Origin: Cyclobacteriaceae bacterium
GTDB taxonomy: Bacteria > Bacteroidota > Bacteroidia > Cytophagales > Cyclobacteriaceae
Direction of reading: 5' to 3'
Assembly (NCBI GenBank): GCA_027067135.1
Contig: JAMOMJ010000064.1
Span: 1-39,607 of the forward strand
Length of the DNA: 39,607 bases
In this document: positions 1 through 39,607 of the stretch, piece after piece
Layout: each line of letters starts with the position of its first letter
How positions within the stretch are numbered: position 1 is the first letter of the stretch
The notes under the pieces: model-generated
Databases searched by the model: none
Told to the model about the DNA's origin: nothing
The model's input: the letters and a program-made list of their open reading frames with translations, nothing else
Made by a program: the position numbers and the translations under genes

Positions 1-33
1 AGTTCCAGCTTTTTTGTATCTATTCATAGCCAT
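1..33 (-). CDS. Possible 5' end of a gene running off the left edge
   Basis: On the minus strand an ATG at base 33 opens a frame (MAMNRYKKAGT) that runs off the window. Only eleven codons are visible, so no family can be given. A second in-frame ATG lies two codons further in. It could equally be a chance frame. Confidence 0.25.
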   Translation of the reverse strand, partial: MAMNRYKKAGT

Positions 34-87
34 TAATTATAATCGCAATATGCAACTATTTATCTGTATATCAATTTGTTAATTCAA

Positions 88-199
88 GACACCCCCTTAT
101 GGCTGGCAGGTCAATGATTTGACGTGTTTATAGCTACCCAAATCTTTAGGTAGGGCTTTACAAGTACAATGCGTAAATATCGTGTATAACGAGGGTGTC
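88..199. repeat. Imperfect inverted repeat around a 112-base segment
   Basis: The arm GACACCCCCTTAT (88-100) is mirrored by ATAACGAGGGTGTC (186-199). Between the arms is a small hairpin, CTACC...GGTAG, near 136-154. The size and layout would suit a small non-autonomous mobile element or the end of an old insertion sequence, next to the IS66-like fragment. No target duplication was identified. Confidence 0.35.
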
Positions 200-240
200 A
201 GGGATTTCTGCCATTTCCAACCTCTTACCTTTGCCCTTTT

Positions 241-534
241 TTACCACATAGCTTTACTTCGTACATGCTTGGCTTTTCTGAATGGGGCTTGAGAAGGAGA
301 TACATTATTACTACTGTTTTTAGTCCCGATTACTATTTCGGAATCGTACTTACCAAGACACTTTTTCAAAACAACAATTTGTTGCCTTAAAATTAAATTT
401 TCCTGCCTTAATGCTCCAATTTTAGCAGTAAAAGAATTGGGCATATTCTCTGTTTCAGTCGCCTTCACAACAGGAAAGTACAACGTGAAACAAACTCTCC
501 AACTATTATTAACGACTATCCGGTATGCGTGCAA
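241..534 (-). pseudogene. IS66-family transposase N-terminal remnant
   Basis: This minus-strand frame of 97 codons contains a leucine-zipper-like stretch (IGALRQENLILRQQIVVLKK) followed by KNSSNNVSPSQAPFRK. IS66 transposases start with a short coiled coil followed by a Lys-Asn-Ser-x-Asn-Ser, Pro-Pro-Ser and Arg/Lys-rich segment, and this frame resembles that. The frame then stops; in another frame the next codons read GKKGQR, which would suit the following Gly/Lys/Gln segment after a frameshift. Nothing of the zinc-finger or DDE catalytic regions is present, so it is at most a dead 5' fragment. The call rests on motif likeness only. Confidence 0.4.
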
Positions 535-556
535 TAATCTCTAAATGATGTTTTGA

Positions 557-827
557 TATGCCCATGATAATGGCATACGCAATGCGCTAATTGCTAACTT
601 TAATTTGAAAAAAGAGATAATATTGGCGCACTCACCGAAAACAAGAAATAGATTGGGTAGAAGAAAAGGACGGAAAGCTATTTGCGTATGAAATAAAGTG
701 CCTGCCTGCCAGTCCGGCGGGGAATACAAATAAAACCCCTAAACCTCCAAGTGCCTGGATTAAGGCATATCCTAAGGCAAGTTTTATGGTAATCACACCA
801 GATGATTATTTAGATTTTATTACATAG
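557..827 (+). pseudogene. Decayed C-terminus of an AAA ATPase with DUF4143 domain
   Basis: Two plus-strand frame pieces match the end of DUF4143-type ATPases (AAA_14 plus DUF4143, often called ATP-binding protein). The first, from 557, reads HDNGIRNALIANFNL. After a frame change and an apparent loss of about 25 codons, the second, from 621, reads YWRTHRKQEIDWVEEKDGKL and continues through FAYEIK to KAYPKASFMVITPDDYLDFIT and a stop at 825-827. A stop sits just upstream at 554-556 and no ATPase domain is in view. Within the second piece the residues CLPASPAG interrupt the usual Tyr-Glu-x-Lys-x-Asn-x-Lys segment; their DNA is GC-rich and looks like a palindromic-repeat insertion. Confidence 0.6.
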
Positions 828-961
828 GCTTCAAGTTTGGTTTAATTTAGAGTCTCTAACTTAACTTCGCCACATGTGCCTATATTGGCTGATTTGCACG
901 TTTTTTAGTTGCTATATTAAAAAAATATTAAAAGCTAATGTAAATCTAAAGGTGGTAGGCA

Positions 962-1052
962 GGCTTCGGGCGAAGCCAGATTCTTCAGGCGAAGCCCTCA
1001 GAATGACGTAGAGTAAAAGAACGTCACTCTGAGCATTCCATGCGAAGAGACT
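962..1052. repeat. REP-like palindromic element
   Basis: A perfect hairpin GGCTTCG-GG-CGAAGCC occupies 962-977. It is followed by two long imperfect inverted arms, 978-1009 (starting AGATTCTTC, ending CAGAATGACGT) and 1021-1052 (starting ACGTCACTCTGAG, ending GCGAAGAGACT). This is the typical look of intergenic REP-like elements in Bacteroidota. It sits between the pseudogene remnants and the next gene and could fold into a stable RNA hairpin. Confidence 0.7.
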
Positions 1053-1145
1053 CACTTTATGCAGCTAAGTGTAGTCTTTACTAAACCTTATTGTACAACA
1101 ATACGTAAATTGCACTTGTACTTGAAATGGAGTTTAACAATTGAA

Positions 1146-2000
1146 ATGAAAATAAAACTAATTTGTTCAATTTTAGCATTTTTGGTTTCAACGCCTATGT
1201 TAGCTGGGGGTGGATGGACGCACAAAAAGAAATCGGGTTTTATAAAAATTTCTCAATGGTGGGTAGTTTCGAACCAGCATTATACAGGTACAGGGTCTAT
1301 AAACCCTAATGTAACAAGGGGTATTTTTAACTCAAGCTTGTATGCCGAGTATGGGATAAACGATAGGTTAAATGCTGTATTATACTTGCCTTTCTTTAGC
1401 CGAGCTACTCGTAGCGATGAGTTTTCTTCAACAGGTGATTTGGCTGTTCCGGGGCAAGCAATTAACTCCATTGGTGATACAGATGTAGCCATTAAATACG
1501 GCTTTATTCAAGGCAAGCAATTTGTACTTAGTGGAACAATTACGTTGGGGTTGCCACTTGGCATCTCAAATGGAGGAGTTGATGGTGCTTTGCAAACAGG
1601 CGATGGAGAGTTTAATCAAATGTTGAGTTTTGATTTGAGCACTTCTTTACCCATTGGCAAGGTAAATACTTACTATACGTTAAACACAGGCTTTAATAAT
1701 AGAACAAACGGATTCTCTGATGAGTTTAGGTTTGGTGTGGAAGCAGGAGTCACTTTTTTTAATAAGTTAACTACTGCTTTTCGATTGTATGCCGTTCAGT
1801 CTTTAAACAACGGAAGCTCTACAGTAAGTAACGGTATCAGTATTTTTTCAAATAATATAGAATTTACAAGTTTTACAACTGAAATTGCCTATGATGTTAC
1901 GCAAAAGTTCGGTTTTTCTGCCAATTACGGAACCGCTTTTTCTGCTAAACTAATTCTTGCAAGCCCATCTTATTCTTTTGGCGTTTATATGAAATTTTAA
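1146..2000 (+). CDS. Outer-membrane beta-barrel protein
   Basis: A 284-residue protein. I chose the ATG at 1146 rather than the upstream one at 1059, because it puts a signal peptide (MKIKLICSILAFLVSTPMLAG) at the N-terminus; the extra upstream residues are not signal-like. The mature part has alternating hydrophobic and polar strands with many Gly, Tyr and Phe residues, and it ends in SYSFGVYMKF, with the terminal Phe of a barrel-insertion signal. It is therefore likely an outer-membrane pore or transport protein. The substrate is unknown and no specific family was recognised. The gene stands alone between a REP-like element and the convergent esterase gene. Confidence 0.75.
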   Translation: MKIKLICSILAFLVSTPMLAGGGWTHKKKSGFIKISQWWVVSNQHYTGTGSINPNVTRGIFNSSLYAEYGINDRLNAVLYLPFFSRATRSDEFSSTGDLAVPGQAINSIGDTDVAIKYGFIQGKQFVLSGTITLGLPLGISNGGVDGALQTGDGEFNQMLSFDLSTSLPIGKVNTYYTLNTGFNNRTNGFSDEFRFGVEAGVTFFNKLTTAFRLYAVQSLNNGSSTVSNGISIFSNNIEFTSFTTEIAYDVTQKFGFSANYGTAFSAKLILASPSYSFGVYMKF

Positions 2001-2075
2001 TTTTGCGCTTTCTAATGTTAAGCGAGTAGTACTTATTTTAATGAATATATCCCTGACCAGACTTGCAATTTTTTA

Positions 2076-3392
2076 CTAATTTGATGAGTTTTCGGGTTTT
2101 GTAAAATTTTCCAATGGTTCTGGTTTTATGTATTTATTTTCCGGAAAAATTGTAAGGAAGAAATTTCGATCCAAACTTGGTCTTGTCATTACCCGATTAA
2201 AAATAACTCCGTCCATAACCTTCGAAATATCATTTCTCATGTACTTATGAGCCAGAGGCCTGGAAATAAGGCCTTCGGTATTGGTTAAGCTAAAATCTAA
2301 AAAACAATTATTATAATTTGATAATCCGATTTCAAACTCTAATGATCCTTTTTTTGGTTTTTTGATATTCCTTTTGCTGGTTAGCCCAAAGTAGCCTTCA
2401 AAGGCAATAAACCCAATGGTAAATACTTTGTTGCCATAGTGCTGCTTTATGTATTGTCCCATCATTGGTTGTTCTTGATAATAATTATCTACAATATTAT
2501 AGGGAATTTTTTTCATTTTAATATTAGAGGAATTATATAGAAAATGACTGGTAGCTCCCCAGCATATAATTTTTTTGTTTGGGTATTTTTGCTTTAGCCA
2601 AATTAGGTTTTCGGCCATCTGCTTATCACGATAATTCGTTTTTAATTTAATGTCTGAGATATAGTATTTTGTACTCTTGAGTGATTGAGACCAAAAACGT
2701 ATAAGGGAATCTTTGGGGTGTTTTGATAAGGAATTTAACAACGAGTGAATGAAAGTAGTATCTTGGATTGCATCTGATTCTTCATACTCTTTAAGGTTAA
2801 ATTTTGTTATGTCCTTTAAAGATTTCTCCAAGTGTTCCCAATCATTTGTTTTTACTAAAGATGAATCAATGCTTTGTAAAAAAACCTTTAATTCAGAGCT
2901 GTAATAGTTGCCGGAAACTTTGCCAGTCAACTGATTATCGAAACCTGAAATTATTAATGGATTGCCAGAGTTCTTTTTTTCGTCAATGTATTTTGCCAGA
3001 GGTTTAAACTCTTTAGTTGTTGACCACAAGTAAAAGATGCTATTACCTAAAGAGGTTCTTACATCTTCTCCATCTTTAATTTGTAACCATGCTTTTTGGC
3101 AATCGTAAAAGCCACTTTCAAAGGCTAAAATTTCGAACCCCATTTCTTGATGGAGGTATTTTATTAGCTTAATTTTTGATTGGTACGTTGTGGCATCACC
3201 ATGTGATTGCTCTCCCAGCATCACAATTTCAACACCCTTTAATACTTCTTTAAATTTAGAAAATGTTGTAAAATTTTCATTTGAACCTGCGACTTCGCCC
3301 AAATCAATTAGTTCGGTAACTATTGTATTTGTTGTTTGTGAAAAAGAGTTCGTATAAAAGCCAATTAATACTACTAAGTATATTTTATTCAT
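2076..3392 (-). CDS. Erythromycin-esterase-family hydrolase, secreted
   Basis: A 438-residue protein with an N-terminal signal peptide (MNKIYLVVLIGFYTNSFSQ). Family hallmarks are LGEQSHGD (residues 59-66; His64 is the likely catalytic base), FESG (91-94) and GATSHF near 279-284. The erythromycin esterase family (EreA/EreB-like, PF05139) includes true macrolide-lactone esterases, but most chromosomal members have unknown substrates, so resistance should not be assumed. The start is 12 bases after the stop of the upstream oligopeptidase-fusion gene, so the two are probably one transcript. Both products carry export signals, which suggests action outside the cytoplasm. Confidence 0.82.
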   Translation of the reverse strand: MNKIYLVVLIGFYTNSFSQTTNTIVTELIDLGEVAGSNENFTTFSKFKEVLKGVEIVMLGEQSHGDATTYQSKIKLIKYLHQEMGFEILAFESGFYDCQKAWLQIKDGEDVRTSLGNSIFYLWSTTKEFKPLAKYIDEKKNSGNPLIISGFDNQLTGKVSGNYYSSELKVFLQSIDSSLVKTNDWEHLEKSLKDITKFNLKEYEESDAIQDTTFIHSLLNSLSKHPKDSLIRFWSQSLKSTKYYISDIKLKTNYRDKQMAENLIWLKQKYPNKKIICWGATSHFLYNSSNIKMKKIPYNIVDNYYQEQPMMGQYIKQHYGNKVFTIGFIAFEGYFGLTSKRNIKKPKKGSLEFEIGLSNYNNCFLDFSLTNTEGLISRPLAHKYMRNDISKVMDGVIFNRVMTRPSLDRNFFLTIFPENKYIKPEPLENFTKPENSSN

Positions 3393-3404
3393 TCAACTTA
3401 TTAG

Positions 3405-6400
3405 TTAATTTTTAACATCAGTATTTTCTTTCTTGTTCTTCATAAATGCATCAATAATAAATGCGTATTGTTTGGCTAATGAGCGAATATAATCGAACCT
3501 GCCTGCCTGGCCACCATGCCCCGAATGTAGTTTTGTTAAGAGTAAAATTTCATTATCATCGGTTTTGGTGGTTCTTAATTTAGCCACCATTTTTGCCGGT
3601 TCCCAATAGCCCACTTGCTGGTCACTTAGGCCAGTAGTAAATAGCAAAGTGGGGTAATCTTGTGCAGTTACATTATCGTAAGGAGAATATGATTTCATAT
3701 ACTTAAATTGCTTCTTAATATGAGGGTTGCCCCATTCTTCGTACTCGCCTGTTGTCAGGGGCAGTTTGTCATCAAGCATCGTATTAATAACATCTACAAA
3801 AGGCACATCTAACACAATTAACTTGTATAAATCCGGAGCCATATTGGCCACAGCTCCCATTAATAAGCCGCCAGCACTTGCACCTTCGGCTACAATATTT
3901 CCTTGGGTGGCAAACTCTTCGTCTATTAAGTATTGGGTACAATCAATAAAATCGTAGAAAGTGTTTTTCTTATTAAACATTTTTCCATCTTCGTACCAAT
4001 AATAGCCTTTATCTGTTCCTCCTCTAATATGAGGAATAGCCACGGTAAACCCTCTTTCGAGCAAAGGGTAGAGGTTGGCATTAAACCCAACGGACATAGA
4101 GGAGCCATAAGACCCATAACTGGTTATAAATGCTTTTTGGGTCTTGTTTTCTTTGCTTTTTCTAAGATGCTTATTATAGATTAAGGTCATCGGAATTTCC
4201 TCTCCATCTCGAGCCTTAACCATTACTCTTTCAACCTTTATGCCCCACTTGAAAACAGGAAATGGTAATTTTTGTTTTTTTAGAATCGTCTTTTCTTGCT
4301 TTGGAATATTATAAGAGTAGGTGATACGAGGTGTTTTGGGTGTACTATAGCTTATTCTTATGGAATCAATATCATACTCACGCGTACTATGCACACTGGC
4401 GTGATAAATGTCTTTTTTAAACTTTACAGTATGTTCTTTTCCAGAAGTCCTTTCAATAATTCGAACTCTATCTTGTGCATTGTCTTTGTCTGTTATTACA
4501 TAATACTTCTTTAAAATGTCGAGGCCAACCAACAAATGGTCTTTGTCTTCAGGTAAAACCACCTTCCAGTTGCTCTTATCATAATTGGCTGTATCAACAA
4601 TAACCACTTTATAATTTTTGGCATTTTCGTTAGTGGTTATAAAGAATTTATCATCTACTTGAGCTACCGAATAGTTTATACCTTGCTCTCGAGGATAAAT
4701 AAGCTTTAGCTTTGGAGTAGGTTCATTTATTCTGAAAAAATAGGTTTCTGAAGTTACTGCACTAGACGAACTGATAAAGACCATATCTTCTGCTTTATTC
4801 TTATATGCGCTAACACTAAATTTTACATCATCTTCTTTGTATATAACTCTGTCCTCTTTTTGAGGTGTATTTAATATATGAATTTTAGCGATGTATGACC
4901 TATTCGTTTTTTTCTCTTGTTCTGTATAAATAAATGATTTATTATCAATCCATATAAACCCAGCTGCGTTAAGAACGGAGTCTTGAAGAAGCTCACCAGT
5001 AACTAAATTTTTAAACTTTAAAGTAGATTTACTGCTTCCCGTAGTGTTTTCAGAAAAGGCAATTAAATTATCATTTGGGCTTGGGCTTGGAAAACCAGCA
5101 GCATAGTAATCATATTTCTTTGCCAGTTCACGTGTATCAAGCAAAATTTCTCTTTTTGTACTATCTAAGTTGGTTCTAAAGTAAACGGGGTATTCTTCTT
5201 CAAAGCCATATTCCATATAATATTTATATCCTCTTATTTGTGTGGGCAAAGAGGTGTATTCTTTCTCCACATGGCTAAGCATTTCTCGGTAGAGTATTCG
5301 CTCTTGTTTTCGTAAAGGAATAAAATAATTTTTAGCATACTTATTTTCAGCATCGATGTACTCCATTACCTCATTATTATATAATGGGGCACTTGTATCT
5401 TTTAACCATGCATAATTATCGGTGTAAGTTTTACCGTGAATAGTGTAGGTGTGTGGAATAATTTTAGCTACTGGCGGCCTAAGAGTAGTGTCTTTTTGAT
5501 GTTTATCTTCAAATTGTTTTTCCAATGACTTCTTAATTTCCATTTCTGTCCTAACCTCTTGTGCAATTTTATACTGAGGATGTTTTGTCATATAATCGAC
5601 CCAGAAGCTTGCATTATAGGATAAGGGCAAGTCATATATATGGTTGAAATCTGAATTGGCAAAAAGGCTGTCTTTAGGGAAGGGTTTTATTCTCTGAGGT
5701 AAATTGTCTTCAATAAAAAGCTCTGCTACGGCAGAATATGGAGTTATTTCATTTTCAATGGTATCCACAAAAATAAATTCATCCTCCATTCGCACATAGG
5801 CAAGGCTATACTTGTCATCAAACTTTTTATACTCAAGATTTATTTTATAATCAAAGTGTTTAATGGCCATGGTATCGTAGCCGCAGATATATTTTTTAAG
5901 GTGGGAGGGTACGTTATAATTAATGCTGGTGGCTGCAAATGTTTCTTGATCAATATGTACTTGACCCTCTAAAAAATACCTACTGCTCATCCAAAGCCTT
6001 GGCTTTTTCTTTTTTAATCTCTTATCAAGATAGGCTTGATCGTATTTAGATTTAAATGTGAGTACATATTCCCAACCATTATCTTTTGTTTCTTGTTCAC
6101 TAACCGAATAAATGTATTTATTCTTTTTGCCCAAACGCATAAATTTCTCTAGGTATTTTATGCGATCTCTTCCTATGAGATTTAGAGGGCCTCCTTCTAT
6201 ATTAGCATCCATTCGCTCTCGCGTTAGGTTATCACTCGAACGAGAGTCAATTATTTTGGCATCTTCCCGTTTTAGAGTCCTGTTAGAAAAATGGTAACGA
6301 TGTAGCCTGTCACCTCCATAAGAGGAAGAAAAGCCAGTAGTCATTATATTGTATCCGCTTCTGTCAAACTCTTTCCACTTAAATCGCTCTCCTTGGTAGG

Positions 6401-6893
6401 GCAATTCGTTTAGTTGAAATACGGCATCAGCATATTTTATATATACCCCATTTTCTTTTAGCAGCTCCCGGTAATAGCCGTTGGCCAGCACCGTATCTTG
6501 TTCGTAATTGTTAGGAATGTTTTTAATCACCTTTTTTAATAAGGCTTTCGGACTAATCATCTTTTCTGGCTCAATTACCACTACATCTAAAATTTTAGTA
6601 TCGGGTTTTAGTTTTATGGCTACAGGAGATGAAAGTTGATTTGCTCTAATTTCTTGGCTAACATAGCCTACATAAGAAAACACAAGCATTTCATTTTGCA
6701 ATGATTTTGGAACTGTTAGTTTAAAATACCCTTCGCTATTAGTAACTGTACCCAAGGCTTTGCCTTTAATTTGCACATAGGCATAGGGAAGGAGAGTGCC
6801 CGATTTAGCATCGGTAATCGTTCCCTTTAGTACTAAATTTTGCCCATAGCAAAGCCATGGAGCCAATAGAAATCCAATAAGTAGTTTTTTCAT
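3405..6893 (-). CDS. Secreted fusion: carboxypeptidase-like regulatory module plus oligopeptidase B
   Basis: A 1162-residue protein. The ATG at 6893 gives a good signal peptide (MKKLLIGFLLAPWLCYGQ); the upstream frame to 7010 is not signal-like. Residues 19-105 are a carboxypeptidase-D regulatory-like Ig fold (LKGTITDAKSGTLLPYAYV...GYVS). Residues about 110-470 resemble the region that follows this fold in many Bacteroidota envelope proteins (ALLKKVIKNIPNNY...YYRE). From about residue 475 the protein is a full S9A oligopeptidase B: a beta-propeller, then GASAGG with Ser1006, Asp1091 in LSDQQ and His1126 in SGHGG. The 85 and 35 residue spacings equal those of E. coli OpB (532, 617, 652). The enzyme cleaves short peptides after Arg or Lys. 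The fusion is unusual and no frameshift is needed. It is the first gene of a pair with the esterase. Confidence 0.88.
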   Translation of the reverse strand: MKKLLIGFLLAPWLCYGQNLVLKGTITDAKSGTLLPYAYVQIKGKALGTVTNSEGYFKLTVPKSLQNEMLVFSYVGYVSQEIRANQLSSPVAIKLKPDTKILDVVVIEPEKMISPKALLKKVIKNIPNNYEQDTVLANGYYRELLKENGVYIKYADAVFQLNELPYQGERFKWKEFDRSGYNIMTTGFSSSYGGDRLHRYHFSNRTLKREDAKIIDSRSSDNLTRERMDANIEGGPLNLIGRDRIKYLEKFMRLGKKNKYIYSVSEQETKDNGWEYVLTFKSKYDQAYLDKRLKKKKPRLWMSSRYFLEGQVHIDQETFAATSINYNVPSHLKKYICGYDTMAIKHFDYKINLEYKKFDDKYSLAYVRMEDEFIFVDTIENEITPYSAVAELFIEDNLPQRIKPFPKDSLFANSDFNHIYDLPLSYNASFWVDYMTKHPQYKIAQEVRTEMEIKKSLEKQFEDKHQKDTTLRPPVAKIIPHTYTIHGKTYTDNYAWLKDTSAPLYNNEVMEYIDAENKYAKNYFIPLRKQERILYREMLSHVEKEYTSLPTQIRGYKYYMEYGFEEEYPVYFRTNLDSTKREILLDTRELAKKYDYYAAGFPSPSPNDNLIAFSENTTGSSKSTLKFKNLVTGELLQDSVLNAAGFIWIDNKSFIYTEQEKKTNRSYIAKIHILNTPQKEDRVIYKEDDVKFSVSAYKNKAEDMVFISSSSAVTSETYFFRINEPTPKLKLIYPREQGINYSVAQVDDKFFITTNENAKNYKVVIVDTANYDKSNWKVVLPEDKDHLLVGLDILKKYYVITDKDNAQDRVRIIERTSGKEHTVKFKKDIYHASVHSTREYDIDSIRISYSTPKTPRITYSYNIPKQEKTILKKQKLPFPVFKWGIKVERVMVKARDGEEIPMTLIYNKHLRKSKENKTQKAFITSYGSYGSSMSVGFNANLYPLLERGFTVAIPHIRGGTDKGYYWYEDGKMFNKKNTFYDFIDCTQYLIDEEFATQGNIVAEGASAGGLLMGAVANMAPDLYKLIVLDVPFVDVINTMLDDKLPLTTGEYEEWGNPHIKKQFKYMKSYSPYDNVTAQDYPTLLFTTGLSDQQVGYWEPAKMVAKLRTTKTDDNEILLLTKLHSGHGGQAGRFDYIRSLAKQYAFIIDAFMKNKKENTDVKN

Positions 6894-7070
6894 AAAGATG
6901 GTTGGTACTTGTTTATTTTTTGCAGTTGAGTACAAGGTGTAAACTTTAACGTTTAAAGGCAATACATATTCTTTAAATAACCTAACTATTCCGTTGAAAG
7001 GCATATACAATCGACCAAATACACTTTTAAAAATTTAATCTTTTAAAGTGCAGGCTTCCTTACACTTTGT

Positions 7071-7078
7071 TATTTTTG
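7071..7078 (+). promoter_or_regulatory. Bacteroidota -7 box for valS
   Basis: TATTTTTG fits the Bacteroidota sigma-ABfr -7 word TAnnTTTG and lies 28 bases before the valS ATG. No clear -33 box was seen. Confidence 0.6.
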
Positions 7079-7106
7079 CGCTTCCATAAAGAATTAGCAT
7101 AAAAAA

Positions 7107-9728
7107 ATGACGCTGTCAACCAAATACAATCCCAGAGAAGTAGAAGATAAATGGTATAAAGACTGGATGGACAAAGGCTATTTTAAGAGCAGCCCCAATC
7201 CTGAAAAAGAGCCTTATACTATTGTAATACCCCCACCAAATGTTACGGGAGTGTTGCACATGGGGCACATGCTTAATAATACCTTGCAAGATGTACTTAT
7301 TCGTAGGGCAAGAATGCAAGGCAAAGAAGCACTCTGGGTGCCTGGTACCGACCACGCTTCTATTGCTACCGAAGCAAAAGTAGTTGCCATGCTTAAAGAA
7401 CGAGGCATTGAGAAAAAAGACATTTCTCGTGAGGAGTTCCTTGGCTATGCCATGGAATGGAAGGATAAGTACGGGGGCATAATTTTAGAACAACTTAAAA
7501 AACTAGGGGCGTCTTGTGATTGGAATAGAACCAAGTTTACCATGGATGAAGACCTTTCTAAGTCGGTGATTAAGGTGTTTGTTGACCTTTATAAAAAAGG
7601 CTATATCTACCGAGGCATTCGAATGGTGAACTGGGATCCTCAGAGTCAAACGGCCTTGGCTGATGATGAGGTGAATCATAAAGAAGTGAATTCCAAGTTA
7701 TACCATGTTCAATATAAAATTAAAGGCGAAGACGGCTATGTAACAATAGCCACTACTCGCCCGGAAACTATTTTAGGAGATACTGCTGTTTGCGTAAACC
7801 CAAATGACGAACGCTACATCCACTTAAAAGGTAAGCAAGTAATTGTGCCGTTGGTAAATAGAGAAGTGCCCATTATTCAAGATGAATACGTGGCCATGGA
7901 TTTTGGTACTGGTTGCTTAAAAGTAACGCCTGCACACGATATTCATGATTATGAGTTGGGTATGAAACACAACTTAAAATCCATTGATATTTTTAATAAT
8001 GACGGGACTGTAAACGAAAGTGGTGAACTGTTTATTGGCGAAGATCGATTTGTAGTTAGAAGTAAAATAGCCAAGCAGTTAAAAGCAGAAGGTCACCTTG
8101 TTAAAGTAGAGGAGTACGTAAATAATGTTGGTTTCTCTGAGCGTACTGATGCTGTGGTAGAACCTAAGCTTTCTACGCAGTGGTTTGTAAAAATGGAAGA
8201 ACTTACCAAACCTGCTTACAAAGCGGTGATGGAAGATGAAGTTCAGTTGGTACCACCCAAGTTTAAAAATATGTACCGCCATTGGATGGAAAATGTGCGA
8301 GACTGGTGTATTTCTCGCCAATTATGGTGGGGTCACCAAATTCCTGCATGGTATTTACCCACAGGAGAAATAGTGGTAGGCGAAACTGAAGCAGAAGCTT
8401 TAGCAGAAGCCCAAAAGATAAATGCAGGTATTACGATGTCAGACTTAACCCGAGATGAAGATGTGCTGGATACCTGGTTCTCTTCAGGCCTTTGGCCAAT
8501 ATCGGTGTTCGATGGTATCAATAACCCTGATAACGAGGATATTAATTATTACTACCCAACCAACGATTTAGTAACGGCACCTGAAATCCTCTTTTTCTGG
8601 GTGGCCCGAATGATTATGTTTGGATATGAGTATAAAGGTGAAAAACCATTTAATAATGTGTATCTTACGGGTATAGTTAGAGATAAACAAGGCCTAAAAA
8701 TGTCTAAATCTTTGGGCAACTCACCTGACCCCATTGAGCTAATGAAAAAATACGGAGCAGATGGTGTACGTACAGGTATGTTATTCAGCTCTCCGGCTGG
8801 TAATGATTTGCCTTTTGATGAAAAATTATGTGAGCAGGGCAGGAACTTCTCCAACAAAATCTGGAATGCGTTCCGATTATTGGATGGTTGGGAAATAGAT
8901 GAATCATTAGATGGTACTTCTAATAAAGTGTCAATAGATTGGTTCGAGTCTAAGTATAATGTAGCCTTGGCTGAAATTGAAGATCACTTTTCTAAATTTA
9001 GAATTTCGGATGCCTTAATGACTACTTATAAATTGGTGTGGGGTGATTTCTGTAGTTGGTATCTAGAAATGATTAAGCCTGAATTTGGCAAACCAATTGA
9101 CAAAACTACCTATGAAGCCACTTCAAACTTCTTTGAAAAGGTCTTAAAAATACTTCATCCATTTATGCCGTTTATCTCCGAAGAGATTTGGCATTTACTA
9201 GGAGAAAGAAAAGAAAATGAATCAATTATGGTGGCTGATTGGCCTGCTATAGGTACATCGGATAAGCAATTATTAGAGAAAGCTGAATTTGCTTTTGAAG
9301 TAACTACTCAAATAAGAAACTTACGGAACTCAAAAGGAATTTCACCTAAAGAAGCTTTTAAATTATTATACAAAGCAGATAAAGGATTAGCTTTCGTTGG
9401 GTTCGAGCATGTTGTGAGTAAGTTGGCGAACCTTAGCGAACTTACTGCGATTGATACTAACCCAGAAACGGCCTTTAGTTTTGTGATTAAAGGCGATGAG
9501 TATTTTGTGCCTGTTGAGGGTGGAGTAGATGTGGAGAAAGAAAAAGCAGCCTTGCAAAAGGAACTCGACTATGCCAAAGGGTTCATTATTTCTGTAAATA
9601 AGAAATTAGGTAATGAACGATTTGTAAATAACGCACCAGAGCAAGTAATTGCCAATGAGCGCAAAAAGTTAGCTGATGCAGAAGCAAAGGTGAAGGCGTT
9701 GGAGGAGCAATTGGGGGCAATGGGGTAG
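7107..9728 (+). CDS. valS: Valine--tRNA ligase
   Basis: An 873-residue class Ia aminoacyl-tRNA synthetase that charges tRNA-Val and edits threonine mischarges. The HIGH signature is HMGH at residues 51-54 after PPPNVTGVL, and the KMSKS signature is exact at 531-535. The editing domain is visible between them ([36 protein letters not shown]). The last 60 or so residues form the coiled coil typical of ValRS ([16 protein letters not shown]). The length is normal. The ATG at 7107 starts the family's usual N-terminus ([13 protein letters not shown]). The gene is monocistronic, with its own -7 box, and a palindrome lies just after the stop. Confidence 0.98.
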
Positions 9729-9735
9729 CTAATAA

Positions 9736-9767
9736 TCTCCCGCAGATTACGCAGATAAGCGCAGATT
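9736..9767. repeat. GxxExxY-associated repeat, copy 1
   Basis: The segment starts TCTCCCGCAGATTACGCAG and ends GCGCAGATT. It is inverted relative to copy 2 at 9910-9938 and is related to both arms of copy 3 at 10366-10427. It begins 7 bases after the valS stop and could also end that transcript. Confidence 0.75.
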
Positions 9768-9777
9768 TTTTTTTGAA

Positions 9778-9828
9778 ATGGAAACTTACTTGGTAGGTAT
9801 TGTATTTATCTACATAGGTAAGTTCCAT
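9778..9828. repeat. Inner inverted repeat between GxxExxY-associated repeats
   Basis: ATGGAAACTTACT (9778-9790) is mirrored by AGGTAAGTTCCAT (9816-9828), with one base extra in the left arm. It sits inside the segment bounded by repeat copies 1 and 2, so the block is a nested palindrome. No coding potential is evident between 9768 and 9909. Confidence 0.55.
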
Positions 9829-9909
9829 GTACAACGGTATTTTAAAAACCCCATAATATTGGCTCTACTATCGTTCCCTTCATATAACGCATAATATTGC
9901 CTATTTTTT

Positions 9910-9938
9910 CTGCGTTAATCAGCGTAATCTGCGGGAGA
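9910..9938. repeat. GxxExxY-associated repeat, copy 2
   Basis: CTGCGTTAATCAGCGTAATC followed by TGCGGGAGA is the inverse of copy 1. Copies 1 and 2 bound a roughly 200-base non-coding block downstream of the GxxExxY gene. Confidence 0.75.
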
Positions 9939-9971
9939 AAGAGTTTAAATACCAATGACATAAAGTTGATC

Positions 9972-10349
9972 CTAAAGACCATTTACTTTTCTAAATATAC
10001 CGTCTGTTATTTTATCTACATTAAAGTTGACCAAGATGCCCAGTTTTAGTTCCGTGATTTTTAGATAGGTCAAAATTTGTTTGTGGTGGACTTTGGCAAG
10101 TTGTTCTACCGATTTAACTTCTATAATTACTTTGTCTTCAACAAGTAGGTCTAGCCTAAAACCGATTTCTAACTTTTCCTCCTTGTAGTAAACTGGAACT
10201 GAAACTTCTCTTAACACCTTTAATCCCTGATTCTTTAGTTCAATTGCCAAGGCTGTTACATAAACCGATTCTAATAACCCAGGGCCAAACTCATTATACA
10301 CATCGAAAATGGCACCTCTTATTTTATAGGAAATATCATTCTCAGTCAT
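9972..10349 (-). CDS. GxxExxY protein, PD-(D/E)XK nuclease-like
   Basis: A 125-residue protein of normal length for the GxxExxY family (PF13366, TIGR04256). The name motif is G24-L-L-E27-S-V-Y30, within FDVYNEFGPGLLESVYVTAL. Asp67 in FRLDLLV and Glu77-Val-Lys79 in IIEVKS form the D...ExK core of a PD-(D/E)XK nuclease fold. The function is not established; the fold implies a nuclease or a nuclease-derived DNA-binding role. The gene is flanked by related palindromes on both sides (copies 1-2 downstream, copy 3 upstream), an arrangement I recall as common for this family, which suggests a mobile unit inserted between valS and the next gene. The start is the ATG at 10349. Confidence 0.9.
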   Translation of the reverse strand: MTENDISYKIRGAIFDVYNEFGPGLLESVYVTALAIELKNQGLKVLREVSVPVYYKEEKLEIGFRLDLLVEDKVIIEVKSVEQLAKVHHKQILTYLKITELKLGILVNFNVDKITDGIFRKVNGL

Positions 10350-10365
10350 TTTTTTCTTAGTTTAT

Positions 10366-10427
10366 CCCGCTGATTACGCAGAAAGGCGCTGATCTTATTC
10401 CGCGAAAATCAGCGCTATCTGCGGGAG
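10366..10427. repeat. GxxExxY-associated repeat, copy 3 (hairpin)
   Basis: The left arm starts CCCGCTGATTACGCAG and ends GGCGCTGAT (10366-10393). The right arm, ATCAGCGCTATCTGCGGGAG (10408-10427), pairs with it. It starts 17 bases upstream of the GxxExxY start and ends 7 bases past the stop of the next minus-strand gene, so it could also act as that gene's terminator. Confidence 0.75.
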
Positions 10428-10433
10428 AATGTT

Positions 10434-11012
10434 TTATTTGACTGGACTAATCATAATATGTGCCCGATAGGTGCCAGGAAACATCAGCCAAGGTCCACCC
10501 TTAACAACCGGTTGCAAAGGCAAACCAGTAGATTCTTGCGTTGCAAAAGGGATATAAACTACATATCTTAGGGTTGCTCCAACCACTTCGTTTTTAGCAG
10601 CATCGTAATGTGCCGAAGCTCCAGATAATACGTGCAAGGTGGTGGCAGATTTAGGCATTTTTAATTTACCAGAAACCGCTTCTTCAGCTCTAATTTTGTC
10701 AATCTCTCCACTATTTTTCCCTTCGGCTCTAAGCGCTCTTCCTCTTGCCATCATTGGGTCTAACTCTTTATGGTAGCAAGCCACACTAAATCCTTTTTGG
10801 TTTGGGTTGTCTGCCAAACAGATTAATTCATTGCTGCCTTTTCTAAGGGTTATAAATTTGCCATCTACATCATAACCCATAACGGTAGCTGCTTCTCTTT
10901 GTACTTCGGTGGCTGCTAATACTGCAGAAGCAATTTGATCTTTAGTTGATTGAACTTGCGCAAAACTAGAAGTTGCGAATAATAGAAAAGATAAAAATAA
11001 ACTGGTTTTCAT
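10434..11012 (-). CDS. Secreted protein of unknown function
   Basis: A 192-residue protein with a clear signal peptide (MKTSLFLSFLLFATSSFAQ). The mature part begins with a helical segment (KDQIASAVLAATEVQREAAT) followed by a mixed alpha/beta region (YDVDGKFITLRKGSNELICL) and ends with PGTYRAHIMISP. Two Cys residues, in ELICLAD and SVACYHK, may form a disulfide. I do not recognise the family. It starts 26 bases after the stop of the coiled-coil membrane protein and is probably in one transcript with it. Confidence 0.7.
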   Translation of the reverse strand: MKTSLFLSFLLFATSSFAQVQSTKDQIASAVLAATEVQREAATVMGYDVDGKFITLRKGSNELICLADNPNQKGFSVACYHKELDPMMARGRALRAEGKNSGEIDKIRAEEAVSGKLKMPKSATTLHVLSGASAHYDAAKNEVVGATLRYVVYIPFATQESTGLPLQPVVKGGPWLMFPGTYRAHIMISPVK

Positions 11013-11038
11013 AGTAATGTTTTTATACCAAGATACAA

Positions 11039-11965
11039 TTATTTTACGGTAAAAGTTTCAGCACCCATTAAGTAGCCATCTGTAAAAACTTCCATTTTAT
11101 AAACCCCCGAATCGTAATCACTTCCTTTATCGTAAACAAAAGATAATTGCTGATTGCTATTGTCAAATAACACATCTTTAGAGGCTGTGTAAAAGGTTTC
11201 TTTACCATCTAGCATAAATGAGCCAGAACCTTTATTAATATCAAATACTACCTGTCCATTTTTATCTATTATGCGAATAATAATTTCTTTGCCTTCAAGT
11301 GGTGCCACATCATTTTTGGCAATATTGAAAACCACTTTAAGCTGTTTTAGGTGTCTGTTTTTAAATATAGATTTGCGTTCTTTCCCATTTTTAGCCACTG
11401 CATAAATATGAATGCCTTCGGCTTTTAACCTGGAAGCAACTGCCACCTTATCTTCTAGTTGTTTTTTGTTTTCATTTAAAGAAACTATGGAACGGTTTAG
11501 CTCGTTCTTATCTTCCTTGAGATTGGTGTTTTCAGCCAATAACTCTTCCGATAATTTGGTGAGACGAGTAATTTCTTTGTCCTTTTCTTTTAGTAATTCT
11601 TGATACCCATCCGTTTTTCTCCTTAACCTACCAATAAGTTGGCGGTTGGCTTGTCTGGTATCTTGTAACTGTTTTCTCTCTTTTTCTATTTCCTTTTGGG
11701 TGGCAAGTAATTCTGTTACATCTCCACCTAACGAGTCAATATCGTGTATTTTTTGGGCTAGCTCCTCACTTATTTTATCGAGTTTTTGCTGAGAGGCTTC
11801 TAACTCAGTGGTATAAAAATCGGTTAGTTCCGCTTTTTCCTTTTGGTCAAGAACTACTTTTATTACTAACAGAACCACCAAAATTCCAAGCACAATAAAA
11901 TAGATAGATTTGTTAGAACCTTTTTGTTTAGGCTCTTGTATTACTTCTTTAGCTGAATCAGACAT
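11039..11965 (-). CDS. Single-pass membrane protein with long coiled coil
   Basis: A 308-residue protein. A short Lys/Glu-rich N-terminus is followed by one transmembrane helix at about residues 21-42 (SIYFIVLGILVVLLVIKVVL). A coiled coil of about 130 residues follows, rich in Glu, Lys and Leu, and then a C-terminal beta-rich domain from about 185 (HIYAVAKNGKERKSIFKNR to the end) that reads like an Ig-type fold. The topology suggests a cytoplasmic N-terminus and a periplasmic remainder. No known family was recognised. It is the first gene of a pair with the secreted protein downstream; a -7 box lies at 11987-11994. Confidence 0.75.
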   Translation of the reverse strand: MSDSAKEVIQEPKQKGSNKSIYFIVLGILVVLLVIKVVLDQKEKAELTDFYTTELEASQQKLDKISEELAQKIHDIDSLGGDVTELLATQKEIEKERKQLQDTRQANRQLIGRLRRKTDGYQELLKEKDKEITRLTKLSEELLAENTNLKEDKNELNRSIVSLNENKKQLEDKVAVASRLKAEGIHIYAVAKNGKERKSIFKNRHLKQLKVVFNIAKNDVAPLEGKEIIIRIIDKNGQVVFDINKGSGSFMLDGKETFYTASKDVLFDNSNQQLSFVYDKGSDYDSGVYKMEVFTDGYLMGAETFTVK

Positions 11966-11986
11966 ATTATTTAGATTATGATGTTA

Positions 11987-11994
11987 CAAAATTA
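11987..11994 (-). promoter_or_regulatory. Bacteroidota -7 box for the coiled-coil protein gene
   Basis: Minus-strand TAATTTTG fits TAnnTTTG and lies 21 bases upstream of the ATG at 11965. Confidence 0.5.
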
Positions 11995-12025
11995 GGCTTT
12001 CTTTGTACTTATACAACTTAATACT

Positions 12026-12607
12026 ATGATCGAATTAAATAAAGAATACTGGTCTTCTAAATACATCGAATTAAATATGGGGTGGGATGTAGGAGAAATT
12101 ACTACACCACTTAAAACTTATTTTGATCAATTAATTGATAAGTCTTTACGAATCCTGATTCCTGGATGTGGGAATGGGTACGAAGCTGAGTATTTACATA
12201 ATCTTGAATTTGATGTAACGGTGATTGATTTATCGGAATACCCATTAAACAATTTAAAAGAACGATGCCCGTCTTTTCCATCTGAAAAATTAATACAAAC
12301 AGACTTTTTTGAGTTCGAAGGTGCGTTTGATTTAATTATTGAACAAACTTTTTTTAGTGCACTAAATCCTAATTTAAGAAACAGTTATGCAAAACAAATG
12401 CATAATTTATTAGCTCCTAAGGGTAAACTGGTGGGGCTTCTTTTTAATATAGGTTTATATGACGACCATCCTCCTTTTGGTGGCAACCTGGAATTGTATA
12501 AGCCTATTTTTGAGCCTTACTTTAGGTTCAATGTGTTTGAGGAAGCTTATAATTCTATTGAGCCTAGAAAGGGAAACGAGCTGTTTTTGAATTTGGTAAA
12601 GAAGTGA
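12026..12607 (+). CDS. SAM-dependent methyltransferase, TPMT-like
   Basis: A 193-residue Rossmann-fold methyltransferase. The SAM-binding motif I is ILIPGCGNGYEAEYL (residues 43-57), and the acidic end of strand 2 is VTVIDLS (64-70). The segment EQTFFSALNP (106-115) and the N-terminal YW...W motif are characteristic of the thiopurine/thiol methyltransferase group (PF05724), which methylates thiols, halides or small xenobiotics. The substrate is not deducible. The length is at the short end of the family. The gene is divergent from the coiled-coil protein gene, 60 bases apart, and monocistronic. Confidence 0.85.
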   Translation: MIELNKEYWSSKYIELNMGWDVGEITTPLKTYFDQLIDKSLRILIPGCGNGYEAEYLHNLEFDVTVIDLSEYPLNNLKERCPSFPSEKLIQTDFFEFEGAFDLIIEQTFFSALNPNLRNSYAKQMHNLLAPKGKLVGLLFNIGLYDDHPPFGGNLELYKPIFEPYFRFNVFEEAYNSIEPRKGNELFLNLVKK

Positions 12608-12961
12608 TTCAGACTGCGCTCCTCCAATGGGAAGGGCATCGCAATTCAAAATTGACTGAGTAGTGTTATGATTAATTTTTATAACCTGAGTTCGACCTAA
12701 GGAAAAATATCTAGCAGGCAATCTTTTGAATATAACCCCGAAATCTCGGGGGAAATAATCCATTATATCTTTGCTTTTTATATTAAAAAGCTCACCTGCT
12801 ATTTTATTTTCTGGCAGCTATTCCTTATCCCGAACTCAGGTCTATAGCAATCTGCCTGCCTTACAAACAGTAGAAATACGTGTTGCCAAGATCGGTAAAT
12901 AAGTCTTATAGTACATACCAACGAATCTAGAAAATACGAGTATTGCCATTTGAATAAACTA
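12608..12961. other. 354-base intergenic region with palindromes, no gene
   Basis: No convincing reading frame was seen on either strand. It holds a long-range inverted repeat (12683-12702 and 12821-12841) and a short perfect hairpin, CCCCGA-AATC-TCGGGG (12736-12751). CTGCCTGCC at about 12850 recurs near other palindromic elements in this window. The hairpins may separate the methyltransferase transcript from the convergent minus-strand genes. Confidence 0.6.
12683..12841. repeat. Inverted repeat, same family as 26339-26387
   Basis: AACCTGAGTTCGACCTAAGG (12683-12702) pairs imperfectly with TTCCTTATCCCGAACTCAGG followed by T (12821-12841). The right arm is identical over its core to the right arm of the hairpin at 26369-26387. 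Here the two arms are 118 bases apart, as if other sequence separated the halves of a compact hairpin. Confidence 0.7.
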
Positions 12962-13243
12962 CTACATCAATAATTTCCTATCCACCACAAAAGGGCCAAA
13001 AGGTAAAACAGAAGCAATGAGTGCCACAAAAGTTGTTTTGTAATTCCAGTTGAGTTGGCTTCTAACCAACATCACCATAATTACATAAGCAATAAATAAT
13101 ATTCCGTGTGCCATCCCAACCACTTGTGTAGGTTGATGGTGTCCCCACACGTATTTTAAGGGCATGGCAATTCCAAGCAATAGAAGAAAGGACAGACCTT
13201 CGAGTATCGCAACTGTTTTAAATAGCTTTATGGATTTATTCAT
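12962..13243 (-). CDS. DUF3817 family small membrane protein
   Basis: A 93-residue protein with three predicted membrane segments: FKTVAILEGLSFLLLLGIAM, MAHGILFIAYVIMVML and TFVALIASVLPFGPFVV. The segment LEGLSF...MPLKY and the conserved GMAHG...A fit the DUF3817 family of small integral membrane proteins with unknown function. I chose the ATG at 13243; an upstream in-frame start at 13264 adds seven residues without support. It lies 39 bases downstream of aroA and is probably cotranscribed with it. Confidence 0.8.
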   Translation of the reverse strand: MNKSIKLFKTVAILEGLSFLLLLGIAMPLKYVWGHHQPTQVVGMAHGILFIAYVIMVMLVRSQLNWNYKTTFVALIASVLPFGPFVVDRKLLM

Positions 13244-13282
13244 TATATTAATTTTGAGATGCAAAAATGGAGAGTTCAGTTT

Positions 13283-14512
13283 CTAATTGATAGCGAAACC
13301 AACTTTTTCTAGATCACTCCAAAAACTGGGGTACGACTTATTAACAACTTCGGGGCTTTCAATGGTAACTGAGGGCATTATACAAGCTAAAGGTGCAAAT
13401 GCCATTGCCATTCGGTGGTCGTGATAAGTGTTTATAAACACTTCAGTTTCTTTCCAATTTCCTTTTGGTGGAACAACCGTCCATTGTTCATCCTCTTCAA
13501 TAAAATCAGCTCCAAATTTATGTAGCTCTTGCTGAATGGCCAATACTCGATCGGTTTCCTTAATTTTTAAGGTATGGAGACCTGTGAACATGCAAGGGTG
13601 TTCTAAAGCCGCACAAATTACCGCAAAGGTTTGAGCTAAATCAGGGTTATTAATAAAATCGATTGCAGTAGGTAGCTGAGGAGTTTGTTTGGTTAGCAAT
13701 GCACCTTTACTGTTAAATGTAGTTTTAACTCCAAATGGCTCCATTAATTCTACAAGAGCCCTATCTCCTTGCAGTGAATTTTCTCGATAACCTGTGAGCT
13801 CCAATCGTTCAGCACCAGATAGTGAAAAAATGCTATACCAATAACTAGCGCTACTCCAATCAGGCTCAACAGAAAATGCTTTAAAGGTGTATATGCTGGG
13901 CTTAACTCTATAATTACTTCTTTCAATTTCTGCCGTAACACCAAAATGCTTCATTAGCTCAATGGTCATGAGCAAATATGGTTTGCTTGTGGCTCCGTTC
14001 TCAACTTCTAGGGTTAATCCTTTTTGCAGGGTTGGAGCTAGCATTAATAAAGCAGATAAGTACTGACTGCTAATAGAACCATCAATCGAAATAGAATTCG
14101 TAAGCTGTTTCTCAAAACCCCCAATTTTATGTGGAGGGTATCCTTCTTTCTGTTGATATTCAATTGCAACACCAATTGTTCGGAGCGCATCAACCAATAG
14201 TTTAATGGGGCGTTCTTGCATACGTGCTGTGCCCGTCATAAGCTTGTTTTGATTGGTTAGTGCAAAGTAGGTGGTCAAGAAACGCATTACAGTACCTGCG
14301 TCCATCACATTAATTTCATAATTATTCGAATCTATTAAGGCAGCCATCAACTCTGTATCTCTGGCTGAGGATAGATTATCTATTTTTCCTGGATTAGAAC
14401 ATAAAGCATTGATTAATAGAGCTCTGTTACTTTCACTTTTAGAGCCAGGTATTTGAATAGCTCCTAAATCTTTCGATTTATTTTGGTACGATATATGTAT
14501 TTCTTTTTTCAA
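13283..14512 (-). CDS. aroA: 3-phosphoshikimate 1-carboxyvinyltransferase (EPSP synthase)
   Basis: A 409-residue enzyme that joins phosphoenolpyruvate to shikimate-3-phosphate in the pathway to chorismate. Visible motifs are GSKSESNRALL (from residue 23), DAGTVMRFLTTYFALT, SSQYLSALLM, KIKETDRV and the C-terminal DHRMAMAFAPLA. The start codon is TTG (14512): an in-frame TAA lies two codons upstream and the next ATG is beyond the first motif, so TTG is forced. A -7 box (TAGGTTTG) is 17 bases upstream, which implies a very short leader. The gene is slightly shorter than E. coli AroA (427), without loss of a motif. Confidence 0.96.
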   Translation of the reverse strand: MKKEIHISYQNKSKDLGAIQIPGSKSESNRALLINALCSNPGKIDNLSSARDTELMAALIDSNNYEINVMDAGTVMRFLTTYFALTNQNKLMTGTARMQERPIKLLVDALRTIGVAIEYQQKEGYPPHKIGGFEKQLTNSISIDGSISSQYLSALLMLAPTLQKGLTLEVENGATSKPYLLMTIELMKHFGVTAEIERSNYRVKPSIYTFKAFSVEPDWSSASYWYSIFSLSGAERLELTGYRENSLQGDRALVELMEPFGVKTTFNSKGALLTKQTPQLPTAIDFINNPDLAQTFAVICAALEHPCMFTGLHTLKIKETDRVLAIQQELHKFGADFIEEDEQWTVVPPKGNWKETEVFINTYHDHRMAMAFAPLACIMPSVTIESPEVVNKSYPSFWSDLEKVGFAIN

Positions 14513-14529
14513 ACGTTATAAAATTTGTG

Positions 14530-14537
14530 CAAACCTA
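14530..14537 (-). promoter_or_regulatory. Bacteroidota -7 box for aroA
   Basis: Minus-strand TAGGTTTG fits TAnnTTTG. Transcription would start about ten bases before the TTG start codon of aroA. Confidence 0.5.
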
Positions 14538-14627
14538 AAGATTACTTGAATCTTTATTGAATTTTTTGCGTATATTGTATTGAACCTTTTTAGGTTTTAA
14601 TTGTGTTATTAGATTAAATTAAATATT

Positions 14628-14819
14628 ATGTCATCAACAAAAACAAAATTAACATTAGGACTATTAGCAGGAGCAGCTGTAGCCGCTTTTGCCGTTAGCA
14701 AGTTAGGCCAAACTTCTATTAAAAAATTAGGAGAAAGAACAGCCGATTTACGTGATTCGTTAAATCAACAATTAAGTGAATTGCAAAACTTTAAACGAAC
14801 CGATAAGCGATTTATTTAG
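14628..14819 (+). CDS. Tiny membrane-anchored protein, YtxH-like in layout
   Basis: A 63-residue protein with one hydrophobic helix (LGLLAGAAVAAFAVSKLG, residues 10-27) followed by a charged amphipathic helix (KLGERTADLRDSLNQQLSEL). This layout resembles YtxH/DUF883-type small proteins. The function is unknown. The ATG at 14628 is preceded by an AT-rich region and a small hairpin AACCT-TTTT-AGGTT (14583-14596). Its stop overlaps the end of the convergent aroB gene by 8 bases. Confidence 0.65.
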   Translation: MSSTKTKLTLGLLAGAAVAAFAVSKLGQTSIKKLGERTADLRDSLNQQLSELQNFKRTDKRFI

Positions 14820-15858
14820 CATTATAAAATACTAAAGCTTGTTGCACTTCCTCTTTTGATATTTCAATAGAATGGCTTGGCTTGCCTGTCTGAGTTAATA
14901 GTACGGCCTGAATTTTTGTCCCTTTATTCTTTTTATCTTGTTCTAAATTGTTTAAAATTTCTTTCATTCCCTTTTCAGGAATTTTTTTTCGTTCAAAATA
15001 GGCGTCTATAATGTCTATTATTTTTATAAGTTCAGGATCACTTAGGCCTAAATGTTGTACTGATAAGAAAGCTTCTGTAATCATACCAATAGCTACCGCT
15101 TCCCCATGTAAAATAGGGAGCTTATTATTTAAAAAATAAGTTTCTACCGCATGCCCAATGGTATGGCCAAAATTTAAAAATTTTCGCTCATCTTTTTCAA
15201 GTGGATCGGCTTCTACAATTTCATTTTTAATGGCAACGGATTTTGTAATATAGGCAAGCCATTCAGTATTTTGTATGTCAAGGTTCGCAAGCTCTTCCAA
15301 GTGTCCCTTATCTTTAATAAATCCATGTTTAAGCATTTCTGCAAACCCAGATTTTACCTGATTGAGAGGAAGAGTTTCTAAAAATACGGGGTCGATAATA
15401 ACCTTTGTAGGTATTTTAAAAAGACCTATATGATTTTTAAACCCATTAAAATCAATGCCTAATTTACCTCCTACACTTGCATCTACTTGTGATAACAAGG
15501 TGGTTGGAATATTTATAAAATCGATGCCACGTTTATAGGTGCTGGCACAAAAGCCTCCCATATCTCCAATTACACCACCTCCAAGGTTAATAAGAAGCGC
15601 ATTTCTATCGGCATTAGCCTCGGTAAATACTTGCCAAATATGGGTACAGGTTGTTAAAGTCTTGTTTTCTTCGCCACTTTTTATCGTAATAATGGTAAAA
15701 TCAGCAAAGCTGCTACCAAAAGTTGGGAGACACTTTTCTTCTGTATTTTCATCAACCAGCACAAATATGCTTGAATAGGAATTTTCTTCTAAAAATCCAT
15801 CAATATATTGTTTGGCGTTTTTGGTAATTTCGATATAATTAGGAAGGTTTATGCCCAT
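14812..15858 (-). CDS. aroB: 3-dehydroquinate synthase
   Basis: A 348-residue NAD- and metal-dependent enzyme converting DAHP to 3-dehydroquinate, the second step of the shikimate pathway. Motifs are GGGVIGDMGGFCASTYKRGI, PTTLLSQVDASVGGK, GFAEMLKHGFI, the metal-binding FGHTIGHAVE and LHGEAVAIGM. The length is normal. The start is ATG at 15858, with a -7 box 27 bases upstream. aroA lies close by on the same strand, but the tiny plus-strand gene lies between them, so they are separate transcripts. Confidence 0.97.
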   Translation of the reverse strand: MGINLPNYIEITKNAKQYIDGFLEENSYSSIFVLVDENTEEKCLPTFGSSFADFTIITIKSGEENKTLTTCTHIWQVFTEANADRNALLINLGGGVIGDMGGFCASTYKRGIDFINIPTTLLSQVDASVGGKLGIDFNGFKNHIGLFKIPTKVIIDPVFLETLPLNQVKSGFAEMLKHGFIKDKGHLEELANLDIQNTEWLAYITKSVAIKNEIVEADPLEKDERKFLNFGHTIGHAVETYFLNNKLPILHGEAVAIGMITEAFLSVQHLGLSDPELIKIIDIIDAYFERKKIPEKGMKEILNNLEQDKKNKGTKIQAVLLTQTGKPSHSIEISKEEVQQALVFYNAK

Positions 15859-15884
15859 TTATTTCTGATTTTGTAAGGAATTTT

Positions 15885-15892
15885 CAAAGGTA
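15885..15892 (-). promoter_or_regulatory. Bacteroidota -7 box for aroB
   Basis: Minus-strand TACCTTTG fits TAnnTTTG and lies 26 bases upstream of the aroB ATG. Confidence 0.55.
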
Positions 15893-15947
15893 GCATTCTT
15901 AGCCTTATTATAGGTTTTTCTCTTAGAATAAACTACAATTGGTGCCT

Positions 15948-15955
15948 TATATTTG
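15948..15955 (+). promoter_or_regulatory. Bacteroidota -7 box for proline dehydrogenase
   Basis: TATATTTG fits TAnnTTTG. It places transcription start near 15962, so the in-frame ATG at 15939 would not be in the message. This decides the start at 15975. Confidence 0.55.
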
Positions 15956-15974
15956 CCACATAAATAGCAGAATA

Positions 15975-17162
15975 ATGACTAATATTTCGAGCGATTCATT
16001 TGAAAATACAGAATTGGCTTTTATTGCCAAATCTGATTGGCAGCTAAAGAAAGCTTACTGGCTTTTTAGAATAGTTAATAATAATTTGATGGCAAAAATT
16101 AGTACAAGAGCTGCTAATGTTTCTCTCAAACTGCATCTGCCTGTTAAAGGTATGATTAAAAAGACTGTATTTGAACATTTTTGCGGTGGCGAGAGCATTG
16201 AAGAATCAAAAGAAACTGTACATATTTTATCTAATTATAAAGTTCGCTCAATATTAGACTACTCGGTAGAAGGCAAGCATAATGAGGAAGCGTTTGATGC
16301 TACCTTAATGGAAACTTTGAAAACCATTGAAAACGCCAAAGAAAATGAAGAGGTGCCATATTGTGTATTTAAACCTACTGGTATGGGTTCTGCGGATTTA
16401 ATGGAGAAAATTCAGTTAAAGCAAGAATTATCTAAGGAAGAAAAAAAGGCATTTGAAAAAATCAGGAATAGATATGAAGCTGTTTCTCAGGCAGCATATG
16501 ATAATGATGTACGTTTATTAATTGATGCTGAAGATTCTTGGTATCAAGATACAGTAGATGAGTTGGTGTATGAAATGATGGAGAAGTTTAATAAAAACAG
16601 AGCCATTGTATTTAATACCTACCAAATGTATCGCTGGGCAAGTTTGCAAAATATTAAGGATGCTCATAAACGAGCTGTAGAGAATGGGTTTGTTTTAGGT
16701 GCTAAGCTTGTACGCGGAGCCTATATGGAAAATGAGCGAGAACGTGCAGGTATAAAAGGTTATGAAGACCCAATCTGTGTGGATAAACACACCACAGATA
16801 AAAGTTATAACGATGGCCTAAAGTATTGTGTTGAAAATATTAATCAAGTTGAACTGTTTAACGGATCTCATAACGAGCATTCCAATTTATATTTAACAGA
16901 GTTGATGAAAAAGCATAACCTAGCCAGGGATGATAAACGTATATTTTTTGCCCAACTCTATGGTATGAGCGATAATATCTCATTTGTGTTAGCCAATGCA
17001 GGTTATAATGTAGCCAAGTATGTACCCTATGGTCTGGTAAAATTTGTAATGCCTTACCTTATAAGAAGAGCAGAAGAAAATACGTCTGTGGCAGGCCAAA
17101 GTAGCAGAGAGTTAAAGCTGCTTAAAATGGAAATGGATAGAAGAAAGAAAGCCAAGGTTTAG
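15975..17162 (+). CDS. Proline dehydrogenase
   Basis: A 395-residue FAD enzyme oxidising proline to pyrroline-5-carboxylate, probably at the inner membrane face. The TIM-barrel motifs are present: FKPTGMGS, LLIDAEDSWYQD, FNTYQMYRW, GAKLVRGAYMENERERA, FAQLYGMSDNISF, VPYGLVKFVMPYLIRRAEEN and SVAGQSSREL. It is a stand-alone ProDH (no P5C dehydrogenase domain), as in many Bacteroidota. The start at 15975 follows from the promoter position. The region after RGAYMENER carries the usual catalytic arginines. It lies divergent from aroB. Confidence 0.94.
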   Translation: MTNISSDSFENTELAFIAKSDWQLKKAYWLFRIVNNNLMAKISTRAANVSLKLHLPVKGMIKKTVFEHFCGGESIEESKETVHILSNYKVRSILDYSVEGKHNEEAFDATLMETLKTIENAKENEEVPYCVFKPTGMGSADLMEKIQLKQELSKEEKKAFEKIRNRYEAVSQAAYDNDVRLLIDAEDSWYQDTVDELVYEMMEKFNKNRAIVFNTYQMYRWASLQNIKDAHKRAVENGFVLGAKLVRGAYMENERERAGIKGYEDPICVDKHTTDKSYNDGLKYCVENINQVELFNGSHNEHSNLYLTELMKKHNLARDDKRIFFAQLYGMSDNISFVLANAGYNVAKYVPYGLVKFVMPYLIRRAEENTSVAGQSSRELKLLKMEMDRRKKAKV

Positions 17163-17224
17163 TTATTAACTCTTTAACCGATAACTATTACCTTTTTTTT
17201 CAACATCCAATCAGTATTCTTACT

Positions 17225-17232
17225 TATTTTTG
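17225..17232 (+). promoter_or_regulatory. Bacteroidota -7 box for lysS
   Basis: TATTTTTG fits TAnnTTTG and lies 35 bases upstream of the lysS ATG. Confidence 0.55.
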
Positions 17233-17267
17233 CAGCCCATTAATATTGGGTTACAAATTTTTAGAAT

Positions 17268-18986
17268 ATGCAATTAAGCGAGCAAGAATTAGTACGTAGA
17301 AGTGCTAAACAGCAACTTGAACAATTAGGAATCAATCCTTATCCATCAGAATTATACCCTGTAACACATTACGCAAGTAATATTAAACAGGCTTTTGATG
17401 AATCTAAGGCAGGTGAATTCAAAGAAGTTACGCTTGCAGGCCGTTTAATGAGTCGTAGAATAATGGGCTCTGCATCATTTGCTGAACTGCAGGATTCTAG
17501 CGGTCGCATTCAGTTTTATGTACGTAGAGATGATATTTGCCCAGAGGAAGACAAAACTCAATACAATACGGTATTCAAAAAACTACTGGATATTGGTGAT
17601 ATTATTGGTATCAAAGGGTTTGTGTTTAAAACACAGGTAGGAGAAACTTCTGTACATGTAACAGAGTTAAAAGTACTTACTAAATCACTTAAACCACTGC
17701 CAATTGTTAAAGAATCCACCGATAAGGAAGGCAATAAACAATTGCACGATGCGTTTACCGATCCTGAAATGCGTTACCGTCAGCGTTATGTTGATATGAT
17801 TGTGAATCCTGAAGTGCGTGAAACTTTTAAGCAGCGTACTAAAGTGGTAAACACCATGCGCAACTACCTGGCTGAAAAGGATTACTTGGAAGTGGAAACT
17901 CCGATACTTCAACCTCTTTACGGTGGTGCTGCTGCAAGGCCCTTTAAAACACATCATAATACCTTAGATATGACCTTATATCTAAGAATTGCCAACGAGC
18001 TTTATCTTAAAAGGTTAATTGTAGGTGGTTACGATGGTGTTTTTGAATTTTCTAAAGACTTTAGAAACGAAGGGATGTCTAGGTTCCATAATCCTGAGTT
18101 TACACAAGTAGAGCTTTATGTAGCTTATAAAGATTATAATTGGATGATGAATTTGGTGGAGGAAATGATTGAGCGTGTAGCGCTTGAACTGCATGGAACC
18201 ACCAAAGTACAAGTAGGCGAAAATATAATCGATTTTAAACGACCTTGGAAACGATACACTATGTTCGAAGCAATTGAGCATTTTACAGACATCGATATTT
18301 CTGAAATGGATGAAACCGAGCTAAGAGCTACGGCAACAAAATTGAATGTACCTATTGATGAATCTATGGGAAAAGGTAAATTGATTGATGAGATTTTTGG
18401 TGAAAATTGTGAGGCACAATTAATTCAGCCCACTTTTATTACTGATTATCCTGTTGAAATGTCGCCTTTGGCTAAAAAGCATAGAGACAAAGAAGGATTA
18501 GTAGAACGATTTGAAGCTATTGCCAACGGTAAAGAAATTTGTAATGCGTTCTCAGAATTAAATGACCCAATCGATCAACGAGCCCGATTTGAAGAGCAGT
18601 TAGAATTGGGAAAACGCGGTGATGACGAAGCAATGCTACTTGATGAAGATTTTTTGCGTGCCATAGAATATGGCATGCCTCCAACAGCTGGGTTAGGTAT
18701 TGGTATCGATCGCCTATCAATGATAATGACCAACTCTAATTCCATTCAGGATGTATTGTTCTTTCCCCAAATGAAACCTGAGAAGAAACAAACAGTAGTG
18801 CTAACTGATGATGAGACATTGGTGTTTGATATTCTTCATAAAAATACAAAAATGGACTTGAACGAGCTTAAAGAAGCTGTTGGCTTAAGCAATAAAAAAT
18901 GGGATAAGGCAATTAAAGGCTTAACTGCGAGTAAACTGGCTAAGGTTACTAAAACGGATAGTGCGTTAGAGGTAGAGTTGGTTTAG
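17268..18986 (+). CDS. lysS: Lysine--tRNA ligase, class II
   Basis: A 572-residue synthetase charging tRNA-Lys. An N-terminal OB-fold anticodon-binding domain ([20 protein letters not shown]) is followed by the class II core: the motif 1 region ([20 protein letters not shown]), motif 2 (FRNEG, residues 265-269, then RFHNPEFT) and motif 3 (GLGIGIDR, 475-482). About 70 residues follow the usual end ([20 protein letters not shown] to ELV), resembling a small winged-helix domain. The length exceeds the usual 500 residues because of this tail and an insertion near residue 345 ([15 protein letters not shown]). The stop is 7 bases from the end of the convergent lptD. Confidence 0.97.
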
Positions 18987-18993
18987 AAAAACA

Positions 18994-21963
18994 TTAAAAA
19001 TTAAAACTATCTGAGGCATTTCGTTTCCTAGAGAGTTTTAAGTCTTGCAGTAATGAAGATTTTGCCTTAATGGTGAAATTATAGGATTGGTAGCGCCCAA
19101 ATGGCACCCAACTTAGGGTCATATCCCAGCAATGCAAATCTCTAACAATATTAAACCTTGCTTCGGTAAACTTCTTTTGGGCAAAATCATAACCCGATTG
19201 GTAAGTTAACTTCCATTTTTCGGTAATGCTAATGTCCCCATTAAACCTAAGAGATTGAGTAACCTTACCTTCGTCAAATCCTTTTCTTGTAACGTTTACA
19301 TTATAGGTAAGGCGAACACTCCAAGGAATATTAAAATCAACGTAAAGGTCTGGGTTGGCAATAAACTCGCTCAGCTCAGCTTCTTCTTTGGCAGAATTTG
19401 TATTTATATTATCTGTTCCCATACCCATATTTCTGCCAGAACTAGTGTTTGTTCCTCCTTTTTTGTTCCCTTGAAATCCTGTATTTATCGAAATATTAAA
19501 CCGTGAAAACTGACCAAGCCCTTGCCCATTATTCCAGGCAAATTGATCTAACCTAACTTGATAAACTTTTTTATCTTTTTCTGTCTCGCCTGTTATACTA
19601 TCCAATTGATACACATAAGGATCGATAGAGCCATTAAAATTTATGCTTAGCCCAGTGGTTTTTATAGATTTGCTTAGCTCTTTATTCTTTAATAAGTCGG
19701 TAGTTGCCCGTAAAGAAATATTTGATAATTTAAATTTTTCAGCAGCTAAATTATAACCAGTGCTTACCCCAAAGTTTCTTAAAATGGCAATTTTTTGAGA
19801 CTTATTAGTTGTATCTTTTCTACTCTTATATTTCATCTCTAAAGTATTAGTTATACTTAAAGAGATAGTCGAACTTTCTCCAATTGCAGGCCCTCTTCCA
19901 TATACGAATCCGGCATACCTCGAAAGCGTTTTTGTTTCACCTAAGGTGTCGCTTTGCACAGTTTGGTAATAGCCATATTTTTCGTCACCAAAGTCTGGTC
20001 GGTAAGAATACGATAGTGATGGAGTCATCATATGGCGAATTGCTTGTACCCCATATTCTCTACGGAATAGCACCGTACCATATACCCTAGAGTTAATAGA
20101 AGCACTAGTGCTATACGAACGTATGGCATTAAAGCCATCAATCGTGTCTGTTTCTATCTCGTTTAGCTTTTCATTAAAACTATAATCAAGTTTTTTAAAG
20201 TACCATAGTTCATCGTAACTCAAAGAAGGGCTTATTGTAAAGTGTTTTAGTAATTTGAACGATGCCGAAATTGGAATGTTGTGCTTTACACCATTCGAGC
20301 CTTGATCTAATAAAAATGGAATAGTTTCAGATGTAATGTCAAATACAGAATCTACTATAGTTTGCTCACTCCTCTGAACAAGGATGCCCTCATTATCATA
20401 AATATTTTCGGTGGTAATTGGTATAGCTAGTCGGTTCGTAACCTTATTAGTGGCTCCCATAGCATATCTAAAGTTTATTTTTTCATACCATTTATTCCCT
20501 GAACTACCCTTCTTCTTAAAAGGGTAAATGTTTTGAACGTTAAAAGATAAATCTGGCAATAATAAATCTGCTTGTTTAGTGTTCAGGTTTTGGTTAAACC
20601 TTCCACTTATACCCATACTAAAAGGTGTACCTGCAAAAGTTTTTGAATAATTTACAGAGGAACTCAATGTTGCTCTGATTTGATCATTTTGGTTGTTTAA
20701 CTGGTTGTTTTTATTATACGAATTGGTCGCATAATTGACATTCGCACTGAATCGACCTGTGCCTTTTGTCTCAGGAGTATGCGACCAAACAAGCCTAAAA
20801 TCATTCGAAATATTATCTTCTAAGGTCGTTTCGTCTTCTTGCTTAAACTTTGAGAATGTTGCTGCAAAGTTGCCTCGAAATTTATAGCGTACGTAATAAT
20901 TAGATTTGGCTCTAATTGCCCACCCTCCTTTAGTATAAAGGTCGCCTGTAAGGTCAAGGTTAATGTAATCACTAAAAGCAAAATAGTACCCTCCATTTTT
21001 TAAGTAAAAACCTCTGAGTGTTTCTTCTCCAAAATCTGGAAAAATAATACCAGAAGTTCTGCTTTGTTGGTCTGGGAACATACCAAAAGCAAAACCAAGA
21101 GGCGTTGGTACATCATTAATAATCATATTAAAAGGGCCGGCTATCATTTCTTTATTAGGAATCACCTTTACTTTTCTTGCCTTGATACTATAATGGGGGT
21201 GTGCTAAGTTGCAGGTGGTATATAATGTTGTTTGATTAAACAATTCGCCATTTGCATTTTTAAAAACTTTATCAGAATGGATAAACGCATCTCCTTGGGT
21301 AGTTACTAAGCCGGTAATTGAAGCTTTTTCGGTTTTGAAATTGTACTTAATTTCGTTTGTTTCATATACCTCGTTCCCATTTTTAAATATGGGCTTACCT
21401 TGTACTCTTCCTGTAGAATCGGCTACTCCATTGGCTTGCATAAAGTTTTCTTCCCAATTAATGGTAATTTCTTGAGCGTCCAACTGAATAGGTTTGTAAT
21501 CTATAATACCGCTTCCGTAAATTTTAACGTTTTTGGTAAACATATCAATAGTAATGGAATCCTCGGCATTATACTTTACGGTGGTTTTAATGTCGCCAGG
21601 TGGTAACTTAGCAACAGAATCTACTTTAGCCATTAAAGTTGAATCGGAACTAAGTAGAGGAATGGAGTCTAGATTTGCTAAAAATGTGGAATCTATTTGT
21701 TGTAAAATAGTAGAATCTTTAACAGATATTTTTGCCGAATCGAGGGTAGGTAATGCTAAAGAGTCTATTTTAGCAGGTGTGCTGATTGCAGTGCTATCAG
21801 CAGAAACTTGAGAGTTGGCTTGAATATTGAGTAATAGGAGTAGTAAAGCCGATAAAATAAAGGGTTTAAATAAGGCGAAATTGTTCAATTTATTGTGTGT
21901 ATCCTTCTGATTCTCGGTTTTTTTTAGAAATTTGTGTAAAGATATTTCATTAACGTTGAACAT
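18994..21963 (-). CDS. lptD: LPS-assembly outer-membrane protein LptD
   Basis: A 989-residue protein from the ATG at 21963. It inserts lipopolysaccharide into the outer leaflet of the outer membrane. A hydrophobic export segment lies at about residues 31-50 (FILSALLLLLLNIQANSQ). A Ser/Asp-rich linker follows, then an OstA/LptA-like beta-jellyroll from about 120 (TVKYNAEDSITIDMFTKNV) containing YTTCNLAHPHYSIKARKV, and then a long beta-barrel. The export segment is unusually far from the first Met (about 30 residues); a TTG at about 21891 would give a more usual signal peptide, so the start is uncertain. With the ATG, the start lies only 7 bases from the divergent amidase start. Confidence 0.88.
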   Translation of the reverse strand: MFNVNEISLHKFLKKTENQKDTHNKLNNFALFKPFILSALLLLLLNIQANSQVSADSTAISTPAKIDSLALPTLDSAKISVKDSTILQQIDSTFLANLDSIPLLSSDSTLMAKVDSVAKLPPGDIKTTVKYNAEDSITIDMFTKNVKIYGSGIIDYKPIQLDAQEITINWEENFMQANGVADSTGRVQGKPIFKNGNEVYETNEIKYNFKTEKASITGLVTTQGDAFIHSDKVFKNANGELFNQTTLYTTCNLAHPHYSIKARKVKVIPNKEMIAGPFNMIINDVPTPLGFAFGMFPDQQSRTSGIIFPDFGEETLRGFYLKNGGYYFAFSDYINLDLTGDLYTKGGWAIRAKSNYYVRYKFRGNFAATFSKFKQEDETTLEDNISNDFRLVWSHTPETKGTGRFSANVNYATNSYNKNNQLNNQNDQIRATLSSSVNYSKTFAGTPFSMGISGRFNQNLNTKQADLLLPDLSFNVQNIYPFKKKGSSGNKWYEKINFRYAMGATNKVTNRLAIPITTENIYDNEGILVQRSEQTIVDSVFDITSETIPFLLDQGSNGVKHNIPISASFKLLKHFTISPSLSYDELWYFKKLDYSFNEKLNEIETDTIDGFNAIRSYSTSASINSRVYGTVLFRREYGVQAIRHMMTPSLSYSYRPDFGDEKYGYYQTVQSDTLGETKTLSRYAGFVYGRGPAIGESSTISLSITNTLEMKYKSRKDTTNKSQKIAILRNFGVSTGYNLAAEKFKLSNISLRATTDLLKNKELSKSIKTTGLSINFNGSIDPYVYQLDSITGETEKDKKVYQVRLDQFAWNNGQGLGQFSRFNISINTGFQGNKKGGTNTSSGRNMGMGTDNINTNSAKEEAELSEFIANPDLYVDFNIPWSVRLTYNVNVTRKGFDEGKVTQSLRFNGDISITEKWKLTYQSGYDFAQKKFTEARFNIVRDLHCWDMTLSWVPFGRYQSYNFTIKAKSSLLQDLKLSRKRNASDSFNF

Positions 21964-21970
21964 TCGTAGT

Positions 21971-22753
21971 ATGACAAGATATTTTAGCATCATAGCCCTA
22001 TCGGCAATAACCGTGCTAACATCCTTCAGTACGCTAAATAAATCCTATAATAAAGTAGATAAAGTTGTTATAGATGCTGGGCATGGAGGTAAAGATCCTG
22101 GTACTCACGGAGATGTATCTAAAGAAAAAGATATTGCATTAAAAATCGCATTGAAACTTGGCAGAACTATTAATGAATATTTGCCAGATGTAGAGGTGAT
22201 TTATACACGTGATGATGACAATTTCGTTGAGTTAGAAGGAAGAGCCTACATCGCAAATAAAAATGGAGCCGATTTGTTTATTTCTATCCATTGCAATGCC
22301 GTTTCTAATAGTTCCATTTATGGAACCGAAACTTATGTGATGGGGTTAGACAAAGTAGAAGGAAATATGAGGGTGGCAAAAAAAGAAAATTCCGTAATAT
22401 TATTAGAAGAAAATTACGAAGATAAGTATGATGGCTTCGATCCAAATTCGCCTGAATCTATGATCTTGCTTACGTTAAGTCAGCATGCTTACCAAGAAAA
22501 TAGTTTAAGGTTAGCTGCCAGAATTGAAAAACAATTTAAGGAGCGAGTTGGGAGAAAAAGTAGGGGTGTTAAAATGGCTCCATTTTGGGTTTTATGGAGA
22601 ACCTCAATGCCAAGCGTATTGGTTGAAACAGGCTATTTAACAAACTCAAAAGAAGAGCTAGACTTAAACGACCCATTGAAACAAGAATACATTGCCTCTG
22701 GTATATTTAGGGCATTTAGAGATTATAAAACTGCTATTGACGCATCTAATTAA
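21971..22753 (+). CDS. N-acetylmuramoyl-L-alanine amidase (Amidase_3), exported
   Basis: A 260-residue zinc amidase that cuts the bond between MurNAc and L-alanine in peptidoglycan, acting in the periplasm during cell separation. The start is ATG at 21971, giving a signal peptide (MTRYFSIIALSAITVLTSFS). Zinc ligands are His38 in DAGHGG, Glu52 and His107 in SIHCNA; the catalytic Glu219 lies in LVETGYLTN. The catalytic domain nearly fills the protein, with no cell-wall-binding repeat. Ten bases separate its stop from the MCE gene, so the two are likely one operon. Confidence 0.94.
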   Translation: MTRYFSIIALSAITVLTSFSTLNKSYNKVDKVVIDAGHGGKDPGTHGDVSKEKDIALKIALKLGRTINEYLPDVEVIYTRDDDNFVELEGRAYIANKNGADLFISIHCNAVSNSSIYGTETYVMGLDKVEGNMRVAKKENSVILLEENYEDKYDGFDPNSPESMILLTLSQHAYQENSLRLAARIEKQFKERVGRKSRGVKMAPFWVLWRTSMPSVLVETGYLTNSKEELDLNDPLKQEYIASGIFRAFRDYKTAIDASN

Positions 22754-22762
22754 ACATAATAA

Positions 22763-23710
22763 ATGGCAATATCTAAAGAAGTAAGAGTTGGGGCATTTGC
22801 AATTATTGCAATTACAGTTTTGTACCTCGGCTTTAATTATTTAAAAGGCGTTGATTTTTTATCTAGTACAAGCAAGTACTATGTTATTTACGAAGATGTT
22901 GCTGGACTTACAAAATCTAATCCTGTTAAAATAAGCGGATATAGCGTTGGTCGAGTTTCTAATATTAGGCTCCTTCAAAATCAAAAAAATAAAGTGTTGG
23001 TTGAGTTAGATATTAATTCCGATATTGTGTTGGGAGATACAGCTTTGGCAAAGTTAAACTCTGATTTACTGGGAGGCGTTTCTATAATTCTTTTCCCAGG
23101 AAGTTTAGAAAAACCGCTAGAACCAGGGGACACATTAAACGCTCGAATTGACCCAGACCTAACCGAGCTTTTTAAAGAAAGTGCACAGCCCATTTCGGAT
23201 AACCTTCAAGTAACAATGCGTAAGCTAAATATTTTGTTGGATGATTTATCTGGAAGTGGAACAGAACTAAAAAAGTCGTTAGCAAGCTTTACGAAACTAT
23301 CAGATAACCTTAATGCAAGAATTTATGAGAATAGAACTTCGCTAAAACTTATGTTAGCAGAGTTTGCTAAGCTTACAACCAACCTAAATCAAACAGTAGT
23401 TGATTTAAAGCCCACCCTCGATAATTTTAAAGTGCTGTCCGATTCTTTAACTCATTTGGAGCTAAATACTACGCTTCAAAAGGTAGATATTTTATTGGAA
23501 CAGTTAACTCTTACAACTCAAATGCTGCAAAACGATAGTAGTTCTATTGGTAAATTATTGACTGATGATGAGCTCTACGAATCTATGAAAAAGGCAATAT
23601 CTGACTTGGATACCTTACTTGTGCATATAAACGAAAATCCTAAGCATTTCTTTGGCCCATTAGGTAAGAGTAAAAAACAAATTGAAAAAGAAGCCAAAAA
23701 GCAACAATAA
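22763..23710 (+). CDS. MCE-family (MlaD-like) lipid transport protein
   Basis: A 315-residue protein with an N-terminal membrane anchor (VGAFAIIAITVLYLGFNYLKG, residues 7-27) and an MCE domain at about 37-112 (YYVIYEDVAGLTKSNPVKIS to LLGGVSIILFPG). A long helical region to the C-terminus follows, with heptad-like Leu spacing and repeated Asn-Leu segments. MCE proteins ferry phospholipids between inner and outer membrane with an MlaE/MlaF ABC transporter, which is not in this window. The gene lies between the amidase and the carboxyltransferase on one strand. The last residues are Lys-rich. Confidence 0.92.
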   Translation: MAISKEVRVGAFAIIAITVLYLGFNYLKGVDFLSSTSKYYVIYEDVAGLTKSNPVKISGYSVGRVSNIRLLQNQKNKVLVELDINSDIVLGDTALAKLNSDLLGGVSIILFPGSLEKPLEPGDTLNARIDPDLTELFKESAQPISDNLQVTMRKLNILLDDLSGSGTELKKSLASFTKLSDNLNARIYENRTSLKLMLAEFAKLTTNLNQTVVDLKPTLDNFKVLSDSLTHLELNTTLQKVDILLEQLTLTTQMLQNDSSSIGKLLTDDELYESMKKAISDLDTLLVHINENPKHFFGPLGKSKKQIEKEAKKQQ

Positions 23711-23723
23711 TTTAATACACTAT

Positions 23724-25352
23724 ATGAATCTAGCCTTTAATAAAAATGAGGACGAGAATAAATTACTGATTTCTGAACTTCAATTTCGTTTGACAAAAGT
23801 TAAAAAAGGTGGAGGAGATAAACGCATAGAACGCCAGCATAAAAAAGGAAAATTAACCGCTCGTGAACGGATAGATTACTTAAGAGACACTAACTCTGAG
23901 TTTCTTGAAATTGCTGCTTTCGCAGGAGATGGTATGTACCAAGAAGTAGGAGGATGCCCGTCAGGAGGTGTGGTTACAGGTATTGGCTATGTAAGTGGGC
24001 AACAATGTGTAATAGTAGCCAACGATGCAACTGTAAAGGCAGGGGCTTGGTTCCCGATTACTGCCAAAAAGAATATGCGGGCACAAGAAGTGTCTATTGA
24101 AAATAAGTTGCCTATTATTTATTTAGTAGATTCAGCTGGGGTGTTTTTACCCATGCAAGATGAGATTTTCCCTGACAAAGAGCATTTTGGAAGGCAGTTT
24201 AGAAATAATGCAGTAATGTCTTCTTTGGGTATAATACAAGTGGCAGCCATAATGGGGAGCTGTGTAGCAGGTGGTGCTTACTTACCTATTATGAGCGATG
24301 AAGCTTTAATTGTTGACAAAACAGGCTCTATATTTCTTGCAGGTTCGTATTTAGTAAAATCTGCCATTGGCGAAGAAATAGATAACGAAACATTAGGTGG
24401 TGCAACCACGCAATGCGAAATATCTGGTGTAACCGATAATAAATTTCCAAATGATGAGGCAGCTTTAGATTATATAAAGGACATTTTTTCTAAAATAGGA
24501 GAAACCGAAAAGGCAGGCTTTAACCGTTCAGAATCTCAAGATCCCAAATTAGATGAACAGGAGATTTATGGAATTTTTCCATCAGATAGAACCAAGCCTT
24601 ATGAAATGAAAGAAATCATTAATCGATTGATTGATGAATCTGATTTTTCGGAATATAAAGCAGAGTATGGTAAAACCTTAATTTGTGGTACTGCAAGAAT
24701 TGATGGCTGGGCTATTGGCATAATTGCCAATCAGCGCAAGGTGGTAAAAACAAAAAAAGGGGAGATGCAAATGGGAGGCGTAATTTACTCGGATTCGGCA
24801 GATAAAGCAGCTCGTTTTATTATGAACTGTAATCAACGAAAAATTCCCCTCTTGTTTTTACAAGATGTAAGTGGCTTTATGGTAGGGAGCACAGCAGAAC
24901 ATGGAGGGATTATTAAAGATGGGGCTAAAATGGTGAATGCCATGGCAAATTCTGTGGTGCCTAAGTTTACCATTATTATGGGTAATTCTTACGGAGCAGG
25001 TAACTATGCCATGTGTGGTAAGGCTTACGATCCAAGACTAATCTATTCCTGGCCTACAGCACAAATGGCAGTTATGAGTGGAGCTGCCGCTGCAAATACT
25101 TTATTGCAAATAAAAGTTTCCTCAGCCAAAGCAAAAGGAGAAGAGCTTTCTGAAAACGACAAGTCTAAGCAATTAGAGAAAATTACTAATAAATATAATA
25201 AGCAGTTAAGCCCATATTATGCTGCTGCCAGACTTTGGGTAGATGGAGTGATTGATCCGCTTGAAACAAGGAAAGTGATTTCTATAGGTATAGAAGCTGC
25301 CAATAACGCTCCAATTGAAAAACCCTTTAATGTAGGTGTAATTCAAACTTAA
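23724..25352 (+). CDS. Acyl-CoA carboxylase carboxyltransferase (beta) subunit
   Basis: A 542-residue carboxyltransferase that moves CO2 from carboxybiotin to an acyl-CoA. Two crotonase-like halves are visible: GERIDYLRD...FAGDGMYQEVGGCPSGGVV and GGVIYSDSADKAARFIMNCN...FLQDVSGFMVG...GNSYGAGNYAMCGKAYDPR. The segment GGAYLPIMSDEALIV and the ending NAPIEKPFNVGV are closer to methylcrotonyl-CoA than to propionyl-CoA carboxylase, but the substrate is not certain. The start is the ATG at 23724, not the upstream TTG that overlaps the MCE gene. No biotin-carboxylase subunit is nearby. It is probably cotranscribed with the MCE gene. Confidence 0.9.
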   Translation: MNLAFNKNEDENKLLISELQFRLTKVKKGGGDKRIERQHKKGKLTARERIDYLRDTNSEFLEIAAFAGDGMYQEVGGCPSGGVVTGIGYVSGQQCVIVANDATVKAGAWFPITAKKNMRAQEVSIENKLPIIYLVDSAGVFLPMQDEIFPDKEHFGRQFRNNAVMSSLGIIQVAAIMGSCVAGGAYLPIMSDEALIVDKTGSIFLAGSYLVKSAIGEEIDNETLGGATTQCEISGVTDNKFPNDEAALDYIKDIFSKIGETEKAGFNRSESQDPKLDEQEIYGIFPSDRTKPYEMKEIINRLIDESDFSEYKAEYGKTLICGTARIDGWAIGIIANQRKVVKTKKGEMQMGGVIYSDSADKAARFIMNCNQRKIPLLFLQDVSGFMVGSTAEHGGIIKDGAKMVNAMANSVVPKFTIIMGNSYGAGNYAMCGKAYDPRLIYSWPTAQMAVMSGAAAANTLLQIKVSSAKAKGEELSENDKSKQLEKITNKYNKQLSPYYAAARLWVDGVIDPLETRKVISIGIEAANNAPIEKPFNVGVIQT

Positions 25353-25355
25353 CCA

Positions 25356-26189
25356 ATGGATACCAAAGAACTCAAGGCCTTAGTTTCTCTTTTAGAAGAT
25401 GATGAGCTTCGACCTCAAATTGAGGAGAAGATTTTTTCTATGGGCAATGAAATTATTCCCTTTTTAGAAGAAGAGTGGGGTGCTAGCTTTGATGCTTCAG
25501 TTCAAGAACGAATTGAGGAAATTGTACATACACTTCAGTTTAATTTGCTTAAAGAGCGATTACAAGAATGGAAGGCTAATGAGTCTGACGATTTATTAAA
25601 AGGAATGTGGCTTATTGCTACATACCAGTATCCTGATCTAAGTTTAGAAAAATTAACACAAGATTTTGAGCAGTTATATTATGAGGTATGGCCAAATTTT
25701 GAGCCAGAGGCCCATCCTTACGATCAGGTAAAAGCCATTAGTGGTGTTCTTTTTTCAAAATTGAGATTTAAAGCCAATACGGCTAACTTCCATTCGCCTG
25801 CAAACTCAATGATTAATTCAGTTATTGAGTCTAAACGTGGTAATCCAATTGCGTTGAGTGTAATTTATATGCTTATTGCGCAAAAACTCAATATGCCATT
25901 GTATGGAGTTAATCTCCCTAATTTTTTTATTATCACTTATAATAATGAAGAAAAAAACATACAGTTTTATATTAATGCATTTAATAGAGGCTTAATATTT
26001 ACTAAACAAGATATAGATCATTACTTAGGGCAAATAAATATAAACCCTCACCCTAAATTTTATGAAGCTTGCACCCATATTGATATAATTACAAGAGTAT
26101 TGCGAAACCTAATTATTAGTTTCGAAAAACTTGATGAACATAGTAGAGCCGATGAAGTAAAGCAGTTACTGACACTGTTTGAAGGGTAA
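25356..26189 (+). CDS. SirB1/transglutaminase-like protein
   Basis: A 277-residue protein. The N-terminal half is a helical, HEAT-like acidic region (LVSLLEDDELRPQIEEKIFS). The central segment (NSMINSVIESKRGNPIALSV then IYMLIAQKLNMPLYGVNLPN) is the hallmark of the Transglut_core2 (SirB1, PF13369) family, which has a transglutaminase-like fold without demonstrated catalysis. The C-terminal tail resembles a TPR-type helix pair. It starts 3 bases after the carboxyltransferase stop, so it is translationally linked to it. The role is unknown. Confidence 0.85.
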   Translation: MDTKELKALVSLLEDDELRPQIEEKIFSMGNEIIPFLEEEWGASFDASVQERIEEIVHTLQFNLLKERLQEWKANESDDLLKGMWLIATYQYPDLSLEKLTQDFEQLYYEVWPNFEPEAHPYDQVKAISGVLFSKLRFKANTANFHSPANSMINSVIESKRGNPIALSVIYMLIAQKLNMPLYGVNLPNFFIITYNNEEKNIQFYINAFNRGLIFTKQDIDHYLGQININPHPKFYEACTHIDIITRVLRNLIISFEKLDEHSRADEVKQLLTLFEG

Positions 26190-26338
26190 TTAGGAATTGG
26201 ACTAATTGGAATGTTAAAAAGTGAAATGGAAATGTTGGAAAACCATAGGAAAGACTAACGTCAATAATCAAAGGATGCCACCAGCCTAGATTTTAAAAAA
26301 ATAATCCGCCAATGGATAATTCAAAATAGTTTATTAAC

Positions 26339-26387
26339 AACCTAAGTTCGGGATAAGTAATAGCATTCCTTATCCCGAACTCAGGTT
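26339..26387. repeat. Compact palindrome, same family as 12683-12841
   Basis: AACCTAAGTTCGGGATAAG (26339-26357) pairs with CTTATCCCGAACTCAGGTT (26369-26387) with a single mismatch, over an 11-base loop. The rest of the 233 bases between 26190 and 26422 shows no gene. It lies between convergent genes and could end transcription from both sides. Confidence 0.8.
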
Positions 26388-26422
26388 AACAGTGTAGATG
26401 ACACTGAACGAAATATCGAAAG

Positions 26423-26848
26423 CTAATCCAAAGGCTTCATATCAATTTCGTAGGTAAGTTCTGCTGCTTTAGAAAGCATAAGGCTTACCCCACAATAGCG
26501 TTCTTGAGAGTAATTTACAGCCTTTTCAACCTTAGCTCTATCAGCTTCATTAGCCTTTATTACATAAATTAAATGAATTTTATTATAATACTTAGGGTGC
26601 TCCTCAGTCATTTCAGCATCCACATTTATTTCTAAATCCTTAAACTCCACTCGCATTTTATTCAGAAGAGAAACTACGTCCATGCCTGTACAGCCAGTGA
26701 GGGCATTGAGCACTAAAGGTTTTGGTTTAGGCCCCTTGTCCTCTCCTCCAAATGCAGGATCTGCATCTATTATTAATTTATGGGCACCAAATTGTGTTTC
26801 GAAGGACATGCCTCCTGTATATTTTGTAGAAATTGATTCTTTTGACAT
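26423..26848 (-). CDS. OsmC family protein
   Basis: A 141-residue OsmC/YhfA-like protein. The two redox Cys residues of the family are present: Cys53 in LTGCTGMDVV and Cys119 in ERYCGVSLML. Members reduce organic hydroperoxides; the YhfA subgroup, which this resembles in length, has no proven substrate. The ATG is at 26848, with a -7 box at 26871-26878. It is convergent with the upstream plus-strand genes. Confidence 0.92.
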   Translation of the reverse strand: MSKESISTKYTGGMSFETQFGAHKLIIDADPAFGGEDKGPKPKPLVLNALTGCTGMDVVSLLNKMRVEFKDLEINVDAEMTEEHPKYYNKIHLIYVIKANEADRAKVEKAVNYSQERYCGVSLMLSKAAELTYEIDMKPLD

Positions 26849-26870
26849 CTTAGTATTTTTTAATAGGTTC

Positions 26871-26878
26871 CAAAATTA
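26871..26878 (-). promoter_or_regulatory. Bacteroidota -7 box for the OsmC gene
   Basis: Minus-strand TAATTTTG fits TAnnTTTG and lies 22 bases upstream of the ATG. Confidence 0.5.
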
Positions 26879-26934
26879 GAAAAACGAGATTTGTGTATTT
26901 GTGACTAAAGATACAAAGTCAACATGGTAGTAAT

Positions 26935-27570
26935 TTAAGTAGTATAAACCAAAATATGATTCCCGAATTGTTCGTATTTAATGTTAATATTGGTAACAAT
27001 ATTATTCACTTTAAGTTCACTTTTTAGGCTACCGTTTTGTTGAATTGTATCTAGTTCATATAGAAATATATTCTCCTTAAAAATGAGCTGCTTCCTTCCA
27101 TATAATTTGTAAATGGCTTCTTTGGTTCCCCAAGAAATAGCCGTGGCATCAAGACTTCCGCCTGCCAAGTCTAGTTCACGTTGAGTTAAAAACTTTGGAG
27201 CAAGCTTTAAAAGCTTTCCTTTTTTCTCTTCAATATCTACACCGCAAGAATTTGTTCTGTGAACCAAAACGGCCACATAGGGTTTAGCGTGTGAAATAGA
27301 TATTTGAAGTTTAGAATTTTTAATATGAGGTTTATTATGAGAATCACTCCAAATGCCATCACAAGAACCTTCTAGTTCTTTGGCAATGCTCCATCCAAGG
27401 TGGCGGCTACAGAGCCATTCCTTTCTTCGTTGGTCCACATGAATTTCATCCAACTTTTCAGGGCTAGCAGAAAATTTATCCTTGTCGCCAATAAAATAAT
27501 CCTCATCTTCAGTTAAATGCCACACAGCAAGTATGAAATTTCTATCAATTATTTTCTTAAATAATGGCAT
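26935..27570 (-). CDS. 4'-phosphopantetheinyl transferase, Sfp-like
   Basis: A 211-residue enzyme that attaches 4'-phosphopantetheine from CoA to a Ser of carrier proteins. Motifs are SISHAKPYVAV (91-101), the magnesium-binding VDIE (111-114) and WGTKEAIYKLYGRK (147-160, with Lys150 and Glu151). The length fits the Sfp/Gsp/HetI group rather than AcpS. An upstream in-frame TTG at 27579 is possible, but ATG at 27570 is preferred. No polyketide or peptide synthetase is in the window, so it likely serves fatty acid synthesis or a distant cluster. Confidence 0.9.
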   Translation of the reverse strand: MPLFKKIIDRNFILAVWHLTEDEDYFIGDKDKFSASPEKLDEIHVDQRRKEWLCSRHLGWSIAKELEGSCDGIWSDSHNKPHIKNSKLQISISHAKPYVAVLVHRTNSCGVDIEEKKGKLLKLAPKFLTQRELDLAGGSLDATAISWGTKEAIYKLYGRKQLIFKENIFLYELDTIQQNGSLKSELKVNNIVTNINIKYEQFGNHILVYTT

Positions 27571-27623
27571 ACATTCCAAAGTTGGATTATTTTTAACTGT
27601 CAGGCAATATTCAGGATTAAATT

Positions 27624-28490
27624 ATGCTGCAGTTACATTCATATTTTGAAGGGCATGGAGGTGCAATTACGTCACTTACAAAAGGAAACAACGAGCAATT
27701 GTTTTATTCTGCTGGCTCGGAAGGCTTAATTGTGCAATGGAACTTAACCAAACCCAACGAAGGCGATGTGCTTATAAAGTTGAGGGGCCTCATTTCTGCA
27801 ATTAAATATGAGCATACATCAAATACCTTGTATGCAGCCGTTAATCATAAAGGACTTTTTGTTATAGATATTGAAACAAGGAAAATTCTTAAAACGGTTG
27901 ATATTCCTGCTACTTCTTTTGGTAAAATGGAGTTGACCAATAAGTTTATCATGCTATCCACTCACATAGGTGAATTGCTCATTATAGATAGAGAAACAGA
28001 TGCAATAAAAGAACGTATTGCATCTGGGCTGAAAGAGCCACCAGCTTTCATTGTTGAGAATGATAACGTATGGTATTCCACAGATCAGGGGATAAACTGG
28101 TTTGAGATCATCAGTAAGGTAAAAGCGACCATCAATTTAGTCGAGAAACCAAGTGCTATAAAATTGTTGGGGGCTAGGTTGCTATTCACCCTTTCAAATG
28201 GTCTTTATGTTTGGAATCTAGCAAAGAGGAAAGTGGAAATTGTAGGTGAATGGGAGGAGAGTTTAGAAATTAATAGGATATGTATCAACCCAACTAAATC
28301 AAACGTTATAATTCTCGGTAAGTCTGGTGTGTTAGTTAAGTATAAAATTGAAAAAAAGAAGATAACGAAGCTTGATTCGGTACAAATTGAACACAATGGC
28401 AGAATAAACGATATACTTTGGATTGAAAATCATAAATTTGTAATAACTGCAGGCATAAACAAGAAAATTGGCATCTGGCAGGTTAACTAG
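27624..28490 (+). CDS. WD40-repeat protein
   Basis: A 288-residue beta-propeller-type protein. WD-like repeats are seen at the start (GHGGAITSLTKGNNEQLFYS then AGSEGLIVQWNL) and at the end (HNGRINDILWIENHKFVITA then GINKKIGIWQV), with degenerate repeats between. There is no signal peptide, so it is probably a cytoplasmic scaffold. It is the first gene of a plus-strand run with the DivIVA-domain and folB genes (14 bases, then overlapping). Confidence 0.8.
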   Translation: MLQLHSYFEGHGGAITSLTKGNNEQLFYSAGSEGLIVQWNLTKPNEGDVLIKLRGLISAIKYEHTSNTLYAAVNHKGLFVIDIETRKILKTVDIPATSFGKMELTNKFIMLSTHIGELLIIDRETDAIKERIASGLKEPPAFIVENDNVWYSTDQGINWFEIISKVKATINLVEKPSAIKLLGARLLFTLSNGLYVWNLAKRKVEIVGEWEESLEINRICINPTKSNVIILGKSGVLVKYKIEKKKITKLDSVQIEHNGRINDILWIENHKFVITAGINKKIGIWQVN

Positions 28491-28504
28491 AACCCATCTG
28501 AATA

Positions 28505-29233
28505 ATGAAAATTACTCCCTTAGAAATAAAGAAAAAGACATTTGAGAAGCAAATTAGAGGGTACGATAAAGAAGAAGTAAACGCTTTTTTGCTTTCACTT
28601 TCGCACGAATGGGAAAATGCCCTCGATCAGATTAAGACGTTAGAAACTCAACTTCAAAAATCTGAAGCTGATGTTTCTAAATTACGAGAAGTAGAGGCTT
28701 CGTTATATAAAACGCTTAAAACAGCGGAAGATACTGGCTCTAATATGATTGAGCAAGCCAAAAAAACGGCCGAATTACATTTGAAAGAAACTCAAATGAA
28801 TGCAGATGCTTTGCTTAACGAGTCTAAATCTAGAGCTAGAAATATAATTGATGATGCTGAGTTAAATTCCAAGCAAATTTTAGAAGGGATGGATAATGAG
28901 CTTAAAGAACTTGCTCGTGTTTATAATATGTTGGAAAACCATAGAGATGACATCTTAAATGAACTAACCAACCTTTCTACCATAACCTTACAAAGGGTGC
29001 AAAAGGTGAGCGACAATTTAAAGCACTTTGATTTGGATAAGCGGTTGCAGGAAATTAGGAACGAAGCCATTGGAGCACCAGAACCTAGCAAACCTCCAAG
29101 AACAGTACCAACTCAAAGCAATAGCACTCCAAAACCTGAGCCAATTATTGCTGAAGATTTAATTGATGAACTAGAAAATGAAGAAACTAAGGAAAGTAAC
29201 TCTTCGGCTTCTTTTTTTGACGAACTGGACTAA
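28505..29233 (+). CDS. DivIVA-domain coiled-coil protein
   Basis: A 242-residue protein whose first 35 residues (MKITPLEIKKKTFEKQIRGY then DKEEVNAFL) match the DivIVA N-terminal membrane-curvature-binding domain. A long coiled coil follows to about residue 185, then a disordered Pro/Ser/Thr and acidic tail ending FFDELD. In Gram-positives DivIVA marks poles and division sites; in Bacteroidota the role is less clear. Its stop overlaps the folB ATG (TAATG), so the two are translationally coupled. Confidence 0.87.
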   Translation: MKITPLEIKKKTFEKQIRGYDKEEVNAFLLSLSHEWENALDQIKTLETQLQKSEADVSKLREVEASLYKTLKTAEDTGSNMIEQAKKTAELHLKETQMNADALLNESKSRARNIIDDAELNSKQILEGMDNELKELARVYNMLENHRDDILNELTNLSTITLQRVQKVSDNLKHFDLDKRLQEIRNEAIGAPEPSKPPRTVPTQSNSTPKPEPIIAEDLIDELENEETKESNSSASFFDELD

Positions 29234-29589
29234 TGGCAATAATTTCTTTAGAAGGCCTTGAGTTTTTTGCTTACCATGGCGTTCACGATTTTGAAAAAGA
29301 ACAAGGCAATAGCTTTATTGTAGATGTAGAAGTAGAAGTGGATGTATCAGAAGCAGAAAAAACAGATGAGTTATCTGGCACCATCGACTACGAAAAACTA
29401 TTTCATATTATTTCTGCAGAAATGGAAATTCGATCTAAGCTATTAGAACATGTTTCTTCTCGTATTTGCGATGCTATTTTTAAATACTGGGAGCAAATTC
29501 AACATGTAAAAGTGCGTATTGGTAAGTTGAACCCTCCTATTGGAGCCGTTTGTAAAATGAGCGGTGTTACGCTTACAAAAACCAGGTAA
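29233..29589 (+). CDS. folB: Dihydroneopterin aldolase
   Basis: A 118-residue folate-pathway enzyme that cleaves 7,8-dihydroneopterin to 6-hydroxymethyl-dihydropterin and glycolaldehyde. Motifs are LEGLEFFAYHGVHDFEKEQG, TIDYEKLF, LLEHVSSRI and KVRIGKLNPPIG, with the family's usual length. The ATG at 29233 overlaps the stop of the DivIVA-domain gene, and its own stop lies 2 bases from the convergent IscA-like gene. Confidence 0.93.
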   Translation: MAIISLEGLEFFAYHGVHDFEKEQGNSFIVDVEVEVDVSEAEKTDELSGTIDYEKLFHIISAEMEIRSKLLEHVSSRICDAIFKYWEQIQHVKVRIGKLNPPIGAVCKMSGVTLTKTR

Positions 29590-29591
29590 TT

Positions 29592-29888
29592 CTATTTGTC
29601 AAACCTAAAGCCTGTGGCTTCATCACCTTCTTCATAATCTAAGGTGATATCAATTAAGTGAAGCATCTCTTTTTTATGAATGAGAACTTTAATGCCCTTA
29701 AACTCAAAAGAGTCATCACTCGATTTTTTTTTATCAAACCCCAACATAAACGAAGTAGTGCCACATGAAGTTGCACTATTTGTGCCTACTCGTAAACCAT
29801 AGCCTTTTGGCACAGATTTTTCGGCCATTATCATTTTAATTTGCTTAAGAGCCTCAGGTGTTATTTTTAATGGGAGTTCAGTAATCAT
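29592..29888 (-). CDS. HesB/IscA-like protein lacking the C-terminal Cys pair
   Basis: A 98-residue protein with the HesB/IscA fold (ITPEALKQIKMIMAEK...GYGLRVG...FMLGFD). A-type carriers hold Fe-S clusters through three Cys residues; here only Cys42 (in SATSCGTTS) is present, and the chain ends at ATGFRFDK where the CGCG-type pair would follow. It may therefore not carry clusters in the standard way. Such truncated versions may be common in the group; I cannot check. A TATATTTG box 6 bases before the ATG implies an almost leaderless message. Confidence 0.85.
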   Translation of the reverse strand: MITELPLKITPEALKQIKMIMAEKSVPKGYGLRVGTNSATSCGTTSFMLGFDKKKSSDDSFEFKGIKVLIHKKEMLHLIDITLDYEEGDEATGFRFDK

Positions 29889-29893
29889 ATAAG

Positions 29894-29901
29894 CAAATAT
29901 A
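29894..29901 (-). promoter_or_regulatory. Bacteroidota -7 box, near-leaderless gene
   Basis: Minus-strand TATATTTG fits TAnnTTTG. With about 7 bases to the transcription start, the message would begin at or next to the ATG at 29888. Confidence 0.5.
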
Positions 29902-30024
29902 AATAAGAGAATAATTTGTTTTGTAATTTTATTTGCAGTTGTTTATTATAAATTATTATTACAAACGTTCTAATGTTGTCAAAACTTAAATATTGGTACA
30001 TATTTGTTAAAACAATAACTCAAA

Positions 30025-30552
30025 ATGGATTCATTAATCGAAATTCTTAAACTGGTACTTCCTGCAACTTTGGTATTATACGGTATGTATTTGGCCATTA
30101 AGGTAATGGTAAGCAAATCTCTTTTAGCTAAAGAGTTGGACTTAAAACAGAAGTCGCTAGAAATTACTTTGCCTGTTCGAATGCAGGCTTTTGAAAGAAT
30201 TACATTGTTTTTGGAGCGCATATCTACAGATAATTTATTGGTACGAATAAATAAACCAGGCATGACAGCTGCGGTTTTACATAACGATATTTTAGAAGAA
30301 GTTAGGAATGAGTTTAATCATAATGTGGCACAACAAGTGTATTTAAGTGTAGATTTATGGAGTATGGTGGTGTCGGCTAAAGAGGATTTGGTAACTAAAG
30401 TGAATGCTACTTTTCAAGAAATAGATCCTGAAGCTAGCTCATTAGATTATGCCAGAAAGTTACTAGAGCAAACAATGGCAACTGATATTGACTCAATAGA
30501 ACTTGCCCTTTCTTCGTTAAAAGAAGAGTTAGGTAAGTATTATAAAATATAA
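30025..30552 (+). CDS. Conserved Bacteroidota protein with N-terminal membrane helix (DUF7935-like)
   Basis: A 175-residue protein with one membrane segment at about residues 5-28 (IEILKLVLPATLVLYGMYLA) and a helical cytoplasmic part. The stretch ITLPVRMQAFERITLFLERI, then STDNLLVRI and NHNVAQQVYLS, matches from memory a widespread Bacteroidota family of unknown function (DUF7935). It heads a tight plus-strand run of five genes (next start 31 bases on). Confidence 0.75.
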   Translation: MDSLIEILKLVLPATLVLYGMYLAIKVMVSKSLLAKELDLKQKSLEITLPVRMQAFERITLFLERISTDNLLVRINKPGMTAAVLHNDILEEVRNEFNHNVAQQVYLSVDLWSMVVSAKEDLVTKVNATFQEIDPEASSLDYARKLLEQTMATDIDSIELALSSLKEELGKYYKI

Positions 30553-30583
30553 AAGCTGTTTCAATAACTTGTATATTTACAGT

Positions 30584-30991
30584 ATGGCAGAATTAAAAAT
30601 ACAGGAGAATAAATTTTTTGAGCGAGCAAAAACAAGGGCTTCCAATATTTTGGGCGATAAACAGAAACTCAATGAAGTATTAAATGCTTCTAAAGCCAGG
30701 TTGAGTGAAGTGAATCTTGAGAACTCGAAACTTAGTAAACTTGGCCACAATCTTCGTGTTTTTCTTAAAATGATTCAGGCATTTGCGAAAGGTGAATATA
30801 CAGAAGCTCCTTGGAAATCAATGGTGGCTATTGTTGCTGGTATTATCTACTTTTTAATGCCAATCGACCTTATTCCAGACTTTATTCCATTTACAGGCTT
30901 TATAGATGACTTTACCGTGATAATGCTAATTTCTAATGCCTTTCAGCAAGATATTGAGCAATTTAAAATCTGGGATTCTTCTAAAAAATGA
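30584..30991 (+). CDS. YkvA/DUF1232 family membrane protein
   Basis: A 135-residue protein. The C-terminal half holds the DUF1232 signature (YFLMPIDLIPDFIPFTGFID followed by D), flanked by hydrophobic segments. The function of the family is unknown. I start at the ATG at 30584; a TTG at 30569 is the alternative. Its stop overlaps the next gene's ATG (ATGA), so translation is coupled. Confidence 0.88.
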   Translation: MAELKIQENKFFERAKTRASNILGDKQKLNEVLNASKARLSEVNLENSKLSKLGHNLRVFLKMIQAFAKGEYTEAPWKSMVAIVAGIIYFLMPIDLIPDFIPFTGFIDDFTVIMLISNAFQQDIEQFKIWDSSKK

Positions 30992-31626
30992 GCGTTGCAT
31001 TGATTGCTGGTGCTTCTGGTTTGGTTGGAGGAAGATTACTTAACCTATTATTAGACACTGAAGATTATACGAAAATTGTATCTATTGGTAGAAGAAAGTT
31101 GAAGATAATTCATCCCAGACTTGAACAATATATTTCAGATTTTGAAAAATTAGATGAACTTGACATTAAGCCTGATGTAGTATTTTGCTGTTTAGGCACC
31201 ACTATAAAAAAGGCAGGTTCTAAAGAAGCTTTTAAAAAAGTAGATTTTGAGTACCCCAAATTATTGGCGAATTACTCATTAATAAAAGGGGCAAACGCAT
31301 TTCATATTATTACCGCAATGGGAGCAAATTCGAATTCCTCTATTTTTTATAATAAGGTAAAAGGGGAGATTGAAGATGAACTCAAAAGTTTAGCATTTAG
31401 ACAGATGCATATTTATCAACCATCTCTATTGCTAGGTGAAAGACAGGAGAAAAGACTGGCAGAAGGTATTAGTCAATCCATTACGAAAGGGCTTGGTTTT
31501 CTTTTTGTTGGCCCACTAAAGAACTATAAGGCCATTGCAGGGGAGAAAGTAGCTAAATCTATGTATGATAAGTCAATAGAGCATACAGAAGGGGTATTTG
31601 TACACTTATCGGGTGAAATGCAATAA
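30988..31626 (+). CDS. NAD(P)-binding Rossmann protein, HTATIP2-like
   Basis: A 212-residue short-chain dehydrogenase/epimerase-like protein. The nucleotide-binding loop is GASGLVGG (residues 8-15), followed by SIGRRKL and VVFCCLGTT. The YNKVKGE segment gives the Tyr-x3-Lys catalytic pair, and QPSLLLGER is typical of the HTATIP2/TIP30-like group. The substrate is unknown. It overlaps the preceding gene by 4 bases and lies 5 bases before dtd. Confidence 0.85.
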   Translation: MSVALIAGASGLVGGRLLNLLLDTEDYTKIVSIGRRKLKIIHPRLEQYISDFEKLDELDIKPDVVFCCLGTTIKKAGSKEAFKKVDFEYPKLLANYSLIKGANAFHIITAMGANSNSSIFYNKVKGEIEDELKSLAFRQMHIYQPSLLLGERQEKRLAEGISQSITKGLGFLFVGPLKNYKAIAGEKVAKSMYDKSIEHTEGVFVHLSGEMQ

Positions 31627-31631
31627 TAGAA

Positions 31632-32084
31632 ATGAAGATTGTAATCCAAAGAGTAAAAAATGCCAGTGTTACCATAAATAACAAAGTGGCTGGTAGCATA
31701 AGTAAAGGCTTACTAATATTAGTAGGAATTGAATCAGAGGATATTCGAGCAGATATTGACTGGCTTGTGAATAAAATTGCCAACCTTCGTATTTTTAATG
31801 ATAATGAGGGTGTGATGAATTTGAATATCAATCAAATAAACGGTGAAGTGTTAGCCATCAGTCAGTTTACCTTACAGGCAAGTACAAAAAAAGGGAACCG
31901 CCCTTCGTATATAAAAGCGGCAAGACCAGAAGTTGCCATTCCATTATACGAAGATTTTATAAAAACGCTTAATCATAGTATTAATAATAGTGTTGAAACA
32001 GGTGAGTTTGGAGCTGACATGCAAGTGGCCTTGATAAATGATGGGCCGGTTACAATTATCATTGATTCAAAAAATAGGATATGA
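31632..32084 (+). CDS. dtd: D-aminoacyl-tRNA deacylase
   Basis: A 150-residue enzyme that frees tRNA from wrongly attached D-amino acids (and Gly-tRNA-Ala). The two family motifs are SQFTL (77-81) and NDGPVT (136-141, the Gly-cisPro motif). The start, MKIVIQRVKNASVTI, is canonical. The length is normal. Its stop overlaps the next ATG (ATGA). Confidence 0.96.
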   Translation: MKIVIQRVKNASVTINNKVAGSISKGLLILVGIESEDIRADIDWLVNKIANLRIFNDNEGVMNLNINQINGEVLAISQFTLQASTKKGNRPSYIKAARPEVAIPLYEDFIKTLNHSINNSVETGEFGADMQVALINDGPVTIIIDSKNRI

Positions 32085-32404
32085 CCATTGACGAAGCACA
32101 AAAACAAGTAGATGAGTGGATAAACACCACTGGTGTTCGGTATTTTAATGAGCTTACCAATATGGCCATCTTAACCGAAGAAGTGGGGGAGCTTGCACGC
32201 ATTATGTCGCGTACTTATGGTGAGCAATCATTTAAAAAATCGGATAAAAAGCATAGCCTGCCAGACGAAATGGCTGATATTCTTTGGGTGCTTATTTGTT
32301 TGGCAAATCAAACGGGAGTAAATTTAACAGAGGCATTCCAAAAAAATATGGAGAAAAAAACGCTCCGTGATAAAGACCGCCATAAAACCAATCCCAAATT
32401 ATGA
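32081..32404 (+). CDS. MazG-like nucleotide pyrophosphohydrolase
   Basis: A 107-residue all-alpha NTP pyrophosphatase. The magnesium-binding EEVGE (33-37) and DEMAD (62-66) motifs are present, and the end RDKDRHKTNP is typical of short MazG-like proteins. These enzymes clean non-canonical or excess NTPs. It is translationally coupled to dtd, which makes a small quality-control pair. Confidence 0.9.
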   Translation: MTIDEAQKQVDEWINTTGVRYFNELTNMAILTEEVGELARIMSRTYGEQSFKKSDKKHSLPDEMADILWVLICLANQTGVNLTEAFQKNMEKKTLRDKDRHKTNPKL

Positions 32405-32458
32405 TAATATATACTTCGAACTCTTAACTCATTGCTTCGAACTATTTATATTTTTTCC

Positions 32459-32466
32459 TATCTTTG
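32459..32466 (+). promoter_or_regulatory. Bacteroidota -7 box for rpsA
   Basis: TATCTTTG fits TAnnTTTG. A TTG lies 24 bases upstream, slightly far for a -33 box. The start would fall near 32473, giving a leader of about 93 bases before the rpsA ATG. Confidence 0.65.
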
Positions 32467-32483
32467 CACTCCATTCAAAACGG

Positions 32484-32573
32484 ATGGCTCCTAACGGGAG
32501 ATGTTACATTAAAAACGACCCAGATGCTTGTTGGGTTAACCAATTGATTACAAGCAATTTATATTATGAGTGA
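32484..32573 (+). CDS. Possible leader peptide overlapping the rpsA start
   Basis: An ATG at 32484 opens a 29-codon frame (MAPNGRCYIKNDPDACWVNQ then LITSNLYYE) whose TGA (32571-32573) lies just past the rpsA ATG at 32566, so the two frames overlap by 8 bases. It starts about ten bases after the inferred transcription start. Translation is unproven; the overlap would allow coupling or competition with S1 translation. Confidence 0.35.
   Translation: MAPNGRCYIKNDPDACWVNQLITSNLYYE
32488..32555 (+). promoter_or_regulatory. Possible structured leader of rpsA (pseudoknot candidate)
   Basis: CTCC-TAACG-GGAG (32488-32500) forms a small hairpin. ACCCA (32518-32522) can pair with TGGGT (32532-32536), and GCTTGT (32526-32531) with ACAAGC (32550-32555). 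The last two pairings cross, so they form either an H-type pseudoknot or alternative hairpins. They end 10 bases before the S1 ATG, where folding could gate translation. Autoregulation of S1 is known in other bacteria, but this structure is an inference. Confidence 0.4.
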
Positions 32574-34854
32574 AGCTCAAAAAAAAGCAGAAGAAGCGAA
32601 GGCTGAACCTGCTAGTGTCTCTGCTAAAGCTACAAGCGACACGCAGAAAACAGAAGAAGTAGCTGCTAAAACAGAAGCTGCTCCTGAGGCTGCCCCTAAA
32701 AAAGCCGCAGCAAAAAAAACAACTAAAGCTAAAGCCGAAACAAAAGAACCTAAAAAAGAGGTTGTTGAGGAAGTAAAAGCCGAAGAAGTAGTTGAAGAGG
32801 TAAAAGAAGAAGTTCCAACTGACTCTGCTGAAGCCAAAGACGAAACGCAGAAAGCAGAAAAAACCTCAAAACCTAAAAAAGAAGAAATCGTTGTAGAAGA
32901 ATTTGACTGGGATGCAGTATCTACCAAAGGATTTGGTGATGGATACTCAACCAAGGAAAAGGAAGATTTGGCTAAAATGTACGAAGAAACCCTAGGTACT
33001 GTAACCGAACGCGAAGTAGTTCAAGCAACAGTAGTTAGTGTTACTAACAGAGACGTAATCCTTAATATAGGGTTTAAATCTGATGGCTTGGTTTCTGCTT
33101 CTGAATTTAGAGATACTCCTGATCTTAAAATTGGTGATGTTGTTGAAGTGTATGTAGATGAGCAAGAAGACGTTAAAGGTCAGCTAGTTCTTTCTCGTAG
33201 AAAAGCAAAAATCGTTAAAGCTTGGGAAAACATCCAATCTTCTCACGATGATGATACTGTAATTGAAGGTTTTGTTAAACGTAGGACTAAAGGTGGTCTT
33301 ATTGTAGATATCTTCGGTGTTGAAGCGTTTTTGCCAGGATCTCAAATTGATGTTAAACCTATCCGTGATTTCGATATTTTTGTTGGTAAGTCAATGGAGG
33401 TTAAGGTTGTAAAAATTAATTATACAAATGATAACGTAGTTGTTTCACACAAAATATTAATCGAGAAAGATCTTGAGAAACAACGCGTTGAAATATTGAA
33501 TAACCTTGAAAAAGGACAAGTATTAGAAGGAGTTATCAAAAACATGACCAACTTCGGTGTATTTATCGATTTAGGTGGTGTTGATGGTTTACTTCATATT
33601 ACTGATATTTCTTGGGGTAGAATTAACCACCCAGAAGAAGTACTTAAATTAGATGAAACTGTAAAAGTTGTTGTTCTTGAATTTGACGAGGATAAAAAAC
33701 GTATCTCTCTAGGTATGAAACAACTTACTTCTCACCCTTGGGATGCACTAGCAGAAGGATTAGAAGTTGGATCTAAAGTAAAAGGTAAAATTGTTAATGT
33801 AGCTGATTACGGTGCGTTCTTAGAAATTCAACCAGGTGTTGAAGGTTTAATTCACGTTTCTGAAATGAGCTGGTCGCAGCACTTACGTAACCCAACTGAC
33901 TTTATGAAAGTTGGAGACGAAATGGAAGCTGTGGTACTTACATTAGATCGTGAAGATCGTAAAATGTCGCTTGGTATCAAGCAATTAACTGAAGATCCCT
34001 GGTTGAAAACTGACGTTGTTTCTAAATATGGTGTTGGAACTAACCACACAGGAATTGTTCGTAACCTAACTAACTTCGGTTTATTTATCGAGCTTGAAGA
34101 AGGTATTGATGGACTGGTACACGTTTCTGATCTTTCCTGGACTAAGAAAATCAAACATCCATCTGAGTTTATTGCTGTTGGCGGTGAGTTAGAAGTTCAA
34201 GTACTTGAGTTAGATGTTGAAAATAGAAAACTGGCGTTAGGTCATAAGCAATTAGAAGAAAATCCTTGGGATACTTTTGAAACTGTTTTTGAAATTGGTT
34301 CTACACATAAGTGTACTATCAATAACAAAACGGATAAAGGTTCTGTACTTGAATTACCTTATGGTATCGAAGGTTTCGTAAATGCTAAGAACTTAACCAA
34401 AGAAGATGGTTCTAAACCTAGCGTTGGAGAAGCTTTAGACTTTAAAGTAATAGAGTTCTCTAAAGGAGAGAAGCGAATTTTATTATCGCACACTGCAACG
34501 TATAAAGAAGATGAAAAACCTGTAGCTCCTAAGAAAAAGGCTGCTGGCAAGAAAAAAGCGACTAGTTCTAGTAATCAAGAAGCAACTTCTAGCCTAGGTG
34601 ATTTATCTGCACTTTCTGCTTTAAAGGAGCAAATGGATAAGCCTGCTGAAAAGCCTGCTGCCCAAAAAGCGCCAGCTAAGAAGAAAGAAGAAGCTCCAAA
34701 AGAAGAAGCTCGCCAGAATGACGAAGTTGGGCAGGCGCCAAAAGAAGAGGCTGCTCCTAAAGCTAAAAAAGCAACTAAAGCAAAAGCTAAAAAACAAGAA
34801 CCAAAAGCAGAAGCAGCCCCAAAGGCTGATGCTGCTGATGGGGAAGATAAGTAA
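32566..34854 (+). CDS. rpsA: 30S ribosomal protein S1
   Basis: A 762-residue S1, longer than the E. coli protein (557). Six S1 RNA-binding domains occupy about residues 149-216, 232-300, 315-387, 400-474, 489-563 and 576-645. The first 110 residues and the last 115 are Lys/Glu/Ala-rich and probably disordered. S1 brings mRNA to the 30S subunit. In the C-terminal tail, residues RQNDEVGQ (716-723) interrupt two APKEEA repeats; their DNA is GC-rich and palindromic and looks like an inserted repeat that stayed in frame. The gene has its own promoter and a structured leader, and a strong palindrome follows the stop. Confidence 0.96.
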   Translation: MSEAQKKAEEAKAEPASVSAKATSDTQKTEEVAAKTEAAPEAAPKKAAAKKTTKAKAETKEPKKEVVEEVKAEEVVEEVKEEVPTDSAEAKDETQKAEKTSKPKKEEIVVEEFDWDAVSTKGFGDGYSTKEKEDLAKMYEETLGTVTEREVVQATVVSVTNRDVILNIGFKSDGLVSASEFRDTPDLKIGDVVEVYVDEQEDVKGQLVLSRRKAKIVKAWENIQSSHDDDTVIEGFVKRRTKGGLIVDIFGVEAFLPGSQIDVKPIRDFDIFVGKSMEVKVVKINYTNDNVVVSHKILIEKDLEKQRVEILNNLEKGQVLEGVIKNMTNFGVFIDLGGVDGLLHITDISWGRINHPEEVLKLDETVKVVVLEFDEDKKRISLGMKQLTSHPWDALAEGLEVGSKVKGKIVNVADYGAFLEIQPGVEGLIHVSEMSWSQHLRNPTDFMKVGDEMEAVVLTLDREDRKMSLGIKQLTEDPWLKTDVVSKYGVGTNHTGIVRNLTNFGLFIELEEGIDGLVHVSDLSWTKKIKHPSEFIAVGGELEVQVLELDVENRKLALGHKQLEENPWDTFETVFEIGSTHKCTINNKTDKGSVLELPYGIEGFVNAKNLTKEDGSKPSVGEALDFKVIEFSKGEKRILLSHTATYKEDEKPVAPKKKAAGKKKATSSSNQEATSSLGDLSALSALKEQMDKPAEKPAAQKAPAKKKEEAPKEEARQNDEVGQAPKEEAAPKAKKATKAKAKKQEPKAEAAPKADAADGEDK
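34708..34739 (+). repeat. REP-like segment inside the rpsA tail
   Basis: Inside rpsA, CGCCAGAATGACGAAG followed by TTGGGCAGGCG has ends CGCC/GGCG and shares the words CAGAATGACG and GGCAGGC with the REP-like element near 955-1009. It codes RQNDEVGQ, unlike the surrounding Lys/Glu/Ala repeats, and is flanked on both sides by DNA coding APKEEA. Confidence 0.5.
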
Positions 34855-34865
34855 TTAATTCGATA

Positions 34866-34889
34866 CCACCCCGATAATTATCGGGGTGG
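34866..34889. terminator. Perfect palindrome after rpsA
   Basis: CCACCCCGATAA pairs perfectly with TTATCGGGGTGG, giving 12 base pairs on paper. It lies 12 bases after the rpsA stop. Only a weak T-run (TTGCTTTAT) follows, so it may stop transcription or stabilise the 3' end. Confidence 0.75.
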
Positions 34890-34916
34890 CATTGCTTTAT
34901 AAACTTAATAATATTT

Positions 34917-34924
34917 TACTTTTG
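34917..34924 (+). promoter_or_regulatory. Bacteroidota -7 box for tRNA-Cys
   Basis: TACTTTTG fits TAnnTTTG and lies 31 bases upstream of the mature tRNA, which leaves a short pre-tRNA leader. Confidence 0.5.
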
Positions 34925-34955
34925 TGTTATCGTTATTTTGATATACAAAAGTAAT

Positions 34956-35026
34956 GGCGTTGTGGCCGAGTGGCTAGGCAGAGGTCTGCAAAACCTTGTA
35001 CAGCGGTTCGAATCCGCTCAACGCCT
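34956..35026 (+). tRNA. tRNA-Cys (anticodon GCA)
   Basis: The acceptor stem GGCGTTG pairs with CAACGCC (35019-35025), with T as the discriminator base. The D-arm is GCC...GGC. The anticodon arm is GAGGT-CTGCAAA-ACCTT, giving GCA. The T-arm is AGCGG-TTCGAAT-CCGCT. No CCA is encoded, so CCA must be added later. Confidence 0.95.
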
Positions 35027-35149
35027 CATTATAAGCCTCCGCTAGCTAGCGGAGGCTTTTTTTGTGCATAAAAATCTGTTGAAACTTGTTTCAGAAAGAT
35101 TTTTATGCACAAAAAAAGCGATGATTGTAAATCATCAAGGCTTATAATG
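35027..35149. repeat. Nested palindromic element directly after tRNA-Cys
   Basis: The outer arms CATTATAAGCCT (35027-35038) and AGGCTTATAATG (35138-35149) are perfect inverted repeats. Inside are three palindromes: a 13-base-arm hairpin (35033-35058), a perfect 21-base-arm hairpin (35057-35077 with 35097-35117) enclosing TGAAAC/GTTTCA, and GATGATT-GTA-AATCATC (35120-35136). The first inner hairpin shares bases with the outer arm, so the two are alternative folds. The element begins at the base after the tRNA discriminator. Confidence 0.85.
35033..35063 (+). terminator. Rho-independent terminator of tRNA-Cys
   Basis: A perfect palindrome with arms AAGCCTCCGCTAG and CTAGCGGAGGCTT (35033-35058) is followed by T residues to 35063. 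It starts 7 bases after the tRNA. Its left arm also belongs to the outer arm of the 35027-35149 element. Confidence 0.85.
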
Positions 35150-35298
35150 TTGGTTCACCCAAAACCGGATCAGCGGAGCTAATCCACTTCAAAGTCAAAA
35201 GTTGAAACTTGTTTCAGAAAGATTTTTATGCACAAAAAAAGCGATGATTGTAAATCATCAGGGCTTATAATGTTGGTTCACCCAAAACAGGATCAGCG
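35078..35298. repeat. 98-base direct repeat, two copies, 123-base period
   Basis: Copy 1 is 35078-35175 and copy 2 is 35201-35298. Both start GTTGAAACTTGTTTCAG and end GATCAGCG. I see two mismatches (CATCAAGG/CATCAGGG and AACCGG/AACAGG). They are separated by 25 unrelated bases. Each copy holds the GATGATT...AATCATC hairpin and the right arm of the long hairpin; copy 2 lacks the left arm. No coding frame was seen. Confidence 0.9.
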
Positions 35299-35324
35299 AA
35301 ACAAACCTCTTTATGGCCTGCGTC

Positions 35325-35371
35325 ATTGCCGAGCGTAAGACTCGGCAATCTCTCTGGGCTCAACCGAGCCC
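35325..35371. repeat. Two adjacent palindromes upstream of pyrR
   Basis: ATTGCCGAG (35325-35333) pairs perfectly with CTCGGCAAT (35341-35349), and GGGCTC-AACC-GAGCCC spans 35356-35371. The first looks like another REP-type element (CGTCATTGCC...). Both lie upstream of the pyrR -7 box, so they should not be in the pyrR message. Confidence 0.8.
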
Positions 35372-35428
35372 ATTATTAATTCACAAGTATTTTTACATTG
35401 TCTCGTTTCACACACCAAAAATCTTTTC

Positions 35429-35436
35429 TATCTTTG
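35429..35436 (+). promoter_or_regulatory. Bacteroidota -7 box for pyrRB
   Basis: TATCTTTG fits TAnnTTTG and is 13 bases before the pyrR ATG, so the leader is only a few bases long. Confidence 0.65.
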
Positions 35437-35449
35437 CAATCAATATACC

Positions 35450-35998
35450 ATGCAAAAGCGATTAATACTCAACCCCGACCTGCTTTCCATTACCATAAAT
35501 CGCCTTTGCCATCAATTAATAGAAAATCACAGATCTTTTGATAATACGGTTTTAGTTGGCTTACAACCACGAGGAGCCTTTTTGTTAGAACTCATTCTTG
35601 TTCAGCTAAAAAAGCTAACAGGTGTTGATATTACCTACGGTTATTTAGATTCAACTTTTCATAGAGACGATTTTAGACGGCTTGATATACCTCCAAAAGC
35701 CCACGAAACTAAGATGAATTTTGTGGTGGAGGATAAACAAGTAATTTTAATTGACGATGTGTTATTTACAGGCCGTTCTGTACGTTCGGCAATGGATGCC
35801 CTTTTGGCTTTTGGAAGACCTCAAAAAGTAGAACTTTTGGTTTTAATAGATAGAAAGTATTCGCGAGATGTGCCCTTGGCTCCAAATTATGTAGGAAAAG
35901 AAGTTAATACATTAGCACATCAAAAAGTATTGGTTCAGCTCGAACCTGATAAACAAAATAAAGTTTGGTTAATAAACGAAGAAAATGACGCAGCTTAG
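35450..35998 (+). CDS. pyrR: PyrR: pyrimidine regulator / uracil phosphoribosyltransferase
   Basis: A 182-residue type I phosphoribosyltransferase. The PRPP-binding loop is [14 protein letters not shown] (98-111), with [13 protein letters not shown] and GLQPRGAFL further upstream; these fit PyrR, which uses UMP as signal and can make UMP from uracil. In Firmicutes PyrR attenuates pyr operons by binding leader RNA. Here the inferred leader is too short to hold such a site, so either control acts elsewhere or the enzyme role dominates. The end overlaps pyrB by 14 bases. Confidence 0.93.
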
Positions 35999-36911
35999 TC
36001 AGAAGCACCTATTGGGAATTAAAGATTTGACCGAAAAGGATATTCAATTAATATTTGACACTGCCGATACATTTAAAGAAGTTATTAATCGCCCTATTAA
36101 AAAAGTTCCATCTCTTAGAGATATTACCATTGCCAATGTCTTTTTTGAAAACTCAACACGTACCCGACTTTCCTTTGAGCTAGCAGAGAAAAGACTCTCA
36201 GCCGATGTAATTAATTTTTCTGCTTCTTCGAGCTCCCTCAAAAAAGGAGAAACTTTGCTTGATACCGTAAATAATATCTTAGCCATGAAAGTGGATATGG
36301 TGGTAATGCGGCATGCTAGTCCAGGTGCACCTCACTTCCTTTCACGCTATATCGATGCTAATATTGTAAATGCAGGAGATGGAACCCATGAACACCCAAC
36401 TCAAGCCTTATTAGATACTTATTCGATTAGAGAACGGTTTGGTAATGTAGCTGGCTTAAAAGTGGCTATTATTGGTGATATTCTTCATTCAAGAGTAGCC
36501 ATTTCTAATATTTTTGCACTTAAAAAATTAGGAGCCGAAGTTATGGTTTGTGGCCCTAACACATTACTTCCCAAACATATTCAATCCTTGGGTGTAAAAG
36601 TAGAGCTCGATGTATTTAAAGCACTACAGTGGTGCGATGTAGCCAATGTGTTACGCATTCAATTAGAGCGGCAGCAAATTAAATATTTTCCATCACTTAG
36701 AGAGTATTCCCTTTATTATGGCATTAATCTTAGCATGCTTCAAAAGCTGGATAAGGAGATTACGATTATGCATCCTGGCCCAATTAACAGAGGTGTAGAG
36801 CTAAGTAGCGATGTAGCAGACTCTAACCATGCTATTATTCTTGACCAAGTGGAGAATGGAGTTGCTACGCGAATGGCTGTACTCTACTTATTGGCAAGTC
36901 AAAAACAGTAA
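35985..36911 (+). CDS. pyrB: Aspartate carbamoyltransferase catalytic subunit
   Basis: A 308-residue enzyme making N-carbamoyl-aspartate from carbamoyl phosphate and aspartate, the committed step of pyrimidine synthesis. Carbamoyl-phosphate-binding STRTR is at residues 57-61 ([11 protein letters not shown]), with [21 protein letters not shown] and [11 protein letters not shown]. The length is normal for a catalytic chain. No pyrI regulatory subunit follows. It overlaps pyrR and forms a two-gene operon. Confidence 0.97.
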
Positions 36912-36973
36912 CTGGTGTAATTCTAAATTAGAGAATCCCTTTTCTTGAATACTCTTTTTAATAAGTGATTTGG

Positions 36974-36981
36974 TATTTTTG
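36974..36981 (+). promoter_or_regulatory. Bacteroidota -7 box for the CHAT gene
   Basis: TATTTTTG fits TAnnTTTG and lies 17 bases before the ATG at 36999. Confidence 0.55.
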
Positions 36982-36998
36982 ATTATAAATTAATCATT

Positions 36999-39607
36999 AT
37001 GCGAACCATACTATTTTTATTACTTCTATCTCCTATTTTTTCGTATGCACAGTTTGGTAAATTACTAGACAAAGCAGCTTCTGCAGGGCTTAAAAAAGGT
37101 ACAGAAATGATGTCTGATCATCTGCGTAAAACCAGAGAAAAATTTGACACTACAAGTTTTAACTATTCTGTTTCTTTTAGTGATGTATCTGCTCAGTACG
37201 AAGACAAAGAAAAGCTGGATGATGTAACTAATGTAGCAAGTATTTACCTCGATGAGGATAAAGATAAAACACTCTTAGAAGAGGCTAGAGAACAGATTGA
37301 TATGGGGGAGATGTACTATGCTACTAATGCATTTGAGCTTGCACAAGTATCTTTTTTTGTTGCCTTAGGCATTTTAGAGTTAGAAGGAAACCAAACAAAT
37401 TTAATGTACCCACGGGTTATTGCAGATTTAGGGATGCTCTATAATGGCATGGGTAGATATGATTTGGCTATGGAATTTACTACAAAGGCTCTCGAATCGC
37501 GCAAAGAGCTGAGAGGTGAGAATAGTGTTGATTACGCTGCATCCTTAAACAACTTAGCGGTGCTTTATAAAAACATGGGCGATTTTAATGAGGCGGAATC
37601 AAAGCTGACTGAAACGCTAAAAATCAATGAACAAGTTTCAGGAAAATCGTCTATGGCCTATGCCATAACTTTGAATAATAGGGGCGTTTTGTTTCAAAAT
37701 TTGGGTAGGTACAAAGAGGCGGAAAGGGATATTAAAGAATGTCTTTCTGTAGCTGCAGAAAATATGAGTACTAAGTCGTTAAAGTATGCCAGATTTCAAA
37801 CAAATTTAGGATTACTCTACCAGCAGCAGCAAAAATATGATGAAGCAGAAGAAATTTTTCAGTCTGCGATTAATGCAGTTTCTCGTAATCCCCTGAAAAG
37901 CAAAAAGTCGAACCCTGACTATGCTCATTTATTAGAGATAAAGGCATCGCTTTACATGGAAATTGAAAAGTATGATGAGGCAGAAAATCTTCTACTTGAA
38001 GCTTTGGCGGTTTATGAGAAAAAATTTGGAAAAAGCTTTTCAGGCTATGGCCTTGCAGAAGCTCGTTTGGGTGCACTATATCGTAATCAGGGAAATTTAA
38101 AGGAAGCTGGCACAAGGTTAATATCTGCTAAACGAATTTTGAAAAACACGTATGGAGATAACCATCCGCATTATGTGGAGGCAATAACTGAGCTAGCTCT
38201 TGTAAATTGGCAGGAAGGTAATATTGAAATGGCGGATGAGCTGTTTAAACAATCGATTGACCAATCCTTAAAATTTGTTTCTGAGTATTTTGCTCCTATG
38301 AGCGATGTTGAAAAAGCAGCGTATTGGAAAACACTGCGACCTCGATTTGAAAAGTATTTTGCATTTACTACAGATGTTGGCAAGACTAATTCCGAAGTTA
38401 TTAAAACAGCCATAAATTATCGGTTAGCTACTAAAGCTATGCTTCTCTCCAGTACCACTAAGGTTAAATCTTCTATTTTAAATAGTGGAGACGATAATTT
38501 GATTGAAACCTATAATTCTTGGTTGGATAATAAACGCCAATTGGCACTTTACTATTCTATGAGTAAAGAAGACCTAAAAGTGCAAAAAGTAAATACCGAT
38601 TCGATTGCAACGGTAACAAATCAACTTGAGAAAGAACTCTCCCAAAAGTCAGGCATTTTTAGTGAAGCTTACAAGAGTAAAGCACCCGTATTAGCTGATG
38701 TTCAAGGCAAATTAAAAGGCGGAGAGGCCGCTGTTGAAATTATTAGGGTTGGATATTCTCTCGATGACCAAATCGCAAAATATATGGCATTGGTCGTAAA
38801 GCCTTCTGAGATAAAAATGGTGGTTTTAAGCAATGGAGATCAGCTAGAAACAAGGTATTTTAAATATTTTAGAAATGCAATTAAACTTAAACGAGCAGAT
38901 GGATTTAGTTACAATCAGTTTTGGAAGCCAATTGCAAATGAACTAGCAGGTGTTAGTTTAATTTATTTATCGTCAGATGGGGTTTATAACCAACTGAGTG
39001 TAAATTCTTTTAAAAATGAGCAAGGAGGCTATGTACTTGATGATTTAACCATATTAAACGTGAGTAGTTTACGTTCTCTAGTTGAGCACCATACTAACCA
39101 AAACACATCTGCTAAAACGGCTTTGCTAGTGGGTAACCCTACTTATGGCACGCCAGATATTTCTCCTTTGCCTGGTACAGGTAAGGAAATTGCTGCGGTT
39201 TCAACAATTCTAAAGGCCAATGGTTTTAAAAATACCGTTTATGAACATGCAGAAGCTACGGAGCAAAAAATTAAGGAAGCTAAAAGCCCGAAGTTGCTTC
39301 ATATTGCAACACACGGTTTTTTTGTTGAAAATGTAAAAGCGAATAATAATAAAGTATTTAGTGTGCCCCTAAATAATATTAATGAAAACGTATTATTAAA
39401 ATCTGGATTATTGTTAGCTAATGCAGGTAAAATGGATTTAAATGCAGGCGGCAATAATGGTGTGTTAACCGCTTATGAGGCTATGAATTTGGATTTAACC
39501 AACACTGATTTAGTAGTATTAAGTGCTTGCGAAACTGGCCTTGGCGATATTATGTTGGGCGAGGGAGTGTATGGCTTGCAGCGTTCTTTCGAAGTAGCCG
39601 GTGCAAA
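36999..39607 (+). CDS. Secreted TPR-CHAT protein (truncated by window end)
   Basis: 869 codons are visible. A signal peptide (MRTILFLLLLSPIFSYAQ) is followed by a long tetratricopeptide-repeat region, about residues 105-420 (for example YAASLNNLAVLYKNMGDFNE and YAITLNNRGVLFQNLGRYKE). A CHAT caspase-like domain follows from about 570. The catalytic dyad is visible: His772 in HIATHGFF and Cys844 in LSACETGLGD. CHAT proteases act in peptide processing and in defence (for example Craspase), but secreted TPR-CHAT proteins are common in Bacteroidota with unknown targets. The C-terminus lies beyond the window. Confidence 0.9.
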   Translation, partial: MRTILFLLLLSPIFSYAQFGKLLDKAASAGLKKGTEMMSDHLRKTREKFDTTSFNYSVSFSDVSAQYEDKEKLDDVTNVASIYLDEDKDKTLLEEAREQIDMGEMYYATNAFELAQVSFFVALGILELEGNQTNLMYPRVIADLGMLYNGMGRYDLAMEFTTKALESRKELRGENSVDYAASLNNLAVLYKNMGDFNEAESKLTETLKINEQVSGKSSMAYAITLNNRGVLFQNLGRYKEAERDIKECLSVAAENMSTKSLKYARFQTNLGLLYQQQQKYDEAEEIFQSAINAVSRNPLKSKKSNPDYAHLLEIKASLYMEIEKYDEAENLLLEALAVYEKKFGKSFSGYGLAEARLGALYRNQGNLKEAGTRLISAKRILKNTYGDNHPHYVEAITELALVNWQEGNIEMADELFKQSIDQSLKFVSEYFAPMSDVEKAAYWKTLRPRFEKYFAFTTDVGKTNSEVIKTAINYRLATKAMLLSSTTKVKSSILNSGDDNLIETYNSWLDNKRQLALYYSMSKEDLKVQKVNTDSIATVTNQLEKELSQKSGIFSEAYKSKAPVLADVQGKLKGGEAAVEIIRVGYSLDDQIAKYMALVVKPSEIKMVVLSNGDQLETRYFKYFRNAIKLKRADGFSYNQFWKPIANELAGVSLIYLSSDGVYNQLSVNSFKNEQGGYVLDDLTILNVSSLRSLVEHHTNQNTSAKTALLVGNPTYGTPDISPLPGTGKEIAAVSTILKANGFKNTVYEHAEATEQKIKEAKSPKLLHIATHGFFVENVKANNNKVFSVPLNNINENVLLKSGLLLANAGKMDLNAGGNNGVLTAYEAMNLDLTNTDLVVLSACETGLGDIMLGEGVYGLQRSFEVAGA

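Follow-up and report, generated by a model that had tools for sequence, protein, structure and literature searches.

Genes for tRNAs are common landing sites of bacterial islands, and they also receive phages such as the mycobacteriophage Ms6, a full phage with its own integrase; to our knowledge, no structured non-coding unit is found at Ms6-type phage sites. Integrons form tandem arrays, and their attC sites carry core boxes, RYYYAAC and GTTRRRY, at the two ends of the stem, while REP/RAYT repeats occur as many similar copies dispersed in the extragenic spaces of one genome. The Islander publication (PMC4383910) describes tDNA islands that restore their target and leave the displaced fragment at the far end, and its catalogue demands an integrase, so that gene-less units as small as the one considered here would not be seen. 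The Ms6 study places the crossover at tRNA-Ala in the T-loop (PMC1762012), and work on attC sites reports a structure that is conserved despite variable sequence, together with strand-specific folding (PMC2727003). By their working principle, tDNA islands and integron attC sites are the nearest systems to the element that we describe below.

The window, a stretch of 39,607 nucleotides from a Cyclobacteriaceae bacterium (contig JAMOMJ010000064.1), contains a tRNA-Cys (GCA) gene on the plus strand at 34956-35026 according to its Rfam match (34956-35027 according to ARAGORN), with an S1-like gene (32566-34854) on one side and pyrR-like (35450) and pyrB-like (35985) genes on the other, all three named from their translations. 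Behind this tRNA, the occupied target, lies a plus-strand block that is probably an integrative element without coding capacity, some 165 bp long and inserted in the 3′ end of the gene, which would restore the tRNA and supply its terminator. The original prediction had described a nested palindrome at 35027-35149, and most of its geometry was confirmed. The block starts at 35027, one base past the discriminator at 35026, and its outer stem, P1, has perfect 12-nt arms, the left one (35027-35038) being the tRNA trailer and the right one (35138-35149) its complement. Hairpin 1 (35033-35058), predicted with 13-base arms, is perfectly palindromic over its 26 nt and, together with seven consecutive T at 35057-35063, constitutes the intrinsic terminator of the tRNA; its outer 6 nt (35033-35038) are common to P1, with whose pairing they compete, as had been foreseen. 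The long hairpin, P2 (35055-35119), is indeed perfect, with arms of 23 nt (35055-35077 and 35097-35119) rather than the expected 21, an inner stem, and a CTTG apical loop (35085-35088), and it pairs the T-run with an A-run at 35111-35117. Hairpin 3 (35120-35136) has the anticipated 7-nt arms (35120-35126 and 35130-35136) around a GTA triloop and adjoins the A-run.

The predicted extent was real but too short, since the element continues to about 35185 and its right part is tandemly repeated. After P1 comes a 17-nt spacer (35150-35166), which is C-rich in many relatives, and then a T-arm-like tail hairpin at 35167-35185, GG-ATC-(AGC GGA GCT)-AAT-CC, that is, GGATCAGC-GGA-GCTAATCC, which is presumably the right end of this element. 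A tandem half copy of 35078-35182 occupies 35201-35305 (period 123, 95% identical) and includes a second, decayed tail at 35290-35307. No copy of the tRNA-Cys 3′ end was found after the tail in the window. The window copy is probably an aged one, without a displaced tRNA copy and with its right half duplicated in tandem.

Folded as a single strand, 35027-35149 is predicted to form a four-way junction of P1, hairpin 1, P2, and hairpin 3, P1 being present in both the ssDNA and the RNA fold. The minimum free energy is -43.8 kcal/mol as ssDNA (z -12.3) and -62.0 kcal/mol as RNA (z -11.2), and in neither case did any of 200 dinucleotide shuffles equal it. The fold is far from chance, and the block is not a lone terminator.

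The tRNA-Cys locus could be located in four other genomes of the genus (G001 to G004; the genome of the window is G000). In G001 and G002, the architecture is that of the window with different letters, including a compensatory change in the tail (AGT/ACT instead of AGC/GCT), and behind the tail there is a copy of the tRNA-Cys 3′ end, GCTCAGCGCCTC, preceded by a small inserted hairpin and followed by a second terminator. In G003, hairpin 1 and the tail are retained and everything between them is missing; the tmRNA of the same genome is followed by an element (found at E 0.017), with an exact copy of the tmRNA end, AATCCCTGCGACTCCAC, after its tail. The search for an empty site that had been suggested succeeded in G004, in which tRNA-Cys has no element and both flanks are kept, rpsA and, opposite to it, pyrR and pyrB being the same neighbours that the gene has in the window. 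Either this site was never occupied, or its element may have been lost completely. Thus, full (G000), remnant (G003), and empty (G004) states are visible at one rpsA-tRNA-Cys-pyrR locus of a single genus.

As exact sequences, the arms of the window element occur only at this locus in their own genome, and for this reason we replaced the sequence search with a search for structure, which did find other copies in other genomes. R1 is a covariance model of P2 and hairpin 3 built from 11 tRNA-Ser elements, without the tRNA and without the tail. Its alignment contains 12 pairs with double changes, and its covariation score was reached by none of 500 shuffles; the slide control of covariation favours R1, as its structure was taken from one of its own sequences. 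The window, which was outside the training set, matches R1 at 35054-35135 with 40.6 bits (E 1.1e-6). In other genomes, R1 finds 45 places, 38 of them directly behind a tRNA called by ARAGORN: of 118 family genomes, 10 have matches, at 16 places (12 directly behind a tRNA), and of 395 phylum genomes, again 10 have matches, at 29 places (26 directly behind a tRNA). Both genome counts are lower bounds, as the first look of the survey misses known positives, including the window. These places add Phe, Glu, and Leu to the tRNA types, and in one genome (G690), six places lie at six different tRNAs. In total, one fold can be traced through the phylum behind thirteen tRNA types and tmRNA, and it comprises an outer stem, the terminator hairpin of the tRNA, a long stem with a CTTG-type loop, and a small hairpin, with letters that vary by locus.

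RNAalifold did not recover P1 from 12 elements aligned with MAFFT, as its arms were out of register there, and we therefore tested this stem by comparing own with mismatched arm pairs. In a set of 51 distinct elements, from which identical loci had been removed and in which only distances of 100-200 nt were kept, 45 have P1 arms complementary over at least 8 nt (median 11), compared with 4.4% of mismatched arm pairs. Hairpin 3 was not detected by our script in 18 of these 51 elements, nor hairpin 1 in 9. Family elements are related, and counts over them, here and below, are accordingly not independent. The palindrome of the window is a member of a family that extends across Bacteroidota and stands nearly always behind the 3′ end of a tRNA or tmRNA.

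The arrangement of a T-run after hairpin 1 and an A-run before hairpin 3 raises the question of whether we are merely looking at an ordinary bidirectional terminator that became palindromic by convergent evolution. The terminator scan of the window does find a plus-strand site at hairpin 1, and hairpin 3, absent from the list of that scan, might also end minus-strand transcription. Yet no inverse arm exceeds 8 nt at the ends of the other tRNAs located in this genome, and perfect inverse arms that span 9 nt or more and begin no further than 8 nt from the tRNA end were seen at 23 of 47 tRNAs in R1-found loci (a set that includes some tRNAs not adjoining an element) and at 0 of 31 control tRNAs. 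Moreover, neither a T-arm-like tail nor copies of tRNA ends play any part in termination, and we regard this explanation as very improbable.

The tail of the element mimics a T-arm. When the T-arm, GG-TTC-G-AAT-CC, is placed beside the tail, GG-ATC-hairpin-AAT-CC, it can be seen that a hairpin stands where the T-loop TTCGAAT has only a G. Covariation is evident in the stem of this inserted hairpin (ACC/GGT, GAC/GTC, AGC/GCT, AGT/ACT, AAC/GTT, ATC/GAT, ATT/AAT, and ACA/TGT), and the letters outside the tail core match the tRNA at several loci (for instance, GAG/CTC in L185 and TGG/CCA in L073, but not in L055). Once three R1 places with one common sequence (L208, L216, and L223) are left out of the 45, a strict tail rule fits 21 of the remaining 42, and most of the other 21 seem to carry variant T-arm-like hairpins, a reading made by eye and not a count. 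With one mismatch allowed, the tail occurs at 9 places in 7 of 148 family genomes, each of which follows either a whole tRNA or the 3′ fragment of one; a reversed control pattern gave 0. The strict pattern GGATCARYGAARYTAATCC was found in none of 390 order genomes, and the tail of the window does not fit it either; the tail is more variable than this pattern. Among phylum genomes outside the class of the window, five loci (L210, L217, L221, L226, and L230) carry a variant tail, GGCTAACG...CGTAATCC, behind tRNA-Ser.

A scan for exact tails in 84,980 species genomes returned 74 stretches, compared with about 2 expected by our own arithmetic, and by their titles these belong mostly to groups of Bacteroidota, with a few from Gemmatimonadetes, Chlorobiota, Ignavibacteria, Algicola, and Schlesneria. 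Our script placed a same-strand tRNA or tmRNA upstream of the tail in 54 of the 74, at a distance of 121-172 nt in 48 of those 54, and the types comprise Ser, Pro, Arg, Cys, Val, Gln, Met, Tyr, Lys, and tmRNA. In the other 20, it found no tRNA near the first tail. One of them (L051) is an artefact of a chance match, and its exact tail follows tRNA-Gly; of the remaining 19, ten have their first tail less than 190 nt from the edge of the stretch (L032, L042, L045, L048, L058, L059, L061, L071, L078, and L094), five contain what looks by eye like the 3′ fragment of a tRNA or tmRNA (L033, L035, L063, L089, and L091), two have doubtful tRNA traces (L072 and L093), and two have none (L075 and L076). 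One of these last two, L076:5073-7290, has tail-like hairpins such as GGGATCAACGAAGTTAATCCC beside non-tRNA hairpins and is the clearest case away from tRNA genes. Tails frequently stand in tandem arrays, with between 1 and 11 tails per genome in the 15 genomes searched whole, and the longest array, of nine (L090, 3544-4990 of the turned locus), lies behind one tRNA-Ser in units of about 124-133 nt and of more than one type. The exact tail was found in none of the viral contigs, and no phage or plasmid record contained DNA like that of the window, which speaks against a mobile element.

At many loci, the letters past the AATCC of the tail reproduce the 3′ end of the same tRNA. An exact copy of at least 8 nt beyond ATCC is present in 12 of 59 distinct loci (those left after the removal of identical loci), whereas shuffled pairings gave a mean of 0.33 and a maximum of 3 in 2000. 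In a second test, copies running from the T-loop to the discriminator (16-18 nt) with at least 85% identity, were found at 26 of 108 tRNA loci, a set that includes some without an element, and 18 of them are exact. In R1-found loci, 9 of 47 tRNAs have a displaced copy, compared with 0 of 31 control tRNAs; the null is not empty, as exchanging the tRNA end for that of a different isotype still produces a "copy" in 69 of 2350 cases (2.9%). Several copies, for example in L197, L195, L047, L041, and L085, have a terminator-like hairpin behind them, and most loci have no copy of a tRNA 3′ end. We interpret the displaced copy as the mark of integration into the T-loop, and the T-loop TTCGAAT of the tRNA-Cys in the window as the presumed crossover site.

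Could such copies have arisen without any mobile unit, through template switching at the tRNA hairpin that duplicated the trailer and the T-arm in inverted and tandem form? Several observations would agree with local mutation of this kind: the right arm of P1 is an inverse copy of the trailer, there are tandem half copies in the window and at several other loci, the tRNA-Cys site of G003 resembles a palindrome deletion, and the trailer at the empty site of G004 resembles those of G000 and G003. In addition, 8 of the 26 copy loci (L184, L013, L185, L066, L028, L224, L197, and L196) have, behind the copy, a trailer similar to that of the element (z >4), which is also to be expected from local duplication. 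However, no clear similarity of this kind is present in 17 of the 26 (z <2.7; the one left has z 2.9), and the tail and the P2/hairpin-3 model are each found again at different tRNAs throughout the phylum, so that we consider local mutation quite unlikely.

Another conceivable origin of the block is a larger island or phage, now gone, of which it would be the right-hand attachment footprint. Displaced tRNA ends are a normal island mark according to PMC4383910, and islands with a tyrosine integrase use the same tRNA ends, as in G105; integrase genes also adjoin a tRNA-like fragment and an element in L035 and L199. Nevertheless, the copy starts 146-175 nt behind the tRNA in 25 of 26 cases (77 nt in L028), which means that the unit has a nearly constant length, with a conserved fold inside it, and lost islands would leave no common structure. 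We thus find a footprint of this type extremely improbable. In favour of integration, relatives at many tRNAs, displaced copies of tRNA 3′ ends, and an empty orthologous site support two of the three guesses of the original prediction, a mobile palindromic element and a tRNA-anchored insertion.

The third guess, a processed RNA, leads to the question of which strand and which molecule fold. In double-stranded DNA, a cruciform would tolerate G.T and A.C equally. On the plus strand, which codes for the tRNA, the wobbles of P2 are instead strongly biased, with 37 G.T vs 8 A.C (23 vs 2 elements, p 2e-5); in P1, the bias is not significant (15 vs 8; 11 vs 6 elements). Among the P2 loops of the 51 elements, CTTG occurs 20 times and TTTA 6 times, while the reverse complement CAAG occurs once, and hairpin 3, detected in 33 of the 51, has a GNA triloop in 11 and the reverse form in 1. 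On the basis of the P2 wobble bias, the P2 loops, and the triloops of hairpin 3, the strand that folds is the plus strand, in single-stranded form. These data, as well as the covariation, fit RNA as well as ssDNA, and it could be argued that read-through of the tRNA terminator produces a structured RNA, which might for instance serve the processing of tRNA 3′ ends or be a small RNA, with the tRNA copies as by-products. Its predicted RNA fold is also far more stable than that of shuffled sequences (z -11.2), and CUUG is a stable RNA loop. Still, most of the structure lies beyond hairpin 1, the intrinsic terminator of the tRNA, the tRNA 3′ copies would be left unexplained, and in the window and 15 loci, only tRNA and tmRNA exceed the gathering threshold of Rfam. 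Furthermore, in DNA, Py-T-T-Pu and GAA loops rank with the most stable ones, and TTTA and GAA-type loops suit DNA more than RNA. For the GCGAAGC-type DNA hairpin (CGCGAAGCG), extraordinary stability is reported in PMC10527192. We consequently favour single-stranded DNA over RNA as the folded molecule, given the position of the terminator and the stability of the Py-T-T-Pu and GAA loops in DNA; a structured RNA seems unlikely, and a processed RNA is not favoured by the terminator in particular.

At the level of the family, the fold stands behind many tRNAs and tmRNA, its end mimics the T-arm, and a copy of the tRNA 3′ end follows the tail at some loci. Integration would be explained if a putative site-specific recombinase, acting in trans, exchanged strands in the T-loop, pairing GG-TTCGAAT-CC with GG-ATC-hairpin-AAT-CC. 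The incoming unit would bring a new tRNA 3′ end, a trailer, and a terminator (hairpin 1), thanks to which the tRNA would stay functional, and the old 3′ end would be displaced to the far side, behind the tail. By analogy with integron attC sites, the recognition structure may be the plus strand folded as ssDNA, with P1, P2 and its CTTG loop, and hairpin 3, which would explain why the fold and the loops are kept and the sequence is not. Both the direction of change and any present-day activity of the elements are likewise inferred.

The likenesses to known systems are considerable, but none of them is complete. As in tDNA islands, the target is the 3′ part of a tRNA or tmRNA gene, which is regenerated, with the displaced fragment at the far end; this was observed in the family (the 26 of 108 and 12 of 59 loci, and G001 and G002) and not in the window copy, and the orthologous site is occupied in G000 and G003 and empty in G004, complete loss in the latter being possible. 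In contrast to those islands, the element has only about 165 bp, no genes, no encoded integrase, a conserved fold, and a hairpin inside the far copy of the T-loop. Like attC sites, it keeps a structure while its sequence varies, it folds in a strand-specific manner, and its arrays recall those of integrons; unlike them, it targets the T-loop of tRNAs, and it is the tRNA-bearing strand that its folding favours. Inspection of the window by eye found no pair of attC boxes, as GCTCAAC lies inside tRNA-Cys and GTTGGTT does not fit. Lacking an integrase and, in the window, attC boxes, the element can be filed under neither system. REP/REPIN and MITE-type repeats are similarly short, palindromic, gene-less, and probably mobilised in trans, but they are dispersed between genes, whereas our element is tied to tRNA ends, has different letters at different tRNAs, and makes a copy of the tRNA end rather than a short target duplication. 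By sequence it has a single locus in its own genome, and the numbers of tails per genome given above are also unlike those of REP/RAYT repeats. A MITE has terminal inverted repeats that match an autonomous transposon; the P1 arms are inverted repeats that are locus-specific, and the partners sought were tyrosine integrases. With attachment of the Ms6 type it would share the placement of the crossover in the T-loop.

We tentatively suggest that the family may represent an undescribed class of mobile DNA, although this broader reading is less likely to be right than wrong: gene-less units that recombine into the T-loops of tRNA and tmRNA genes through T-arm mimicry, are recognised by their folded single strand and not by their sequence, and can build tandem arrays or flank host-like genes. 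Among the matches listed in the open-access literature, there is no published description of such elements; this novelty is judged from that literature and Rfam, and descriptions elsewhere could exist. If the suggestion is true, it would constitute a second system besides integrons in which DNA folding is a recombination signal, and if the folded strand is the substrate, structure-guided recombination outside integrons becomes directly testable. There are also consequences for annotation, as the elements supply the terminators of tRNAs and mimic tRNA ends.

A unit of about 165 bp has no room for an integrase gene. Our partner search, which covered tyrosine integrases, compared an integrase query with 1,783 ORFs of the loci and gave five matches, all outside the unit. 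Two of them are the query island itself, at the tRNA-Arg of G105 (L188:1151-6289), where tRNA-Arg and its displaced 3′ fragment are separated by 5 kb with a tyrosine integrase-like gene; behind the fragment comes the palindromic element, and island and element have one target in common. In two other loci (L035:395-2023 and L199:63-1582), the start of an integrase-like gene lies a short way upstream of a 3′ fragment resembling that of a tRNA, which an element follows, and these genes could belong to a helper or merely to islands at the same tRNA. The fifth match, in L026, is far from its element. The integrase genes of L188, L035, and L199 may be regarded as leads only.

Two further loci have a pair of elements at one tRNA-Ser enclosing about 2.3 kb (L050, with motifs at 4829 and 7157 on the minus strand) and 3 kb (L180, 2630-5942). 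The enclosed genes are host-like, encoding an FG-GAP repeat protein in the former and a short-chain dehydrogenase and an AraC-type regulator in the latter, and the arrangement looks as though elements could flank gene cassettes. Elsewhere in the window, the terminator scan lists a terminator-like palindrome, CCACCCCGATAATTATCGGGGTGG, behind the S1-like gene (34866-34889), and at 9736-9938 there is an inverted repeat with 30-nt arms that are 90% complementary and separated by 143 nt.
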